Of a DNA stretch of 64,000 nt, positions 1-64,000 are shown in pieces. Numbering within the stretch: position 1 is the first letter of the stretch; each line of letters begins with the position of its first letter. The translations under genes were made by a program, and so were the position numbers. Under the pieces are notes generated by a model, which saw nothing but the letters and a program-made list of their open reading frames with translations, was not told where the DNA came from and did not search any database. The DNA is taken from NCBI RefSeq assembly GCF_004102725.1, contig NZ_LHQS01000001.1, positions 787,327-851,326 of the forward strand, in the 5' to 3' direction. Source of the stretch: Methanoculleus taiwanensis. GTDB lineage: Archaea > Halobacteriota > Methanomicrobia > Methanomicrobiales > Methanoculleaceae.

Positions 1-648
1 CCGATGCCGACCGCGACCCCTGCCGCCGAACCGGCAGCACCGGGAGTTCAAACCTCCGAGCCATCCGTTTCTGGGCAGGTCATGCCGGTTCTGGATATAT
101 CCGGAGAGGGCGGCGCGTCGCAGGTTGTCGATCTGAAGACGGGAACGTACGTCGTCACCACCACCCGTGAGGGCACCGGTTACTTTACGATCGAACTCGA
201 GAAGGAGAACTGCCATATCGGTCTTCGCGGAACCGATAAAGCATATTCCGGAGTGGATGCGTTCGGCATTACGATGCCCGGCCGCTACTACCTGAACGTG
301 ACGGATGAGGGGGACAGCCTCTGGACGATCCGGGTCGACCGTGCGGCAGGCGTCGTTGACCAGAGTATGCCCTACCGCTTCGAGGGGACGGGCGACATGG
401 TTACCGGCTACTTTAACCTGCCCGCAGGGGCTCTCCCGCTTACGGTATGGCACAGCGGAGAGGACGACCTGTATGTCTGGCTCTTCGATGAGGGAGGGAA
501 CGATGTCTACGCATACCCCGGGTGGACGCTCACGCTCCCCGGTGAGGGGCAGTCTCAGGAGACCGTGACCGTCGAGATCCCCGAGAGCAGAGCCTACCTG
601 CTTGCGGTGCAGTGTGCCGGGGACTGGACGCTGGCTATCGGGGAATAG
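1..648 (+). CDS. Secreted beta-rich protein, 5' end cut by window
   Basis: The reading frame is open at the left edge. Its first Met (base 4) lies in a Thr/Pro/Ala-rich linker of the kind that follows a signal peptide or lipobox, so the true start is outside the window. The visible 214 residues form two beta-rich halves. They resemble by eye the protein at 1956-2672: both have a GTYVVTTT/GLYVFTMQ-like strand, a GTG-F-x-x-E motif, a GDxxTxxFxxPAG segment, and end in a W-T-I/L-x-x tail. It is probably an exported cell-surface paralogue. I do not recognise a named family, and no catalytic motif is visible. A T-run follows the stop. GC-rich codon use matches the neighbours. Confidence 0.75.
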   Translation, partial: PMPTATPAAEPAAPGVQTSEPSVSGQVMPVLDISGEGGASQVVDLKTGTYVVTTTREGTGYFTIELEKENCHIGLRGTDKAYSGVDAFGITMPGRYYLNVTDEGDSLWTIRVDRAAGVVDQSMPYRFEGTGDMVTGYFNLPAGALPLTVWHSGEDDLYVWLFDEGGNDVYAYPGWTLTLPGEGQSQETVTVEIPESRAYLLAVQCAGDWTLAIGE

Positions 649-651
649 CGC

Positions 652-668
652 TTCTCTTTTTTTATTTC
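652..668. terminator. T-run between convergent genes
   Basis: A run of seven T (657-663) follows the stop of the first gene and overlaps the stop of the convergent nuclease gene. Poly-T tracts are the usual archaeal termination signal. No strong hairpin is seen. Confidence 0.4.
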
Positions 669-1150
669 CCGTTCTGGCGGATGACCTCGTAGGTCACCCG
701 CTGCTGCAGGATGCAGTCGCGGACTGCCCGCTCACGTTCAGAGAGGTTCGATCGGCCGCTCTTCACCTCGACGAAGGCGACGCTCGTCACCTCCCCGTCC
801 GAGAGGCCGTTGAAGATGACGAAGTCGACCGGGGTGCCGAGAAAGCGGGCATCCTTCGGGTTGTAGGTGAAGTCCGGGAAGTAGGGGATGAGATGTTCGG
901 TTACCTTCCCCCGGATCACCGCCTCGCTCCGCGTGACGGCGTCGCGGCGGATGCTCTTCTCCTCGGTGATCTTCCACTCCCGGAAGAGCAGCTCCGCCTT
1001 CTCGTCGACGAGCCGCTGCATCTCGGTCGAGCGCCATTCGTCGAAGAGCGATCGCGCCCGCCGCTCGACCTCTCCCGCTACGCGGGCGTAGCGCCAGGCG
1101 ATGTAGATCAACAGGAGCAGGAGGGCGGCGATGAAGATCCACTCTATCAT
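662..1150 (-). CDS. Membrane-anchored Holliday-junction-resolvase-like endonuclease domain protein
   Basis: 162 residues. The first ~20 are one hydrophobic segment (IEWIFIAALLLLLIYIAW), followed by a charged helix (~25-75) and then a restriction-endonuclease-like core. In the core, GTPVDFVIFNGL (Asp at ~108) followed by VAFVEVKSGRSNLSERERAVRD gives the D...ExK active-site pattern of the PD-(D/E)xK superfamily. The whole fits the archaeal family annotated as Holliday junction resolvase-related (Endonuc_Holl). It probably cuts DNA, but the target is unknown and the membrane anchor is unusual for a recombination enzyme. The ATG is about 20 bases from a TTTATC-like box on the minus strand, so the mRNA may be leaderless. 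It converges on the preceding gene with only 13 bases between. Confidence 0.75.
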   Translation of the reverse strand: MIEWIFIAALLLLLIYIAWRYARVAGEVERRARSLFDEWRSTEMQRLVDEKAELLFREWKITEEKSIRRDAVTRSEAVIRGKVTEHLIPYFPDFTYNPKDARFLGTPVDFVIFNGLSDGEVTSVAFVEVKSGRSNLSERERAVRDCILQQRVTYEVIRQNGK

Positions 1151-1333
1151 ACAGTACGACTCGGTGGCCGGGGATAAAGGGGTTTGGAATTGCCGTCCGA
1201 TCGCCCGACGGAGAGGTGCTCTTGAGTCGATCCCCGGTCGGCATCATCTCTGTGGAAAGGTGTCCTTTCATCCCGGGGGATCCATCCTCCTCAAGCCTTT
1301 TATGGACTCCCCGCCCTGTACCCGGGAAGTACT

Positions 1334-1870
1334 ATGAATCGACGATTGCTCCTGCTGCTCGCTGCCCTTGTGGTCACGGCCGCCGCCGCTCTCGGTGCGG
1401 CGCTCCTGCTGTCGGGCACCGATCCTTCCGCCCCGACCTATACGAATACGACCTACGGTTATGCGGTCACCTATCCGGACGGGTGGCAATACGCCGAGAC
1501 TGCCGGAGGTGTCGCGTTCTCCTCCCCGGACGGCCACGAGGAGATGCGGATCACTGCCGATCCCCTCGCCGGCGATTTCCCGATCGAGTCCGTCCTCCGC
1601 TCGCTGAACACCACCTATGCAGCGGATTTTGCGCGGGATATCCCCGGCACTGAGTGGGTCTCGATGAGCGAAACCGTGCTTGACGGCGCTCCTGCGTATG
1701 AGAGCGTCTTTTCGATCCCGATACAGGGGGAGGAGCGGTATCAATTCGTCGCCCGGTATGCAGTGCACGAGGGTGTCGTCTACTCGGTGATGTATACGGA
1801 GTTCCCCGCCGCATACGATCCGTATACCGGCCATGGAAAGGAGATGCTTGAGTCGTTCCGGTTCATCTGA
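1334..1870 (+). CDS. Exported PsbP-like protein
   Basis: 178 residues. An N-terminal signal/anchor (MNRRLLLLLAALVVTAAAAL...) is followed by a short Ser/Pro/Thr linker and one globular domain. That domain opens with the YTNTTYGYAVTYPDGW pattern typical of PsbP-like proteins in archaea and bacteria, and ends in a helix with ESFRFI. In archaea these domains are extracytoplasmic and of unknown role; no catalytic residues stand out. A CTTTTATGG box about 30 bases upstream and a GGGAAG just before the ATG support this start. It stands alone between the nuclease and the next exported protein. Confidence 0.7.
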   Translation: MNRRLLLLLAALVVTAAAALGAALLLSGTDPSAPTYTNTTYGYAVTYPDGWQYAETAGGVAFSSPDGHEEMRITADPLAGDFPIESVLRSLNTTYAADFARDIPGTEWVSMSETVLDGAPAYESVFSIPIQGEERYQFVARYAVHEGVVYSVMYTEFPAAYDPYTGHGKEMLESFRFI

Positions 1871-1955
1871 TCTCTCTGCCGTCTTTCTCCCGTTCGGGCT
1901 CTTCTCCGTCGGGGGAAACCGGGGTCTTTTTCCTGCTCGCCGCCGTACCTCTTCT

Positions 1956-2672
1956 ATGAGATCGTATTTCCTGATCCCGCTCCTCCTCTGCACCGCTCTC
2001 ATCACCTGTGGGTGCATGGGAACCGCACCGGCGGCACCCGACACGGCGGCGACCGCCACACCGACTCCGACTCCGACGGATACCGCTGCTCCTCTTCCGA
2101 CACCGGATGGCAAGGTGACGACACTCGGCGGTGCCGGAAACGCCACCCGGGTCGTCGCGCTCGATGCCGGGCTGTACGTCTTTACCATGCAGCACGACGG
2201 CACCGGCCCGTTCAGCGTCGAGATCGAGAGTGAAGAAGTCTATGGCACCCTTGCCCACGCCACCGGCGCATATGACGGAAAACAGGCGTTCGGCCTCCCC
2301 GCTTCCGGTGAGTACGAGTTTACGGTCGTTGCCGACGGTAACTGGACGATAGCGGTCGACCGGCCGCAGGCGATCAACGGTATCCCGCCCCAGACCTTCA
2401 CCGGCACCGGCGACGGTGCAACGCCGCTCTTCCAGATCCCGGCAGGGAACGCCTCCTTTGCGATGACGGTTCAGAGCCCGGCGGAGTGCGCGGTCTGGCT
2501 CTACAACAGCACCGGATGGCTCGTCTTCGATCCGACCGATACCTACGTCGAACCGCTCCACTGGCACAGGGGACCGTACAACGGCACTGCAACCGTCCGG
2601 ATCGCCGATGCGGATAACTATCTGCTGAACGTGATGGCCGAAGGCGCGTGGACGATCACGGTCACGGTCTGA
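1956..2672 (+). CDS. Putative lipoprotein, paralogue of the protein at the window start
   Basis: 238 residues from the ATG at 1956; a longer in-frame start at 1833 would overlap the upstream gene and place charged sequence before the signal peptide. The N terminus MRSYFLIPLLLCTALITCGC looks like a lipoprotein signal with the modified Cys near residue 20. A Thr/Pro linker (ATPTPTPTD) follows, then a two-part beta-rich domain. GNATRVVALDAGLYVFTM, GTGPFSVEIES, GDGATPLFQIPAGN and the final WTITVTV parallel segments of 1-648. It probably sits on the outer face of the membrane. Function unknown; the family looks restricted to methanogens, which is an inference. Confidence 0.75.
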   Translation: MRSYFLIPLLLCTALITCGCMGTAPAAPDTAATATPTPTPTDTAAPLPTPDGKVTTLGGAGNATRVVALDAGLYVFTMQHDGTGPFSVEIESEEVYGTLAHATGAYDGKQAFGLPASGEYEFTVVADGNWTIAVDRPQAINGIPPQTFTGTGDGATPLFQIPAGNASFAMTVQSPAECAVWLYNSTGWLVFDPTDTYVEPLHWHRGPYNGTATVRIADADNYLLNVMAEGAWTITVTV

Positions 2673-2806
2673 CCTTTCCCCACTCTTTTTCTTCTGCTCC
2701 TTCCGGTCGTCACGCTGCCGATGCCCTTTACCGATCAGATGAGACGGGCGGTGCGAACGCAGCGCTGACGGTAATGATAAGATACCGGGCGCCGAAAGGA
2801 GAGAGT

Positions 2807-3115
2807 ATGGATCGTTTCACCACCGGGCCGTCCCGGTGCGGCGCCCCTTCGTCCCCGCCTGCCGGAGAACGGAAGCGGAAGAGTGACCGGATGCACCTCC
2901 TCATGGAGATGCGGGAGTTTTCCCGCGAGCACGGTGATATCCTTTCCCGGTACCACCGGTATACGCCCGGGGACCTCGACCGGCTCGCAGGGGAATGCCG
3001 GCGGCTGCAGGAGGAGGCGTGCCGTCAGGGTGCCTGCGGAACCGCCGGCGAGCTCGCTGAGCTCGAGTACGTCATCGGCAGGGCAAAGGAGATGCGCGAG
3101 AAACGGGGGGAGTGA
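2807..3115 (+). CDS. Small charged helical protein, unknown
   Basis: 102 residues. The ATG at 2807 is chosen because AAAGGAG ends six bases before it; upstream in-frame Mets have no ribosome site. After a low-complexity head (to ~35) the rest is helical and highly charged (MREFSREHGDILSRYHRYTPGDLDRLAGE, then ELAELEYVIGRAKEMREKRGE), with two Cys at ~83 and ~87 that do not form a recognised zinc knuckle. No family recognised. It is probably cytoplasmic and converges on the next small gene. Confidence 0.55.
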   Translation: MDRFTTGPSRCGAPSSPPAGERKRKSDRMHLLMEMREFSREHGDILSRYHRYTPGDLDRLAGECRRLQEEACRQGACGTAGELAELEYVIGRAKEMREKRGE

Positions 3116-3152
3116 TCCGGCTTTACCTGACCGGGATGCTCCTCAAACGCCG

Positions 3153-3386
3153 TCAGTTCTCTTCCGGGAGCCTGGGGAGTTCGTCTTCGTCCGACGGCAC
3201 CACGACCTCGGGCGAGAGATCAAAGAGTTCTTCGATGATCGCGTCGTCCTGCTCGTCGTGGTACTGCTCGCCCGGCTCTTTCATCTTCATCCAGAGGCGG
3301 ATCTGCCGGAGGAGTGTCATGGACGTCCGGCCGTCTCCCGCCTCTTCCGGGAAGGCGCTCTCTTCATACAGTAATGCCATATTCAT
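3153..3386 (-). CDS. Small acidic protein, unknown
   Basis: 77 residues. A helical N-terminal half (MTLLRQIRLWMKMKEPGEQYH) is followed by a strongly acidic C-terminal half (DEQDDAIIEELFDLSPEVVVPSDEDEL). No domain recognised. The start is the first Met; a second Met at codon 3 is equally possible and no clear ribosome site is seen. It lies about 100 bases downstream of mutL on the same strand and could be the last gene of that transcript, although the gap and lower similarity to known proteins make it an orphan. Confidence 0.45.
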   Translation of the reverse strand: MNMALLYEESAFPEEAGDGRTSMTLLRQIRLWMKMKEPGEQYHDEQDDAIIEELFDLSPEVVVPSDEDELPRLPEEN

Positions 3387-3487
3387 GCTTCTGCTACAAA
3401 ACTCTGTTCAAACGTTCTTTCGCTGTATCGGCCGATTGATCCGGTGCAACATCGAAACGGAGGTACCTTTTGGTGTTTCTCCGGCAC

Positions 3488-5269
3488 TCACGTCCGCTGA
3501 AACATCCTGTCGAGTTTCTGCTTTTCGAGCGCCACTACCGTCGGGCGTCCGTGCGGGCACGTCCAGGGAGTCTTCGTCGCCGCGAGCTGATCGATGAGCC
3601 GCCGCATCTGCTCGCCCGTAAGGAGAGCTCCCGCCTTTACCGCTCCCCGGCAGGCGACGATTGTCGTTATCCGCTCTTTCGCCCCGGCGGCGGCCTTCTG
3701 CCCGTCTCCGATGAGTTCGGTGATCGTCTCGCGGACTACTGCCATATCCTCAAGTTTTCCGAGCACGACCGGCACCGCCCTGACGGCGTAGGTGTCCCGC
3801 CCGAACTCCTCGACGACGAACCCTTCTTCGGCGAGGAGGGGGATCGCCTCGCGGATGATAGCCGACTCTGCCGCCCGCAGCGAGAGGATCACCGGCGTGA
3901 TAAGCTCCTGCGACCGGACGGCGGCGTCCCGCCGCTCCACGACCTGCTCGTAGAGCACCCGCTCGTGGGCGGCGTGCTGGTCGACGAGGTAGAGCGTCCC
4001 GTCCGATCCACGGGCGACGATGTAGGTCGCAGCGACCTGTCCTATCGGCTCCATCGCGGGGAGGAGGTTCTGCTCTCGTGGAACCGCGAGTTCCGTCTGG
4101 CGGAGCTGGCGATCCGAGGTAGCGAGTGTCCGGTGACCGGCGGCGTAGGCCGGTTCCGGCGACGCGACGCCCCTGGTCTCCGGGAGCGGAGGGTTCTCGG
4201 GCGTTATTGCTGTCTGAACCGGCTCGCCGCCCGCCTCGTCGCGGGAGAGATCCCGCTCCCCGAGCGCCTCCGCCACCGCATCCGTGATCGCAGAGAGGAT
4301 CTCCCGCTCCCGGCTGAGCCTCACTTCGCGTTTGGTGGGGTGGACGTTCACGTCGACGAGGCTCGTGTCGATATCAAGGTCGAGGAAAGCCACCGGGTAG
4401 CGGTCTTTCGGGAGGAGGGTGCCGTATCCCTCCCTGATTGCGCCGACGATCGGGCGGGATGCGACGCTCCGGCCGTTGATGCTGATACTAATATGGAACG
4501 GGCTCCCCCGGCTCTCTGCAGGGCGGGAGACGTAGCCCCCGATCCGCATGAACGGCGTCCGCCCCGCGACCGGGATCAGCGACCGGGCGAGGTCGATCCC
4601 GTGGAGCCCGACGATGGCGTCGCGGAGCTCCGCCGACCGCTGGGTCGCCATCCGCTCGCGGCCGTTCTGCACCAGGCGGAACGCGATATCGCTGTGGGCG
4701 AGGGCTATCGTCTCGACCGTGCCGTAGAGATGGGCAAGCTCGGTGTTCCTGCTCTTTAAGAACTTCCGGCGGGCGGGGGTGTTGTAGAAGAGATCTTCCA
4801 CGATCACCGTCGTCCCCTCGGGAGCACCCGTCTCGCGGTCTTCGAGCACCTCGCCGCCCCGGACGACGACCCGCCTTCCGGCGATCGCCCCCTCCCCCCT
4901 TGCCCGGGTGACCAGCGTCACCTGCGCCACGGCGGCGATGCTGGCGAGCGCCTCGCCCCGGAACCCCAGTGTCCGGATGACGTGCAGGTCGCCGATCTCC
5001 CGTATCTTGCTTGTTGCATGGGGTTCGAAGGCGAGGAGCGCCTCCTCGGGTGTCATCCCGTACCCGTCGTCGGCGATCCGGATGCGCGTGATCCCCTTCA
5101 TATCGGATGTCACGTCCACGAGGATGGACGTCGCCCCGGCGTCGACGGCGTTCTCGACGAGTTCCTTGACGACCGATGCCGGCCGTTCCACTACCTCGCC
5201 GGCGGCGATCTGGTTCACCGTCGCGGGGTCGAGCCGGTGAATCCGGGGTTCGGGGTGAGAGGCGCTCAT
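3488..5269 (-). CDS. mutL: DNA mismatch repair protein MutL (endonuclease type)
   Basis: 593 residues. The N-terminal GHKL ATPase (1-~330) shows VVERPASVVKELVENAVDAG (motif I), DDGYGM (motif II) and TLGFRGEALASI (motif III). The C-terminal domain carries the metal-dependent nicking motif DQHA(x2)E(x4)E as DQHAAHERVLYE, plus ACRGAVKAG and CPHGRPT, so it belongs to the MutH-independent class that nicks the strand itself. It acts with MutS in post-replication mismatch repair. Its ATG overlaps the mutS stop in an ATGA tetramer, so the two are translationally coupled. MutS/MutL is patchy in archaea and usually interpreted as acquired from bacteria; base composition here does not differ from the neighbours. 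Confidence 0.97.
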   Translation of the reverse strand: MSASHPEPRIHRLDPATVNQIAAGEVVERPASVVKELVENAVDAGATSILVDVTSDMKGITRIRIADDGYGMTPEEALLAFEPHATSKIREIGDLHVIRTLGFRGEALASIAAVAQVTLVTRARGEGAIAGRRVVVRGGEVLEDRETGAPEGTTVIVEDLFYNTPARRKFLKSRNTELAHLYGTVETIALAHSDIAFRLVQNGRERMATQRSAELRDAIVGLHGIDLARSLIPVAGRTPFMRIGGYVSRPAESRGSPFHISISINGRSVASRPIVGAIREGYGTLLPKDRYPVAFLDLDIDTSLVDVNVHPTKREVRLSREREILSAITDAVAEALGERDLSRDEAGGEPVQTAITPENPPLPETRGVASPEPAYAAGHRTLATSDRQLRQTELAVPREQNLLPAMEPIGQVAATYIVARGSDGTLYLVDQHAAHERVLYEQVVERRDAAVRSQELITPVILSLRAAESAIIREAIPLLAEEGFVVEEFGRDTYAVRAVPVVLGKLEDMAVVRETITELIGDGQKAAAGAKERITTIVACRGAVKAGALLTGEQMRRLIDQLAATKTPWTCPHGRPTVVALEKQKLDRMFQRT

Positions 5270-7887
5270 CGCCGTCCGTTTCCTCCGTTCGCCAGGTTCT
5301 GGAGCCGGTGGAGGGTGTTTAACGCCGCGAGCGGGGTCATCTCGTCGAGTTTCATCGCCCGGAGTTCTTCGACCGCCGGGTTCGTCTCGGCGACGCCCTC
5401 GCCCGTATCGACGAGCAGCATCTGGGTGTAGCGGGGTGTTTTCCCGCCTCCTTTCAGTTCCTGCACCATCGCTTCTTTGAGGATGACGAGTGCCCGTTCG
5501 GTCACCTTCTTCGGGATGCCGGCGAGCTCCGCAACGTGGACGCCGTAACTCTTATCGGTCGCCCCCTGGACGAGCCTCCGGAGGAATATCACATCGCGTC
5601 CCGTATCCTTCACCGCGAAGTGGAAGTTCTTCACCCTTTTTAGTTTCCCCTCAAGCTCGATCAGCTCGTGGAAATGGGTGGCGAAGAGGGTGCGCGGACC
5701 CGTCACCGCTTTGCCGTGGAGGAACTCGACTACCGCCTGTGCGATCGAGAATCCGTCGAGGGTGCTCGTTCCCCTGCCGATCTCGTCGAGGATCACGAGG
5801 CTCTGGGGGGTGACGTTGTTGAGGATGTTCGCAAGCTCGAGCATCTCGACCATGAAGGTACTCTGCCCGCTCGCGAGGTCGTCGAACGCCCCGACCCGGG
5901 TGAAGACCCGGTCGACGATCCCGATCGTGGCGTGCCGGGCGGGGACGAAACTCCCCATCTGCGCCATGATACAGAGGAGGGCGACCGCTCGCATGTACGT
6001 CGATTTTCCGGCCATGTTCGCACCGGTGATGATCATGATCTGGTTGCCGCTCCCGTCGAGGTCGGTGTCGTTCGGGACGAACCCGACCTCCATGCTCCGC
6101 TCCACGACCGGGTGACGCCCTTCCCGGACGACGATCCTGCCGCTCTCCTCGATGACCGGGCGGGTGTAGTCATAGCGGGCCGCATTCTCGGCGAGGGCCG
6201 CGTAGACGTCGAGGTGCCCTATTGCCCGGGCGGTCGCCTGCAATTCGGGAACGCATGCGGCGAGCGTCCGCACAAGATCCGCGTATACCTCTGCCTCCAG
6301 AACCGAGAGCCGATCTTCGGCGGTTGCGATCATCGCTTCCTTCTCCCGGAGCTTCGGGATGGTATACCGTTCGCCGTTTGCCGTCGTCTGCCGGCGCTCG
6401 TACTCTTCCGGCACCAGATGGAGGTTCGCCCTCGTCACCTCGATGAAGTAGCCGAAGACCCGGTTGTAGGAGACTTTCAGGGACTTGATCCCTGTCCGCT
6501 CCCGCTCCTGCTGCTGGAACTGTCCGATCCAGTCCTTCCCCGAGGTTGAGAGATTCCGCAGTTCGTCGAGTTCGGCGCAAAACCCTTCCCGGATCATCCC
6601 GCCCGACCGCGCCAGCGCCGGAGGCTCGTCGACGATCGCCCGGGCGATGAAGTTCGCAGTCGCGGAGAGATCGCTCATAGCCTCGAGGGCTTCTCTGATA
6701 TTCTCCGGAGTCTCGTCGGTAAAGAGATCCTTTAAGGCCGGGATTCTCTCGATAGACTCTCTCAGCGTTAAGAGATCCCGAGGTCCCGCATTCCCGTAGG
6801 AGATCCGCCCGGCGATACGTTCAATATCACCGCACCGGTCGAGATGCGAGCGTAGATCCGCTCGTGCCATCGGATTGCCGACGAAGTACTCGACCGCGTC
6901 GAGCCGGCGGCCGATAGCCTCCGGGTCGAGCAGGGGGGCGATCAGGAACGACCGCATCAGGCGGCTGCCCATCGAGGTCTCGGTGACGTCGAGGGCGCCC
7001 TGGAGCGTGATCCCGGCCGCTTCGCTCCGGATACTCTTCGTGATCTCGAGGTTCCGGAGGGTGATGGCGTCGAGTGCCATGTTCCGTGCCGAAAGCCTGG
7101 TCGAGAGGCCGGCGATGTGGGCAAGCTCCGACCGCTGTGTCTCCCGGGCATAGCGGAGGGCGGCGCCTGCGGCAGCGACCGCTCCGTCGAGCTCCTCGCA
7201 GCCGTATCCGCCGAGCGAATTCGTGCCGAACTGCTCGCAGAGGAGCGAACGAGCACTCTCCGGGAGGAAGGCATCGTCGCGGTAGCGGGAGACAAGGAGA
7301 CCCTGCGCCCGGAGCCTGACGGCGAGCGCGTCCGGGGAACTCTCCGGGACGATGCACTCGGACGGGTGGTAGCGGACGACCTCCGAGACGAGCTCGGCAT
7401 AGTCACGCCCGCCGTCCGAGGCCGAGACGAAGAACTCTCCCGTAGAGACGTCGAGGAATGCCGTCCCGATCGATCCCTTCTTTCCGGGAGCGACGGCCAT
7501 GAGATACTGTGCTCCGGGTGACCCGAGCATCGAGGAGTCGATGACGGTGCCGGGCGTGATGACGCGCACGACATCCCGCTTGACGACACCTTTCGCCTTC
7601 TTCGGGTCTTCGACCTGATCGCAGACGACAACCTTGAACCCTTTGTTCACCAGGCGGGCGATGTAGCCCTCGGCGGCATGGTGGGGAACGCCGGCGAGCG
7701 GCATCCGCTCACCGTCTTTGTCCCGTCCGCGGGAGGTCAGGACGATGTCGAGCTCTCGCGCAACGACGGCGGCATCTTCACCGAAGGTCTCGTAAAAGTC
7801 GCCCATCTGGAAGAAGAGAATGGCATCGGGGTGTGCTGCCTTAGCCGTATAATACTGTTTCATCGCAGGGCTTGGTCCGTCCTTCAT
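5266..7887 (-). CDS. mutS: DNA mismatch repair protein MutS
   Basis: 873 residues, full length for MutS1. The mismatch-reading Phe-x-Glu is present in QMGDFYETFGEDA near residue 30-38. The lever/clamp region (QQQERERTGIKSLKVSYNRVFGYFIEV) is followed by the ABC-type ATPase, with Walker A GANMAGKSTYMR and Walker B LVILDEIGRGTST, then a C-terminal helical tail. It binds mispaired bases and recruits MutL. The ATG is preceded by GGAAGAG. It is the first gene of a mutS-mutL operon, divergent from leuC with about 160 bases between. A real MutS1 with the FxE motif argues for genuine mismatch repair rather than a MutS2-like role. Confidence 0.98.
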   Translation of the reverse strand: MKDGPSPAMKQYYTAKAAHPDAILFFQMGDFYETFGEDAAVVARELDIVLTSRGRDKDGERMPLAGVPHHAAEGYIARLVNKGFKVVVCDQVEDPKKAKGVVKRDVVRVITPGTVIDSSMLGSPGAQYLMAVAPGKKGSIGTAFLDVSTGEFFVSASDGGRDYAELVSEVVRYHPSECIVPESSPDALAVRLRAQGLLVSRYRDDAFLPESARSLLCEQFGTNSLGGYGCEELDGAVAAAGAALRYARETQRSELAHIAGLSTRLSARNMALDAITLRNLEITKSIRSEAAGITLQGALDVTETSMGSRLMRSFLIAPLLDPEAIGRRLDAVEYFVGNPMARADLRSHLDRCGDIERIAGRISYGNAGPRDLLTLRESIERIPALKDLFTDETPENIREALEAMSDLSATANFIARAIVDEPPALARSGGMIREGFCAELDELRNLSTSGKDWIGQFQQQERERTGIKSLKVSYNRVFGYFIEVTRANLHLVPEEYERRQTTANGERYTIPKLREKEAMIATAEDRLSVLEAEVYADLVRTLAACVPELQATARAIGHLDVYAALAENAARYDYTRPVIEESGRIVVREGRHPVVERSMEVGFVPNDTDLDGSGNQIMIITGANMAGKSTYMRAVALLCIMAQMGSFVPARHATIGIVDRVFTRVGAFDDLASGQSTFMVEMLELANILNNVTPQSLVILDEIGRGTSTLDGFSIAQAVVEFLHGKAVTGPRTLFATHFHELIELEGKLKRVKNFHFAVKDTGRDVIFLRRLVQGATDKSYGVHVAELAGIPKKVTERALVILKEAMVQELKGGGKTPRYTQMLLVDTGEGVAETNPAVEELRAMKLDEMTPLAALNTLHRLQNLANGGNGRR

Positions 7888-8044
7888 CGCTCTTCCTTAG
7901 TAAGGTCCTCGCGAGGGCTGATAAGGTATGCGTCTTTGCCGGAAAAGTGAATGACCGGCGAAATCAGGTGCACCAGATCGGTGAAAATCGCGTGGTGCAG
8001 CCAAACTACATACGTCAGGAGATCACAATTTTACCCGGTAATAC

Positions 8045-9295
8045 ATGGCAGCGACGATTGTTGAAAAGATATTCTCGTCGCACTGCGGCAGAGAAATTCG
8101 TGCAGGCGACGTAGTGATGGCACCGGTAGATGCGGCGATGATTCACGATATCACCGGCCCGCTTGCAATCCGGGTGCTGCGTGATATGGGCGGCGAGCGG
8201 GTCTTCGATCCGCGGAAGATCGTCATGCTCTTTGATCACCAGATTCCTGCGGATTCCATCCCTGCTGCGGAGAACCATGTCTTCATGCGGGAATTTGCGC
8301 GTGAGCAGGGCATCCACAACTACGATATGCGGGAGGGTGTCTGCCACCAGGTCGTGATGGAAAAAGGCCACGCGGCTCCGGGAGAGATCGTGGTCGGCAC
8401 CGATTCGCATACCTGCACTTACGGGGCGGGCGGTGCGTTCGCCACCGGTATCGGGTCGACCGATATGGGTTTTGTCTTAAAGTTCGGAGCCCTCTACTTC
8501 CGGGTTCCGGAGAGCATCCTCGTCGAGGCGAACGGCAGGTTCGACCGCCGGGTCGGTGCAAAAGACCTCATCCTCAATATCGCAGGCGATATCGGTGCCG
8601 ACGGAGCGACCTACCAGGCGCTCGAGTTCGTCGGCGATACGTTCCGGACGATGGATATGGCGGGCAGGATGACCTGCGCCAACATGGCCATCGAGATGGG
8701 GGCGAAAGCCGGGATCGTGCCGCCGGACGAGACGACTTGGGAGTACATCGCTCCACGGAGGGCGATGCAGCCTTTCGCGCTTGCGAGCGATCCGGATGCC
8801 GTCTACGCCGAGTACCGGCAGTACGACGTTGCCGACCTCGCCCCGCAGATCGCCGTCCCGCACAACGTCGATAACGTCGTGGACGTCGGTGAGGTGGCGG
8901 GCACGAAGGTCGATCAGGTCTTTATCGGATCGTGCACGAACGGCCGGTTCGAGGACCTCGCCGAGGCTGCCGAGGTGCTCGGGAAAGAGCAGTTTGCGGA
9001 GAGCGTCCGGGTCATCGTCATTCCCGCGTCCCGGGACGAGTACTTAAAATCGCTCAAGGCAGGGCTGATCGAGCGGTTCGTGGAGGCCGGAGCCCTCTTC
9101 GAGGCTCCCTGTTGCGGCCCCTGCATGGGCGGGGCGTTCGGGCTCCTCGCACCCGGCGAGGTTTCGCTCTCGACCTCGAACCGGAACTTCAAGGGGAGAC
9201 AGGGCAGCACCGCCGCGTCGGTCTACCTCTGTTCTCCGGCGACCGCGGCGGCGAGCGCCATCTACGGCGAGATCACCGATCCGAGGGAGGTGTAA
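8045..9295 (+). CDS. leuC: 3-isopropylmalate / homoaconitate dehydratase large subunit
   Basis: 416 residues, the length of archaeal aconitase-family large subunits. GTDSHTCTYGAGGAFATGIGS and the [4Fe-4S] ligands (Cys in GSCTNGR near 298, then the CxxC in PCCGPCMGG near 358-361) are intact. It isomerises 2-isopropylmalate (leucine pathway) or homocitrate and its longer homologues (coenzyme B pathway); sequence inspection alone does not settle which. It leads a tight operon: the small-subunit gene starts five bases after its stop, and a dehydrogenase follows. The start is the first Met (MAATIVEKIFSSHCG); no close ribosome site is visible, only CAGGAG about 23 bases upstream. Confidence 0.93.
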   Translation: MAATIVEKIFSSHCGREIRAGDVVMAPVDAAMIHDITGPLAIRVLRDMGGERVFDPRKIVMLFDHQIPADSIPAAENHVFMREFAREQGIHNYDMREGVCHQVVMEKGHAAPGEIVVGTDSHTCTYGAGGAFATGIGSTDMGFVLKFGALYFRVPESILVEANGRFDRRVGAKDLILNIAGDIGADGATYQALEFVGDTFRTMDMAGRMTCANMAIEMGAKAGIVPPDETTWEYIAPRRAMQPFALASDPDAVYAEYRQYDVADLAPQIAVPHNVDNVVDVGEVAGTKVDQVFIGSCTNGRFEDLAEAAEVLGKEQFAESVRVIVIPASRDEYLKSLKAGLIERFVEAGALFEAPCCGPCMGGAFGLLAPGEVSLSTSNRNFKGRQGSTAASVYLCSPATAAASAIYGEITDPREV

Positions 9296-9299
9296 CAGC

Positions 9300-9797
9300 A
9301 TGCGAGTCTGGAAATTCGGTGACGACATCGATACGGATGCAATCATCCCCGGCAGGTTCCTGACGATCTACGACGAAAAGGAACTTGCAGAGCACGTCTT
9401 TGAGGGAACCCGCGACGAACTTCGCGCAACCGTCGCGGAAGGCGACATACTCGTCGCCGGCAACAACTTCGGGTGCGGTTCGTCCCGCGAGCATGCCCCC
9501 CTCGCGCTCCGGGGTGCCGGGATACGGGTTGTGATCGCGAAGTCCTTCGCCCGGATCTTCTACCGGAACGCGGTCAACACGGGGCTCCTGCCCCTGGTCT
9601 GCCCGGAGGCGGAGGCGATCGAGGACGGTTCCGCGATCGCGGTGAACACGGCCGAAGGCTATATCGAAGTTGACGGCAGGAGGCTCGCCATCGAGCCGGT
9701 GCCGCCGTTCCTCCAGCGCATCGTGGATGCCGGGGGACTCGTCGAGTATGCAAAGGGAATGGATGAGGTGGAGACATGTACAGGATCGCAAGCATAG
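9300..9797 (+). CDS. leuD: 3-isopropylmalate / homoaconitate dehydratase small subunit
   Basis: 165 residues. It has the swivelling-domain motif [13 protein letters not shown] and the lid loop after [12 protein letters not shown]. In Methanocaldococcus the loop following that Arg separates homoaconitase (YLRT) from isopropylmalate isomerase; here it reads FLTI, which matches neither, so substrate range stays open. GGAGG precedes the ATG (GGGAGGTGTAACAGCATG). It pairs with the large subunit directly upstream. Its last 22 bases overlap the next gene, which is unusually long for translational coupling. Confidence 0.93.
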
Positions 9798-10894
9798 GCG
9801 GAGATGGGATAGGCCCTGAGATCATCGAGGCAGGAAAGGTCGTGCTGGACGCTGCCGGCGAGCGGTACGGCTTTGACATCGCGTGGGAAGATTTCGCTAT
9901 CGGGGCCGACCGCTACCTCGCGACCGGCGAACTCATCACCGAGGACGACCTTGCCGACCTCTCCCGGTTCCGGGCTATCTACTTCGGCGCCATCGGTGAC
10001 GACCGGGTGAAACCCGGTGTTCTCGAGAAGGGTATCCTGCTTGCCCTCCGGTTCCACTTCGACCAGTACGTCAACCTCCGGCCGATCAAACTGCTGGAGG
10101 GGGTCGCGACCCCGCTCGCGAACAAAACTCCGTCGGATATCGACTTCGTCGTCGTCCGGGAGAATACCGAGGACTTCTACGTCGGTATCGGGTCGCGCTT
10201 TGCCGGCGAGAGCGAGAAGGCGACGCTTGAGGTCGTCCGCGACATCTACCAGGTGAAGTTCGGGATGGACGTTACGACCGACGCGGAGGAGATCGCCTAC
10301 CAGATCGGCGTCATCACCCGCGAGGGAGCGGAACGCGTCATGCGCTATGCCTTCGACCTTGCAGAACGGCGGGAGAAGAAACTCGCCTCCGTGGACAAGG
10401 CGAACGTCCTCTCCGACGTCTACGGCCTCTGGCGGGACGTCTTTACGGGCGTTGCGAAGGATTACCCCGACGTTTCGACCGAGTTCAACTTCGTCGACGC
10501 CGTCACGATGTGGTTTGTGAAGAACCCCGAGTGGTACGACGTCGTGGTCACCCCGAACATGTTCGGCGATATCATCACCGATCTCGGGGCGATGATCCAG
10601 GGCGGGCTCGGTCTCGCCCCTGGCGGGAACATCAACCCGCAGGGCACTTCCATGTTCGAGCCGATCCACGGGTCGGCGCCGAAGTACAAAGGGCTCAACG
10701 TCGCAAACCCGATGGCCACCATCTGGGCGGGATCGATGATGCTCGACCACCTCGGCGAGCACGAGGCTGCGGCGGCCGTTCTCCGCGGTATCGAGCAGAG
10801 TATCACCGGGCGGTTCGTCACCCGGGATATGGGCGGGAAGGCGACGACGAGCGAGGTCGGCGAGCATATCGCGTCGCTCGTCCTGCAACACTAA
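9776..10894 (+). CDS. leuB: 3-isopropylmalate / homoisocitrate dehydrogenase family protein
   Basis: 372 residues, an NAD(P)-dependent beta-decarboxylating dehydrogenase. GGDGIGPEI opens the N terminus; [16 protein letters not shown] is the substrate loop; [37 protein letters not shown] and [19 protein letters not shown] follow in family order. It oxidatively decarboxylates 3-isopropylmalate or a homoisocitrate-type acid after the dehydratase. The protein is closer in look to the tartrate/isopropylmalate dehydrogenase branch than to isocitrate dehydrogenase. GAGGTGGAG six bases before the ATG, inside the end of leuD, fixes the start despite the 22-base overlap. A T-run follows the stop. Confidence 0.92.
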
Positions 10895-10895
10895 T

Positions 10896-10940
10896 TCTTT
10901 TTCCCTGCCCGTATCGGGCGGCAGTCCCGAAAAAAAGTAT
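10896..10940. terminator. Convergent terminator region
   Basis: TCTTTTT (10897-10903) follows the dehydrogenase stop. A short perfect stem GCCCG-TAT-CGGGC (10907-10919) comes next, then an A-run (10930-10937) that is a T-run for the opposite strand. The block can end transcription from both sides. Confidence 0.5.
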
Positions 10941-10946
10941 GGCGAT

Positions 10947-11537
10947 CTACTCAACCCGCTTCTCAAGAAGCCTGCGGATAGCCTGAAGCTCCGCGAGCAC
11001 GGCGTCGTCGCCCGTCGTTGCAGGCTGCTCGGGCTGGCCTTCGGTCGCGACGGGAGGGGCGCCCCGGACAAAGCCCATGATCGTCTCCCGGAGGTCTTCA
11101 GCGTCCTCGATCCCGTTTAAGTGGATCTCGGCTCTGGCCTGGGCGGAGTAACCCGCCGTCTGGACCCGGAGAGACGAGAACCCGAGGTAGCGCATCAGCG
11201 GCCCCTGGGTAATGTCGACGTTCGTGATCCGGTTGTAGGGGACGATCCCGGTCTGCCGGAACCAGACCCCGCGCTTCCACGAGATCTCGTCGGGAGTGAG
11301 CCGGTAGACGACGCTTTCGTAGTAGAGCGGGATCCAGACCGCGATGAAGGCGAGGGCTGCGGCGAGCGGAACCCCGACGGCGAGAACGGCAGGCAGTGAT
11401 CCCGTGAGGCCGAGGGGCAGGACGACGAAGGGGAGGACGAATACCACGACGATCAGGAGAAGCGAGATATACATATATGTCCGGTATGCCGGTTCGGGTT
11501 TGAACGGCTCTCCGATGCGAAAAGGTACGGTTGCCAT
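10947..11537 (-). CDS. Membrane protein with bacterial PH (DUF304/YdbS-like) domain
   Basis: 196 residues from the ATG at 11537, which has GAGGTGAT a few bases upstream; a GTG nine bases earlier overlaps that ribosome site and is rejected. Two membrane segments (~20-45 and ~50-70) are followed by a DUF304/bPH2 domain with VVYRLTPDEISWKRGVWFRQTGIVPYNRITNVDITQGP, the signature of this family. A flexible tail (PVATEGQPEQPATTGDD) leads to a C-terminal helix (VLAELQAIRRLLEKRVE) that may oligomerise. Such proteins are membrane-associated and of unknown biochemical role. Confidence 0.8.
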   Translation of the reverse strand: MATVPFRIGEPFKPEPAYRTYMYISLLLIVVVFVLPFVVLPLGLTGSLPAVLAVGVPLAAALAFIAVWIPLYYESVVYRLTPDEISWKRGVWFRQTGIVPYNRITNVDITQGPLMRYLGFSSLRVQTAGYSAQARAEIHLNGIEDAEDLRETIMGFVRGAPPVATEGQPEQPATTGDDAVLAELQAIRRLLEKRVE

Positions 11538-11604
11538 CTGTATCACCTCTCTGGTTTGCGCTTCCCGGTGTTGAAGGTATCAGTTCGGAAGCACGGGTGC
11601 CCGC

Positions 11605-12021
11605 CTACGTATTGCCTGCAATGAGCCGGTAGTATGTCCCGTGGTAATCAAGGATGATGTTCCGGACGTTTCCATGCTCATCCGGGTACCAGGCGTAACG
11701 GGTTATCAGTTCCTCCTCTTCGTCGGGCGTGATACGGATAGAACTGTATCCGGGGTTGTTTGAGAGACGGGGGAGGTGATCGAGGAGTGTGCCGGTCGGC
11801 CGGATGATCCTTTCCTGATCCAGGATCATCGCTGCAAGCGCCGGGTACCCGGTAAGATCGTCCTCGGTCAGGCGGTAGACGATCTCGTCTTCCGGTGTGT
11901 CCTTATCGACCGCCTGCACCGCAAGGTAGCCCTGTGAGAAACCGACGACGGCGAATGCCGAGAGCAGCGTCATCGCGCTGAGCGAGACAAAGAGAACCAG
12001 TATAAGACCTTCAAGCCGCAT
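11605..12021 (-). CDS. Exported/membrane protein of unknown function
   Basis: 138 residues from the Met at 12021, chosen because it starts directly before a hydrophobic segment (MRLEGLILVLFVSLSAMTLLSAFAVVGFS); the upstream in-frame Met would add a hydrophilic stretch that overlaps the next gene. The outer domain contains VYRLTEDDLTGYPALAAMIL and RITPDEEEELITRYAW and ends in a YRLIAGN tail. The VYRLTxDx phrase echoes the PH-domain protein downstream, but I see no further similarity. Function unknown. Confidence 0.6.
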   Translation of the reverse strand: MRLEGLILVLFVSLSAMTLLSAFAVVGFSQGYLAVQAVDKDTPEDEIVYRLTEDDLTGYPALAAMILDQERIIRPTGTLLDHLPRLSNNPGYSSIRITPDEEEELITRYAWYPDEHGNVRNIILDYHGTYYRLIAGNT

Positions 12022-12097
12022 GGTGCCTGTTATAGATGAATCGCCTGATGGATATAAAAATCCATGCTCTTCCGGGAGGCCGGAATAACCTCCGGGT

Positions 12098-12550
12098 TCA
12101 TTCAATTGTCCTCTTCATGATAGTCCGATCTACTCCGGCACCGAAATAATCGCCGCAGTAGTCGACCTCAAAAAATCCGTTTCTGTCATACAGGTTTCGC
12201 CCGGGGACGTTCGCCGGTGAGACCGATAAAAACACCTCGCGTATGCTCATGCTCCGAAACGCTGCAAGGATACCCGCGACAAGTTCCGCTCCCACACCCT
12301 GCCTCCGGTCTTTCTCCCGGACGGCGAGCCGGATGATCCACGCCTGGGTCGGGTCCTGCTGCACCCGGGCGCCGATGGTATACCCGATGACCTCACCGTC
12401 ACGGTCGGCGACGAGGAAGGTCTCCGGGAAGAGGACGCCCGCCTGCCTGATGAAGACCGCGGGTTTGCATTCTCCGGGAGTATTTGCCTCTTCGAGGGAA
12501 CAGAGGGCGGTGTACTCGCTCTCCCGATAGCGCCGGATCGTAAGAGTCAT
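12098..12550 (-). CDS. GNAT-family N-acetyltransferase
   Basis: 150 residues from the ATG at 12550 (MTLTIRRYRESEYTALCSLEEAN). The acetyl-CoA pyrophosphate loop is the GNAT motif A segment WIIRLAVREKDRRQGVGAELV (R/Q-x-x-G-x-G/A), and motif B is the VSPANVPGRNLYDRNGFFEVD segment with the usual Asn and Tyr. It transfers an acetyl group to an amine; the substrate cannot be read from sequence. A 27-residue upstream extension is open but lacks family similarity. It lies on the same strand as the small gene upstream, but 77 bases apart. Confidence 0.85.
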   Translation of the reverse strand: MTLTIRRYRESEYTALCSLEEANTPGECKPAVFIRQAGVLFPETFLVADRDGEVIGYTIGARVQQDPTQAWIIRLAVREKDRRQGVGAELVAGILAAFRSMSIREVFLSVSPANVPGRNLYDRNGFFEVDYCGDYFGAGVDRTIMKRTIE

Positions 12551-12627
12551 AGCATGAGGTTTCGCGGATGACGTAAAAAAGGTAATACCGGAGCTCCGCC
12601 GCACGGATCGATGAAGGGGTCTGCCTC

Positions 12628-12867
12628 TCACAGTGTTTTTTCGCTGCCTTTCTGCTTCTCTTGCTTCTTCTTCTGACCCTGTTCGAGCATATCGCGAGCC
12701 ATCTGGTACGTCTCGATCTTATACTGCATCTGCTCGATCCAGTGCTCTTTCATCTTTATCCGTGAATCGATCATCCGTATCATAAGTTGCCGGATCTGAT
12801 CCTCGCCGAGGCACTTCCACATCTTCTCGACGAGCTGGCCGTGTGCATCATAGCCATGGTACGTCAT
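12628..12867 (-). CDS. Small helical protein, unknown
   Basis: 79 residues, almost all helix: CLGEDQIRQLMIRMIDSRIKMKEHWIEQMQYKIETYQMARDMLE resembles a coiled coil, with a Lys/Gln-rich tail (QGQKKKQEKQKG). GGAGG nine bases before the ATG and a TTTTAATA box about 50 bases upstream make it one of the few clearly leadered genes here. Function not recognised; a small regulatory or nucleoid-associated adapter is possible but unsupported. Confidence 0.6.
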   Translation of the reverse strand: MTYHGYDAHGQLVEKMWKCLGEDQIRQLMIRMIDSRIKMKEHWIEQMQYKIETYQMARDMLEQGQKKKQEKQKGSEKTL

Positions 12868-12909
12868 ACTCGTTTTCCTCCCAGGGACAGGGCACCCCCT
12901 GTGCCGGTA

Positions 12910-12924
12910 AGGATATTAAAACCT
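12910..12924 (-). promoter_or_regulatory. TATA box for the small helical protein gene
   Basis: On the minus strand the sequence reads GGTTTTAATATCC, centred about 50 bases from the ATG at 12867. Initiation 25-27 bases downstream gives a leader of roughly 24 bases that contains GGGAGG. Confidence 0.45.
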
Positions 12925-13063
12925 TGTGGGGCGACAAAAACTGGTAATACTGTGATTGCAGAAGTGACATCTGATCCGGCATTCGCTCCTCCCGCTCTCC
13001 CCGCCTGCCGTGCCCGCAGAGATCAGCGGATAAGGGAGGATCAGTTCCGTTTCCTGCGCCAGG

Positions 13064-14209
13064 CTATATTCTCCGCTGCTTTCCGTCCATACAGGCGTTC
13101 AGCACTTCATCAAGAAGCTCGAGCGTCCCCTCGACCCCGGCAAGCGCCCGGGCGCGGAGGTGCACCCGTCCCCTGACCGGCGGCGTTAAGGGGACGAAAG
13201 GAATATTTGGAAGGACGCTCCGCTCGTAGGACGAACCGATGACGAGATCGGGTTCGCACGCCCTGAGCCGGTCCGCTATCCGGATGAAATCGACCGTCTC
13301 CTCGACCCGGAAGCGGGAGGGCGGGGTGTGGTTTCGGGAGCATATGCAGGCTATATCGGCGTCGAGATGCCGCTCGAGCGTCTCGGCGACGAAGACGGCA
13401 TATGCCCCTCCTCCACATACCGCTACCCGGGGCGGCTCAAAACGGCGCAGGTACTTGTCGCATGCCTTCGCGATCCGCTCCTCTGCCGAGGCGATCTCCC
13501 GGTAGACGGGTGCGGGATCGAGAGACTCACAAGCATCCGTGAGTCTTTCGAAGGTCTCGGCCACTGCGTCGAGGCCGAGGAGGGAACCGTACCATTCCCC
13601 GACGCCGCTCGCAAGGTCGGGGTTCGTGCCGATCGTGAACGGAGCCGCCCGGTATGCCGCTTCGAATCGGTCGCAGCAGAAGGTCGTCCCGATCTCCGCG
13701 CCTGCCATGGTAAGCAGGCGCCGGGCTTCAAGCATGTTCCCCCGGTGCAGCGGATCGATGAGGCTGACCCCGTCGATGTTGATGCCCTGCCTCCCTTCGT
13801 CGACAGTCGGGCGTATCCGTTCCAGTGCCGCATGGTACCCGGCCTCGAGCGTACCGAGGAATCCCGGGCTGTCGACGAGGAGCAGGTCGTGCTCGTCGGC
13901 AACGCCCGCGAGGTCTTCACCGAGGATCGCGGGCACACAGGTGGTGACGACGGCGATATGCTCGTAGCGATCGGCAACCTCGTCGATAACCTCGGCGAGC
14001 CGTTCTTCCGTCCCGAAGATGATCTCGTTCTCGACGAGGAACGTCCCGTAGATGGGGGCACCGACGAGGGAGGCCGGGTAAAAGTAGCATCCGCTCGAAC
14101 CGTGGACGATGACGGCGAGGTTCTCAAACCCGGCGAGGCACGCGACCGCTCCGGTCATGGCACACGGCCAGAGCGGGTTCGTGCAGTCCTGCTGTGCGGG
14201 GGGGTGCAT
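13064..14209 (-). CDS. Nitrogenase-like component 1 protein, NifK/NifN-type
   Basis: 381 residues from the ATG at 14209. Cys16 (PLWPCAMTGA), Cys41 (HGSSGCYFYP) and Cys91 (VTTCVPAILG) match in order and spacing the three cluster-ligating cysteines of NifD/NifK/BchN/BchB. NEIIFGTEERL and GINIDGVS are further family features. The C-terminal IGSSYERSVLPNIPFVPL followed by GVEGTLELLDEVLNA resembles the end of NifK/NifN. It lacks the extra length of true NifK (over 500 residues). It would form the second half of a component 1 with the D-type protein at 16190-17263, receiving electrons from the NifH-like protein at 17223-18053. Substrate unknown. A minus-strand CTTTTTATC box about 36 bases before the ATG fits a short leader. 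Confidence 0.85.
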   Translation of the reverse strand: MHPPAQQDCTNPLWPCAMTGAVACLAGFENLAVIVHGSSGCYFYPASLVGAPIYGTFLVENEIIFGTEERLAEVIDEVADRYEHIAVVTTCVPAILGEDLAGVADEHDLLLVDSPGFLGTLEAGYHAALERIRPTVDEGRQGINIDGVSLIDPLHRGNMLEARRLLTMAGAEIGTTFCCDRFEAAYRAAPFTIGTNPDLASGVGEWYGSLLGLDAVAETFERLTDACESLDPAPVYREIASAEERIAKACDKYLRRFEPPRVAVCGGGAYAVFVAETLERHLDADIACICSRNHTPPSRFRVEETVDFIRIADRLRACEPDLVIGSSYERSVLPNIPFVPLTPPVRGRVHLRARALAGVEGTLELLDEVLNACMDGKQRRI

Positions 14210-14297
14210 GGGGTCTCGCAAGATCATCGATGTGGCGGGATAAAAAGGGTGGCGAAGGGACGGGCGCTTCACCGGCGTCGATCCGAATGATGGGGTA

Positions 14298-14310
14298 TTA
14301 TCTTTTTATT
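14298..14310 (+). promoter_or_regulatory. TATA box for PEGA protein gene
   Basis: TATCTTTTTATT lies about 22 bases before the ATG at 14327. Normal archaeal spacing would put the transcript start at or next to that ATG, suggesting a leaderless mRNA. Confidence 0.45.
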
Positions 14311-14326
14311 CGTGAATATATGCGGT

Positions 14327-15625
14327 ATGAAGACTCAGAATCGTATCCTGATCCTGGTTGTGCTCCTGCTGTTCGCGGGCGGTTTTGTCTCTGCCGGATC
14401 CGCTGCCGGTACTGCGGATGTAACGATCGTCTCCTCCCCCGGAGGCGCCGCCGTCACGATAGACGGCTCCTACGTCGGCATGACCGGAGCAGGGTCGACC
14501 ATCCCGTTCTCGGTCAGCGTGAACGCAGGAACGCATACCGTGGCCGTAGCGCTTCCCGGGTACCAGCCCTCGGTCACCACCGTTCAGGTGAACCCCGGTG
14601 AACTGCGGACGCTCTCGATAACCCTTGCTCCTTCCCCGCCGTCGGGTGCGGTCTATGTCGCCTCGACGCCAGGGAGTGCGGCGGTGACGCTCGACGGCGG
14701 CGAGTCGCAGACGACTCCCGCAAACTTCACCGCTGTGGCGCCCGGGACGCACTCGGTGAAGATCACGAAACCGGGATTCGTCCCCTGGTCGAAGACGGTA
14801 ACCGTGACGGCCGGAAAGACCGTGACCGTTAACGCGATCCTGAACCCGGCGCCTGATACGGGGACGCTTTCGGTCACGTCGACCCCCCCCGGTGCCGATA
14901 TCTACCTTGACGGAACGTACCGGGGGCATACCCCGCTGACCATAGGGAACGTCGTCCAGGGCGGGCACGAGCTCCGCCTCCTGCTCGCCGGGTATCAGAC
15001 CTGGACAGGGACGGCGTCGGTCGCCGGCGGGAAGAGCACTTCGGTCAACGCCGTTCTCATCCCGACGCCTGCCGGAACAAACGGAGATGTCGCCGTGACG
15101 TCCACGCCTGCGGGAGCGGCGATCTACCTCGATAGCACTTACCGGGGTACGACTGTCGCCGGGAACCCGATAGATATCACCGGGGTCTCTCCCGGAACGC
15201 ACACCGTCACGCTGACGCGTGCCGGGTATGCCGATTACGTCACCGGCATCTCCGTTGCTCCGGGTCAGACGGTGCGCGTATCCGCTGTGATGCAGCCGGG
15301 TGCAGGCCCGGGGGAGGGTGGTTCAATCGCCGTCTCCTCGACGCCCTCCGGCGCTGACATCTACCTCGACAACCAGTATCTCGGGATAACGCCGCTCACA
15401 GAGGCAGGTGTCGCGGCCGGTTCGCATACGCTGCTCCTGAAGATGAACGGCTACACGGACTGGTCGGGCGAGATCCAGGTGACGGCAGGGAAAAGCACCG
15501 AAGTCACGGCAGGTATGATGGCGGTGCAGAGTTCGCAGGAGGCAGGGGGCGCCCCCATCATGCTGCCGGCCGTGCTCGCGCTCGCCGCGGTGCTCTTCCT
15601 CGCGGGCAGAACGAGAAAAGAATAA
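14327..15625 (+). CDS. Cell-surface protein with five PEGA repeats
   Basis: 432 residues. A signal peptide (MKTQNRILILVVLLLFAGGFVSA) is followed by five PEGA-type beta repeats of ~70 residues, each opening with a V-x-S-T/S-P-x-G/S-A-x-[IV]-x-[IL]-D-G core, at roughly 30, 107, 181, 255 and 335. A C-terminal membrane helix (~411-428) and short basic tail (GRTRKE) anchor it. PEGA domains are small surface-exposed beta modules thought to bind cell-wall or extracellular polymers. No archaeosortase PGF motif is seen. The gene separates the K-type nitrogenase-like gene from the H/D pair. The ATG at 14327 is preferred over the GTG at 14312 because it directly begins the signal peptide. Confidence 0.88.
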   Translation: MKTQNRILILVVLLLFAGGFVSAGSAAGTADVTIVSSPGGAAVTIDGSYVGMTGAGSTIPFSVSVNAGTHTVAVALPGYQPSVTTVQVNPGELRTLSITLAPSPPSGAVYVASTPGSAAVTLDGGESQTTPANFTAVAPGTHSVKITKPGFVPWSKTVTVTAGKTVTVNAILNPAPDTGTLSVTSTPPGADIYLDGTYRGHTPLTIGNVVQGGHELRLLLAGYQTWTGTASVAGGKSTSVNAVLIPTPAGTNGDVAVTSTPAGAAIYLDSTYRGTTVAGNPIDITGVSPGTHTVTLTRAGYADYVTGISVAPGQTVRVSAVMQPGAGPGEGGSIAVSSTPSGADIYLDNQYLGITPLTEAGVAAGSHTLLLKMNGYTDWSGEIQVTAGKSTEVTAGMMAVQSSQEAGGAPIMLPAVLALAAVLFLAGRTRKE

Positions 15626-15645
15626 TTCCCTTTTTCCCCTCTGGG
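15626..15645. terminator. T-rich tract after PEGA gene
   Basis: TTCCCTTTTTCCCC follows the PEGA stop and lies between two convergent stops (the UspA gene ends at 15651). It is a plausible archaeal terminator for the plus strand. Confidence 0.35.
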
Positions 15646-15650
15646 CGGCT

Positions 15651-16106
15651 TTAGCGTTTTACGACCATGACCGGTTGGTGAGCGTTCTTGACGACGTACT
15701 CGGAGACGGTGCCGAGCAGACGGTCACGGAGATTGCTTCTGCCGTGCGAGCCTATGACAATGAGGGAGACGTTCTCCTCGTCGGCTGCTTTGACGATCTC
15801 TTTCCCCGGGTCGCCGATGGGTGTCCGGAGATGCACCCTGAGCCCTTCCCGTTCGAGCTGCCGGCGGGTATCGATGATGCTGTTCTGGATCTCCTCCCGT
15901 AGCCGTCGCTGAACCTCGGTCTCGACGTCCGGCACCGAACCGAGAAAACCCGCTCCGCCCGATGCGATCATGGTGATGTCCTTCTGGTCGATGACATGCA
16001 CCATCACCACCTCGAGGGTGCCTGCGGCCTTCAGATCCCGGATAGATTCCATTGCTTTCATCGAGGGCTCGGAGAAGTCGGTGGGGAATAAAATGCGCTG
16101 AAACAC
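15651..16106 (-). CDS. Universal stress protein A family
   Basis: 151 residues, the usual single-domain length. MFQRILFPTDFSEPSMKAME is the classic N-terminal strand/helix, and the ATP-binding pattern G-x2-G-x9-G-[ST] is complete in IGSHGRSNLRDRLLGTVSEYV. UspA proteins of this type bind ATP and modulate stress survival. It starts with GTG at 16106, supported by AGGAGG eight bases upstream and a TTATATAC box further up. It sits between the nitrogenase-like D gene and the PEGA gene, and has its own promoter, so it is probably not a functional partner of either. Confidence 0.92.
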   Translation of the reverse strand: MFQRILFPTDFSEPSMKAMESIRDLKAAGTLEVVMVHVIDQKDITMIASGGAGFLGSVPDVETEVQRRLREEIQNSIIDTRRQLEREGLRVHLRTPIGDPGKEIVKAADEENVSLIVIGSHGRSNLRDRLLGTVSEYVVKNAHQPVMVVKR

Positions 16107-16189
16107 GGCTCAATCCTCCTGTATGGATATCCAAACCTTTGCTCACCCTGTATATAACAGTACGGTTGGGCGAGGGTAGGAACCGGCTG

Positions 16190-17263
16190 TTATCGGTGGC
16201 TGCCGGCACGGATTGCCCGCTGCCAGCGGTGCAGCATCCGGTGAACCCCCCCGGTTCCGACCGGGGCCGGGTAGGGTGCAGATAGTGGGATCCCATCCTC
16301 TGCGATGCGGAGATCGAGTGCTTCTGCAAGTTCTCTGATGATCTCCCGATCGATCCCGTCCTCTTTGAGCATCGGTGAGAGGCGGTTGAACCTGACCCGG
16401 TTTCCGGCAAGTTCCCTGAACTCCGAGAGGATCTCCTCCTGGTATGCAGCCTCTTCACGCACCGCTTTACGCGTATCCTGCCCCGTCAGCCTGCCCACCT
16501 CTTCGAGGAACCGGAGGGTTCCGGCAAGACCCGTCGGAAATGAATCGATAAAGGGTGTACCGTGCCGGTGCCGGAGTTCTTCCCCGACCGGCAGGAGAGC
16601 CGGTTCGCGGAGGATGTTGAGCGATCCCGCACCGAGACGGGCGATATCGTCCGTGCCGATCCCCCGGACGAACCGGAGGTTCACCGGAAGGTCGAAGTAC
16701 GCGAGCAGGCGCATCAGCTCGGCGTAGTTCTCGTCGACATCCGCTTCAAGGTTCTTCTCCCCGATGAGCGTCACCCCATCGCTCTTGCGAGAGCAGGGTA
16801 CGGCAAGGGTTGCGGCGGCGAGCAGTGCGTTTGAGACGCCTGTCTGGAAGGTTCCGCCGAGGAATCCGGCCGTCCGGATGGGAACGACCGGAAGGTTCCA
16901 CTCGTGTGCGCAGACGGCCTGGACGTCGTCGCCGATGGTGTCGACGATACAGGTGGAGAGGACGAAGAGCGACGACGGGGACGGCGAGAGTCCGTGGGCT
17001 TTATCGATGCACCGCAGAAGCGCGTCTTCGCCGCCGAAGATGATCTCGTTCTCGGAAAGGCCTGTCGAGAGGAGACGGGGGACGGCGACCGTATCGTTTC
17101 CGAGCAGCGTTGCATGGAGGAGGGAAAAATTGTGGTGGGTGCATCCGGCAGGGCCGTGGATGATGCAGACCGCGTCGCGTATCTCCGTCACCACGGCAAG
17201 AGCGCCGGTCAGGGTGCACCCTTCAAACCTGAACAGATTCGAGGGCAAAGGCTTCGAGTTCAT
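16190..17263 (-). CDS. Nitrogenase-like component 1 protein, NifD/NifE-type
   Basis: 357 residues from the ATG at 17263. Cys16 ([10 protein letters not shown]), Cys41 ([11 protein letters not shown]) and Cys105 ([10 protein letters not shown]) are the three cluster ligands; the first two fall at exactly the same positions as in the K-type partner. [15 protein letters not shown] followed by HGPAGC is close to the NifE/NifD N-terminal pattern, and [14 protein letters not shown] and [23 protein letters not shown] are shared with the superfamily. Where NifD would have its FeMo-co Cys the region reads GAGSLNIL, with no Cys. The C-terminal Rossmann part is short. It overlaps the NifH-like gene by 41 bases, implying strong coupling. 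Not CfbD-like at the N terminus (no HPRPSP-type start). Confidence 0.85.
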
Positions 17264-18053
17264 CCATGTCGAAGGGGGTCGGAATGCTCGTCCGGGTATT
17301 CCTGTAGATCTCGTCTGCGAGCTGCCGGTAGACGTCCGCCTGGGCGGAGTCGGGGGCATACTCGATGACCGTCTGCTTATTCAGCTCGGCGAGCTGGACG
17401 ATCCGGTCGCGTGGGATGTACGCTATCAGGGAAGAGTTGATCCGCCGGGCGAACTCTTCCACGAGATCGCGTTCCCCTTCGATATTCTTCGCGTTGCAGA
17501 TGACGCCGCCGAGCCTGCAGCCGTTTCTGACCCTCTTCGAGAGGCGGGCGATTGCTTTCGCGATATTGTTTGCCGCATAGATCGACATCAGTTCGCCTGA
17601 GGTGACGAGGTAGACCTCCTCGGCGTAGTTCTCCCGCATCGGCATGGCAAAACCCCCGCAGACGACGTCGCCGAGGACGTCGTAGACGATCACGTCGCCG
17701 TCGAGAGCGCCAAGCCGTTCCAGGAGCTGGAAGGTTGCGATGATCCCGCGCCCTGCGCACCCGATCCCGGGTTCGGGTCCGCCCGCCTCAACGCAGCGCA
17801 CGCCCGAGAACCCGGGGTAGACGACGTCGTCCACGGTGAGATTTGCATCTCCCCGCTCACGGATGAGGTCGAGCACGGTCGGAATCCACGTTCCGTGCAT
17901 CAGCATGCGGGTGCTGTCGTGCTTCGGATCACAGCCGATCTGCAGGATCTCAAGGCCGCTTTTAGCCAGTGCTGCCGAAAGGTTAGCCGACGTAGTGGAT
18001 TTGCCGATGCCACCTTTCCCGTAGAGGGCGATCTGTTTCATCTGAGAACCCAT
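17223..18053 (-). CDS. NifH-like Fe protein (nitrogenase-like reductase ATPase)
   Basis: 276 residues from the ATG at 18053 (an internal Met 12 bases on, [11 protein letters not shown], is equally good by homology). P-loop GKGGIGKST at ~12-20, switch GCDPKHDST at ~40-48, cluster ligand Cys99 within the PGIGCAGRG loop next to Arg102, and cluster ligand Cys132 in [10 protein letters not shown] are all present, so the bridging [4Fe-4S] cluster and ATP-driven electron delivery should work. It is expected to be a homodimer that reduces the D/K-type component 1. No nifI, nifB, nifE/N or cfb genes are nearby. The family also includes CfbC (F430 synthesis), BchL and methylthio-alkane reductase H; which branch this is needs a tree. 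Confidence 0.93.
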
Positions 18054-18075
18054 CTGTAATGCGCTCGCTCTCCTC

Positions 18076-18086
18076 AAATAATTAAT
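18076..18086 (-). promoter_or_regulatory. TATA box for the nifH-like gene
   Basis: On the minus strand this reads ATTAATTATTT, centred 27-28 bases before the ATG at 18053. That spacing predicts a transcript beginning at the start codon, which is why 18053 is preferred. Confidence 0.5.
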
Positions 18087-18403
18087 CTGGATTTTCGTAA
18101 AGACAAGTGGATATGCATGACCCGGAGTATGCGGCGTCTCCGGCCTGCTGTTCCGATACGGGCGTATATCTGACCCTTTTTACTCTATCACCGTCTGCTC
18201 GGGCTCCCGGCGGCCACGCCGGGTGCGGCGGGCGGAGACCTTCTGCCCGGAACCGTCTTGCGCTTCTGCCGGTGCTGCGGAGCGGAGCGTCAAAACGTAC
18301 TCTCTCACATAAATAGCTTTGTCCTTCGTCAAACCAGGTCAGATGATTCCTTTTAGGGGACGGGCAACTGTGAGAACTCAGTTTAATATTCAGAGTCATA
18401 TAA
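18087..18403. other. Intergenic region with GC-rich hairpin and extra TATA-like boxes
   Basis: No convincing gene. The left part is GC-rich and contains a perfect stem CCCGGCG-GCCA-CGCCGGG at 18206-18223, preceded by a CTTTTTA tract (18175-18181). The right part is AT-rich with TATA-like stretches near 18307-18315 (ACATAAATAG) and 18382-18390 (GTTTAATATT). An ORF at 18107-18316 has no ribosome site or family similarity. Confidence 0.4.
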
Positions 18404-18420
18404 ATCGCTATATATTATCC
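18404..18420 (+). promoter_or_regulatory. TATA box upstream of the pseudo-peptidase gene
   Basis: ATCGCTATATATTATCC is a strong archaeal TATA match. Initiation near 18438-18442 would leave a leader of about 40 bases before the ATG at 18478. Confidence 0.5.
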
Positions 18421-18477
18421 AGAAGGTATATAATGGGCGAGTTAAAAACCTACGTACACCACAGGGGAACTGCGTAT

Positions 18478-19107
18478 ATGGACCCACACTACCGTTCACG
18501 ACTGATTGCCGTTGTCATCGCCATGATCGCCATCTGTTCGGCGTTTTCGGTCAGCCCGGTAGCTGGATTCCGACTGGAGAACAGGGATGGAAACGGCACC
18601 GGAGCAACACTTGCCGAAGCGCTGGTAATGCAGGAGAGCACCAAGATCGAGGAAGCGTTTCTGGAGAACGTGACCGTCTACATCGACAGCCGGAGCGACA
18701 AGTTTGAGCCGTACAAAAACTCATCCCTCGAGGGTTTTGTGAACGGTGTCTACAGTCTCGAGGAGGATGCGATATACCTCCGATCGGACTTAAATCCCGA
18801 GCGGGCGGACGAGACGCTCGTCCAGCAGGTCGGATTCCGGGTCTACCACCGGAAGGGGCTTGCAAAGAGCGATCTCCTCGCGTCGCTCACACCGGCATCC
18901 GGATCGTATCTCGACCGGATCTGCACCCTGCCGGGCGAGGTCACCGGGGCAACCGTCTTTGCAAATGCCTTCATGCTCTATTACACATCCCCCGAGCTCC
19001 TTGAGTCGGAGAACCCCGAGCTCTATGCCTACATCGACCTGCTCGTCGAGACGGGAGGGGATGCGGCGGTCGTCGACGACCTGTACCGCACCTCCGAGCC
19101 GGCGTGA
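18478..19107 (+). CDS. Secreted metallopeptidase-like protein, apparently inactivated
   Basis: 209 residues from the ATG at 18478, which has AGGGGAA eight bases upstream and directly starts a signal peptide (MDPHYRSRLIAVVIAMIAICSAFSV). The mature part looks like a small gluzincin-type zinc peptidase (ATLF/HExxH-like): a helix ADETLVQQVGFRVYHRKG, then FANAFMLYYTSPELLESENP near 161-180, where active relatives have HExxH and a downstream FAExF. Here HExxH is replaced by QQVGF (116-120) and the third-ligand Glu by Asn163, so zinc binding looks lost. It may be a pseudo-enzyme that binds a peptide or cell-wall partner. Family assignment is by pattern only. Confidence 0.6.
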   Translation: MDPHYRSRLIAVVIAMIAICSAFSVSPVAGFRLENRDGNGTGATLAEALVMQESTKIEEAFLENVTVYIDSRSDKFEPYKNSSLEGFVNGVYSLEEDAIYLRSDLNPERADETLVQQVGFRVYHRKGLAKSDLLASLTPASGSYLDRICTLPGEVTGATVFANAFMLYYTSPELLESENPELYAYIDLLVETGGDAAVVDDLYRTSEPA

Positions 19108-19505
19108 GGCTTTTTTCACGCTCTTTTCTCATTTGGGGACTCTTTTCTTTTTCCCGGGCTCTCCCCGATGCCGGGAGGCATGCTCTGCTCCGGTAAATTA
19201 TGCATGACCGTTGCCCATTCCGGGAAGAACGGCCAATCGATTATTACGCTGTGAAATGCCAGCCACATTGGATTTTTCCAGTACTTCTGAATCTATCCAG
19301 CAGAATTGAGTTATATTCTCGACCGTTCAATGATTCTTACGGGTCTGATTGCCTCTCGAGTGTCTGTGAGCCTCCCGATATTCGATTGAATCCTGGTGGG
19401 GCGGCGTTCATTCGGCTCCCGGCACGGGAAGAACCCACGCAGAACGGCGATCCCACGGGCAGGTCTGACCGGGAAAAATGAATCTGAAGGATCAAAGGCG
19501 ATAGA
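19108..19505. other. Intergenic region, lower GC, no gene seen
   Basis: Starts with T-rich tracts (CTTTTTTCACGCTCTTTTCTC, then CTCTTTTCTTTTTCCC) that can terminate the upstream gene. From about 19200 the composition becomes clearly less GC-rich than the surroundings, with TATA-like stretches near 19308-19320 (GAGTTATATTC). Short ORFs here lack ribosome sites and sensible protein character. It probably carries the promoter of the DUF4013 gene and possibly remnant sequence. Confidence 0.35.
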
Positions 19506-20180
19506 ATGTCAATGCAGTACGAAAGAATACTCCAGGATTCGTTTGATTTCACGAGCGACGCCCTCTGGGGGCGGTGGGTACGGTGGCTCCAGCTCGTTGC
19601 CTGTATTATTATCTTCCCGCTCATGTACGGGTACTTCGTCCGGATCATGCGGGGCGATACGCCGGCGCCGGAACTCAGCGGCTGGGGGAGGCTCTTTGTC
19701 GACGGCTTGAAACTGCTCGTCGTCTACCTCGTGTACGTCGGGTTCATAATCCTCATCGCGCTCGCCCTGATAGCAGGTGCCGGCATCCTCGGTGGGATCG
19801 GGAGCCCCGTCTATCTCGTTTCCGCTATCGCGGCAGGCGTTCTCTTCCTCCTCGTCTGGCTCGTAGCGCAGATGGCGGCGGTGCGGTTCTCGCGGGAGGA
19901 GTCGCTCCGGGAAGCGTTCAACATCTCCGCGATCCTCGGCCACATCCGCGCGATCGGGTGGGGATCGTATATCCTCTCCCAGGTTATCCTGCAGATCGTC
20001 CTTATGCTTGTCACAACGGTCCTGGTCTTTCTCGTCACCACCGTCACGAGTATTCTCGGGGTCGTGATAGGTTTTCTCGGTTTTGTTCTTCTCCCCATCT
20101 TCCTGCTCGTGCTCTATCCGGGGATCTACATCTTCCAGTACCGCTACAACACCCTCGTCTACGAGAGTGCGGCGGCGTGA
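19506..20180 (+). CDS. DUF4013 polytopic membrane protein
   Basis: 224 residues. The N-terminal ~15 residues are cytoplasmic (MQYERILQDSFDFTSDAL). About five or six membrane helices follow, with the DUF4013 hallmarks FPLMYGYFVRIMRG near 40-55 and a C-terminal YPGIYIFQYRYNTLVYESA. AAAGGCGA eight bases before the ATG at 19506 fixes the start; a Met at codon 3 is an alternative. DUF4013 proteins are common in methanogens and resemble glycerophosphoryl-diester-type membrane domains; no function is established. The next gene follows 57 bases later on the same strand. Confidence 0.85.
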   Translation: MSMQYERILQDSFDFTSDALWGRWVRWLQLVACIIIFPLMYGYFVRIMRGDTPAPELSGWGRLFVDGLKLLVVYLVYVGFIILIALALIAGAGILGGIGSPVYLVSAIAAGVLFLLVWLVAQMAAVRFSREESLREAFNISAILGHIRAIGWGSYILSQVILQIVLMLVTTVLVFLVTTVTSILGVVIGFLGFVLLPIFLLVLYPGIYIFQYRYNTLVYESAAA

Positions 20181-20237
20181 TCGGGTTCCCCGACTAACTC
20201 CGTTTTGATTTGCAGGTTGAGAAAACAGGTGAAGAGC

Positions 20238-21419
20238 ATGGCAGGCAACGCGTTTCACAAGTATTTGCTGGAGGAGCGGGAGAAGTGCGAAACACTCCTG
20301 AAAGATTCGGGAGCGTATGACAGGGTGCCGGAACAACGCAGTTCTGACCAGATCCACTGTTACCGAAAACTCGGATCCATCTATCTGTATTCCGGAGAGA
20401 CCGACCTTGCCGGACGGATGTTCTCCAACCTCTCCCTTTTCGGAACGGCCATCAAAAAATCCCGGTTCGACATCAAAGGGTTCAAAGAAGAAGATAAGAG
20501 CGATCTAAGTTTTCTCGTGATGATAGCAAAAGGAGAGATAGAGAATGCGATTTATCTCCTTCTTGCAGAGAAGAACCCGGATCAGGTTCACCGGCTCGTT
20601 ACGTGGGCGGCGGAGAACAGCGATCTTCCACCCGACTACGTCGGCGGGATGATAGGGGTCAAGGGCTATCAGGAGGTCGCCGTCGGATACCTCTGGCACG
20701 GCTACGCCCTGATCTGCCTCGGGCGGTACGGGGAGGCGCTTCCGCTGCTCACGCAGGTTATCCCGCTCTTCGTCCAGACCCGGAAGATGGGCATTGAGGT
20801 CTGGCAGAAGGTCGAGTATGCTCTCCCGAAAGCGCTCGTACCCCTCTGCGAGTTCAAACTCGATCCCACCGCCGACCGCCTGAAAGCGGCGCAGGAGGGG
20901 ATCGAAACCTACCTCAAAAGCCTGAAGATGTACCGTGATCGTCTCAGTGGCCTCCTCTACTACTTCCACCTCAAGAAGCAGTTCGCCGAGGTCTACGAGG
21001 CCGATCCGGCATCGTTCGTCCCGTCCTCCGGGAAGGAAGCGAAGCAGCCGATCGCGGCACCGGTCACCGGCCGGGAGAAGGATCCCGAAGGTATGATCGT
21101 CATGGTACTGACCCAGCTGGATCCGCCGAAGGTCTGGACGCTGGGATCGTTCGGGTGCTACGCGGAGTTCGAGGCGTTCACTGCATACGTCAGCTCCCTT
21201 GGCGGGTATCCGGCGCTCGAGGCATTGATGGACACCTATACCCTCGAAGAGCAGCAGGAGGCGCCGCCGCTTGTCGAGGAGTGCGAACGGCTTCTCCGGC
21301 TCCGGGATCTCGACCCGAAGGTCCGTGCCGTTGCGGAGGAGATCCTCTCGGCTCTGCGGACCGCGGTGCAGGAAGGTGCAATTCTGGACTGCACGGTGGT
21401 GGAGATCCACCAGGGGTAA
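20238..21419 (+). CDS. Helical-repeat (TPR-like) protein, unknown
   Basis: 393 residues from the ATG at 20238, which has AGGTGAAGAG just upstream; the longer ORF start lacks one. The protein is mostly amphipathic helices with TPR-like pairs, for example YLWHGYALICLGRYGEALPLLTQVIPLF, where the W-x-x-G-Y/A-L-x-x-L-G-R-Y-x-x-A-L spacing matches a TPR unit. There is no signal peptide or membrane segment. The C-terminal third (~300-393) is a separate acidic helical part. It could be a scaffold or toxin-immunity-like protein; nothing around it supports a specific role. It may share a transcript with the DUF4013 gene. Confidence 0.65.
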   Translation: MAGNAFHKYLLEEREKCETLLKDSGAYDRVPEQRSSDQIHCYRKLGSIYLYSGETDLAGRMFSNLSLFGTAIKKSRFDIKGFKEEDKSDLSFLVMIAKGEIENAIYLLLAEKNPDQVHRLVTWAAENSDLPPDYVGGMIGVKGYQEVAVGYLWHGYALICLGRYGEALPLLTQVIPLFVQTRKMGIEVWQKVEYALPKALVPLCEFKLDPTADRLKAAQEGIETYLKSLKMYRDRLSGLLYYFHLKKQFAEVYEADPASFVPSSGKEAKQPIAAPVTGREKDPEGMIVMVLTQLDPPKVWTLGSFGCYAEFEAFTAYVSSLGGYPALEALMDTYTLEEQQEAPPLVEECERLLRLRDLDPKVRAVAEEILSALRTAVQEGAILDCTVVEIHQG

Positions 21420-21561
21420 GGGCTGCTGTGAGGGATCGGTTCCAATCCCTTCCAGGCACGGTGCTATTCTGAATTACCTATTGGCCGGATGCACCAGCTT
21501 TTTCTGAGAGACGCCGACGACAATCCCGATAGCAAAAAGCGGTGCGCCCCGGCCGCCCGCC

Positions 21562-23019
21562 TCAGTCGAACCGCTTGAATATCCCAAGGAAGAGCATGAT
21601 CACCGGGATGATCTCAAGGCGCCCGATCCACATGATCATGATGAAGAGCACCTTTGCCGAGCCTGACATGTCGGGGGAGACGAACCCGGTGCTGATCCCG
21701 TTGTTGCACATCGCCGAGACGACCTCGAAGATGACGTTGCTCGACTCGAACCCGGTCGGCTGCAGGTGCATCACGACGACGGTGGCGATGAAGATCGTCA
21801 GGAAGTAGAGCATGATGATCAGCATGTTCCGCGAGACCTCGAGGTCGGCGATGTTCTTCGGGATGACCTTGCCTTCGTACTTGAACGGGACGAGCACCTT
21901 CCCCGAGACGAACATCCGCCGGAACCACCAGAGCAGGCTCTGCGTGCCGAGGACGACGCGGGAGAGTTTGATACCTCCGGCGGTGCTCCCGGACGCCCCG
22001 CCGATCACCATCAGCATCGAGAGGAAGAGCACCGTGACGCTTGCCCACTCGTTCGGCGAGGTGACCTGAAAACCGGTGCTCGTCGCGGCCGCGACCGACA
22101 TGAAGAGCGCCTGGCGGATCGCCGTCGGGGTATCGGCGAAGGTGAGGGTGACGAGATCCCAGGTGATGACTGCGATACCGAGCGCGATGAGGATGAAGAG
22201 CAGACGTGCTTGCGAGTCGGCGAAGAACTTCACGCCTTTTTTGTTGTACATATAGTAGTAGAGCTTGAACGGCAGGGCGCCGGCGATCATGACGGGGATG
22301 ATGAGGATCTCAAGAAGCGGGTTGTCGTAGTACGGGATCCCCGCCGAATGGACGGAGAACCCGCCGGTGGCGATCCCGACGAGCGCGATATTGACCGCGT
22401 CCCAGACCGGTATCCCGGAGAGGAGGATCAGCCCGACCGAGGCGGCCGTCAGGACGAGGTAGATCTTCCACATCTCAAACCCCGTCGCGACAACGCTCGG
22501 CATCAGCGCCTCGCTCCGTCCTTCCGACCGGTAGAGCCGGAACTGTGTCAGGCCCGTCCTGCTCGCCATGGCGATGGTGAATGCGACGATCCCGATACCG
22601 CCGAGCCACTGCATCAGCGACCGCCAGAAGAGCAGCGTCTTTGGCAGACCGTCGACATCGGGGACGAGGGTCAGGCCGGTATCCGTCCACCCCGACATCG
22701 CCTCAAAGACGCTGTCGAGGTAGGGCATGCCGACCCCGAGCGTGAACGGCAGCGCCCCGACGACGGCACAGATCAGCCAGATGATAGCGACCGCCATGAG
22801 GGCCGCGGAGAGGGGCGGTTCCCGTTCCCGGTGGGGAACCTTCGTGAGCAGCGTGCCGAGGAGAAAGAGGGTGATCGGAACCGATGCCATCGGGAGCAGC
22901 ATGTTCCACTCCTGATAGATCAGCGTGATAAGGAGCGGCACCGCTGTACCGATGCTGATAAATCGGAAGATATTGCCGATATCGGGTGCGATGATGGAGA
23001 ACTGCTCGACCCTGTCCAT
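21562..23019 (-). CDS. trkH: Trk-type potassium uptake membrane subunit
   Basis: 485 residues with about ten membrane helices arranged as four MPM repeats. Selectivity-filter regions are visible: GWTDTGLTLV, GIATGGFSVHSAGI, AATSTGFQVTSPNEW and CNNGISTGFVSPD. IGGASGSTAGGIKLSR is the TrkH signature loop. It moves K+ (with Na+ or H+) into the cell together with the NAD-binding regulator TrkA, which is not adjacent in this window. The start is the Met of MDRVEQFSIIAPDIGNIFRF. Monocistronic by appearance; the phosphoribulokinase gene upstream is 113 bases away. Confidence 0.95.
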   Translation of the reverse strand: MDRVEQFSIIAPDIGNIFRFISIGTAVPLLITLIYQEWNMLLPMASVPITLFLLGTLLTKVPHREREPPLSAALMAVAIIWLICAVVGALPFTLGVGMPYLDSVFEAMSGWTDTGLTLVPDVDGLPKTLLFWRSLMQWLGGIGIVAFTIAMASRTGLTQFRLYRSEGRSEALMPSVVATGFEMWKIYLVLTAASVGLILLSGIPVWDAVNIALVGIATGGFSVHSAGIPYYDNPLLEILIIPVMIAGALPFKLYYYMYNKKGVKFFADSQARLLFILIALGIAVITWDLVTLTFADTPTAIRQALFMSVAAATSTGFQVTSPNEWASVTVLFLSMLMVIGGASGSTAGGIKLSRVVLGTQSLLWWFRRMFVSGKVLVPFKYEGKVIPKNIADLEVSRNMLIIMLYFLTIFIATVVVMHLQPTGFESSNVIFEVVSAMCNNGISTGFVSPDMSGSAKVLFIMIMWIGRLEIIPVIMLFLGIFKRFD

Positions 23020-23132
23020 CGATAAAACAACGCTCTATCGCGTATTATCTCTTTTCTTGTAAGACTAACGAAAACCGGCGGGAACAGGCGGAGAGAGGGG
23101 ATACTTCCACCCCGTTCCTGCAGTCCCGCGGT

Positions 23133-24104
23133 TCAGGCACGATCGGGCGATGCCTCGATGAAGATCCTGCGGTTGATGATCTGCCAGGCGAGAATGAGCT
23201 GAACCGCCTCGCCCGCCGTCAGGTACGCATCGTCGGCGGCGAAATTGAGCGGGTGAATCTCGGTCTGATCCTCGATGTTCTCCTCAAGTTTCCCGATGAC
23301 GTCGCCGTTGAGTTCGCCGTCGAGCGTGAGCGCCCCCATGGGCCGGCCGTAGAGCTCGTCGACGGAATATTCGAGGAGGAAGTTTCTCTCCGAGAGCGAG
23401 AGGAGTGAGAAGAGATCGATCGAGAGATCGATATCCCGGATGCTCCGATCAAGCCTGCTCTGACAGAGCGATACCTGGTAGATGTTCCGTTCCTCGCTCA
23501 CCGCCCGCCCGTACTTCGAGTACGAGATCCTGATGATCGCATCGGCGAATGCGCACTGCGGGGCAACGTATCGCTCGTAATCGGGTCTGCGCCGGATCAT
23601 CTCCTGGACGACCGCCTCCGGCCGGTAGCCCCGCCGTTCAACGTCGCGTTTTATCTTCCAGGCACGCTTGACCTCGGGGTCGGGATCGACGTAGAGTTTG
23701 AAGTCGATGAGTTCCCGGAGGCGGGGCGTGAAGAAGGGGTGCAGCCCTTCGAGGATAACAATCTTGGTGGGTGAGAAGGGGACGGGGTCTTTGAAGGTGC
23801 CGTCGTCATGGTTGTACACCGGTTTTTGAATCGTTTCTCCGGCTTTCAGCGCCGTGACATGCTCTTCAAGAAGCTTGAACCGGTTCGCCTCCGGGACAAG
23901 CGGGGTGACCCCGAGCTCTGAGCGCTCCCGCCGGTCGAGCGAGTGGTAATCGTCGAGCGTGATAGTGGATACGAGTTCCTCCCCGAAGATCTGGCGTATT
24001 GTCCTGGTGAATGTCGTCTTTCCGGAACCGCTGTCTCCTGCGACCCCGATGATGAAGATATAGGGCGATGCTGCGATGGTATCCCTGAAATTCGCGGGCG
24101 GCAT
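23133..24104 (-). CDS. prk: Archaeal phosphoribulokinase
   Basis: 323 residues. P-loop GDSGSGKTTF at ~24-33, catalytic/substrate region TITLDDYHSLDRRER, KPVYNHDDGTF, VILEGLHPFFT and IKRDVERRGYRPEAV follow in the order of the phosphoribulokinase/uridine kinase family. It matches the archaeal PRK branch characterised in Methanospirillum hungatei, which phosphorylates ribulose-5-phosphate for a type III RuBisCO in the reductive hexulose-phosphate pathway. No RuBisCO, HPS or Fae gene is in this window, so the pathway cannot be confirmed locally. Uridine kinase is the alternative, but the length and the YNHDDGTF/LEGLHPFF blocks favour PRK. Confidence 0.88.
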   Translation of the reverse strand: MPPANFRDTIAASPYIFIIGVAGDSGSGKTTFTRTIRQIFGEELVSTITLDDYHSLDRRERSELGVTPLVPEANRFKLLEEHVTALKAGETIQKPVYNHDDGTFKDPVPFSPTKIVILEGLHPFFTPRLRELIDFKLYVDPDPEVKRAWKIKRDVERRGYRPEAVVQEMIRRRPDYERYVAPQCAFADAIIRISYSKYGRAVSEERNIYQVSLCQSRLDRSIRDIDLSIDLFSLLSLSERNFLLEYSVDELYGRPMGALTLDGELNGDVIGKLEENIEDQTEIHPLNFAADDAYLTAGEAVQLILAWQIINRRIFIEASPDRA

Positions 24105-24212
24105 TGTGAATTATGGGTTGGACGGTAGTCTATCGTTAAGATTTCGGTAGCGGGAACACGGAAGTGATCCGCACGAAAAAATGGTTCGGTAAATCGATCT
24201 CCTTTCGCTCTT

Positions 24213-24614
24213 TTACCGCCTGTTCGTCCAGAGATCGTGGACGTTGCAGTAGATCCGCGCCTTGACGTTTGTATCGTCGATCCAGGGAAACGTTGCCTCG
24301 GGCGGCCCTGTCGGGTCGAGTTTCTGGATAGAGAGGTACGGGCTTTTTCTGACCTCGACCCACTCGATGTGGTGTTCGGGTTGCATGGGGTGGGGCGTCG
24401 AACCGATCTTCACCCTGATGCCCTGGTCGGCCTTCTCGATCACCGGAACATGCTTCTCCGTAAGCCCTTTCTCATCCGTCTTCTCCGGGAGGCGCTGCCA
24501 CTCGCAGGTCGCCTCGCCGGTGCATATGGTGGCTTCGGGGCTGTCTCCGGAATGCGATACCTTCACCACGTCTCCTGTGGATGGGCACTTGTATAACTCC
24601 AGCAGTCTGCTCAT
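24213..24614 (-). CDS. Superoxide reductase (desulfoferrodoxin-like) with degenerate N-terminal domain
   Basis: 133 residues. The active Fe(His)4Cys centre is complete: Glu53-Lys54-His55 (TEKHVPV), His75 (STPHPM), His81/82 (EHHIEWVE), Cys123 and His126 (YCNVHDLW). It reduces superoxide to peroxide with electrons from rubredoxin. The N-terminal part should be a desulforedoxin FeCys4 knuckle (CxxC...CC). Here only Cys10, Cys31 and Cys37 remain (YKCPSTG, ICTGEATCEW), with a longer inserted loop, so that centre is probably lost. Its ATG overlaps the fprA stop in ATGA, which couples two oxygen-defence enzymes. Confidence 0.93.
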   Translation of the reverse strand: MSRLLELYKCPSTGDVVKVSHSGDSPEATICTGEATCEWQRLPEKTDEKGLTEKHVPVIEKADQGIRVKIGSTPHPMQPEHHIEWVEVRKSPYLSIQKLDPTGPPEATFPWIDDTNVKARIYCNVHDLWTNRR

Positions 24615-25816
24615 GGTGCATTGCCTCCTTCTCTGACGAGGGGGTCGTCCTTATGCCTTTTAACGATTTCGTCGGCGAGTCGATCGAGTGCGGCGAACGC
24701 TTCCTCACCGGGCATTCCCAGAATCATCACCGGTTCGATGAGTTCGACTTTGAGACGGTCGAGCATTCCGGTGATCCGGTCGACGGCTTTCCCTCCCCAC
24801 CCGTACGACCCGATGACCGCGGCATACCGGGTCTTCGGGCGGAGGAGATTCGTGATGTAGGCGGCGGAGATGACCTCGGGGTGGGGGCCGAAGATGACCG
24901 TCGGCGTCCCGATGACGATGGTGGCGGCATCGACGATCGCCATGGCAAGGTCGCCGAGGTCGGTCTTCGTCAGGTTAAAGGGTTTGACGGTGACGCCCCG
25001 TGCTATAAGCGCCCCGATAAGGTGATCGATCATCATCCGGGTGCTCCCGTGCATCGAGACGAAAGGAAGGACGACCTCGTTCTTGACGGCATCGCCCGTC
25101 CAGTCGCGGTAGGCGTCGAGGATCCGTGACGGCTGGTCGTAGAGCGGCCCGTGGCTCGGCGCGATGATATCGATCTCGATCGAATCAAGCCTCTCGAGGT
25201 ACCCCTGAATGCTCTTTCGAAACGGCATCATGATCTCTGCGTAGTAGCGCTTCGCAGCAGGATAGAGGGCGGTCGTATCGTCTGCGTAGAGATTGCTCGT
25301 GGCGTAGTGAGCACCGAAGAGGTCGCAGGAGAAGAGGAGGCGATCCTCCTCGAGGTAGGTGAGCTGCGTATCGGGCCAGTGAACCCAGGGCGTAATGAAA
25401 AATCTGAGCGTCCGGTCGCCGAGGGAGAGCGTGTCGTCATCCTTGATGACGCGGATCTTCTCCTTCGGGATATGCAGCAGTTCCGCCAGAAGGTCACGAG
25501 CCTTCCCGTTCGTGATCACCTCCGCGCCCCCGTAACGCTCGAGTATCGCCGGGATCGATCCGGAATGATCCTGCTCGGCGTGGTTGACGATGATGTAATC
25601 GATCGAGGTGATCTGAAGGCCGTCCAGGTTCGCGAAGAGCTCCTCCATCTTCGTCGGATCGACCGTATCGATCAGGGCCGTCTTCTCGCTGCCACGGACG
25701 ATATAGGCGTTGTAACTTGTCCCGTTCGGGAGCGGGATGAGTTCGTCGAAGAGTTCTCTGTCCCAGTCTATTGCCCCGACAGAGAAGCACCCGGGGAGAA
25801 TCTCACGTGCCGGCAT
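24611..25816 (-). CDS. fprA: FprA-type A flavoprotein (F420H2 oxidase)
   Basis: 401 residues from the ATG at 25816 (AAGGAGACC seven bases upstream). The metallo-beta-lactamase-like di-iron domain has H79-x-E81-x-D83-H84 (NHAEQDHSG), a WVHWPDT His and an FSCDLFGAH Asp/His pair. The flavodoxin domain (~250-400) binds FMN with SMHGSTRMM and GSYGWGGKAV. In methanogens this enzyme reduces O2 to water using F420H2 as part of oxygen detoxification. It forms an operon with the superoxide reductase downstream. A longer in-frame N-terminal extension is rejected because it lacks family sequence. Confidence 0.95.
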   Translation of the reverse strand: MPAREILPGCFSVGAIDWDRELFDELIPLPNGTSYNAYIVRGSEKTALIDTVDPTKMEELFANLDGLQITSIDYIIVNHAEQDHSGSIPAILERYGGAEVITNGKARDLLAELLHIPKEKIRVIKDDDTLSLGDRTLRFFITPWVHWPDTQLTYLEEDRLLFSCDLFGAHYATSNLYADDTTALYPAAKRYYAEIMMPFRKSIQGYLERLDSIEIDIIAPSHGPLYDQPSRILDAYRDWTGDAVKNEVVLPFVSMHGSTRMMIDHLIGALIARGVTVKPFNLTKTDLGDLAMAIVDAATIVIGTPTVIFGPHPEVISAAYITNLLRPKTRYAAVIGSYGWGGKAVDRITGMLDRLKVELIEPVMILGMPGEEAFAALDRLADEIVKRHKDDPLVREGGNAP

Positions 25817-26029
25817 GATCAGGTCTCCTTCGGTGGACGGGTGTTCTCCGCGAAGGTTCTGCGTGGGTTGTGTCGATATACTGGCATCTCGTCTGACCTC
25901 CAGATTCTGCACTGGCGAGCGTGTCCGGATCTGCCCCGCACCCGGTCGTCCGGCGGCAGAACGATCCGAACCGCTCGCAATACTCCCCTGTCCGGTCTGA
26001 TCCCGGATAACCGTTTCGGCGATGGCAGA

Positions 26030-26740
26030 TCAGAGAAGTGTCGTCTGTACCGCTTTAACGCTCCCGCCGCCGTGCCTCCGGACGGTGTTTGAGAAGAGGT
26101 GCGCCTGCCGCGTCGGCTCGGGGAGGCGGTACCCACGATCGGCGGCGAGGACGAGACGTACCGCCGGTTTGAGGTCAATCCGGTGACCGACGGAGACGTA
26201 GACCGGTTTGACCCGGCTCTTCGTCCGCACCGCCATTCCGATCACCTCATCCCTGCTCGTGATCGGGCTCGTCGCCCCCCGGTCCCGGGCAGGTTCGTCC
26301 ACCGTTCCGGTGAGCAGTCTCTTTGCGACGCCGACCGTCGGCCGGTCGAGAAGCACCCCCATATGGCTTGCTATCCCGAGGCTGCGGGGGTGGGCGATTC
26401 CCTGACCGTCGAAGAGGATCACCTCCGGTTCCGACTGAACCTTCCGGAACGCCTCGAGGAGTGCCGGTCCCTCCCGGAACGTCAGGAGACCGGGGATATA
26501 GGGAAAGGTTGTCTCTGCCTCTGCCCAGGCGTACTCGACCGGGGTAAGCTCCGGGAACGTGAGGACGACGACGGCGGCGTAGATGACGTCCTCTCCCTTT
26601 GCATACGATGCATCGGCACCGGCGATCAGGTGGATAACCCCGGGATCGCCGTGCGGGATGACCTGTCTTCGAAGTCTCTCCTGGAGAAGGATCGCCTCCT
26701 TCGGTGTGCAGTCGAATGAGTGGGCGGCAGGTATCTTCAT
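26030..26740 (-). CDS. nfi: Endonuclease V
   Basis: 236 residues. Active-site acids are in place: Asp in AGADASYAKG (~44), Glu in TFREGPALLEA (~92) and Asp in LFDGQGIAHPR (~113), with the following GIASHMGVLLDRPTVGVAK core. It nicks DNA near deaminated bases, mainly hypoxanthine. Its ATG overlaps the upstream malic-enzyme stop by four bases, so the two are co-translated although unrelated in function. The C terminus ends with a normal PTRQAHLFSNTVRR segment. GC content matches the neighbours. Confidence 0.95.
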   Translation of the reverse strand: MKIPAAHSFDCTPKEAILLQERLRRQVIPHGDPGVIHLIAGADASYAKGEDVIYAAVVVLTFPELTPVEYAWAEAETTFPYIPGLLTFREGPALLEAFRKVQSEPEVILFDGQGIAHPRSLGIASHMGVLLDRPTVGVAKRLLTGTVDEPARDRGATSPITSRDEVIGMAVRTKSRVKPVYVSVGHRIDLKPAVRLVLAADRGYRLPEPTRQAHLFSNTVRRHGGGSVKAVQTTLL

Positions 26741-27936
26741 ACCCGCCTCCCCGCGCCGCTCGCCACCGCCGCCTCATACACCGCTTCGGCAACCTCTTTT
26801 GTCACCCTTTTGTCGAGGATGCTCGGGAGGATCCGCTCCCGGGTCGGCCGGGTCACGAACCCGGCGAGGGCGCGGGCGGCAGCGAGTTTCATCGCGTCGT
26901 TGATCACCGTCGCCCGGGCGTCGAGCGCCCCCCGGAAGACGCCGGGAAATGCGAGAACGTTGTTGATCTGGTTTGGATAGTCCGAGCGGCCGGTGCCGAC
27001 CACTGCAGCTCCCACACGTTCGGCGGCATCCGGCATGATCTCCGGGACGGGGTTTGCCAGAGCGAAGACGATCGGATCCTGGGCCATAGCCTGCACCATC
27101 GGCTCAGTGACGATCCCGCCTGCAGAAACCCCGATGAAGACATCCGCCTCCCGCATGGCGTCGGCGAGCGTCCCCTGCCGGTTCTCTGTGTTGGTTTCGT
27201 GGGCGAGGATGTACTTGTGCGTGTTCTGCAGGAGATCGCTCCGCCCCCGGTGGATGATTCCTCGCGTATCGGCGACGATAATCTCCCGGACGGGGTTGCA
27301 GCTGCTCCCCTCCATCCCTAGGCACCGGAGCAGCCTGACGATGGCGTACCCCGCCGCCCCCGCACCGCTTACCGCGATGGTGAGGTCATCGAAGTTCCTG
27401 CCGGTGACCCGGGCGGCGTTCATGAGTGCGGCGAGCACCACGATCGCCGTCCCGTGCTGGTCGTCGTGCATCACCGGGATACCGAGATCTCCGAGTGCCT
27501 CTTCAACCTCAAAACAGTTCGGTGCGGCGATGTCTTCGAGGTTGATCCCGCCGAAGACCGTGGCGATCTTTCTGACGCCCTCGACGATATCGGCGGGAGA
27601 GCCTTCAAAACAGATCGGGACGGCATCGATCCCGGCGAACTCAGAAAAGAGTATCGCTTTTCCCTCCATCACCGGAATTGCAGCGGAAGGCCCGATATTC
27701 CCGAGACCGAGCACCGCCGTGCCGTCCGTCACGATTGCCACGGTGTTTGCCTTCATCGTATAGTCATAGGCTCGCGCCGGGTCTCTCCGGATCTCCCGGC
27801 AGACCGCCGCTACCCCGGGAGTATAGGCTAAAGCAAGGTCGTGCATGGTTCGAAGGGGCACTTTGGAACGAACTGCGAGTTTTCCACGGAACTTCCGGTG
27901 CAGTGCGAGTGACTCGCGGTAGAGTTCGTCGTCCAT
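26737..27936 (-). CDS. NAD(P)-dependent malic enzyme
   Basis: 399 residues, the short bacterial/archaeal form without a phosphotransacetylase domain. LALAYTPGVAAVCREI, MKANTVAIVTDGTAVLGLGNIG, EFAGIDAVPICFEG, the metal-site segment MHDDQHGTAIVVLAAL and the Rossmann motif VSGAGAAGYAI are all present. It converts malate to pyruvate and CO2 with NAD(P)H formation, linking C4 acids to pyruvate in an autotrophic or acetate-assimilating methanogen. First gene of a two-gene operon with endonuclease V, divergent from the rubredoxin gene. Confidence 0.95.
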   Translation of the reverse strand: MDDELYRESLALHRKFRGKLAVRSKVPLRTMHDLALAYTPGVAAVCREIRRDPARAYDYTMKANTVAIVTDGTAVLGLGNIGPSAAIPVMEGKAILFSEFAGIDAVPICFEGSPADIVEGVRKIATVFGGINLEDIAAPNCFEVEEALGDLGIPVMHDDQHGTAIVVLAALMNAARVTGRNFDDLTIAVSGAGAAGYAIVRLLRCLGMEGSSCNPVREIIVADTRGIIHRGRSDLLQNTHKYILAHETNTENRQGTLADAMREADVFIGVSAGGIVTEPMVQAMAQDPIVFALANPVPEIMPDAAERVGAAVVGTGRSDYPNQINNVLAFPGVFRGALDARATVINDAMKLAAARALAGFVTRPTRERILPSILDKRVTKEVAEAVYEAAVASGAGRRV

Positions 27937-28107
27937 GTCGCTGACTTACCGGTCAGCTACATCTACCTTTCCGTAACTTCCGCTTCGGGCTGCCGGGCGG
28001 GATGGCCGGACGTTCGGAGGACGGGCTGTGCCGCGTTTCGATACTGCGGAATCTTTTTATGCTCTGAGCCATGGTATCCCGCCTGACCGGGATGCGGGGT
28101 GAGAAGC

Positions 28108-28302
28108 GTGGCCAGGTGGGTCTGCAGTGTCTGTGATTATGTGTACGACGAGGAGATGGGGGATCCGGCGACCGGGATTCCCCCAGGAACCGTTTTCCAC
28201 GACCTTCCCGATGACTGGCAGTGTCCGGGCTGCCGGGTCGGCAAGGAGGCGTTCGTGCGCAGTGAGGGAGAAGAGGATGTGAATGAAAATGACGAACTCT
28301 GA
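28108..28302 (+). CDS. Rubredoxin
   Basis: 64 residues from the GTG at 28108; GGGGTGA five bases upstream supports it over the GTG at 28099. The FeCys4 knuckles are CSVCDYVYDEEMGDP near 6-20 and CPGCRVGKEAF near 40-50. The C-terminal tail is acidic (SEGEEDVNENDEL), longer than in minimal rubredoxins. A single-electron carrier, a candidate donor to the superoxide reductase and FprA enzymes encoded 3-4 kb away. Its last 20 bases overlap the start of the TPP-enzyme gene, so the two are coupled. A CTTTTTATGC box about 50 bases upstream is the likely promoter. Confidence 0.95.
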   Translation: MARWVCSVCDYVYDEEMGDPATGIPPGTVFHDLPDDWQCPGCRVGKEAFVRSEGEEDVNENDEL

Positions 28303-29896
28303 ATCGACTACGGTCGCCGATCTCATGGCGGCCGAGCTCGCGGCGTGGGGTATCCGCCTGATCTTCGGCATGCCCGGGGAGTCGTCGCTGCCGCTCGTCG
28401 ACGCGATCAGGAGGCGTGACGACCTCCGGTATATCGTCGTCCGGCACGAGGAGACGGCGGCGATGGCGGCGTCGGCGTACAACAAACTCACCGGCGGGGT
28501 TGCCGTCTGCCTGACGATAGCGGGTCCCGGCGCCACAAACCTTGCGACGGGCCTTTATGACGCCAAAGAGGATCGCGCTTCGGTCCTTGCGCTGAACGGG
28601 CAGGTGAAGACACAGTACGTCGGGCCGGGTGGATTTCAGGAGATCGATCAGGACGCGTTCTTCCGGCCGGTGACGGTCTTCAACAACACCATCTCCGACC
28701 GGTCGACGGCGGTCGAACTCCTGACGCGAGCCCTGCGCCACGCGATCATCGATCACGGCGTCGCCCAGCTCTCCGTGCCGAGCGACATTCAGAAGGAGAG
28801 CCTTTCGGCCTCTTCCTGCAGGCGGGAGGCCTGCCTCTCGGACGGGGCGATCGTTCCTGCCGGCGACGCCGCCCGCCGGGCGGCGGAGGTTATCGACCGG
28901 GCGGAGCGTCCCGTTATCGTTGCCGGATGGGGTGCCATGAAGGCTGCAGGGTATGTCCTCGACCTTGCCCGGAAGATCGGAGCGCCGATCGTCACCACGT
29001 TCCGTGCCAAAGGCATCATTCCGGAGGATAATGAGTGGGTTATCGGGATTCATGGGCATATAGGGCCCCCACAGGCGGCAGAGGCGGTGAAGGACGCCGA
29101 TCTCCTGATCACCTGCGGGGTCGGGTTCTCGCAGTATACCGGCCTTCCCAGGGATATACCCACGGTGCAGGTCGAGATCGATCCGCTCCGGATAGGGCGC
29201 CACCCGTTCGCCGCTGCGCTCTGGGGAAGCGTCGAGCATGTCCTCCCGGATCTCGTCCGCCGCGTCCGGGAGCGGGAGAGCGGAGCGGTTCTGCAGAGGA
29301 TCGCCGGCATGAAACGGGAGTGGGCGGAGACGCTCGACCGCGAGGCCGATCCGGATGCCGTTCCCCTTCGCCCGCCGTATATCATGAAGATCCTCTCGGA
29401 GACCCTTCCCGAGGATGCGGTGATCACCATCGACGTCGGGGAGAACGGGTGGTGGTTCGGCCGGAACTTCCGAATGAAGAATCAGCGCTTCGCGATGTCG
29501 GGTTACCTTGGCACGATGGGGTTTGGGCTTCCCGGGGCTATCGCGGGGAAGCTCGCCTACCCCGACAGGACCGTCGTCTGCATCACCGGTGACGGCGGTT
29601 TTGCCATGGTGATGGGGGAGCTGCTCACTGCCGTCAAGTACAACCTTCCCATGGTGGTGGTTGTCCTGAACAACCACGAGCTCGCCATGATCACACAGGA
29701 GCAGAAAGAGGCACACTATCCGCCCTATGCGACCGATCTCCTCAATCCGGACTTCGCCGCCTACGCCGGGCTCTGTGGCGGCGCCGGTCGCCGTGTCACC
29801 CGGCCGGCAGACCTCCGGGGCGCGCTCACCGAAGCGATAGAGGCCGACCGGCCGTTCGTCGTGGATATCGAGACGGATCCGAAACGGTTTGAGTGA
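28283..29896 (+). CDS. TPP-dependent enzyme, acetolactate synthase/pyruvate oxidase-like
   Basis: 537 residues with the three-domain POX fold. The PYR domain opens with ELAAWGIRLIFGMPGESSLPLVDA and has the TPP-activating Glu in VVRHEETAAMAASAY. The central domain follows (~190-325), then the PP domain with the diphosphate motif GDGGFAMVMGELLTAVKYNLPMVVVVLNN. It resembles pyruvate oxidase (PoxB)-like members more than biosynthetic IlvB: it is short, has no partner IlvH gene nearby, and is coupled by 20 bases to rubredoxin, which suggests a redox decarboxylase passing electrons to rubredoxin. That role is an inference. It could also be a 2-oxoacid decarboxylase. Confidence 0.85.
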   Translation: MKMTNSESTTVADLMAAELAAWGIRLIFGMPGESSLPLVDAIRRRDDLRYIVVRHEETAAMAASAYNKLTGGVAVCLTIAGPGATNLATGLYDAKEDRASVLALNGQVKTQYVGPGGFQEIDQDAFFRPVTVFNNTISDRSTAVELLTRALRHAIIDHGVAQLSVPSDIQKESLSASSCRREACLSDGAIVPAGDAARRAAEVIDRAERPVIVAGWGAMKAAGYVLDLARKIGAPIVTTFRAKGIIPEDNEWVIGIHGHIGPPQAAEAVKDADLLITCGVGFSQYTGLPRDIPTVQVEIDPLRIGRHPFAAALWGSVEHVLPDLVRRVRERESGAVLQRIAGMKREWAETLDREADPDAVPLRPPYIMKILSETLPEDAVITIDVGENGWWFGRNFRMKNQRFAMSGYLGTMGFGLPGAIAGKLAYPDRTVVCITGDGGFAMVMGELLTAVKYNLPMVVVVLNNHELAMITQEQKEAHYPPYATDLLNPDFAAYAGLCGGAGRRVTRPADLRGALTEAIEADRPFVVDIETDPKRFE

Positions 29897-29958
29897 CCGC
29901 CGCCATCCGGGGCGGTGTGGAAACGGTGATATACCGTTGGTGAGATGATGGTGCTTTC

Positions 29959-30294
29959 ATGAGTACTGCAGATGAGGAGATCGCGATCCTTGCGGCGAAG
30001 ATACGGCGTGCCGCTCCCGGTCTTGCCGCCCGGGAGGAGCAGGAACGACAGGACGCTCTCAAGGCTCTTCGGGAGATCTGCATCTGTCCGGGATGCCCGA
30101 CGTACAACGTCTGTGCCGAGCAGGCCGCCGAGAAGTTCTTCTGCGCCGAGGGAGGAAGCACGGTCTGTATCCAGGGCGAGCACGGGTGCCTCTGCCCCGA
30201 CTGCCCGGTTCATGCCGAGATGGGTCTTTCTCACCGTTCCTTCTGCACGCGAGACTCGGAGACGGTGCAGGGCTACGGGACGCCGGAGCGGTGA
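29959..30294 (+). CDS. DUF2769 cysteine-rich protein, copy 1
   Basis: 111 residues. After a charged helix (~1-45), a Cys-rich core carries ICPGCPTYNVCAEQ, KFFCAEGGSTVCI and CLCPDCPVHAEMG, the DUF2769 pattern typical of methanogens. At least eight Cys are arranged in CxxC-like pairs, likely metal-binding (zinc or Fe-S). Function is unknown. The gene begins 62 bases after the TPP-enzyme stop and is followed by a paralogue, so it may be part of the rubredoxin-TPP transcript. Confidence 0.85.
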   Translation: MSTADEEIAILAAKIRRAAPGLAAREEQERQDALKALREICICPGCPTYNVCAEQAAEKFFCAEGGSTVCIQGEHGCLCPDCPVHAEMGLSHRSFCTRDSETVQGYGTPER

Positions 30295-30324
30295 GCGGGA
30301 CGGTGCACAGGTTCTAGAGGAGGG

Positions 30325-30645
30325 ATGAGTATGCCGAAATTTGAAGAGCTGGGGCGGGATTTAGCCGAGCGGGACAGGAACGAGCGGATGCGCATGATTG
30401 CGTCGCTCAACCTCCAGTGCCGGTGCCCCGGGTGCCCGACACATACTGAATGCGCAAAGCGGAACCAGGAGAAGCTCTTCTGCTTCAACGGGAAGAGTTT
30501 CATCTGCATCGAGGCGGAGAGAGAATGCCTCTGTCCCGACTGCCCGGTTCACGACGAGATGGGACTCCGTTACGCCTTCTTCTGTACGCGGGGCTCGGAG
30601 AAGGCGCAGCGCTATGAGCACGACGTATGGGGGATCCAGCATTAG
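30325..30645 (+). CDS. DUF2769 cysteine-rich protein, copy 2
   Basis: 106 residues, a tandem paralogue of the gene just upstream: CRCPGCPTHTECAKRNQEKLFCFNGKSFICIE and CLCPDCPVHDEMGLRYAFFCTRGSE align position by position with it. GAGGAGGGATGAGTATG puts a good ribosome site before the start (a second Met at codon 3 is possible). The pair arose by local duplication, keeping all cysteines while the N-terminal helices diverged. Function unknown; likely a metal-binding cytoplasmic protein. Confidence 0.85.
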   Translation: MSMPKFEELGRDLAERDRNERMRMIASLNLQCRCPGCPTHTECAKRNQEKLFCFNGKSFICIEAERECLCPDCPVHDEMGLRYAFFCTRGSEKAQRYEHDVWGIQH

Positions 30646-30902
30646 CGCTTCTAAAAATGCAGAGGGTTACCCCTCGCTTACGTAGTCATAGAGAAAGGCG
30701 GTGAGAACTGCCCGACGATCGGCTCTGATGAGTAGACCGGGAAGAACTCCCGGAGGTCGTATCGCCGAGGAGCCGGTGCCGACGGGAGAAGGGCTCTGAT
30801 ATGCTCTTACGGGTTGTCCGGCGCCGGTGTATCCCTCCGGTTGCCGGGTAAAAAGATTCGGGGGGAGAGCCCCCCTTCTGTTTCCTCCTCTCCTGCTCAA
30901 GA

Positions 30903-31115
30903 TCACTTCTGTCCGCCGAATGCCTCATAACATTCCGGGCAGAGAGCCCGCGGCACCTGCCGTTTCATCTCTCTGGCCGGGAACGGGTAGCCCCCCTCCC
31001 AGAGTTCGACGTTATCCCGGACGGTATGCTCCATACACAGACCCACTCCGCAGACGACGCAGACGGCAGCTGCATCGCTCACCGCCCCTTCCGTGGCACA
31101 TACATAACACCGCAT
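30903..31115 (-). CDS. DUF2180 zinc-ribbon-like protein
   Basis: 70 residues: MRCYVCATEGAVSDAAAVC, then VVCGVGLCMEHT, and a C-terminal ALCPECYEAF give a four-part Cys/His metal site characteristic of DUF2180, a family of small proteins common in methanogens. A strong GGAGG ribosome site precedes the ATG. Probably binds zinc; function unknown. About 260 bases between it and the DUF2769 pair hold no gene I can support. Confidence 0.85.
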   Translation of the reverse strand: MRCYVCATEGAVSDAAAVCVVCGVGLCMEHTVRDNVELWEGGYPFPAREMKRQVPRALCPECYEAFGGQK

Positions 31116-31333
31116 CCATTACCCCTCCTGTTCCACCGGCAGTGCAGAAGACCGTTTTGTATGCTGAAGGATTGGTTTTTCATGTCCCTCTCTAAAAACG
31201 GGGCACGCACGGCTCGATGGGAGCACATGTGTAGCGGCGACCATCGTGGATATATATTTCGGTGGGGTGGGGAGTCTGTCCCCGAATCTTACCGATAGGT
31301 ACCGGTTTTTACAGAACGCCGTCCGACCGTCTT

Positions 31334-32335
31334 CTAGAACCACTGATCCAGCGTCTTCTGGCGTGCCTTCACCGAGAACTTCTCAAGAGCTCCCTCAACG
31401 CGCTCCGGGGAAAAGTCGAACCGCCCGGAGAGCATCTCGATGACGCCGGCGGTATCCGGCGGCGACCAGGCGAGGTGGTAGTCGTCGGATACCGGAGGGT
31501 TTAAGAAAAACTCTTTGATGGGTGCAGGATCGAACTCCGGCAACCTTTCGGCGATGACGGACTCAAATTCGCCGCCCCTGACCAGTTTGAGTGCGGTCTT
31601 TCCGCCGACACCCTTTATCCCGGGGTGGTAGTCGGTGCCGACCAGGATGCCGATCTCGACGAGGCCTTCCCGGGTGATGCCGAGGCAGTCGAGGAAGGCG
31701 TCAAGGACAATTCGCTCCGGACTGACTGTTATCGTCCGCCCCCGCATCTTTCGCCGCCCGCTTACGGTGAGGTTCCGGACGAGCACCGGCGAGCCGAAGA
31801 GGAGCGAGTCGTAGTCCTGCGAGACGGCGAACCGGACACTCCCCTTTCGTGCCATATAGGCTGCCTGCGCTTCACCCTCGCTCGGCGCCTGCACCCAGGG
31901 GATGCCGAGGAGTGTTAAGAGCTCCTGCGCGGTCCCGATGATTGAGGCGTCGACGCGAGCGGAAGCACTTGCCTGCTTGTACGCTTCGGCTATATCGCCG
32001 ACCCGGAGCGCCTCTTTCCAGGCATTTCCTGCGCGGGTTCTGACTTCCCGGCGCTGATCGATCGTCTCCTGCTTGAACGTCGGGGGTGTGCCGTCGAAGA
32101 CGTAGACCGGCCGCAGCCCCTTCTCGACAAGGTTTGCGGTCCGAAAGAGGAGTCCCGTCAGGTGCGAGGTTATCTGCCCGTCGGCGCTCATCAGCGGCGT
32201 GCCGTCTGGCTGGCGGATGATCGAGAGGAACTGGTACAGCGCGTTATGCGCATCGATAGCGGCGATACCGGAAAGCGCGTCCAGGTCGACCGTTTCCCTG
32301 CAGTCGGCAGCAAGATCGCGGAGTGCAACACCCAT
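31334..32335 (-). CDS. fen: Flap endonuclease 1
   Basis: 333 residues from the ATG at 32335 (MGVALRDLAADCRETVD), the normal archaeal FEN1 length; the open frame upstream is not conserved. The N nuclease domain has AIDAHNALYQFL and YVFDGTPP. The I domain contains APSEGEAQAAYMA and SQDYDSLLFG, and GTDYHPGIKGVGGKTAL is the helix-hairpin-helix region. The last residues QKTLDQWF are a canonical PIP box (QxxLxxWF) for sliding-clamp PCNA binding. It removes 5' flaps in Okazaki-fragment maturation and repair. Confidence 0.96.
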   Translation of the reverse strand: MGVALRDLAADCRETVDLDALSGIAAIDAHNALYQFLSIIRQPDGTPLMSADGQITSHLTGLLFRTANLVEKGLRPVYVFDGTPPTFKQETIDQRREVRTRAGNAWKEALRVGDIAEAYKQASASARVDASIIGTAQELLTLLGIPWVQAPSEGEAQAAYMARKGSVRFAVSQDYDSLLFGSPVLVRNLTVSGRRKMRGRTITVSPERIVLDAFLDCLGITREGLVEIGILVGTDYHPGIKGVGGKTALKLVRGGEFESVIAERLPEFDPAPIKEFFLNPPVSDDYHLAWSPPDTAGVIEMLSGRFDFSPERVEGALEKFSVKARQKTLDQWF

Positions 32336-32384
32336 ATACCCTACCAATGAGCCGGGATGTGTGTATAAATGTTGGTGATCGGGG

Positions 32385-32699
32385 TCAGCGGTACATCCGC
32401 CGTGAGAGTCCGTCGACGATATCCTCCATATGAGCGACGGTGTTATCATATTTGGCGTTCATCGTCGTTGCCATCTCTTCGAGGTTTACCCGCATGGTGC
32501 GTTCTCGGTTGATGACATTCTGTTCGAGGCTGATGATCTTCATGCCGAGGGAGATGATCAACCCGCCGAGCGAGAGCATCATGAAGGTCGCCGCCACCGC
32601 AAGGATCAGATCCTGCCAGAACCGCATCACCAGAACGACGGTGGAGATCACCATCACGATGGTCAGAATAATGTCCGTGATGAGTTCACGAATATCCAT
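32385..32699 (-). CDS. Small membrane protein with coiled-coil tail
   Basis: 104 residues. Two membrane helices (IILTIVMVISTVVLVMRFW at ~9-27 and LILAVAATFMMLSLGGLIISLGM at ~31-53) are followed by a heptad-like helix (IISLEQNVINRERTMRVNLEEMATTMNAKYDNTV) pointing into the cytoplasm. The ATG lies 26-27 bases from the palindromic TTAATTAA TATA element it shares with the divergent protease gene, suggesting a leaderless mRNA. Function unknown. Confidence 0.65.
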   Translation of the reverse strand: MDIRELITDIILTIVMVISTVVLVMRFWQDLILAVAATFMMLSLGGLIISLGMKIISLEQNVINRERTMRVNLEEMATTMNAKYDNTVAHMEDIVDGLSRRMYR

Positions 32700-32717
32700 A
32701 CTTTTAGATGATGAAAA

Positions 32718-32732
32718 TGAATTAATTAACCT
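32718..32732. promoter_or_regulatory. Shared palindromic TATA element of a divergent pair
   Basis: TGAATTAATTAACC contains the perfect palindrome TTAATTAA (32722-32729). Its centre is about 26 bases from the minus-strand ATG (32699) and 31 bases from the plus-strand ATG (32757), so one TATA-like site can serve both directions. Confidence 0.5.
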
Positions 32733-32756
32733 ACCTATAAGTAACGGAGAAGTATG

Positions 32757-33668
32757 ATGCAGATACGTGACTGGTTACCGTTTATCGGGATGCCCCTGAT
32801 GCTCCTGTTTGTTCAGTTGATCGCAATAGTACTCTCCATCCCCATGCAGGAGGCAGGGCTTGCGGCTTTCGAGGATCCGACCTCGGTAACAAATCCCCTG
32901 ATATTCATCGGCATGCTGCTTGCGTTTACGCTCGTTCTTTTAATCCTCATAAAAAAGGGGGGGAAACGCATCATCGGTCTCTTTATCGCGTTCTCGATAT
33001 TTCTGACCTTCACCTATATCTTCGGGGCGCTCGGCCTGTGGTTTTTCGGCATCTCGGATGTTGCGGCGGTGGCGACGCTGCTCCTTGCCGGCGGAGCGAC
33101 GGCGCTCCTCTACCTCTACCCCGAGTGGTACGTCATCGACGTCCTCGGGGTGCTGATATCGGCCGGTATCGCCTCCATCTTCGGGATATCGCTCGCGGTT
33201 CTGCCGGTGCTGGTGCTCCTCGTCCTGCTTGCCGTATACGATGCGATCTCGGTCTACAAGACTAAGCACATGATAACGCTCGCCGAAGGCGTTCTTGAGA
33301 TGAAGACACCGATCCTCGTCGTCGTCCCGAAGAGGAGGGACTATTCGTTCCGAAAGGAGGGTCTTGATATCGGAAAGGATAAAGGAGAGCGGGGAGCGTT
33401 CGTCATGGGAATGGGAGATCTGATCATGCCCTCCATCCTCGTGGTCTCCTCGTATGTCTTCGTCGCCGCGCCGCCGGTTGTCTGGGTGCTCTCCCTTCCG
33501 ACGCTCGGCGCGATGATAGGATCGCTTGCGGGCCTCGCGGTGCTGCTCTTCTTCGTCAACCAGGGGAAACCGCAGGCAGGCCTTCCCCCGCTGAACGGGG
33601 GAGCCATCGCCGGTTTTATTCTTGGATGTATTCTGGCGGGGACACTTTCGGCGTGCTTCGGTGTTTGA
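32757..33668 (+). CDS. Presenilin-family intramembrane aspartyl protease homologue
   Basis: 303 residues from the second ATG (32757); GGAG lies seven bases before it, and only four before the ATG at 32754. Nine membrane helices are expected. The catalytic aspartates are Asp162 (LAVYDAISVY, the YD motif) and Asp221 (GMGDLIMP, the GxGD motif), and the ninth helix has the PPLNGG form of the PAL motif. From memory it is very close to the Methanoculleus marisnigri JR1 presenilin homologue solved by crystallography, whose aspartates are 162 and 220. It cleaves membrane-embedded peptides; natural archaeal substrates are unknown. Its 3' end overlaps the convergent GTPase gene by 53 bases. Confidence 0.95.
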   Translation: MQIRDWLPFIGMPLMLLFVQLIAIVLSIPMQEAGLAAFEDPTSVTNPLIFIGMLLAFTLVLLILIKKGGKRIIGLFIAFSIFLTFTYIFGALGLWFFGISDVAAVATLLLAGGATALLYLYPEWYVIDVLGVLISAGIASIFGISLAVLPVLVLLVLLAVYDAISVYKTKHMITLAEGVLEMKTPILVVVPKRRDYSFRKEGLDIGKDKGERGAFVMGMGDLIMPSILVVSSYVFVAAPPVVWVLSLPTLGAMIGSLAGLAVLLFFVNQGKPQAGLPPLNGGAIAGFILGCILAGTLSACFGV

Positions 33669-34590
33669 GCAGGGCTTCGAGCACCTCCTCGACTCCCTCA
33701 CCGGTCACGGTGGACATGGTCGGGTATCCCTCAACCTTCAGGATATCGGCCTTGTTCACGACGGCGATGACCGGCACATCCACCATGCCGCCGACCTCGT
33801 CGAGGAGCGCTTTCTGATCCTCGATCGAGTAGCCGCACTGTTCGCTTGCGTCCAGGACGAAGAGGACGGCGTCGGCGACGTTGACGAGAGCGCTCACTGC
33901 CTGCTGCTCGATCTGGTTCCGCTCGGCGGCGGGGCGCTCGAGCACGCCGGGGGTATCGATGAGCTGCATCCTATCCCGGTTCCCGAGTATCCGGTGGCCG
34001 ACGATGATCCCCTTCGTGGTGAAGGGGTATGCGGCGACCTCGGGTTCTGCGGAGGAGATGAGCCTGATGAACGATGATTTTCCTACGTTCGGGTATCCGG
34101 CGACGACCACCGTGAACTCCTCCTCGGTGACGTGGGGGATCTTCCGGAGGATGTTCCTCGCTTCATTGAGGAACAATAGATCGTCCTCGACCTGGTGAAC
34201 GATCGAGGCGATCCGCGCAACCGCCTGCCTTCGCACCTGCCCCGTATCCAGAGCAGGACGCATGGCGCGTGCATGCTGGGTTCCAACGGTGCGCACCTGT
34301 TCGCCTGCCCATGTAACGGCGCCGAGTGACTTTTTCAGGTGGTCGACGCTGAAGAGAATGTCCGCAATGTCGCGATAGAAGGGGGGGAGACGATCGAAGG
34401 TCGGGAACGATCTGACAACGGTGTCGAGTTTGTCGTGGACGGCGCTTGCTACCGATCTGACAAACTCTTCGTTCGCCTTGTCTTTATTGGTCTTCAGTTT
34501 CTTTTTTGCCGCTGCCCGGCGGAAACTGCGGTCGAGTATCTCTTCCGCAGTGGGTACGGTCGGTATTGTTTCAAACTCCACGCAATGCAC
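33616..34590 (-). CDS. NOG1-like GTP-binding protein
   Basis: 324 residues, GTG start at 34590. The N-terminal helical region (1-~160) with LPPFYRDIADILFSVDHLKKSLG is the NOG1 N domain. The GTPase has G1 GYPNVGKSS, G2 YPFTTKGI, G3 DTPG and G4 NKAD. NOG1/Nog-type GTPases assist large-subunit ribosome assembly. The C-terminal NOG1 extension of eukaryotes is absent, as in other archaea. It is divergent from the HTH-CBS regulator with only 38 bases between start codons, and convergent with the protease gene, overlapping its end by 53 bases. Confidence 0.93.
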   Translation of the reverse strand: MHCVEFETIPTVPTAEEILDRSFRRAAAKKKLKTNKDKANEEFVRSVASAVHDKLDTVVRSFPTFDRLPPFYRDIADILFSVDHLKKSLGAVTWAGEQVRTVGTQHARAMRPALDTGQVRRQAVARIASIVHQVEDDLLFLNEARNILRKIPHVTEEEFTVVVAGYPNVGKSSFIRLISSAEPEVAAYPFTTKGIIVGHRILGNRDRMQLIDTPGVLERPAAERNQIEQQAVSALVNVADAVLFVLDASEQCGYSIEDQKALLDEVGGMVDVPVIAVVNKADILKVEGYPTMSTVTGEGVEEVLEALLKHRSTPKVSPPEYIQE

Positions 34591-34597
34591 AACCTAA

Positions 34598-34620
34598 TGT
34601 ATTTAATTACGTAATATAAC
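34598..34620. promoter_or_regulatory. Divergent promoter with a 10-base palindrome
   Basis: TGTATTTAATTACGTAATATAAC contains ATTACGTAAT, a perfect palindrome (34606-34615), flanked by a TATA box for each strand. Each box is ~26 bases from its start codon (34590 and 34629), so both mRNAs would be leaderless. The palindrome is a candidate operator for the adjacent HTH regulator. Confidence 0.55.
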
Positions 34621-34628
34621 TGATAATT

Positions 34629-35507
34629 ATGGATTTATCCCTCATTCAGAAAGATATCCTGATAACTCTCATTACTCTATATCATCAGTCGTCTCACTCT
34701 ATAAAAGGTGAGGAGATCGCGGAGGTTCTCAAGCGAAATCCCGGGACTGTTCGCAATCAGATGCAAGCATTAAAAGCGCTCGGCCTCGTCGAAGGGGTGC
34801 CCGGGCCGAAGGGGGGATATACCCCGACCGCCATGGCGTACCGGGAGCTCAACCTCGTCAACTACGAGCACCAGTCAGATGTGCCGATCTCTCGCGGCGG
34901 GGAGACGGTGCGGGGAGTGCGGGTTGCCGAACTCGATTTTACGACGCTCTGCCACCCCGACCTCTGCCACGCGGTCGTGAAGATCATCGGGAGCGTGAAA
35001 CACTTCAAGGTCGGCGACCTCATCACCATCGGCCCGACGCCCGTCAATAAACTGCTCGTCCGGGGCGAGGTATATGGTATGGATGAGAACCTGCCGGCGC
35101 TTCTGATCAGCATATCCGAGATGATCTCGCTGCCAAAGCAGCCCATCAAGACGTTTATGAGCACGCCGCTTCTTACGCTTTCCCACGACGAGACGTTCTC
35201 CGACGCGATACGCCTCTTCAACGCGCACCATATCCATGGAGCACCGGTCATGAACGGTGCCGATCTTGCGGGCATCGTTACGATAAGCGATATCATCCGG
35301 GGACTTGACGAAGGGATGGCGATGGATACGGCCGTTACGGCGGTGATGACGACCGATGTGGTGAAGGCGCCATCGAACATCCGGATATTCGAGCTCGTAG
35401 GCCGGTTCAAGGAACGTGAGATAGGGCGGCTGATCGTCATGGAGGACGGCAGACCCGTGGGTATCGTCACTCAGTCAGACATCATCCGGGTGTTTCCCTC
35501 ACTTTGA
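34629..35507 (+). CDS. HTH regulator with CBS-domain pair
   Basis: 292 residues. A winged-helix DNA-binding domain (1-~70: SIKGEEIAEVLKRNPGTVRNQMQALKALGLVEGVPGPKGGYTPT) is followed by a ligand/regulatory region (~75-165) and two CBS motifs at the C terminus (FMSTPLLTLSHDETFSDAIRLF and VMTTDVVKAPSNIRIFELVGRF), which usually bind adenine nucleotides. It is likely a transcription regulator sensing energy charge. The divergent promoter with a palindrome directly before it is consistent with autoregulation and control of the NOG1 gene. The ATG is 26 bases from a TATTTAAT box. Confidence 0.9.
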   Translation: MDLSLIQKDILITLITLYHQSSHSIKGEEIAEVLKRNPGTVRNQMQALKALGLVEGVPGPKGGYTPTAMAYRELNLVNYEHQSDVPISRGGETVRGVRVAELDFTTLCHPDLCHAVVKIIGSVKHFKVGDLITIGPTPVNKLLVRGEVYGMDENLPALLISISEMISLPKQPIKTFMSTPLLTLSHDETFSDAIRLFNAHHIHGAPVMNGADLAGIVTISDIIRGLDEGMAMDTAVTAVMTTDVVKAPSNIRIFELVGRFKEREIGRLIVMEDGRPVGIVTQSDIIRVFPSL

Positions 35508-35557
35508 TACCCTCTCATAGGGGAAAACCGGCCGTGAACCCCGCAGGGGACGGATAA

Positions 35558-35570
35558 GTATTTATATGAG
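35558..35570 (+). promoter_or_regulatory. TATA box for the histone gene
   Basis: AGTATTTATATGA is a near-consensus archaeal TATA box. Initiation around 35590 would give a leader of ~60 bases carrying AAAAGGGGG before the ATG at 35653. Confidence 0.6.
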
Positions 35571-35652
35571 TATTCATATGTTGGTTCTGTAAACCGAGTT
35601 CTCCGAAAGAGTACATTTCGAAGAGCTCGAGCGAAAAGGGGGATATGAGATC

Positions 35653-35862
35653 ATGACTGATTTACCACTGGCACCTGTTGGCAGAATCGTAAAAAAATCC
35701 GGCGCTGAACGCGTCAGCTCCGATGCAAACGAGGAACTCGCAAAACTGATGGAGGCCTATGCCTCGAGAATCGCCAAAGAAGCGATCAAACTTGCCGGGC
35801 ACGCGGGGAGGAAGACGGTCAAGGCGACCGATGTCCGGATGGCCGCTGAGACTCTGAAATAA
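35653..35862 (+). CDS. Archaeal histone
   Basis: 69 residues, one histone fold: LPLAPVGRIVKKSGAERVS (helix 1), then DANEELAKLMEAYASRIAKEAIKLAGHAG (helix 2) and RKTVKATDVRMAAETL (helix 3, with the typical T-V-K/T-x-x-D-[IV] loop). It forms dimers and higher oligomers that wrap DNA. It sits between a DNA-binding regulator and a PRC-barrel gene, each with its own promoter. The long leader with AAAAGGGGG, unlike the mostly leaderless neighbours, suits a highly expressed gene. Confidence 0.97.
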   Translation: MTDLPLAPVGRIVKKSGAERVSSDANEELAKLMEAYASRIAKEAIKLAGHAGRKTVKATDVRMAAETLK

Positions 35863-35865
35863 TAA

Positions 35866-35890
35866 ACCCGATTCTTTCTTTATTTTCTGA
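35866..35890 (+). terminator. T-rich terminator after the histone gene
   Basis: CCCGATTCTTTCTTTATTTTCTG directly follows the histone stop; repeated T-tracts are typical archaeal terminators. Confidence 0.4.
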
Positions 35891-35908
35891 TTCCGGCATT
35901 TTGGAACA

Positions 35909-35918
35909 GTTTATATAG
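35909..35918 (+). promoter_or_regulatory. TATA box for the PRC-barrel gene
   Basis: GTTTATATAG is centred 26 bases before the ATG at 35940, so transcription should begin at the start codon (leaderless). Confidence 0.6.
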
Positions 35919-35939
35919 TACAACATCCTCATCTTTGGT

Positions 35940-36197
35940 ATGAGCAAAACCTTCTGCCGTGTCTTAGCCAAAAAGAGAGTGATGAGCAACGATGGAATGC
36001 TCATCGGCACCATCAAGAATATTATGGTGGACCTCGGGACGGGCCAGGTTGTGGATCTTATCGTCAAACCGGATGACTCTTTCAAAACGGACGGCTACCG
36101 GATGGACGGCGACAAGATGTTCGTTCCCTTCGAGGCTGTAAAAGATATTAAGGATTATATAGTGGTCGACCGCTACCTGCTGAAGAAATCGGCGTAA
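35940..36197 (+). CDS. PRC-barrel domain protein
   Basis: 85 residues, a single PRC-barrel: VMSNDGMLIGTIKNIMVDLGTGQVVDLIVKPDD, then [22 protein letters not shown]. Small archaeal PRC-barrel proteins have been linked to cell division (CdpB-type) and to RNA or ribosome processes; this copy shows no extra domain, and I cannot choose between those roles from sequence. The last 25 bases overlap the convergent phosphatase gene. Confidence 0.9.
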   Translation: MSKTFCRVLAKKRVMSNDGMLIGTIKNIMVDLGTGQVVDLIVKPDDSFKTDGYRMDGDKMFVPFEAVKDIKDYIVVDRYLLKKSA

Positions 36198-36877
36198 TAC
36201 TTTTTTACCGCTTCTACAAATCCGTCCCCGTATCTCGCTTCCGATACGTAGTCGGCGGCGGTGCGGGTTGTCCCCGTGGAGTTCGCAACGGCGACGCCGA
36301 CGCCTGCTGCCCGGATCATCTCGATATCGTTCTCCGAGTCTCCGACGGCCATGATCTCGGCCGGGGAGAGCCCCATCATGCCGGCAAGCTCGTGAAGAGC
36401 GGTGCCCTTGTTCACGCCGAGAACCTGGAGATGAACGGCAAATCCGGTATCGAGAACCCTGACCGGGAAGCCGTGGTTGCGGACAACCTGCCTGACCTCG
36501 TCGACATCGACGTTCCGCGCAAAGGCGACGTCGGCGAACCGGTAGTCGGGGCTGTAGAGTTCAAGGCCGGTTCCCTTCGCTGAAAAATGATCCTGCAGAA
36601 CGGTGAAGGCGTCCCGGCAGACCTGCTGGTCGCCGGCGACCTGGAGGGTGCCGTCGAAGTAACGGCGATAGACCCCTCCGTTCTCACCGATGATGGTGCC
36701 GTTTGTCCCCACCATCTTGCAGAGCCCGTCCATGAAGCAGACGGTGTTGCCGCTTGCTATTACCACTTCGACACCGCCGTCGACGAGGGTGCGGATGCAC
36801 TCGACGGCCGCGGTGTTGATCCTCCGGCGCGAGTCGGTGATGGTGCCGTCGACGTCGGTGACGAGCGCTTTTAGCAC
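36173..36877 (-). CDS. Phosphoglycolate phosphatase, archaeal HAD type
   Basis: 234 residues. HAD motif I is [15 protein letters not shown] (nucleophile Asp9 region), motif II lies in VVIASGNT, and motif IV is [13 protein letters not shown] with the following [19 protein letters not shown]2-type cap (~85-155) is present. It matches the Thermoplasma TA0175 family of archaeal phosphoglycolate phosphatases. It would hydrolyse 2-phosphoglycolate or related phosphates. It overlaps radA by seven bases and is the last gene of the dapL-lysA-rpa-radA-pgp run. An SPP-like sugar phosphatase is the alternative. Confidence 0.92.
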
Positions 36878-37845
36878 GGTTTGAGCCCTGCCATTTCAAC
36901 CATGAACGCAGCCTCTCCTTCGGGAAGGTTCGGGCTGTCTACGAGACGGGCGACACGTTTGCCTGCTTTGCTCTTCCGGAGATAGAGCCGGAACGTTGCG
37001 GTATGTCCGACGATGTTGCCGCCGATCGGCTTTGTCGGGTCGCCGAAGAGAACAGCGGGATTCGACATAACCTGGTTTGTTACGAGCCCGACGGCGTTGT
37101 GTTCGTCGATCAGTTTGAGAAGGTCGTGCATATGCCGGTTCAGCTTCTGCTGCCGTGCAGCAAGCGTTCCTCTCCCTGCGTACTCCGACCGGAAGAGCGA
37201 CGTCAACGAATCGATGACGAAGAGCTTCACCGGATGATCGGACGTGCGCAGTTCGTTTGCGAGCTCCCGTGCGGAGTCGATCAGCAGCATCTGGTGGTCG
37301 GAACTGTGCGCCCGTGCCACGTGGATCCTGCTGAGAACCTCATCGAGTGTGCCGAGGTCGGCATCGACATCGAGGCCGCTCAGCATCTGTTCGATACGCT
37401 CCGGGCGGAATGTATTCTCGGTATCGATGTAAACGGCGCTTCCGTTAAGGCCGCCGAGGTCGTCGGGAAGCTGGACGTTGACTGCGAGCTGGTGGACGAG
37501 CTGACTCTTCCCGGAACCGAACTCGCCGTACACTTCCGTGATCGCCTGGGTCTCGATACCGCCTCCCATCAGTTCGTCGAACTCGGGAACAAGGGTGCTG
37601 AGTTTCCGGACGTCTTTTCGCTTGTCGAGGATGTCCCGCCCTGTTTTGAACGTGCCGATATCGGCCATCTTCCGGGCTGCCTGGATCAGTTTCTTTGCGG
37701 TCGACTCCCCGATCTCGGCAGCCTCCGCAAGGTCGGAGGTGGTTGCCGTGGCGATCCCCTCGACGGTTCCATATCCAGCTTCGCGGAGCTTGTCGGCGGT
37801 GGTGGGTCCGACACCCGGTAAATCTTCAAGATCAATCTCTGTCAT
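36871..37845 (-). CDS. radA: DNA repair and recombination protein RadA
   Basis: 324 residues from the ATG at 37845 ([25 protein letters not shown]); the upstream open frame is not conserved. The N-terminal HhH region (1-~60) is followed by the polymerisation motif [10 protein letters not shown] and the RecA-fold ATPase, with Walker [10 protein letters not shown], Walker [16 protein letters not shown], loop region [21 protein letters not shown], and [24 protein letters not shown] at the end. It forms filaments on single-stranded DNA and performs strand exchange. No intein. It lies in a repair cluster with the RPA-like gene just upstream. Confidence 0.98.
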
Positions 37846-37961
37846 ATGTTTCCTCACTTGATCTCTTGTGTAGTCTTTCTGCTGTGCTACGTATACTATT
37901 TGTAAGGAACCATAAAGGTCGATGGCCTTGCGGGGTGAAAGTGAAAATTCCCGTATCCGGG

Positions 37962-39245
37962 TTACGAGCCGAGCCGCTCCGCCCGGTCTGCAAGACTCTT
38001 CAGATCCGGCATAACGGGTTCGTATTCCCTGACGGTAATCCTTTTTCGGTGAAGAGCGCCCCTGACCCGGACGTCGAATCCGACGGGGAGCGGCAGATCG
38101 AGAAGGTAGCACCCGTCTGCAGTATCGAGACAGAGACCGAGGTCGGTTTGGATAACCGTCCCGGTAAGGTCGACCTCTTCTTCCTTTCCGCTCCTGACGA
38201 GAAGAGCACTTCCCCTGCCGAGGTTGAGTTCGAGACCCCCGTACCGGCCGGGGCGTGCGGTCGCGTTGTATACCTCGAGAACGTCCCCGGCGACGAGGTG
38301 TCTCTGCGCCTCTTCTCCCCAGAGGACGAGGGCTACCTCGCCGGTTGCATCAGCGATGGTCAGGTTCCGGACGAAGGATGCCCTGCCGTCCCGCGTGGTG
38401 AACCCGCGTGGAGGCTGGATGGTCGCGACGCGTCCGACCACCGAATAGATTCCTCCGTCCTGCACTTCTGCTATGGGTGTGGTCGGGACGTCGATCTCGG
38501 CGGTATCCGCCGTCACGGTTGCTGATTCGCCGAGGCTGTACTCCGTGCCCTGTTCTCCCGTCTTGACCGTCGCCCCGGTGATCCTGACCGCGCTGCCCGG
38601 TTCGAACCCCTCGAGGAGGGAGGGCACCCAGGCGACCAGACGGCCGACGCCGGCGGCATCCCCGATCACCGCCTCGACCATCTCCCCTGGGCTGCCGTCG
38701 CGCCGGGTGAACGTTCGCAGCGGTTTTACGGCGATCAGCCGGACGAGCAGATCCTCACTCCGGGAGGATGATCGGGCATCCGCTTCGCCCGCCGCCCCGG
38801 TGCAGGTTATCTCACAGGCGGCTTTCTGCAGCGCGGTGGCGTGAACCTCTGCGGGTGTCCCCCCTTTTGGCCGGCCGAGTATCTCGAGGACGTCGCCAAC
38901 GGCGATCTCGCCTGCAGCCTCGGCTTTTTCATCCCAGAGGACAACGCGAGCCCTCCCTGTCTCGTCACCGACGAGCAGGTTGGCGACGAGGCCTTTGGTG
39001 CCGTCCTGCCGCTCGAACTCGCGGGGTTTTCCGATAGAGAGCACTTTTCCGAAGAAACAGACCAGGCTTGACTCCGGTGCGAGAGCCTGGACCCTCACGT
39101 GAGCACGGCCCATATCCCGGACGACGAGCATGGCCGCGGTCTGCTCATCAAGAAGATCGCCGGATGCGGTTATCCGCTCCTCCACCTGCCGCTCGAACGC
39201 TTCGCGATCGATGAGATCGTCAACAAGGAGGTAGTGGAACCGCAT
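37962..39245 (-). CDS. RPA-like single-stranded DNA-binding protein (multiple OB folds)
   Basis: 427 residues with at least three OB folds, each marked by a repeated pattern: [29 protein letters not shown] (~70), [27 protein letters not shown] (~165) and [30 protein letters not shown] (~270). This is the R-x-F-x-R-x-D-G-x-x-x-x-V signature of archaeal RPA41-like proteins. No zinc-finger Cys cluster is seen. It coats single-stranded DNA in replication and repair and loads partners such as RadA, whose gene follows 116 bases downstream. It starts 16 bases after lysA. Confidence 0.93.
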
Positions 39246-39261
39246 GCGACCGCTCTCCTGA

Positions 39262-40554
39262 CTACTGCTGCCATGCCGGCCGCTGCATCGGTGCCGTCAG
39301 ATCGTCGATAGATTCCGCCCGGCGCATGAGCGTTGCCTCGGATCCCCGGACGATCACCTCGGCAGAGCGCGGCCTGCTGTTGTACTGCGACGACATGGCA
39401 AAGCCGTACGCCCCCGTATCGAGGACGGCGATGAGATCGCCGGCCGTAAGGGTGGGCAGCATCCGGTCTTTCGCGAGGAGATCGCCGGTCTCGCAGATAG
39501 GGCCCGCAATGGTGTACTCCCGCTCCGGAGGGGCATCCGCTTTATTCGCCGCAACGACCGTATGGTACGAATCGTACATTGCCGGCCGCACCAGCAGGTT
39601 AAACCCGGCATCGACGTTCGCGAAGGTCTTGTGCGCCTCTTTGATGGAGTTTATCCGTGTCAGGAGGATCGTTGAGTCGGCGACGAGCGATCTCCCCGGC
39701 TCGACCCAGAGCTCGGGCTGTATGCCGATATCGCGGATTCCTGCAAGGAAGATCGGCATGACGGCATCGGCATAGTCCTGCGGCGTCGGCGCATGGTCGG
39801 TCTCACGGTGGTAGGGGACGCCGAGCCCTCCTCCGATGTCGATGAATTTGAGGGTCACTCCCATCTTTGAGAGCTCGCGGGCGAGATCGATGACGACCTC
39901 CATCTCACGGGCGAAGGGTTCGACCTCGAGGATCTGGGAGCCGATGTGGCAGTGGATCCCGACGGGCTCGATGTTGCTGCAGGCGAGCGCCTCGCGGTAG
40001 GCGTCGAGGATCTGCCCGGCAGGGATGCCGAACTTGCTCGTCGCAAGACCCGTTGCGATCTTCGGGTGGGTGGGAACCTCGAGTGCCGGGTTGACCCGGA
40101 AGGCGATCTCGACGGTCTTTCCCGCAGCCTCTGCGGCGGCGTTCAGCTGCCGGAGTTCGTCGAGCGAGTCGACCGAGACCCGCACGCCCTTCTCGACCGC
40201 GAGGGCGAGATCGGCGGCGCTCTTCGAGCTCCCGTTGAAGAGGAGGAGCCCGGGGTTCATGCCGGCCGAGAGAGCGAGGGATAGTTCGCCGGCGGAGAAG
40301 ACGTCGGCACCGGCGTTCAGGTCGGCGAAGATACGGAATAGTGCGAGGTTGCCGTTTGCCTTTGCCGCGTAGAGCACCTGTATCCTGTCATAGTATCCGC
40401 CGAGCGCATCGGCAAGACGGCGATAGTTCTCCCGGATCCGGTCCTCATCGGTGACGTAGAGCGGCGTCCCGTACGCTTTCGCAAGCTCGACCGTGTCGTG
40501 CCCGCCGATGGCGAGGCGACCGTTTCTGACGGTGAGGTGGGACGGGAGTATCAT
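39262..40554 (-). CDS. lysA: Diaminopimelate decarboxylase
   Basis: 430 residues. PLP-lysine region [21 protein letters not shown], then [47 protein letters not shown] and the C-terminal [14 protein letters not shown], which carries the active Cys-Glu of the dimer partner. Decarboxylates meso-diaminopimelate to lysine, the last step of the DAP pathway. Its ATG overlaps the dapL stop by four bases, so the two lysine enzymes are coupled. Confidence 0.97.
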
Positions 40555-41699
40555 AGGTTCATCTCCCGCATCCGTCCGACTGCCTCCTCGATCCGCTCTA
40601 CGGATCTGGTGATGGCGAATCTGACGTAGCCGTCGCCGTGGGTGCCGAACCCGACGCCGGGTGTCGCGACGATGCCTGCCTGGTCGAGGAGCTCTGCGGC
40701 GAACTTCATGCTGTCGTCGACGGCCATCCAGACGTAGAAGGTCGCTTTCGGGGACGAGACCTCAAAGCCCATCTCAGAGAGGCCTTTTACGAGGACGTCC
40801 CTTCTTTCCTCGTAGATCCTGCATGCATCCCTGACGCAGTCCTGCGGGCCGGTGAGGGCGGTGATCCCTGCGTGCTGGATGGCATCGAAGGCGCCCGAGT
40901 CGATATTGGTCTTCACTCGCCCAAGACCGGCGATGATCTCGGGGTTTCCGCAGGCCATCCCGATACGCCACCCCGTCATATTGTAGGTCTTCGAGAGCGA
41001 GTGCATCTCGATACCGACCTCCATGGCGCCGTCGACCTCGAGGAACGAGGGGGCGGTGTAGCCGTCGAAGGTTATCTCGGAGTAGGCGTTGTCGTGGACG
41101 ACGACGATCCCGTTGTCGCGGGCGAAATCGACGACTTCCGCAAAGAAGGACTTCGGCGCTATCGCCGCCGTCGGGTTGTTCGGGTAGTTGATGAAGATCA
41201 GTTTCGCCTGTGTAGCGACGTCTGCAGGGATATCGTCGAGCACCGGGAGGAAGCCGTTCTCGGCGGTGAGCGGCATTGCGTGAATCTTCCCTTCGGCAAA
41301 GAGGGTTGAGGTTTTGTAGACCGGGTAACCGGGGTCTGCGGCGAGCACATAGTCGCCGGGATTGACGAATGCCTCGGGAATGTGGGCTATCCCTTCCTTG
41401 GATCCGATGAGTGCGAGTACTTCGGTCTTCGGGGCAAGATCGACGCCGAATCTGCCGGAGTACCACTCCGCCACGGCCTCACGGTAGGCGAGCATACCGG
41501 TGTAGGACGGGTAATGGTGGTTCTTCGGATCGCGTGCCGCCGTGCAGAGCGCATCGACGATATGCTCCGGTGTCGGGAGATCGGGGTCTCCGACACCGAG
41601 GTCAATAACGTCGACACCCTGTCGGATCTTCTCTCCTTTGAGCTCATCGATCCGGGCGAAAAGGTAGGGTGGAAGGTGATCCATGCGTTGCGAGTACAT
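40551..41699 (-). CDS. dapL: LL-diaminopimelate aminotransferase
   Basis: 382 residues from the ATG at 41699; a GTG six codons earlier adds residues absent from the family. [19 protein letters not shown] and [18 protein letters not shown] are the DapL N terminus. Fold-type I PLP sites are present, with [28 protein letters not shown] and the PLP lysine in [15 protein letters not shown]. It converts tetrahydrodipicolinate directly to LL-DAP in one step, the usual route in methanogens. First gene of the dapL-lysA-rpa run. A minus-strand ACTTACATAG box ~28 bases upstream suggests a leaderless transcript. Confidence 0.96.
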
Positions 41700-41945
41700 C
41701 ACAAGATCATTGCACACGAATCCCTATGTAAGTTTTGTGCGTTTTTGTCTGCATTTTCAGGGTGGGCAGGGCGGCATGGCCGGGCGGGAGCAGAGGGCCT
41801 GATCCGGCGCCCTTCGGCTGCTCCGGATTTTTCAGGTTCCTTCCGCGCCCGTTTGGAAAACGCTGCCACTGCGATAGCCCGGGAAGGGCCGAACGCCCTT
41901 ATCAGGCATCCCGTGCGGATCCGCTTCCGCGGTCGGTGTCGCGAC

Positions 41946-41958
41946 GATTTTAAATACG
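41946..41958 (+). promoter_or_regulatory. TATA box for the cutA-fdhD operon
   Basis: GATTTTAAATACG is centred ~29 bases before the ATG at 41982. Leaderless or very short leader. Confidence 0.45.
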
Positions 41959-41981
41959 GACGATGAAAGAGATTGAGTGTT

Positions 41982-42299
41982 ATGGCTCCCCCCGAGTACG
42001 TGGTGATCTTCTGCACCGCTCCTGCGGCCGATGCGAAGGCGATTGCAGAGGCTCTGGTCGACGCACGACTGGCGGCATGCGTGAATATCACCACGGTTGA
42101 TTCATGCTTCCGGTGGCGAGGAGATGTCTGTAGCGAGCCCGAACAGCTCCTCATCATCAAGACCCGTTACGACCTGATCGATCCGCTGATCGCCCGGATT
42201 CGCGAGATGCACAGTTACGAGGTTCCGGAGATCATTGCCCTCCCCATCGTAGGCGGGTATGCGCCGTACCTCGACTGGATACGGGAGGAGACGGGCTGA
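41982..42299 (+). CDS. cutA: CutA family divalent-cation tolerance protein
   Basis: 105 residues from the ATG at 41982. FCTAPAADAKAIAEALVDARLAACVNI is the CutA1 N-terminal signature. FRWRGDVCSEPEQLLIIKT and MHSYEVPEIIALPIVGGYAPYLDWI complete the small ferredoxin-like fold. CutA trimers bind copper and have been tied to metal tolerance, though the mechanism is unclear. Its TGA shares a base with the fdhD ATG (TGATG), so it heads a coupled four-gene operon. A TTG three codons earlier is less likely as the start. Confidence 0.95.
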   Translation: MAPPEYVVIFCTAPAADAKAIAEALVDARLAACVNITTVDSCFRWRGDVCSEPEQLLIIKTRYDLIDPLIARIREMHSYEVPEIIALPIVGGYAPYLDWIREETG

Positions 42300-43048
42300 T
42301 GGATCTCTCCTGCTCTTCCGGCATTCAGGTGAAAGGGGATACGGTAGCGGAGATCCGCGACGACGTCATCATCGAGGATCACTTCCGCCTCTTCTTTAAC
42401 GGGCAGTACCTCACGACGCTGGTTGCGAGCCCTGACCGTCTTGAAGACCTCGGTGCAGGCTTTATCATCTGCGAGGGGCTCTCCGATGAGATAGAGTCGG
42501 TGAGCGTCACCGGGAACGATATCTCCGTCTCCGCCGTGCCGAGGAAGGATATCAGCCTCGAGCTCGAGTCTTCGGGTGGGTTCCGGGTCATGGGCGAGGC
42601 GAAGACGGTCGACTCGTCGATCGAGATAACCCCGGACGGCGTCCGTGCCGTGACGGGAGCGATAGAGTCCGAGACCTGGCGGCGTACGGGCGGCGTCCAC
42701 TGCTCGGTGCTCTTCTGCGAAGGCGATCTCGTCACCCGCGCATGCGACGTCGGGCGGCACAATACCCTCGATAAAGTGGTTGGCTATGCAGCACGGGGCG
42801 GGCTTGACCGGTCGCAGTGCGTCGTCGGCTGTACCGGGAGGCAGCCTGCAGGGATGGTGGCGAAGGTTGCGAATGCCGGCATCCCTATCATCATCTCGCG
42901 GGCGGCGTCCACAAACCGGGGGATACGTGCGGCCGACCGGGCCGGAATCACGCTGATCTGCTTCTCGCGGGGCGACCGGTTCACCATCTATACGCACCCG
43001 GAGCGTGTGCCGGACGTCCTTGAACGGATGAGGCAGGGGGTTCCATGA
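42299..43048 (+). CDS. fdhD: FdhD-like sulfur carrier for formate dehydrogenase, CxxC loop missing
   Basis: 249 residues. The fold markers are DDVIIEDHFRLFFNGQYLTTLVASPD, LGAGFIICEGL, GVHCSVLFCEGDLVTRACDVGRHNTLDKVVG, GCTGRQPAGMVAKVANAGIPIIISRAA and ITLICFSRGDRFTIYTHPERV. FdhD passes sulfur from IscS to the molybdenum/tungsten cofactor of formate dehydrogenase using Cys121 and Cys124 of a SSCGVCG loop in E. coli. Here the matching stretch (90-105: SSGGFRVMGEAKTVDS) has no Cys. It may be a divergent paralogue, or use other cysteines such as those in CSVLFCEG. Formate use is common in Methanoculleus; no fdh genes are in this window. Confidence 0.88.
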   Translation: MDLSCSSGIQVKGDTVAEIRDDVIIEDHFRLFFNGQYLTTLVASPDRLEDLGAGFIICEGLSDEIESVSVTGNDISVSAVPRKDISLELESSGGFRVMGEAKTVDSSIEITPDGVRAVTGAIESETWRRTGGVHCSVLFCEGDLVTRACDVGRHNTLDKVVGYAARGGLDRSQCVVGCTGRQPAGMVAKVANAGIPIIISRAASTNRGIRAADRAGITLICFSRGDRFTIYTHPERVPDVLERMRQGVP

Positions 43049-43524
43049 TGGAGGAAAAAGCTGGCGAAACGGCACTGATCCTGCTCGGGTGCCCGCAGGT
43101 GCCGGTACAGACGAGCGTCGCCCTGTACTGCGCATACATGTTACAGCAGAACGGCATCCGGCCGATAATAGCGGGAACGACCGCGGCGCGAAAGCTCCTG
43201 GAGGTCGCCGACCCGGAGCGGCACTACGCCGGGACGCTCGAGGATCTCGATACGGTTATCGGTGAGTTTGCGGAGAAGAAGCGGGACGTCGACTACTGCT
43301 TCGTCTTCGCGCACAACGACTCCGGTATCGCCTACGCAGGTACCATGGCGTATCTGTCGAAGGCGCGGCTCTACGTCCTGCTCTTCGGGGAGCACCCGGA
43401 GGAGGTCGCCGCGGCGATCACGTTCCCCTGCGAACAGGTGACGGTGAAAGCCACGCATAACCCTATGCCGATGAAGAAAAAGATCGATGAGGTGATACGA
43501 TGGGTGGCTGCCTCGAAGCAATGA
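43045..43524 (+). CDS. DUF1890 methanogen protein
   Basis: 159 residues. ALILLGCPQVPVQTSVALYCAYMLQQNG, then YCFVFAHNDSGIAYAGTMAYLSKARLYVLLFGEHPEEVA, match DUF1890, a small family found in methanogens. The fold looks like an alpha/beta (Rossmann-type) sandwich. No cofactor motif is clear. The start overlaps the fdhD stop (ATGATG, so 43045 or 43048). It overlaps the DUF1894 gene in ATGA. Confidence 0.9.
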   Translation: MMEEKAGETALILLGCPQVPVQTSVALYCAYMLQQNGIRPIIAGTTAARKLLEVADPERHYAGTLEDLDTVIGEFAEKKRDVDYCFVFAHNDSGIAYAGTMAYLSKARLYVLLFGEHPEEVAAAITFPCEQVTVKATHNPMPMKKKIDEVIRWVAASKQ

Positions 43525-43778
43525 AACCCGATATACTCCTTTCGCGCTGTTCGTTCATGGAGGCGCGGGAGTACGTCAAGAAGCATATCAGAGAGCACTA
43601 TGAAGTGGAGCCGGGCTACAAGATCTTCGACGTCCACCTTATCGGGGTTCCGCCGCTGCTCGTCGGGATCGACGGGGACGATGTCATCTTCCCGTACACC
43701 AAGCCCTGCCACGGAACCTTCGTCGTGAAGGTTCCGGGCGGAGATGAGATCGCGAGACTTCGTGCCCGGCGGCGATAA
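43521..43778 (+). CDS. DUF1894 methanogen protein
   Basis: 85 residues from the ATG at 43521, whose ATGA overlaps the upstream stop; a longer start at 43500 lies inside the DUF1890 gene. MKPDILLSRCSFMEAREYVKKHI, HLIGVPPLLVGIDGDDVIFPYTKPCHGTFVVKV is the DUF1894 pattern. DUF1890 and DUF1894 genes occur side by side in methanogens, which suggests a shared complex or pathway, although none is known to me. The operon ends with a CTTTTTTTC tract. Confidence 0.9.
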   Translation: MKPDILLSRCSFMEAREYVKKHIREHYEVEPGYKIFDVHLIGVPPLLVGIDGDDVIFPYTKPCHGTFVVKVPGGDEIARLRARRR

Positions 43779-43779
43779 T

Positions 43780-43793
43780 CCTCTTTTTTTCAT
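43780..43793 (+). terminator. T-run after the cutA-fdhD-DUF1890-DUF1894 operon
   Basis: CCTCTTTTTTTCAT follows the DUF1894 stop by a few bases: a seven-T tract typical of archaeal termination. Confidence 0.5.
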
Positions 43794-44279
43794 CGGGGGC
43801 GTCAACCCGATCTGGGCGGCGGAGGCGCTCAACCAGGTCACCGTCACCCGTCTGGCGCTCGGGGTGCTTGCGCACCCGCTCGGAACCGCAAAGAAGTGCC
43901 CTCCGGATTGGATGACCCGATATCCTCCCTGTGGGGGTGACGGCTGCAGGAGTGGTCTTTCCGGAAGACGGAAGTATAAATGATGTGACAATGGTATAGT
44001 ACAGCCGGTTCTCTCCGGGCGGTATGGTGGAATCTGCTGCCGAGATCCAGGATAGGCTGCTCTCTCTCCCCGATATGCCCGCATCGGGCTCTGATAACGG
44101 GAGGACGCAGATCGGAACGGCTTTGCGCGGAAGAACGCCCGGAAACCTGCTCAACGTCACGCCTGCGGTGGCTCCGGCCACTCCGGGCACGGAAGGTGAG
44201 ATGGTCTCTTTCCCCTCCGTATAGTCAAACTCGTATGTCGCAGAACCGGTCAATGATACCCGGTTTGCAGGGTGAAAGC
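43794..44279 (+). other. Intergenic region upstream of the first sensor kinase
   Basis: No gene I can support. AAGTATAAATGA near 43973-43983 is a good TATA match; initiation near 44005 would make a leader of about 275 bases before the kinase ATG at 44280. A short ORF within (44024-44224) has no ribosome site and a low-complexity product. The possible long leader could be regulatory. Confidence 0.4.
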
Positions 44280-46973
44280 ATGGACGATATGGTGAAGGTA
44301 CTGCTGATCGAAGATGATCCCGCGGACGCCCGGCGTATTCGGGAGAAACTCTGCGAACGGGGCAGCCGGTTCGAGGTCGTGGAGTCCGGCAGGCTTGCGG
44401 CCGGACTTGCTGCTCTCTCCCATGATGCATTTGATCTTGTCCTGCTCGACCTGATGCTCCCGGATAGCGGAGGGGTCGAGACATTTCTTTCGCTCAGGAA
44501 TGCGGCTCCGGATACCCCGGTGATCGTTCTTTCAGGCCATGACGATCTGGATCTGGCCGCCCGCACCGTACAGAACGGAGCCCTTGATTACCTTGTGAAA
44601 GAGACGATCGATGCGGAGTTCCTGACCCGCCTTCTCCGGCATGCACAGGAGCGGAAGCGACTTGAAGATACGGTGCGGCATCTTGAGGCGCAGCACCGCC
44701 GCCTCCTCGATTCCCTGCACGAAGGGGTCATCTCGATAGATCTTCAGGGCGGGATCACGGAGATCAACGCCCGCCTGGTGGCTATCCTCGGGTATGCTCC
44801 GGGAGACCTCATCGGCAGCCCGGCCGGGGCGCTCGGCGACTGCTTCCGGTGCCTGAACGACGGGGAATCCGGAACGTTCGAGGCGCCGCTGATCTGCCGT
44901 GACGGCTCCTCTATCGTTGCGCGTATCACCGCATCTCCGATCACCGATGCGTCCGGGAAACATCTCGGGTTCTGCGCCGCGGTTCTTGAGGTTCCCGGAC
45001 GAAGCGGTGCCGGAGAGATGCTTCCGGGGAACGAGGAGCAGTATCGTCTTTTAGTGGACGGCCTGAACGAGGGTATCTGGGTCATCAACGAGGCGGCGAC
45101 GACGACGTTCGTCAATCCGCGGATGGTCGAGATACTCGGCTATCCGGAGGCTGCGATTATCGGGAGGCCAGTGTTTGATTTTGTCGACGAGGCCAGCCGT
45201 CAGGTGATAGCCGCATCTCTGCACCGTCGCAGGGCAGGCCTTCGGGAGCAGTACGAATGCACCCTTATCAGGAGCGACGGAGTCCGGCGAACCGCGCTCA
45301 TGACGGCCGCACCCCTTATCGACGGCGACGGCCTCTTCCGGGGCTCTCTTGCCGGGGTCGTCGACATCACCGAACGCAAGAACGCCGAACAGCAGATGCG
45401 GGGTATGGAGAAGGCCATCGCCTCCTCAGTCAGTCCCATCGCGTTTGCCGACCTTGACGGGAACCTGACCTATGCGAATCCGGCCTTCCTCGAACTCTGG
45501 GGGTACGCGTCACCGGACGAGGTGGTCGGAAGGGCGCTCTCTTCTTTCTGGGAGGATGCATCCGAGGCGGAAGAGGTCTCGGAGGCCGTCTGGGGCGAGG
45601 GGCAGTGGACGGGCGAGCTCGTCGGGAAGCGGCGGGACGGCTCGACGTTCGATGCCCAGATTTCGTCGAACACCGTAACCGACGATTTCGGAGAGCCTAT
45701 CATCATCATGGTCTCGCTGATCGATATCTCCGAGCGGAAACGTGCCGAGCGCGAGATCCTCACGCGCAACAAACAACTCATGGTCCTGAACCGGATCATC
45801 GGCTCGTCCGCCTCGTCGCTCTCGCTCTCCGAGCTCCTCGAGACCGGGATGCGGCGTACGCTCGAACTGATGGAGTTTGACATCGGCATCGTCTACATGC
45901 TCGATGCCGAACGAAAGCGGGGACTTCTCCAGTACCAGGAGAATATCCCCGCCTCCGTCCTCTCCCGGCATCGGATCGTCAAGGTGCATCACTGGCCGTT
46001 CAACTTCATCTTCATCGCAGGGCAGGCACGGTATATCGAGAGCAGCGAGAATCTCAGTTCCATCGAGTCGGCTATCCTCGAGGATCTTGGTGCCGTATCG
46101 CTTGCCTGCATACCGCTCATCGCCGAGTCCGTCGTCGTCGGAGCGCTCTATCTCGGGAGTAAGACCGAACCTGCATTATCGGCGGAAGAGAAGGCGCTGC
46201 TTGAGGCGATTGGAAAGGAGATCGGTTCCGGCATCCTGAAGGGGATGCTCCATAAGCGTCTCGAGGCGGCGAACCGCGAGGCGAACCTCTACCTCGATAT
46301 CATGACCCATGATATCAGGAACGCCGAGAACGTCTCCACATTATACGCCGATCTTCTCATCGATATGCTCGACGGTGAGGGTGCGCTGTACGCGAAGAAG
46401 CTTCAGGGGAGCATCAGAAAGAGTATCGGGATCCTGCGGAGTGTCTCCACCATCCGGAGGATTCACCAGACCCCTGCCGAACTCAGGGCCGTCGATCTTG
46501 ACCGGGTGATCCGTGAAGAGCGCCGGATCTTCCCCGGTGTTGCGATCGCCTACGAAGGTTCGCATCGTGAGGTCTGGGCGGACGATCTCATCGGCGAGGT
46601 CTTCGGAAACCTCATCGGCAACAGTATCAAGTTCGGCGGGTCGGACGTCGAGATAGTCGTCCGTGTCGACGATTACGACGGGGAGAGTCTGCTCGTCTCG
46701 ATTGAGGATACCGGTCCCGGCGTACCGGACGCGATGAAAGAAACGATATTCCACCGGTTCGAGCGGGGGAGAAGTCACGGCAGCGGTGAAGGGCTCGGTC
46801 TCTACATTGCAAAGTCCCTCATCGAGCGCTACGGCGGGAAGGTCTGGGTCGACGACAGGGTTGACGGAAGGCCCGACCTCGGTGCAGCGTTCCGGTTCAC
46901 CCTGCAGGAGGTCGTCCCGACGGGTGACGATGAGGTGGAGGACGACGAATACCCGCCCGGGGACGAGGAGTAA
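44280..46973 (+). CDS. Hybrid REC-PAS-GAF histidine kinase
   Basis: 897 residues from the ATG at 44280 (AGGGTGAAAG upstream; MDDMVKVLLIEDDPADARRI). The order is: receiver domain (1-~125, acid pair in LLIEDDPAD, phospho-acceptor Asp57 in LVLLDLMLPD); three PAS domains (~135-240, ~255-370, ~375-495), the second opening EEQYRLLVDGLNEGIWVINE; GAF-like domain (~510-660); H-box IMTHDIRNAENV with His677; and HATPase with N-box GNLIGNSIKFGG, DTGPGVPDAM and GEGLGLYIAK. No membrane segment, so it senses an internal signal. The C-terminal half is nearly identical in plan to the next gene. The target regulator is not local. Confidence 0.93.
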   Translation: MDDMVKVLLIEDDPADARRIREKLCERGSRFEVVESGRLAAGLAALSHDAFDLVLLDLMLPDSGGVETFLSLRNAAPDTPVIVLSGHDDLDLAARTVQNGALDYLVKETIDAEFLTRLLRHAQERKRLEDTVRHLEAQHRRLLDSLHEGVISIDLQGGITEINARLVAILGYAPGDLIGSPAGALGDCFRCLNDGESGTFEAPLICRDGSSIVARITASPITDASGKHLGFCAAVLEVPGRSGAGEMLPGNEEQYRLLVDGLNEGIWVINEAATTTFVNPRMVEILGYPEAAIIGRPVFDFVDEASRQVIAASLHRRRAGLREQYECTLIRSDGVRRTALMTAAPLIDGDGLFRGSLAGVVDITERKNAEQQMRGMEKAIASSVSPIAFADLDGNLTYANPAFLELWGYASPDEVVGRALSSFWEDASEAEEVSEAVWGEGQWTGELVGKRRDGSTFDAQISSNTVTDDFGEPIIIMVSLIDISERKRAEREILTRNKQLMVLNRIIGSSASSLSLSELLETGMRRTLELMEFDIGIVYMLDAERKRGLLQYQENIPASVLSRHRIVKVHHWPFNFIFIAGQARYIESSENLSSIESAILEDLGAVSLACIPLIAESVVVGALYLGSKTEPALSAEEKALLEAIGKEIGSGILKGMLHKRLEAANREANLYLDIMTHDIRNAENVSTLYADLLIDMLDGEGALYAKKLQGSIRKSIGILRSVSTIRRIHQTPAELRAVDLDRVIREERRIFPGVAIAYEGSHREVWADDLIGEVFGNLIGNSIKFGGSDVEIVVRVDDYDGESLLVSIEDTGPGVPDAMKETIFHRFERGRSHGSGEGLGLYIAKSLIERYGGKVWVDDRVDGRPDLGAAFRFTLQEVVPTGDDEVEDDEYPPGDEE

Positions 46974-47011
46974 CAGCCCCGGGTCCGCTATCTCTCATGC
47001 GAGGGGCGCGC

Positions 47012-47028
47012 GGGGAGAATTTCTCCCC
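47012..47028. repeat. Perfect 8-base inverted repeat between kinase genes
   Basis: GGGGAGAA-T-TTCTCCCC is a perfect palindrome with one central base, flanked by TCTCAT (46991-46996) and ATGAGA, which extend the pairing. It could be an operator (it is DNA-symmetric) or form a terminator hairpin after the first kinase. Confidence 0.5.
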
Positions 47029-47339
47029 TCGGATGAGATCTTCTGGTTCACGGGTGCGATGGCACAAATGGGCTTCTCTACGGGCGCGATCCAATGGTAC
47101 TGGATTTTTCTAATCCCATAAGGCTATTAGTCCCGATTTAAGACTCTTTCTCAGGCTGGTGCAGTGGGGAGGAGCGTGACGGTCGAAACGGACACGGGGT
47201 CGTTCGGGTGCCCCTGTTTGTATAGTTTCCCCCTTTTGGACACGGAACGTTGCGACGGCAGCAGACCGGGCATATTGCCGGGAGTTGCCGGAGCACTGCC
47301 TTTTCCGTGATGCCCCAGGCAGCATGGAGACGTAAGCGT

Positions 47340-50300
47340 ATGCAGCAACTGGATAAGGAGATCGAGGCTGCCCGGCGATGCCTCGACGATCTCGACAGGT
47401 ATACCCGCATCTATCCGGAACGGCCGGGTCTGCTGCTCGATATGATACACCATCTCTCCGCAGCGTTGAAAGAACTGTATCGCGAGCGGGAGGATCTGAT
47501 GGCGGCAGGTGCAAAGGCCGGCAGGAGAGAGAGCCGTGCGGCCGATCTCTTCCACATCATCTCCGATGCATGCCTCGTAACCGATCCCGACGGCAGCATC
47601 CTGGAGGCAAACCCTGCGGCGGCGATCCTGCTCGGATCTGCGCCCGGCATACTTCTCGGCCAGCGGATCGATCGTTTTGTCGCACCTGGGGACGCCGCAT
47701 CATTCGCTGCACGGCATCGCCGGGTCCTGGTGGGCGAGGCCGTGCCTGCATGGGAGCTCGATCTCCGGCAGGGGGGAGCCGTCCGGTCTGCCCGCGCAAC
47801 GGTAACGCTCTGTTCCGACGGCCGGGACTCTTCTGCCTGCTTAATCTGGCTCTTTCGGGATATCACCGAGGGAAAAAACCGTGATCTCGAACTCCTGATC
47901 CGGGATGCGGCTCTCGAAGCGTCGATGAATGCGGTGGTGATAGCCGGGGTTGACGGGAGAGTCACCTACGCGAACCGGGCGGCATGCGCGTTCTTCGGGG
48001 TTGCCGGCCCCGAGTGTCTCGTCGGAGAGCGAATATCCGGGTTCCTCGGTGACGGTGATTCTGCTGCAACACTTCGGGATGCTCTCTTCAGGGATGGTAT
48101 CTGGCAGGGGGAGATAACCGGCCGGAAGCGGGATGGATCGGATTATCTTTTGCAGGTGTCGGTGCAGCTGCTTTCCGGCGGGGACGGTGATCCTGCATAC
48201 ATCGTCGCCTCCGGCATGGATGCCGCCGGAGAGCAAAATCCCCGGGCCCGGTTCTGTTCCTCCGAGAATTTCTGCCGGACACTCCTCGAGATTCCGGGAG
48301 CAGCACTTCTGATCGTCGGGGAGGACGGAACGATCGCTGCAGTAAATGCAGAGTGCGAACGCCGGTTCGGTTTTGCCCGTCGCGAGCTTGAGGGTTGCAC
48401 GCTCTGGGACAGGTTCTTCTCCGGGAGCAACCGAGGCGTTATCCGGGAGTATCTCCGGCTCTGCAGGGAAAATCCTGCATATGCTCCGCGTGACTATCCC
48501 GTCTCGATCATCGACGCCGAGGGGGCCCTCCGTGATGTTGTCCTCTCCGTAGCGGCACTGCCGGGAATGCAGCGCTACGCCGTCTCGCTGGTAGATATGA
48601 CGGAGCTCCGACGGCTCGAGGCGGCGTTGAAGGCGAGCGAGGAGAAGTTCCGGGAGATCGTCCAGCGCAGTTTCGACGTGCTCTTCACCTGCAACGAGGC
48701 ATGCGTGCTGACCTACGTCTCGCCGGCGATCGAGCGGATCACCGGATACACGCCGGAGGATCTGATCGGGCACTCCTTCGAGGATCTTATCCTGCCCTCG
48801 TCGAAGAGGCACCTTGAGGACGCAGAGAACACGCTCCGGCGCGGGCTCCCGGTCGAAGGGCTCACCCTCACGATCGTCCGGCGGGACGGCATGCCCTGCG
48901 TCATCGAGATCAATGCCTCTCCCCTGGGGAGCGGCGGGGTAACGACCGGGGTTCAGGGTGTCTGCAGGGACATTACGGATCGCATGCGGGCGGAGGCCGA
49001 ACTTAAGATCAAGGAGATGGCTATCGTGTCCTCCGTCAGCGCCATCCTGCTCATCGATCTCGAAGGAGTGGTCGAATACGTCAACCAGGCATTCCTGCGT
49101 CTCTGGGGCTACGATCCGGAAGACGAGGTGCTCGGGCGACCGGTGGCCACGTTCTGGCAGCATGAGCAAAGAGCGGATCAGGTTTTCTCCGCGCTCCGGC
49201 GGGACGGTACCTGGGTTGGAGAGATCGCGGGAGTCCGGAAGGACGGAGCGCCCTTCGACGCGCAGATGTCGGCGAACGTCGTGACCGACGAGTATGGCAA
49301 CTCCCTCTGCTTCGTCGCGTACGTCGTCGACATCTCCGATCGCAAAAGGGTTGAGGAAGCACTTCGTTCCCGTAACAAGCAGCTATATGCCCTCAACCAG
49401 ATTATCAGCGCCTCGTCGCAGTCGTCTTCGAGCCAGGAGATCCTGGAGAGCGCTCTTGCAAAGACGATGGATCTGCTCGGTTTTGATGCCGGTATCGCCT
49501 ATCTCACGGACGAAGATCGGAAGAGGGGGTATGCCGCGTGCAGCCGGGGTGTCCCCGCACCGTTCCTCGCGGAGAATCATGTTATACGCATCCACCACTG
49601 GCCGTTCAATTACGTCTTCGTCGCCGGCCAGCCCCGATACCTTGTGAAGGACGCGAGACCGACCGCCTGTTCAGCTGAACTGATGCTGTTGCAGGAGCTC
49701 GAGGTTTCTTCGCTCGCCTGTATCCCTCTCGTTGCGGAGTCGGCGATCGTGGGCGGACTCTATGTCGGGAGCAGGCGCGGGGAAGTGCTGCCGCGGGAAA
49801 AACGGCTCCTCCTCGAGACGATCGGGCGGGAGGTCGGTTCCGGCATCCTGAAGGGGATGCTCCATAAGCGCCTCGAAGCCGCGAACCACGAGGCGAACCT
49901 CTACCTGGATATCATGACCCACGACATCAAGAACGCCGGGAACGTCGCGAGCCTCTACTGCGATATCCTGAGCGATGGGCTCGAGGGGGAGATGGGGCTT
50001 TACGTGAAGAGGCTGCGGGGGAGCATACGGAAGAGTATCGGGATTTTAGCCAACGTCTCGACCATCCGCCGCCTTCACCAGGAGGAGGTCGATGTAAAGC
50101 CGGTGCATCTTGACTCCGTCATCAGGGAGGAGGTGAGCCAGTTTCCCGATCTCCGGTTCGTCTATGAGGGTTCTTCGATCTATGTCGAGGCGGATGATCT
50201 CCTGCCTGAAGTCTTCACCAATCTGATCGGCAATAGCGTCAAGTTCGGAGGGCCGGAGGTCGAAGTCCGTATCCTGGTGGATGAGGAGGACGAGAATGTC

Positions 50301-50561
50301 ATCGTCACGATAGAGGATACCGGCCCCGGGATACCGGACGATCTGAAACGATCCATCTTTCACCGGTTCGAGCGGGGGAACAACCCGGCAAGTGGTGAGG
50401 GTCTCGGTCTCTACATCTCCCGGATGCTCATCGAGCGCTACGGCGGGCGAATCCTCGTCCGGGATCGGGTGGAGGGGCAGCCCGAAGCGGGGGCGACATT
50501 CAGTTTCTCTCTGCGAAAAGCGGACCTGTCCGACGAAGAGAATCCGATTGTCGGACGATAA
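47340..50561 (+). CDS. Multi-PAS histidine kinase, paralogue of the upstream one
   Basis: 1073 residues from the ATG at 47340 (GGAG ten bases before; a Met ten codons earlier is possible). An N-terminal coiled coil (~1-60) is followed by five PAS-type domains (~70-175, ~185-300, ~310-430, ~435-555, ~560-680), then a GAF-like domain (~690-840), H-box IMTHDIKNAGNV with His861, and HATPase (GNSVKFGG, DTGPGIPDDL, GEGLGLYISR). It has no receiver domain. The region from the last PAS on is highly similar to the preceding kinase, so the pair arose by duplication followed by swapping of input domains. Cytoplasmic by lack of membrane helices. Confidence 0.93.
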   Translation: MQQLDKEIEAARRCLDDLDRYTRIYPERPGLLLDMIHHLSAALKELYREREDLMAAGAKAGRRESRAADLFHIISDACLVTDPDGSILEANPAAAILLGSAPGILLGQRIDRFVAPGDAASFAARHRRVLVGEAVPAWELDLRQGGAVRSARATVTLCSDGRDSSACLIWLFRDITEGKNRDLELLIRDAALEASMNAVVIAGVDGRVTYANRAACAFFGVAGPECLVGERISGFLGDGDSAATLRDALFRDGIWQGEITGRKRDGSDYLLQVSVQLLSGGDGDPAYIVASGMDAAGEQNPRARFCSSENFCRTLLEIPGAALLIVGEDGTIAAVNAECERRFGFARRELEGCTLWDRFFSGSNRGVIREYLRLCRENPAYAPRDYPVSIIDAEGALRDVVLSVAALPGMQRYAVSLVDMTELRRLEAALKASEEKFREIVQRSFDVLFTCNEACVLTYVSPAIERITGYTPEDLIGHSFEDLILPSSKRHLEDAENTLRRGLPVEGLTLTIVRRDGMPCVIEINASPLGSGGVTTGVQGVCRDITDRMRAEAELKIKEMAIVSSVSAILLIDLEGVVEYVNQAFLRLWGYDPEDEVLGRPVATFWQHEQRADQVFSALRRDGTWVGEIAGVRKDGAPFDAQMSANVVTDEYGNSLCFVAYVVDISDRKRVEEALRSRNKQLYALNQIISASSQSSSSQEILESALAKTMDLLGFDAGIAYLTDEDRKRGYAACSRGVPAPFLAENHVIRIHHWPFNYVFVAGQPRYLVKDARPTACSAELMLLQELEVSSLACIPLVAESAIVGGLYVGSRRGEVLPREKRLLLETIGREVGSGILKGMLHKRLEAANHEANLYLDIMTHDIKNAGNVASLYCDILSDGLEGEMGLYVKRLRGSIRKSIGILANVSTIRRLHQEEVDVKPVHLDSVIREEVSQFPDLRFVYEGSSIYVEADDLLPEVFTNLIGNSVKFGGPEVEVRILVDEEDENVIVTIEDTGPGIPDDLKRSIFHRFERGNNPASGEGLGLYISRMLIERYGGRILVRDRVEGQPEAGATFSFSLRKADLSDEENPIVGR

Positions 50562-50577
50562 GGTTTAATCTCAAAAG

Positions 50578-50589
50578 ATTTATAAATCC
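50578..50589 (+). promoter_or_regulatory. TATA box for tspO
   Basis: GATTTATAAATC is a strong box A centred 26 bases before the GTG at 50609. Predicts a leaderless transcript beginning at that GTG. Confidence 0.6.
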
Positions 50590-50608
50590 TGGTATCTTTA
50601 ATGATGTC

Positions 50609-51094
50609 GTGAGCATTCCCTTTGTTAAGATTGTCAAATTCATTGTCGCAATAGCCGTATGCCAGGCTGCCGGCCTTATTGGGACGATATTCACCACTCC
50701 GGCGATTCCGACCTGGTATGCCGCACTGGAAAAACCCGCCCTCACGCCGCCGTCGTTCCTCTTCGGTCCGGTCTGGACGGTTCTCTTCATCCTGATGGGT
50801 ATCGCGCTTTATCTGGTCTGGCTGCGGGGATGGGAGAGAAAAGACGTGAAACTCGCCATCTCGATCTTCGGTATCCAGCTTGTTCTCAATGTCCTCTGGT
50901 CGTATTTCTTCTTCGGACTTCAGATGCCGTTTTTTGCCCTGATTGAGATCATCGTCCTCTGGATTGCTATCGCACTCTCGATATGGAGTTTCTCCAGGGT
51001 ATCAGTGCCTGCAGCGCTTCTGCTCCTCCCCTACATACTCTGGGTGAGCTTTGCCGCCTATCTCAACTACGGCATCTACGTTCTGAACCCGTAG
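50609..51094 (+). CDS. tspO: TspO/MBR family membrane protein
   Basis: 161 residues with five membrane helices, GTG start (leaderless by TATA spacing). The family core is present: TTPAIPTWYAALEKPALTPPSFLFGPVWTVLFILMGIALYLVW, then VLNVLWSYFFFGLQMPFFALIEI, and a final PYILWVSFAAYLNYGIYVLN. The W-Y-x-x-L-x-K-P-x-x-x-P-P motif is the conserved porphyrin-binding region. TspO binds tetrapyrroles and acts in stress signalling. Its end overlaps a possible small gene on the other strand by 19 bases. Confidence 0.95.
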   Translation: MSIPFVKIVKFIVAIAVCQAAGLIGTIFTTPAIPTWYAALEKPALTPPSFLFGPVWTVLFILMGIALYLVWLRGWERKDVKLAISIFGIQLVLNVLWSYFFFGLQMPFFALIEIIVLWIAIALSIWSFSRVSVPAALLLLPYILWVSFAAYLNYGIYVLNP

Positions 51095-51261
51095 GAGTGG
51101 GGGCGAGATCGCGGGCGGATGGGCAGCCACCCGCGACCTTCCGGTTCCTTCAGGGTATACACTTCTCCTCCCGCGATGCCGTACCTTGGCGGCAGGACGG
51201 ACTTTTCCTGTTCCGCTATATCGGGATGCCAGGACACCTCCAGACCAATGGGTATCTCCAT
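51076..51261 (-). CDS. Possible small protein, unsupported
   Basis: 61 residues beginning MEIPIGLEVSWHPDIAEQEK. The composition looks protein-like and third positions are moderately GC-rich, but there is no ribosome site, no promoter box and no known family. Its stop overlaps tspO by 19 bases. It may instead be chance in the 318-base convergent gap. Confidence 0.3.
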   Translation of the reverse strand: MEIPIGLEVSWHPDIAEQEKSVLPPRYGIAGGEVYTLKEPEGRGWLPIRPRSRPHSYGFRT

Positions 51262-51305
51262 GAGACATTGATAAGCGCCTTCCGGTAGAATGAACGGAAA
51301 AAATG

Positions 51306-51340
51306 CGGGATGAAAGCGGCGGTATGCCGCCGCCGTCCCG
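51306..51340. repeat. Strong hairpin in the convergent gap
   Basis: GCGGCGG-TATG-CCGCCGC (51316-51333), with an outer CGGGA/TCCCG pairing. Very stable on either strand. It lies in the tspO/phosphatidyltransferase gap and could act as a two-way terminator. Confidence 0.5.
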
Positions 51341-51362
51341 AACTCTGGAAGAAGAGGGTTTA

Positions 51363-51410
51363 CCCGGAGACTTTCCCCGACTGTTTCCGGACGGGGTCGT
51401 GATCTCCGGG
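51363..51410 (-). terminator. Nested hairpin after the CDP-alcohol transferase gene
   Basis: Outer arms CCCGGAGA (51363-51370) and TCTCCGGG (51403-51410) enclose inner arms CCCCG and CGGGG. On the minus strand it lies three bases after the stop codon at 51413, the position of a 3'-end structure for the six-gene pyrG run. Confidence 0.5.
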
Positions 51411-51412
51411 GC

Positions 51413-52015
51413 TCATTCCTTGTCGATCTGTCGCCAGGTATGGGCGAACCGCTGCAACGCCGTGTAGTGTCCGAGGACGCCGAAGATGACGAGGAGCCAG
51501 CCGAGGTAATTGAGGCCGTAGATGATCTCCGGCAGCAGGAGTGTCAGAATGCCGGCGAGGATGATCAGCACCAGGCGGTCGGCCCTCCCGAGGATGCCGC
51601 CGTAGTACCGGCCGACACCGACCGCCTGCGCCTGGGTTCCGAGGTACGACGCCATCAGGACGCCGGTCAGGGCGAAGACGCCGATCTGCCAGGATGCCGC
51701 ACCACCGGCGAAGATGCCGGTGATGATGAAGATATCGGCATACCGGTCGATGACGTGGTCGAGGAAATCGCCGCGGAGGCTGGCTATTCCGAGGTCTCGG
51801 GCGAGAGCGCCGTCGAGCGCGTCGAAGAGAGCATTCAGGCCGACCATCAGGATGCCGAGGGCGATCCCGCCTGCCCAGAATGCGATGCCGGCAGCAGCCG
51901 AGAAGGCCAGGGATGCAACGGTATAGGTATTCGGTGTCAGCCCGAGCTTCTTCGATATATCCACCATGGGCTGAAAGATGCCCTGCACCTTCGGTCGGAA
52001 CTGATCGAGCGTCAT
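51413..52015 (-). CDS. CDP-alcohol phosphatidyltransferase (archaetidylinositol-phosphate-synthase-like)
   Basis: 200 residues, about six membrane helices. The catalytic signature D-x2-D-G-x2-A-R-x8-G-x3-D-x3-D is complete: DALDGALAR followed by GDFLDHVID. The helix order and length fit archaeal enzymes that join CDP-archaeol to myo-inositol-1-phosphate or glycerol phosphate for phospholipid heads. The ATG overlaps the AK6 gene stop by four bases. Last gene of the pyrG run. Confidence 0.92.
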   Translation of the reverse strand: MTLDQFRPKVQGIFQPMVDISKKLGLTPNTYTVASLAFSAAAGIAFWAGGIALGILMVGLNALFDALDGALARDLGIASLRGDFLDHVIDRYADIFIITGIFAGGAASWQIGVFALTGVLMASYLGTQAQAVGVGRYYGGILGRADRLVLIILAGILTLLLPEIIYGLNYLGWLLVIFGVLGHYTALQRFAHTWRQIDKE

Positions 52016-52524
52016 AAGCCGGTGTCCAGATAGATAGTCCAGTCGATATTTCCGTAGGATGGTGGCAGTTTCCCTTTCATAAACTGCTCGATTTTATCCG
52101 CACACTCTTCCACGGACTGCTCCGTCGTATCGAGTTCGTAGACGGCATCTTCGGGGTATTCTTCGAGTGTCTCTATCAGGATGACGTCGAGGGCTTCCGC
52201 CTCGGCATTCTCACGGATCTTCGCGGGGCTGTAGCCCCGGGGTGAGAGCCGTGCGGCAAGGATGTCCGGGCGGCAGCGGAGCACGACGATCCGGTCGCAG
52301 GGAAGAAGGTGGGCGAGGTGCCCCTCGACTATCCCGTCGACCGGCGTAAATTCCTCCGCCCAGCGCTCGACGTCGATGACGAGTGTGTCCCGCTCCCGGT
52401 CCTCTTCGAGGACGTACTCCCTTATAGTCTCTCCGATCCGGACGACACGGTGCCCGCGCCGCAGGAGCTCGCTGGCGATAGCCGATTTTCCCGTGCCGGG
52501 CGTCCCGGTGATACCGACCATCAT
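52012..52524 (-). CDS. AK6/Fap7-type adenylate kinase (NMP kinase)
   Basis: 170 residues. P-loop GITGTPGTGKSAIASELLRRG, then VVIDVE-like loop (DTLVIDVERWAEEF), VDGIVEGHLAHLLPCDRIVVLRCRPDILAARL and a short lid with RGYSPAKIRENAEAEALDVILIETLEEY, matching the AK6/Fap7 (hCINAP) family. These kinases work on nucleoside monophosphates and, in eukaryotes and archaea, in small-subunit rRNA processing. Starts in an ATGA overlap with hisC. Either first Met can be used. Confidence 0.93.
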   Translation of the reverse strand: MMVGITGTPGTGKSAIASELLRRGHRVVRIGETIREYVLEEDRERDTLVIDVERWAEEFTPVDGIVEGHLAHLLPCDRIVVLRCRPDILAARLSPRGYSPAKIRENAEAEALDVILIETLEEYPEDAVYELDTTEQSVEECADKIEQFMKGKLPPSYGNIDWTIYLDTGL

Positions 52525-53576
52525 AGTGATCCGACTGCCTTGAGGAATCGATCGTTCTCCCAGTCGTCACCGATGCTGACGCGGATATAGTGATCGCCGA
52601 GCCCCGGGAAGCTCGTGCACGACCGGACGAGCACGCCCTTCGCCGCGAGGAGGTCGACGACCTCGTCTCCCGTATGGGGGGCGACATCCAGCATGACGAA
52701 GTTCGCGTCGGAGGGCAGTGCCGGGAATGGTGTCTCCGTGAGGAACCGTTCCCGCCACCGGCTGACATGGTCGCGGGTCGTGGTGATATGCTCGCTATCG
52801 CCGAGCGCTCCGATCGCCGCTGCCGCCGAGACGGCGTTGAGTGCGAACGGTGTCGCCGCCCGCAGGTAGAACGGCTCGAACCACGCCGGCACGAAGGCGT
52901 AACCGACCCGGAGGCCGGCGAGCGAAAAGATCTTCGACATCGTCCTCCCGAGGATGAGGTTGTCGTACTCCCGCATGAGCGGCCGGTAATCGGTTTCGGA
53001 GAAGTCGACGTAGGCGTTGTCGAGGAAGAGCATGCCGTCGATCGCATCGAGGATCTCTCGGACCGCCGAGGGCGGTGTCGTTGTTCCCGTCGGATTGTTC
53101 GGCGAGCAGAGGAAGGCGAGCTTTGCTCCCCGGCAGGCATCGGCGAACGCGCCGGTATCCACCGAGAAGTCGGCGTTTCGTGGGATGTTCTCGACAACAG
53201 CACCGTGAGCGCCTGCCGCAATGCCGTAAAAAGAGAAGGTCGGGGTTGCAACGACCACCCGCTCGCCGGGCTCGACGATCGTCCTGATGACGGTCTCGAT
53301 GACACCGTCCATCCCGGCGCCGGTCACGAACCGGAAATCTCCGTGGTAGCGGCGGAGCGCCTGCGAGAGTGCGTCCATCCGCTCATCCGGATACCGGTTC
53401 CCGGCCCGGAGGGCTGCGTGAGCAGCCTCGACGGCGAGGGGAGAGGGTGGACGGGGGTTTTCGTTGCTCGCAAGCCGGGCGACCCGGTCGAACCCATGCT
53501 CCCGTGCAACCTCATCCGCCTTTTTCGCGTACGCGTATCCCTGCCGGGCGAAACGCGCCCTAATCAAGTGCTGCAT
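52521..53576 (-). CDS. hisC: Histidinol-phosphate aminotransferase
   Basis: 351 residues, PLP fold type I. RLASNENPRPPSPLAVEAAH, GAGMDGVIETVIRTIVEPGERVV, CSPNNPTGTTT, LFLDNAYVDFSETDYR and the PLP lysine in GRTMSKIFSLAGLRVGY are in family order, with RVSIGDDWENDRFL at the end. Converts imidazole acetol phosphate to histidinol phosphate in histidine synthesis. Starts within the last 17 bases of argD. No other his genes are here. Confidence 0.95.
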   Translation of the reverse strand: MQHLIRARFARQGYAYAKKADEVAREHGFDRVARLASNENPRPPSPLAVEAAHAALRAGNRYPDERMDALSQALRRYHGDFRFVTGAGMDGVIETVIRTIVEPGERVVVATPTFSFYGIAAGAHGAVVENIPRNADFSVDTGAFADACRGAKLAFLCSPNNPTGTTTPPSAVREILDAIDGMLFLDNAYVDFSETDYRPLMREYDNLILGRTMSKIFSLAGLRVGYAFVPAWFEPFYLRAATPFALNAVSAAAAIGALGDSEHITTTRDHVSRWRERFLTETPFPALPSDANFVMLDVAPHTGDEVVDLLAAKGVLVRSCTSFPGLGDHYIRVSIGDDWENDRFLKAVGSL

Positions 53577-54687
53577 TCAGGACTCCGGCCACGCGGTCGA
53601 TCTCGTCGTCGGTGATGACGAGCGGCGGGACAAGCCGGAGGTTGCCGTCGGCGGCGCAGTTTACGAGGACGCCCTCTGCCGCACACCGCTGCTGAACCTC
53701 CGGGCAGCGCTCGCCGACGGAGATGCCGATCATCAGCCCGCGGACACGCGGATTGTGGGCGGCGAGCCCCCGGCGGAACCGTTCACCCTTGCGCGGTATA
53801 TCCGGGAGGATCTCTTCGACGACGCCGAGTGTGGCGAGCGCCGCAGCACAGGCAAGCGGCCCGCCTGCAAAGGTGCTCCCGTGCTCGCTCTTCTGGAACT
53901 CGAGCCCCTCGCGGGCGACGAGTGCGCCGATCGGAAATCCGCTTGCAAGGCCCTTTGCAAGGGTGACGATATCGGGTGTAACCCCGGTGTGCTGGATGCC
54001 GAGCCATTCTCCCGTCCTGCCGATACCGGTCTGGACCTCGTCGACGATCATCAGTGCGCCGGCATCGTCGCAGATCTCCCGGATGCCTTTAAAGAAGCTG
54101 TCGGGCGGGATGATGACGCCGGCTTCGCCCTGGATGGGTTCGACGAAGACGCCGGCGGTGGTGCTGTTCACCGCTTCCGCGACACCGTCGAGGTCGCCGT
54201 ACTCGACGAAGGTGCAGGCCGGTTCGAGCGGCGCGAACGGTTCGCGGATCGCCGGTTTATGGGTGACGGCGAGCGACCCGCACGTCCTTCCGTGGAATCC
54301 GTGGGTGAATGCGACGAACTCCTTCTTCCCCGTCCTGACCCGGGCGAGCTTGATGGCCCCTTCATTCGCTTCGGCACCGGAGTTGCTGAAGAACGCTTTT
54401 CCAAGACCTGTAATCTCCACGAGTTTCTCTGCAAGTTCGGCCTGGTTCGGGACGTAGTAGAGGTTCGAGCAGTGGATGAGTTCTCCTGCCTGCCAGCGGA
54501 TGGCCTCCACCACCGCCGGGTGGCAGTGGCCGGTGCTGCAGACCGCTATCCCTGCCACACAGTCGATATACTCGTTTCCCGCATCGTCCCAGACGCATGA
54601 ACCCCGGCCGCGGACTATCTTCATCGTCCTGCCGAAGGCCGGCATGTAGTATTTTGCGTCAAGAGCCCTGGTATCCATATCTTCCAT
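53560..54687 (-). CDS. argD: Acetylornithine aminotransferase
   Basis: 375 residues. RGSCVWDDAGNEYIDCVAGIAVCSTGHCHPAV, FSNSGAEANEGAIKLAR, THGFHGRTCGSLAVT, the cofactor Asp in ALMIVDEVQTGIGRTG and the PLP lysine in TLAKGLASGFPIGA define the class III aminotransferase/ArgD branch. Makes N-acetylornithine in arginine synthesis, and possibly succinyl-DAP aminotransfer. It begins ten bases after the guaA stop. A second Met three codons on could be the start. Confidence 0.95.
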   Translation of the reverse strand: MEDMDTRALDAKYYMPAFGRTMKIVRGRGSCVWDDAGNEYIDCVAGIAVCSTGHCHPAVVEAIRWQAGELIHCSNLYYVPNQAELAEKLVEITGLGKAFFSNSGAEANEGAIKLARVRTGKKEFVAFTHGFHGRTCGSLAVTHKPAIREPFAPLEPACTFVEYGDLDGVAEAVNSTTAGVFVEPIQGEAGVIIPPDSFFKGIREICDDAGALMIVDEVQTGIGRTGEWLGIQHTGVTPDIVTLAKGLASGFPIGALVAREGLEFQKSEHGSTFAGGPLACAAALATLGVVEEILPDIPRKGERFRRGLAAHNPRVRGLMIGISVGERCPEVQQRCAAEGVLVNCAADGNLRLVPPLVITDDEIDRVAGVLNAALD

Positions 54688-54697
54688 CTCAATCGCC

Positions 54698-55615
54698 TCA
54701 CTCGTACTCGATCGTCGCCGGGGGTTTCGGCGTCACGTCGTAGACGACGCGGGCGACACCCGGAATCTCGGAGGTTATCCGCGATGCCATGCTCGTGAGC
54801 ACCTCGTAGGGCAGGAGGAGCGGGTCGGCGGTCATCCCGTCGCGCGAGAAGACCGCACGGACGGCGACGATCCAGCCGTGAAGCCGGACATCCCCTTTCA
54901 CTCCGGTTCCCTGCCCGACGAGTGCGGCGAAGCACTGCCAGGGGCGGAACTCCTCGACCAGGTACTCCTCGACGATGGCGTTTGCTTCCCGGACGGCCTC
55001 GACCTTCTCGCGGGTAACCTCGCCGATGACCCGCACGGCGAGCCCGGGACCCGGGAACGGCATCCTGTGCTGGATCTCGAGCGGGAGATCAAGGCCGCCT
55101 GCAACCTCGCGCACTTCGTCCTTGTAGAGGTCCGCTATCGGTTCGATGACCGATTTGAACTCCATATGGAGGGGCATGCCGCCGACGTTGTGGTGGCTCT
55201 TGATGCCGCCTTCGCTCTCGATCCGGTCGGGGTAGATGGTTCCCTGCAGGAGGTGGGATGCCCCCGTCCGCTTTGCTTCGCGCTCGAAGACCCGAACGAA
55301 CATTTCCCCGATCGCCTTTCGCTTCTCCTCGGGATCGGTGAGCCCTGCAAGGACGGCGAAGAACTCGTCCGCAGCATCGACGATGTGGAGGTTTAAGTCT
55401 CCAAAGAGCGTCCGGATCCGGTCGGTCTCGCCCTTGCGCATGAGACCGGTGTCTACGTAGATCGGCACGAGGCGGTCGCCGATGGCGCGTGCTGCGAGCG
55501 CAGCGCAGACCGAACTGTCGACGCCGCCCGAGAGCGCCATGACGACCTTGTCGTCGCCTGCCTCTTTCTGTATCTGGACTATTGCTTTTTCAATAAATTT
55601 CTGGACATTGACCAT
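54698..55615 (-). CDS. guaAB: GMP synthase, ATP-pyrophosphatase subunit
   Basis: 305 residues from the ATG at 55615; AAGGTGA six bases upstream fixes it. The ATP-PPase loop [30 protein letters not shown] and the C-terminal dimer region with [20 protein letters not shown] and [19 protein letters not shown] are typical. As in other archaea the glutaminase part is a separate protein, not found here. Amidates XMP to GMP. Lies five bases after pyrG and works in nucleotide synthesis with it. Confidence 0.97.
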
Positions 55616-55620
55616 GATTT

Positions 55621-57210
55621 TCACCTTGTCTGGGTCGTTATCTTATTCTTCCGGCACGCGCCGACGAACCCGAGGTAGGGTGGCGAGGGGTGTGTCGGGC
55701 TCGACTTGAACTCGGGGTGGAACTGAGTGGCGAGGAAGAAGGGGTGATCCCGAATCTCACAGACCTCCATCCGGTTTCCACAGGTGCCCGAGAAGACGAG
55801 GCCTGCCTCTTCAAGCCTCCCGATGAACTCAGGGTTCACTTCGTAACGATGGCGGTGCCGCTCCACGACCTCCCGGCTGCCGTAGAGGTCGAAGATCTGG
55901 GTCCCCTCTTTGAGGTTGACGGTGCAGTCGCCAAGGCGCATCGTCCCGCCGAGATCGACCACATCCTCCTGCTCGGGGAGGATGGCGATGACGTGGCTTC
56001 CCGGCCCCATCTCCTCGCTCGTAGCGTCTTCGATCCCGACGACGCTCCTCGTATACTCGATCACTGCGAGCTGGAATCCGAGGCAGAGACCGAGATACGG
56101 GATGTTGTTCTCCCGCGCATACCGGATTGCCCGGATCTTTCCTTCGATACCTCTCTTGCCGAACCCGCCCGGGACGAGAATCCCGTCGATATCGGCGAGA
56201 TCTTTCTGATCGCAGGTCTCGGCATCGAGCCAGCGGATGTTCACCTCTGTCGAGAGCGCTCTTCCCGCGTGCTTGAGCGATTCCTTGATGGAGATGTATA
56301 CGTCCTCGATACCGTACTTGCTCACGATGGCGACGGTGATCCGGTTCGTATACTCCTGCGAGACGGTATGGTACCACCCTGCGTCGGGTTCGCGGTTCTC
56401 GAGGTTGAGGTACTCGGTCAGAACGTCTGCGAGCCCTTCTTTCTCGAGTTCCATCGGAACCTGGTAGATGTCGGGGGCGTCTTTCGCACTGATGACCGCC
56501 CGTGCGGGGACGTCGGTGAAAGCGGAGATCTTCTTCTTCGCGTGAGATCCGATCACCTGCTTGCACCGCCCGACGATGATGTCGGGGTGGAGCCCGAGTT
56601 CCCGCAGCGCCTTGACCGAGTGCTGGGTGGGCTTGGTCTTGAGGTCGCCCATCGTATCGACCGGGACGAGCGTGACGTGAATCAGCACCATGTCTTCTCG
56701 CGGGAGTTCACCGTGCATCTGCCGGATGGCCTCGAGGAACGGCATGCTCTCGATATCGCCGACGGTGCCGCCGGCCTCCACGAGACAGATATCCGCCGTC
56801 TCTCCGGGCGTGAGTTCCTCGTGCGCTGCCTCTCTGATGCAGTGCTTGATCTCGTCGGTGATATGCGGGATGATCTGGACGGTCGCTCCCAGGTAGTCAC
56901 CGCGCCGCTCTTTCTCGATGACGTCCCGGTAGACCTTTCCCGTCGTGATGTTGTGAATCGATTTTAAGTTGATATCCAGGAATCGTTCGTAGTTGCCGAG
57001 GTCGAGGTCGACCTCGCCTCCGTCGCTGAGCACGAAGACCTCTCCGTGCTGGGCCGGGTTCATGGTGCCGGCATCGATATTGAGATAGGGGTCGATCTTC
57101 ACCGCGGTTACCCGATACCCGCGGTTCTTGAGCAACCGGCCGACCGATGCGGTGGTGATGCCCTTACCAAGGCCGCTCATTACGCCGCCAGTAACCACAA
57201 TGTACTTCAA
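55621..57210 (-). CDS. pyrG: CTP synthase
   Basis: 529 residues, TTG start with AGGAG about ten bases upstream. The synthase domain has [56 protein letters not shown] and [18 protein letters not shown]. The glutaminase domain has the nucleophile in [16 protein letters not shown] and the His-Glu pair in TQFHPEFKS. Makes CTP from UTP, glutamine and ATP. It leads the pyrG-guaA-argD-hisC-AK6-phosphatidyltransferase run, joined by very small gaps or overlaps, and supplies CTP for the lipid headgroup enzyme at its end. Confidence 0.98.
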
Positions 57211-57327
57211 AATGTCCTACTCCTGCAAGCTGGATCGCTTCCTGCTTCAGCTTAAATAATATACGCGCGGTATAGACAAAGGTATTGCCCCTGAAATGAG
57301 TGGTGGCGGTCCGGCACCTGTTCTGGT

Positions 57328-57735
57328 TCACGCTTTCACGACGGCGAACGATGCGGTTGTTCGCGAAAGCAGCGTTCCGTCCGTGCTTGTGATCTCGCCC
57401 TCCGTGAAGGCGACCCGGCGTCCTTTTCGGATAACGCGGGCGGTTGCGGTGATGGTGCCGCTCGAGACCCCCCGCAAGAAGCTGGTATTCTCCGATATGG
57501 TGGCAATCCCCTCGCCCTCCTCGAGGACGGTGCAGAGGGCGAGCGCCATCGCTTCGTCGGCGAGAGCAACGAAGACGCCTCCCTGGAGCCACCCGGCGCC
57601 GTTCAGCATATCGGGCCGGATCCGCATCGAGAGATCCGCGCCGCCGTCTCCGTACGTCCCGACCTCGATCTCCATCAGCCGGAAGAAGGGGTTGGCGTCT
57701 CTCCCCTGCGCGGCAAGTGCATCAAGATACTCCAT
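57328..57735 (-). CDS. PaaI-type hotdog thioesterase
   Basis: 135 residues. MRIRPDMLNGAGWLQGGVFVALADEAMALALCT holds the usual N-x2-G-x3-G-G-x4-L-x-D/E pattern, with Asp/Glu in the central helix. TISENTSFLRGVSSGTITATARVIRKGRRVAFTEGEI is the second half. A single hotdog domain that would hydrolyse an acyl-CoA thioester; the substrate is unknown. Alone between the pyrG run and a divergent small gene. Confidence 0.9.
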   Translation of the reverse strand: MEYLDALAAQGRDANPFFRLMEIEVGTYGDGGADLSMRIRPDMLNGAGWLQGGVFVALADEAMALALCTVLEEGEGIATISENTSFLRGVSSGTITATARVIRKGRRVAFTEGEITSTDGTLLSRTTASFAVVKA

Positions 57736-57807
57736 CGGTTACCTCTCTCCCGGGTAATTCGCGATCTCGCTCAATAAGCGTTGCCATTGGCCTTGCGGAG
57801 GATCGAA

Positions 57808-58071
57808 ATGCTGATGAGGCGCTCTTTCCTTTCATCCTGTATGGAACAGGACGAGATCAGGGAGATGCTCCGCGATCTTGTCTGGCTCAACGCCGTGATC
57901 GCTACGGAGTTGATCCAGATAACCGAGAACACGTCATCGATTCTGCGAAAAGAAGCCCCTCCGGCGACCTGCCTGGAAGAGCACGCGGCGCTCCGGGGAG
58001 TGGCGCTTGCGATGGCGGAGAAGTACCGGCCCGGAACGGCGCTCCGTCAGCACGTCGAGAAGCATCAGTGA
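57808..58071 (+). CDS. Small helical protein, unknown
   Basis: 87 residues from the ATG at 57808, which has GGAGG five bases upstream (an ATG at 57841 is a shorter option). EQDEIREMLRDLVWLNAVIATELIQITENTSSILRKE is an amphipathic helix pair; the second half (CLEEHAALRGVALAMAEKYRPG) is also helical. No known domain. It converges on the large surface-protein gene. Confidence 0.5.
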   Translation: MLMRRSFLSSCMEQDEIREMLRDLVWLNAVIATELIQITENTSSILRKEAPPATCLEEHAALRGVALAMAEKYRPGTALRQHVEKHQ

Positions 58072-58182
58072 AAAATGGGTGGGGGATTCCTTCCCCTTCC
58101 TGTGTTACTTCCCCCCTTTTTCTTCAGACGTTGCTCTCCATTACGCTCGCGGTTCCCGGAGGAGATCCGCGGAGCATACCGG

Positions 58183-61155
58183 TCAGATCGTCGGTGGGGT
58201 CGTTGGAGGTGTCGTCGGTGGAGTTGTTGCTGTGGTTGTTGGTGGAGTCGTCGGTGGTGTCGTCGGTGGAGTTGTTGCTGTAGTTGTTGGTGGTGTCGTC
58301 GGTGGAGTTGTTGCTGTAGTTGTTGGTGGTGTCGTCGGTGGAGTTGTTGCTGTAGTTGTTGGTAACGTCGTCGGTGCGGTTGTTGGTGCGGCCGGGTTGA
58401 CGTAGTGGCTCACGCCGGTTGCGGTCACCTGGTGCCCGGTCGGATCGTTTGCCGTGGCCGTGGCGGTGTTTTCATAGACGCCGCCCTGGAGGTCCTGTGC
58501 CGCATTGTCTGCAGTGTACGTCCATGTCTCGCCGGGGTCGAGTTGACCGTTGCCGTTATCGCCGGTGTTCGGTCCTGCGATCGGGCCGGCCTGATCGTCG
58601 GTCACCTGGACGTTTATGAGCGGCACCGTCCCGGGGTTCGTGACCTCGTAAGTCCACGCGACGGGGTCTCCGGCCGCGATCTCCGGGTATGGCGGGTTAC
58701 TGGCATCTTCGCCGTTGGTGTACTTGGTGACGGCGATCGTGCCCTCTGCCGGCGGGTTGGTATAGTGGCTCATGTCGGTTGCGGTCACCTGCTGCCCGGT
58801 CGGATCGTCTGCTGTGACCGTGGCGATGTTTTCGTAGTAGTCGCCCGGCAGGCCTATTACTATTGCAGCCTTGGCGATTATGGTGTATGTCCATGTCTCG
58901 CCCGGATCGAGTTCACCGTCATTGTCCGTATCGCCGGTCGGGGGTCCTGTGATAGGACCTACCCCGTCGTCGGTCACCTGAACGTTCGCGAGCGGAACGG
59001 TCGCGTGGTTCGTAACCTCGTAGGTCCAGGTTATCTCGTCGTCGGGGTAGATGGCCGGCCCCGGCGGTTCTTTGGCATCCTCGCCGTTGGTGTACTTGGT
59101 GATGTTGATTGCACCTGGTCCGGCCGCGTTGGTGTAGTGGCTCACGTCGCTCGCCGTTACCGGATTCCCGTCCGGATTGTCCGCCGTGACCGTGGCGTTG
59201 TTCTCGTAGTATCCGCTGGGCAGCGTCGATGTGTCTACGGCTACGCCCTTGATCTCGAAGATCCACGTCTCTCCGGGATCGAGCAGGTCGTCGTAGTTGC
59301 CGTTGATCTCAAAAGGCGGGCCTGCAATTGGTCTGACCGGCCCGAGCTGGTCGTCGGTCACCTGGACGTTCGTGAGAGGCACGGCCCCGTCGTTTATGAT
59401 CTGGTATGTCCATGTCACCGGGCCTCCGGCGAAGACATATGGTCCGGGCGGCGTCTCTGCGTCCTGACCTTCGGTGAACTTGGTGAAGTTGATGGCGGCG
59501 CTTGTGTAGTGGCTCACGTCGGTTGCATTGGCCTGGGCTTTGTTTGCATCTTCTGCCGTGACTGTGGCGTTGTTCTCATAGTATCCGCCGGGTAGCGTCG
59601 CCGTGTTCACCGCCGTGCCGTTTCTCCCGTACATCCAGGTTTCCCCCGGATCGAGAATGCCGTTGGTGTTCGCATCCCCGGCATCCGGCCCGCTGATCGA
59701 ACCGATTCGGTCATCGGTCACTGAGACGTTCAGCAGCGGAGCGGTCCCGTTGTTCGTGACGTAATAGGTCCACGCCACTATGTCTCCGACAGTGACGTTC
59801 GGTCCCGGCGGGACTTTTGCGTCGATGCCGTTAGTGTATTTGGTGAGATTGATGCCGGGACGGAGCGGAGCCGTCGGTGTTGGTGTTGTCGGTGTTGGTG
59901 CCGGCGTTGTTGGAATTGGCGTCGTCGGTGTCGGCGGCACGACCGCACGGAGTTTCACGACCCAGGCATCGGTTGTGTTCGACGGCGCCGTGGCCGTCGT
60001 GAACGTCCCGGCGAAGACGTATTCGTCCGTTGCGGTCTGCAGGACAGCATTCGCCCGATCTCTGAAGATGCCGCCGTAGGTCCAGTTCCAGCTCTCCCTG
60101 CCGTCGACGTCGAGTTTGACGAGCAGTGCATCGGCATTTACCGCTCCCTGCGTTCCTCGCTCACCGGCAAAGAGGACTCCGCCGTCGTCTGTCGTGATCA
60201 CGGCGTTCGCCGAGGTATTGTCGTCGGGTGTTCCATAGGTCACATTCCAGGCGCTGCTGCCGTTATCGGCGAGCCGGAGGACGAAAGCGTCGGTATCGGT
60301 GCGGTTCTGGTCACTCGTTACTGCGGACGTCCCGGCCACGAGGAGATCGCCCTCCGTCGTGACGGCGAGCGACCGGGCTTCATCGTCTCCGGTTCCACCG
60401 TAGGTTCTGTTCCATACTTCGCTGCCGTTCGCATCTATCATGATGATCCAGGCATCGGTCCCACCTGACCCCGCGGATGCGCTCGCGCCTGCAACGGCGT
60501 AGCCGCCGCCGGGCACGGTCACGATGGCGTTGGCGGTTTCGTTTGTTTCAGATCGTCCGTAGGTTCTGTTCCACACTTCTCCGCCGGTCTCGTTCACCTT
60601 CACGACCAGGGCATCGGAAAGCCCCGTCCCATAGGGCTCGATCGAACCGGCAAGGAGGTATCCTCCGTCGGGTGCCCCGGCAACCGAATTGGCCGTAGCG
60701 TTGACCTCTCCCCCGCCGTATTTCTGGTTCCAGATCTCACCGCCGGACCCGTTGATCGCGACTGCCCAGGCATCGGTATCTCTCCTGGTACTGTTGGTGA
60801 TGAAGGTGTAGGTGCCTGCAAAGAGTGACGTGCCGTTGAGAGCGGGGATTATGGCACGGGCAGTGTCATTCTCCCCTCTGCCGTAGGTCATGTTCCAGGT
60901 CTCGTTGCCTTCTGTAGTGATGTTGACGACCCAGGCATCTGTCAGGCCGTCTCCGTACGAGTCGGTTTCTCCGGCGAAGAGGTATCCTGACCCGTTCGGG
61001 TGTTCCATGATGGCATGCGCGGATTCGTTACCGTCAGCCCCGTCGTATGTCCTGTTCCAGACAACCGTAAGATCGACCGCGGCTGTCGCGGCGATCGGAA
61101 TGGAGAGGCAGAGCATGACAAAAATCAGATACGTGTATCGTCGTTCCCATTCCAT
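58183..61155 (-). CDS. Large secreted repeat protein with DUF11-like domains and Thr/Pro tail
   Basis: 990 residues from the ATG at 61155 (GGAGGTG upstream). After a signal peptide (~1-26), a beta-propeller-like region (~27-400) has eight repeats of ~45-50 residues, each with W-N-x-T-Y-G followed by A-x-A-I/V and a G-x-x-F/V-A-G turn. A Pro/Thr linker (~400-425) leads to four DUF11/SdrD-like repeats of ~120 residues (each starts I-x-[FLV]-T-K-[YF]-T-x-G-x-D-A and contains VTDD and LDPGETW). The tail is TTPP-type repeats and ends without a membrane helix or sortase motif. It is probably an adhesion or S-layer-associated surface protein. Confidence 0.85.
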   Translation of the reverse strand: MEWERRYTYLIFVMLCLSIPIAATAAVDLTVVWNRTYDGADGNESAHAIMEHPNGSGYLFAGETDSYGDGLTDAWVVNITTEGNETWNMTYGRGENDTARAIIPALNGTSLFAGTYTFITNSTRRDTDAWAVAINGSGGEIWNQKYGGGEVNATANSVAGAPDGGYLLAGSIEPYGTGLSDALVVKVNETGGEVWNRTYGRSETNETANAIVTVPGGGYAVAGASASAGSGGTDAWIIMIDANGSEVWNRTYGGTGDDEARSLAVTTEGDLLVAGTSAVTSDQNRTDTDAFVLRLADNGSSAWNVTYGTPDDNTSANAVITTDDGGVLFAGERGTQGAVNADALLVKLDVDGRESWNWTYGGIFRDRANAVLQTATDEYVFAGTFTTATAPSNTTDAWVVKLRAVVPPTPTTPIPTTPAPTPTTPTPTAPLRPGINLTKYTNGIDAKVPPGPNVTVGDIVAWTYYVTNNGTAPLLNVSVTDDRIGSISGPDAGDANTNGILDPGETWMYGRNGTAVNTATLPGGYYENNATVTAEDANKAQANATDVSHYTSAAINFTKFTEGQDAETPPGPYVFAGGPVTWTYQIINDGAVPLTNVQVTDDQLGPVRPIAGPPFEINGNYDDLLDPGETWIFEIKGVAVDTSTLPSGYYENNATVTADNPDGNPVTASDVSHYTNAAGPGAINITKYTNGEDAKEPPGPAIYPDDEITWTYEVTNHATVPLANVQVTDDGVGPITGPPTGDTDNDGELDPGETWTYTIIAKAAIVIGLPGDYYENIATVTADDPTGQQVTATDMSHYTNPPAEGTIAVTKYTNGEDASNPPYPEIAAGDPVAWTYEVTNPGTVPLINVQVTDDQAGPIAGPNTGDNGNGQLDPGETWTYTADNAAQDLQGGVYENTATATANDPTGHQVTATGVSHYVNPAAPTTAPTTLPTTTATTPPTTPPTTTATTPPTTPPTTTATTPPTTPPTTPPTTTATTPPTTPPTTPPTI
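58196..58380 (-). repeat. Tandem Thr/Pro-coding repeat
   Basis: On the plus strand GTTGTTGCTGT begins at 58223, 58271, 58307 and 58343: spacings of 48, 36 and 36 bases. The unit is built from 12-base modules coding T-T-P-P, so copy number can change without frameshift. Confidence 0.75.
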
Positions 61156-61560
61156 AATATGCACCTCCGAATCTCCGAGCAGTCAGGCAAGCCGGCAGTG
61201 TTTGGGCACCGGAAGATCGGTGGATGTCATATGGATTGCCTTTACCGGCTCAGAATGTCTGATAAATGGATGCAACGGAACATCTCATACTTATTATAAT
61301 AATGTTTTTATGGATATGATCCGCAGATGTTCGCCGGGCATTCCACTGGCAGTTCCGGGTACTGCACGTGGAGTGCCCCCCCCAGGTTCGGGGATGAAAA
61401 GGTCGATCCTGGCCGGAGCGCCTTCATGCGGTCTACCCGCGGAAAAGAGCGGCAATACATGGCTGGATCGCGAGTCTGGCGGCTGATTGGCAGAGGTATT
61501 CCGGAGAGCCCGGCGAGTACACCAACACTCTTATTGGCGAACTGTGAACAATACGTACTT
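61156..61560. other. Divergent intergenic region
   Basis: Contains the ribosome site of the surface-protein gene, an AT-rich block with a minus-strand TATA-like box (TTATTATAATAATG, 61291-61304), and the upstream part of the DJ-1 frame (61327-61560), which is open but has no start signal or family similarity. No further gene is supported. Confidence 0.4.
61291..61305 (-). promoter_or_regulatory. TATA-like box for the large surface protein
   Basis: On the minus strand the block reads CATTATTATAATAAG. Initiation ~26 bases downstream leaves a leader of about 110 bases before the ATG at 61155. Confidence 0.35.
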
Positions 61561-62076
61561 ATGAAGCTGCTGCTCGTCGTCGCGCCGGAGCGTTACCGTG
61601 ACGAAGAACTCGAAGAGCCGGTCCGCGTCTTTGAGGAATCCGGGGTCGACTATGACATCGCCTCGACGGCATCCGGAACGTGCACGGGGATGCTGGGGGG
61701 CACCGCAGAGGCCACCCTGACGATAGACTGTGTTGATCCGGATGCCTATGCAGGCATTGTCGTGGTGGGTGGTATCGGGTCGCCGGAGTACCTCTGGGAC
61801 AATGATCGCCTCATCTCCCTTGTACAGGAATTTTCGGCGCAGGGTAAAGTCGTCGCTGCAATCTGCCTATCTCCCGTCGTTCTGGCACGGGCCGGACTGC
61901 TCGCCGGACGCCGGGCGACGGTCTACCGGAGCGTCGAATCCGTCAGGGAGATGGAGAAGGGTGGCGCCAATCTCCTTGACATTCCGGTCGCCGCCGATAT
62001 GCAGTATGTTACCGCGAACGGGCCCGCAGCCGCTGCGGAATTTGCCGACGTGATCTTATCGAAGCTGGCATGCTAA
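61561..62076 (+). CDS. DJ-1/PfpI family protein
   Basis: 171 residues from the ATG at 61561 (MKLLLVVAPERYRDEELEEPVRVF). The nucleophile-elbow Cys is in VVAAICLSPVVLARAGLLAGRRAT, and the acidic partner Glu near residue 11-16. VVVGGIGSPEYLWDN and YVTANGPAAAAEFADVIL complete the PfpI fold. Members act as proteases, deglycases or stress proteins; the precise reaction cannot be assigned. It overlaps the glycosyltransferase gene by seven bases. Confidence 0.9.
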   Translation: MKLLLVVAPERYRDEELEEPVRVFEESGVDYDIASTASGTCTGMLGGTAEATLTIDCVDPDAYAGIVVVGGIGSPEYLWDNDRLISLVQEFSAQGKVVAAICLSPVVLARAGLLAGRRATVYRSVESVREMEKGGANLLDIPVAADMQYVTANGPAAAAEFADVILSKLAC

Positions 62077-62777
62077 GCGACTCGGCGCAGGTGCATCCGT
62101 GGGATTGTACGCTGGTGATCCCTGCTTACAACGAGGAGGCGCGAATACAAAACCTCCTCTCCGACGTCTCGTCTTTTGCGGGAGAACTGATATTCGTCTG
62201 CGACGGGACGGACTCGACCGCCGATATCATCCGTGCGTTTGCAGGCGAGCGGCCGCAGCTTCGTATCCGCTGCCTTGTCTTCGATCACCGCCTCGGAAAA
62301 GGCGGGGGGGTGCTTGCCGGGATGAAGGCTTCCGGGGGGAGATACGTCGGGTACATGGATGCCGACGGGTCGACGGCGATCGATCAGATGGTCTGCCTCT
62401 TCGACCGCCTCGGGAAGGCGGATGGTGCGATCGGCTCCCGGTGGGTTCCGGGCGCAGTCCTCGTGGTGAAACAGAGCCTCACGCGGCGGGTGCAGAGCCG
62501 CCTCTTCAACCTGATCGTGAAGGTGCTCTTCGGGCTCGAGTATCGCGATACCCAGTGCGGCGCGAAGGTCTTCCGGCGAGAGGCGCTCGAGGCTGTTTTC
62601 CCCGATCTCCGGGCGACGGGATTTGAGTTCGATGTCGAACTGCTCTGGCGGCTGCGGCAGAAGGGTTTCTCTGTCGACGAGATCTCGATTGTCTGGGAGA
62701 ATAAGGACGCATCGAAGGTCGGTGGATCCGATGTCTTCGGGATGCTCACCGGAATGCTGCGTCTCCGGCTCGGGTGA
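62070..62777 (+). CDS. Family 2 glycosyltransferase (dolichyl-phosphate-hexose-synthase-like)
   Basis: 235 residues. VIPAYNEEARIQNLL, FVCDGTDSTADIIR, GKGGGVLAGMKASGGRYVGYMDADGSTAID (the DxD metal site), VPGAVLVVKQSLTRRVQSRLFN and FGLEYRDTQCGAKVFRREAL are GT2 landmarks. No membrane helix, so it acts at the inner face on a lipid-phosphate acceptor, donating a sugar for surface glycosylation. Starts inside the last bases of the DJ-1 gene, hence co-translated. Confidence 0.93.
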   Translation: MLSDSAQVHPWDCTLVIPAYNEEARIQNLLSDVSSFAGELIFVCDGTDSTADIIRAFAGERPQLRIRCLVFDHRLGKGGGVLAGMKASGGRYVGYMDADGSTAIDQMVCLFDRLGKADGAIGSRWVPGAVLVVKQSLTRRVQSRLFNLIVKVLFGLEYRDTQCGAKVFRREALEAVFPDLRATGFEFDVELLWRLRQKGFSVDEISIVWENKDASKVGGSDVFGMLTGMLRLRLG

Positions 62778-62806
62778 TCCCGGGACGATCACGTAAACCG
62801 TATGCT

Positions 62807-62870
62807 GCTATATAAAAATCGGGCATGATCTCTCGCCGTTTCTCAAAATACTCTTGCTTTTTGAGTATAT
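62807..62870 (+). ncRNA. Possible short RNA: orphan TATA box and hairpin
   Basis: GCTATATAAAAA (62807-62818) is a good TATA box with no gene following on that strand. About 30 bases on, CTCAAAA (62842-62848) pairs with TTTTGAG (62859-62865) around a ten-base loop, with an alternative pairing ATACTC/GAGTAT. May be a small RNA or a leftover terminator. Confidence 0.3.
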
Positions 62871-62903
62871 CTCTCTGCCGTTCCGGAGCCGGAGGAGGGG
62901 ATT

Positions 62904-63050
62904 TCACCCCTGTAGGTACTTCTCCGGGTTTTTCTCGAAGAGCTTCTTACACCCGGGAGCGCAGAAGTAGTACTTCTTCCCCTGGTATTCGGACGTGAAC
63001 GTTGCGGACGCTTCGTCGACGTCCATCTTGCATACCGGATCGACTGCCAT
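62904..63050 (-). CDS. YHS-domain protein, short
   Basis: 48 residues from the ATG at 63050: MAVDPVCKMDVDEASATFTS, then EYQGKKYYFCAPGCKKLF and a closing EKYLQG. This is a minimal YHS domain with Cys7 in DPVCKMDV and Cys30 and Cys34 in YFCAPGC, a metal-binding arrangement found fused to or beside heavy-metal ATPases. It starts seven bases after the P-type ATPase stop, on the same strand, so both form an operon. Probably a copper-binding helper. Too short for common length cut-offs. Confidence 0.9.
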   Translation of the reverse strand: MAVDPVCKMDVDEASATFTSEYQGKKYYFCAPGCKKLFEKNPEKYLQG

Positions 63051-63057
63051 GATTCAT

Positions 63058-64000
63058 TCATCCTCCGCGTGGCAGGACTCCTCTCTTCGCCGGTGGTATA
63101 TATGCTTTGAGCAGCAGCGAGAGCGAGACCACGGTGACGGAGCTCAAGGCCATCGCAAGTGCCGCGAGCTCGGGCTGGAACATGATCCCGAAGAGCGGGT
63201 AGAGGACGCCTGCGGCGACCGGGATTAAGAGGGCATTATAGGCGAACGCCCAGAAGATATTCTGCTTGATCCGGCCCATCACCTTCCGCGAGAGCTGGAC
63301 TGCGGCCACGGCGTCCGTAAGATCGTCCTTGATCAGCACGATATCCCCGCTCTCGATGGCGACATCCGTGCCGCTTCCGATGGCGATGCCGACGTCCGCC
63401 CGGGCGAGCGCGGGCGCATCGTTGATCCCGTCCCCGACGAAGGCCACGCTCTCTCCCTTCTCCTGGAGTCTCTGCACCTCGCGTGCTTTATCCTCCGGCA
63501 GCACGTCGGCGAGCACCGTATCGATCCCGATCTGCCGGGCGATGGCGTTCGCCGTCCGGGCGTTGTCGCCGGTGATCATCATCACGGAGAGCCCCATCCT
63601 CTTCAGGTCGGCGACGGCGGCCTCGCTCGTCGGCTTGAGGGTATCGGCGATCCCGATGATGCCCGCGAGTTTCCCGTCTCCGGCGACGAGGACGGCGGTC
63701 TTCCCCTCGTCCTGCAGGCGGCCGATCGCATCAGCGCTCGACGGTGCGAGGGAGACGTTCCGCTCCTCCAGAAATGCGGGGTTCCCGATGAGCACGAGCG
63801 TCCCGTCCACGGCAGCACTGACGCCCCGGCCGCCGAAGGTGGCAAAGTTCGTCGCCTCGCCGAGGGGGATACCGATGGCATCAGCCTTTCTGACGATAGC
63901 CTCGGCGAGCGGGTGCTGCGAGTTCCTCTCGACGCTCGCGGCAAGGCCGATGAGCCTCTCTTCGTCCATACCGGCCGCTACAACATCGGTGACGTCGGGT
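63058..64000 (-). CDS. copA: Cu+-transporting P-type ATPase, 3' part only
   Basis: The gene runs past the right edge: the frame is open to 64000, and the Met at 63969 is internal. Visible are the P1B His-Pro motif (NSQHPLAEAIVRKAD), ATP-site region, TGDNARTANAIARQIGIDTVLADVLPEDKA, the hinge GDGINDAPALARADVGIAIGSGTDVAIES, and the last two membrane helices with YNALLIP and MALSSVTVV, which match the Cu+-specific signatures YN(x4)P and M-x2-S-S. It exports Cu+ (or Ag+). Followed by the YHS gene. Confidence 0.95.
   Translation of the reverse strand, partial: PDVTDVVAAGMDEERLIGLAASVERNSQHPLAEAIVRKADAIGIPLGEATNFATFGGRGVSAAVDGTLVLIGNPAFLEERNVSLAPSSADAIGRLQDEGKTAVLVAGDGKLAGIIGIADTLKPTSEAAVADLKRMGLSVMMITGDNARTANAIARQIGIDTVLADVLPEDKAREVQRLQEKGESVAFVGDGINDAPALARADVGIAIGSGTDVAIESGDIVLIKDDLTDAVAAVQLSRKVMGRIKQNIFWAFAYNALLIPVAAGVLYPLFGIMFQPELAALAMALSSVTVVSLSLLLKAYIPPAKRGVLPRGG

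Follow-up and report, generated by a model that had tools for sequence, protein, structure and literature searches.

A conserved element at the start of a winged-helix/CBS regulator gene divergent from NOG1 in Methanoculleus taiwanensis: a candidate autoregulatory operator

The genome of Methanoculleus taiwanensis carries, in divergent orientation, genes for the GTPase NOG1 and for a 292-aa regulator with an HrcA-type winged helix and a CBS pair, and the question raised by this arrangement is through which sequence in the short intervening spacer the regulator might act, and on which of the two genes. The initial annotation of this locus proposed that a perfect palindrome, ATTACGTAAT, is an operator at which the regulator acts on its own gene and on NOG1 together, in response to adenylate binding by the CBS pair. 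The gene identities given there are borne out by the detection of NOG1 domains in the one product and of an HTH domain and a CBS pair in the other. Self-control of the regulator is likewise plausible, but through an adjoining conserved element (34616 to 34628) and not through the palindrome. We propose, with a probability of roughly 0.55, that this element is an autoregulatory operator of an uncharacterized HTH/beta-barrel/CBS regulator, situated in a promoter region which is shared with NOG1. The features under discussion are collected in Table 1, in which coordinates refer to the window, i.e., the whole 64-kb stretch of DNA that was analyzed.

Table 1. Coordinates of features in and around the spacer between the regulator gene and NOG1
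Feature	Position	Strand	Remarks
NOG1 GTPase gene, conserved start	33616..34581	-	alternative start at the in-frame GTG 34590 upstream; based on domains and conservation
BRE/TATA of the regulator (CCTAATGTATTTAAT)	34593..34607	+	promoter matrix; conserved across Methanomicrobiales
Palindrome ATTACGTAAT	34606..34615		judged chance; 1/188 loci
Weak TATA-like sequence (TTATATTA)	34611..34618	- (NOG1 strand)	not conserved
Proposed operator (ATAACTGATAATT)	34616..34628	+	positional homolog of ATGATTAATCATT of relatives; abuts the ATG
Regulator gene	34629..35507	+	winged helix 1-76, beta domain 84-166, CBS pair 170-288; PF03444, PF00571
Middle domain of the regulator	34878..35126	+	predicted six-stranded beta domain; no Pfam family

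The open reading frames are divergent, and the start codons originally assigned to them, a GTG at 34590 and an ATG at 34629, were both confirmed, with 38 bases in between; the NOG1 start that is kept among relatives, however, is the in-frame GTG at 34581 (GTGGAGTTTGAA), which widens the gap to 47. The NOG1 protein of relatives starts with V/M-E-F-E at the position matching this codon, and ATG, GTG, or TTG occupies the equivalent position in 76 of 79 distinct spacers (CTG in the other 3), in a register derived from the alignment. An in-frame start codon matching 34590, three codons upstream, is present in all 27 distinct spacers of family f1 and in 8 of the 52 others. On this comparative evidence GTG 34581 is the more likely start of NOG1, and 34590 could still serve as such in family f1, since the upstream codon is present in every f1 spacer.

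Judging from its distribution among genomes, the compact divergent NOG1/regulator pair is old. The regulator was detected in all 61 genomes of a first search, and NOG1 is divergent from it in each of the 60 loci examined, G053 having been left out because its regulator match starts at residue 81, cut by a contig end. The gap measures 44 to 53 bp in 58 of these loci, 332 bp in L013, and 458 bp in L059. Both genes lie less than 60 bp apart in 106 Methanomicrobiales loci, which, after the merging of identical spacers, represent 79 distinct spacers with gaps of 43 to 55 bp, 72 of them at 44 to 49 bp. A rough count returned 5 of 74 divergent gaps of no more than 50 bp, obtained with a crude gene finder which also misplaced the regulator start. 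Across a sample of the phylum which included Methanomicrobiales, 165 of 196 genomes produced a regulator match at an E value of 1e-30, and 40 loci, followed by 12 more, were fetched from genomes with such a match outside this order. Within the sequence retrieved, NOG1 is divergent, upstream, and at larger gaps in 18 of those 40 loci, which indicates that the pair is older than Methanomicrobiales and that its tight packing is a trait of that order.

Several further features of the neighborhood were recorded. The enlarged gaps of L013 and L059 contain inserted sequence which is partly common to both and includes new TATA-like sequences, and part of this insert is repeated elsewhere in genome G030 (17 matches in total). 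In the window, a gene for a presenilin-type protease (PSH, NF041679) and a 104-aa ORF flank NOG1 (32385 to 33668); the protease gene and the 104-aa ORF are found directly upstream of the regulator in L082 and L083, as is the protease in L150, NOG1 being absent from that place in all three.

The palindrome on which the original proposal was built does exist, is perfect, and is flanked by two TATA-like boxes, and the regulator possesses a CBS pair. The palindrome is not, however, conserved in relatives: within 120 bp before the regulator, ATTACGTAAT occurs in 1 of 188 loci, that of the window itself (these loci are not independent genomes, as some, e.g., L002 and L111, derive from the same genome). 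The same-genus relative L002 carries ATACCGTAAT at this position even though its HTH domain is identical up to residue 72, and at least four of five pairs are retained at the palindrome center in 3 of 104 loci. The window contains a single copy, even when one mismatch is allowed (0.39 expected), and the genome one more, in a different context. Perfect 10-bp palindromes arise in 15% of dinucleotide-preserving and 10% of mononucleotide shuffles of the AT-rich 47-bp spacer, and, when 46 AT-rich spans of 47 bp, some of them overlapping, were taken from the window, 12 contained one. Given its presence in one locus and the frequency of such palindromes in shuffled spacers, ATTACGTAAT was rejected as an operator; it is probably a product of chance, and a role in the adenylate-responsive control of both genes is very improbable.

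Of the two TATA boxes that had been placed in the spacer, the first, at 34600 to 34607 with its center 25.5 bp before the ATG, has good support from a promoter matrix for which 273 upstream regions, drawn from 464 kb of this genome, served as the training set, whereas the second, on the NOG1 strand, is weak and not conserved, scoring 5.6 in L001 and L002 only and weakly in most loci. Across loci, the best matrix site for the regulator has its TATA center at -28 to -22, with mean scores of 7.6 in f1 and 7.0 in the others; on the NOG1 strand, the means for positions -38 to -32 are 2.7 and 2.3. In genes sampled from the same genome, TATA boxes peak at approximately -33 to -25 and Shine-Dalgarno sequences at -15 to -9, from which it follows that leaderless and leadered genes both occur. 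The spacing between TATA box and ATG suggests that the regulator mRNA is likely leaderless or nearly so, and the notion of a compact divergent promoter with a (near-)leaderless regulator transcript is, its NOG1 part aside, supported by spacing and conservation.

The same spacing is open to a different interpretation, namely, that one symmetric TATA box in a bidirectional BRE-TATA-BRE arrangement serves both genes, with mRNAs starting at or near the start codons, in which case the fixed spacing would be kept for the box and the conserved element would represent promoter context. The distance from first base to first base is 48 here and 46 to 50 in most relatives, and the bidirectional BRE-TATA-BRE promoters described for Pyrococcus furiosus have opposite starts 49 to 50 bp apart around one TATA (PMC6640164). 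The box is nearly symmetric in f1 (TATTTAAA), where its NOG1-strand score averages 4.7 (5.1 outside f1), and within that family a single bidirectional TATA, which fits the 48-bp start-to-start distance, is a serious rival. Outside f1, however, the box lies only approximately 17 to 23 bp from the NOG1 start, too close for a transcript to begin at the GTG or ahead of it; in most loci the NOG1-strand score falls short of the 95% level obtained with shuffled spacers (7.2), and this interpretation leaves the element in loci without an adjoining NOG1 unexplained. As a general account of the spacer, it is considered somewhat unlikely.

The operator favored here is the sequence located between the regulator TATA and ATG, which reads ATGATTAATCATT in many relatives and has diverged to ATAACTGATAATT in this genome. 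In 23 loci outside f1, alignment columns -23 to -15 are near random, whereas those from approximately -14 to -1 are conserved. The element takes different forms by lineage (ATGATTAATCAT, ATGATCAATCAT, ATGATCGATCAT, ATGATAAACCAT, and ACGGTTTATCGT, with CTGAACAATCAG in L058), while the form common in f1 is ATGACTGATAATT, and L003 (ATGACTGATCAT) and L028 (ATGACAGATCAT) harbor intermediates between the f1 form and the core. The site of M. taiwanensis matches the core at 9 of 12 positions, a level attained 19 times in the window against 12 expected; this similarity is by itself not significant, and it is position, together with the L003 and L028 intermediates, that underlies the proposed link of ATAACTGATAATT to the core.

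Many relatives present the element as an inverted repeat, ATGATNNATCAT, with the core TTAATCATTAT. At a symmetry center of -7.5, taken from an earlier scan of centers, 33 of 52 distinct non-f1 sites possess at least four of six complementary pairs, compared to 5.9% at other centers. The pair at -12 and -3 is T-A in 29 of these 52 sites and C-G in 8, the C-G cases being mostly from one lineage, and the excess of symmetry over that expected from column composition is small (0.59 versus 0.56). The inverted-repeat symmetry of the element, as judged from these alignments, is supported but not strong.

Whether the element belongs to the regulator or to NOG1 can be judged from loci in which the two genes are separated. 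Outside the order, the core ATTAATCATTAT is exact at -25 or -26 in 4 of the 40 loci (families f11, f16, and f19), and it is matched at 10 of 12 positions at -22 in the f7 locus L081. All 12 further loci of families f7, f11, f16, and f19 carry this core at -22 to -26 (5 exact, 2 with 11/12, and 5 with 10/12), which speaks to persistence within families and not to new families, as the 12 are relatives of the loci where the core was first noticed; the five f7 matches are individually weak, being reached by 25 to 40 of 500 shuffles. In f19 and f11 the element is near the regulator start and NOG1 is approximately 100 bp or more away. The regulator of f16 is preceded by a presenilin-type protease gene in the same direction, and a search of two f16 genomes for NOG1 gave no match at an E value of 1e-15.

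Within Methanomicrobiales, the element palindrome is kept by three of seven regulators that have become detached from NOG1: L150, in which NOG1 is on another contig (6/6 pairs), L151, in which it is approximately 2.7 kb away (6/6 pairs), and L110, in which it is approximately 290 bp away (5/6 pairs). The element is not clearly kept by the remaining four (L013, L059, L138, and L153). The reciprocal inspection, by eye, of the 110 bp before displaced NOG1 genes revealed no copy of the element in L013, L059, L110, L153, L191, and L192, and a half-like sequence, ATGATTAA, in L138. The regulator is accompanied at its promoter by a conserved site linked to the gene, as would be anticipated for autoregulation, with the exceptions of f4, Methanosarcinaceae, Archaeoglobi, and the four detached regulators; in the first three of these groups (f4 comprising Methanofollis-like spacers) the element is not recognizable. 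Methanosarcina loci (L071, L161, and others) contain a different inverted repeat, GATGTATA-N5-TATACATC, approximately 35 to 55 bp before the regulator, which may be the operator in that genus.

These separations also bear on the view that the element is simply the core promoter (TATA/BRE) of NOG1, which would have a leader of approximately 10 to 20 nt, and is unrelated to the regulator protein. NOG1-strand matrix scores over the element reach 5.0 in f1 (-48 to -42) and 3.7 in the others (-43 to -37), and where L013 and L059 carry insertions, the AACC adjoining NOG1 (AGGTT on the NOG1 strand) remains on the side of that gene. Such a promoter would not, however, be expected to stay in L150, L151, and f16, in which NOG1 lies at another place or gave no match, nor to lie close to the regulator in f19 and f11 at its distance from NOG1, and this view is regarded as unlikely.

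The proposed operator of the regulator was also sought beyond this locus. The f1 form ACTGATAATTATGG, with at most one mismatch, is present as one copy per genome in eight f1 genomes, always at the regulator start. A search of 11 genomes with ATGATNNATCATT listed 25 matches, some sites being counted on both strands, and among those listed the regulator start is the sole context seen recurring; the reversed control for this pattern is biased, as it contains TAG words. Exact matches to TTAATCATTAT in 22 genomes were not clearly above the reversed-pattern control. No second conserved target emerged from these genome motif searches, and no regulon is apparent by ATGATNNATCATT or TTAATCATTAT, a type of search which degenerate sites would escape.

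The regulator itself belongs to the class combining an HrcA-type winged helix with a CBS pair, as assigned by domain scores which satisfy curated cut-offs (PF03444, 122.3 bits against 21; PF00571, 92.5 against 24), and its full-length model has a pLDDT of 85.8. Mean identity to 38 relatives is 0.73 for the HTH domain, 0.55 for the middle domain, and 0.39 for the CBS pair, and RNPGT[VI]RNQMQ in the HTH domain is nearly invariant. Both CBS motifs exhibit a T-x-x-D pattern, which is typical of nucleotide binders. Matches in haloarchaeal relatives span residues 2 to approximately 174 only; given this and the low conservation of the CBS pair, adenylate sensing by that pair is less likely to be the heart of the system. 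The proteins of L098 to L102, from haloarchaeal genomes, apparently consist of the HTH and middle domains without a CBS pair.

The middle domain, modeled in isolation (residues 76 to 170), is predicted as a six-stranded beta fold with a pLDDT of 85.3. It has no Pfam match and no Foldseek match at an E value of 0.001, and in VIA-align flavin reductases and PilZ domains share the best Z score, 7.7, a level which is common according to the tool; CBS proteins only are among the 50 whole-protein Foldseek matches listed. This domain, which could be the sensor, is better conserved than the CBS pair, and GPTPVN and a single cysteine are invariant within it. Searches of the open-access literature turned up no experimental study of these regulators, and the titles listed on Methanoculleus transcript starts and on NOG1 in connection with CBS proteins yielded nothing that bears on the locus.

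Taken as a mechanism, the proposal envisages two promoters within one 47-bp spacer. The regulator would be transcribed from the BRE/TATA approximately 26 bp before its ATG, yielding, from this spacing, a leaderless or near-leaderless mRNA, and the conserved element, located between TATA and ATG, would coincide with the presumed point of transcript initiation. The regulator, which is probably a dimer, would bind the element via its nearly invariant winged helix and thereby block RNA polymerase at its own start, i.e., exert negative autoregulation. Given the shortness of the spacer in Methanomicrobiales, the bound regulator would also reach the NOG1 promoter, being positioned on or just upstream of it, and may dampen NOG1. 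Such dampening would seem to be a side effect of the tight packing, not a conserved function: as the element is kept by some regulators without an adjoining NOG1 and none was seen before displaced NOG1 genes, joint control is a possible outcome of overlapping geometry which conservation does not support. A broader scenario, which we consider doubtful, would have a Halobacteriota-wide regulator with a near-invariant DNA-recognizing head and a single operator of deep conservation (core TTAATCATTAT) that captured the NOG1 promoter in Methanomicrobiales, such that one binding event sets the levels of both products, with the signal entering via the undescribed beta domain, either in place of the CBS pair or in addition to it. 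The conserved element offers a specific and inexpensive target for binding work, and the loci in which NOG1 and the regulator have come apart naturally offer a means of telling whether the regulator controls itself or, jointly, a methanogen gene for ribosome assembly as well.

Among known systems, CcpN of Bacillus has targets which differ from those considered here. Like the present protein, it is a transcription regulator in which the CBS pair comes after an HTH domain (NF053704; CBS structure 3fv6); the present protein differs by its extra beta domain. Assignment of the regulator as CcpN was rejected, its score of 20.7 bits being far below the equivalog cut-off of 260 (NF053704). The P. furiosus arrangement may resemble the present one in that the start codons are 48 bp apart here, a distance between codons and not between mapped transcript starts; it differs in that it is described mostly for antisense RNA, whereas two protein genes are involved here. 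MsvR of Methanothermobacter and Methanosarcina is of another protein family, with V4R as its sensor, and recognizes other boxes. The MsvR box, TTCGTAN4TACGAA, does not occur in this spacer. The shared trait is an inverted repeat at the own promoter of a methanogen regulator, bound by MsvR in experiments (PMC3729527) and proposed here from sequence comparison. The MsvR gene is divergent in one lineage, where MsvR regulates overlapping promoters, and in another MsvR regulates only its own promoter at the locus (PMC3729527); MsvR is the best precedent for the mechanism proposed here.
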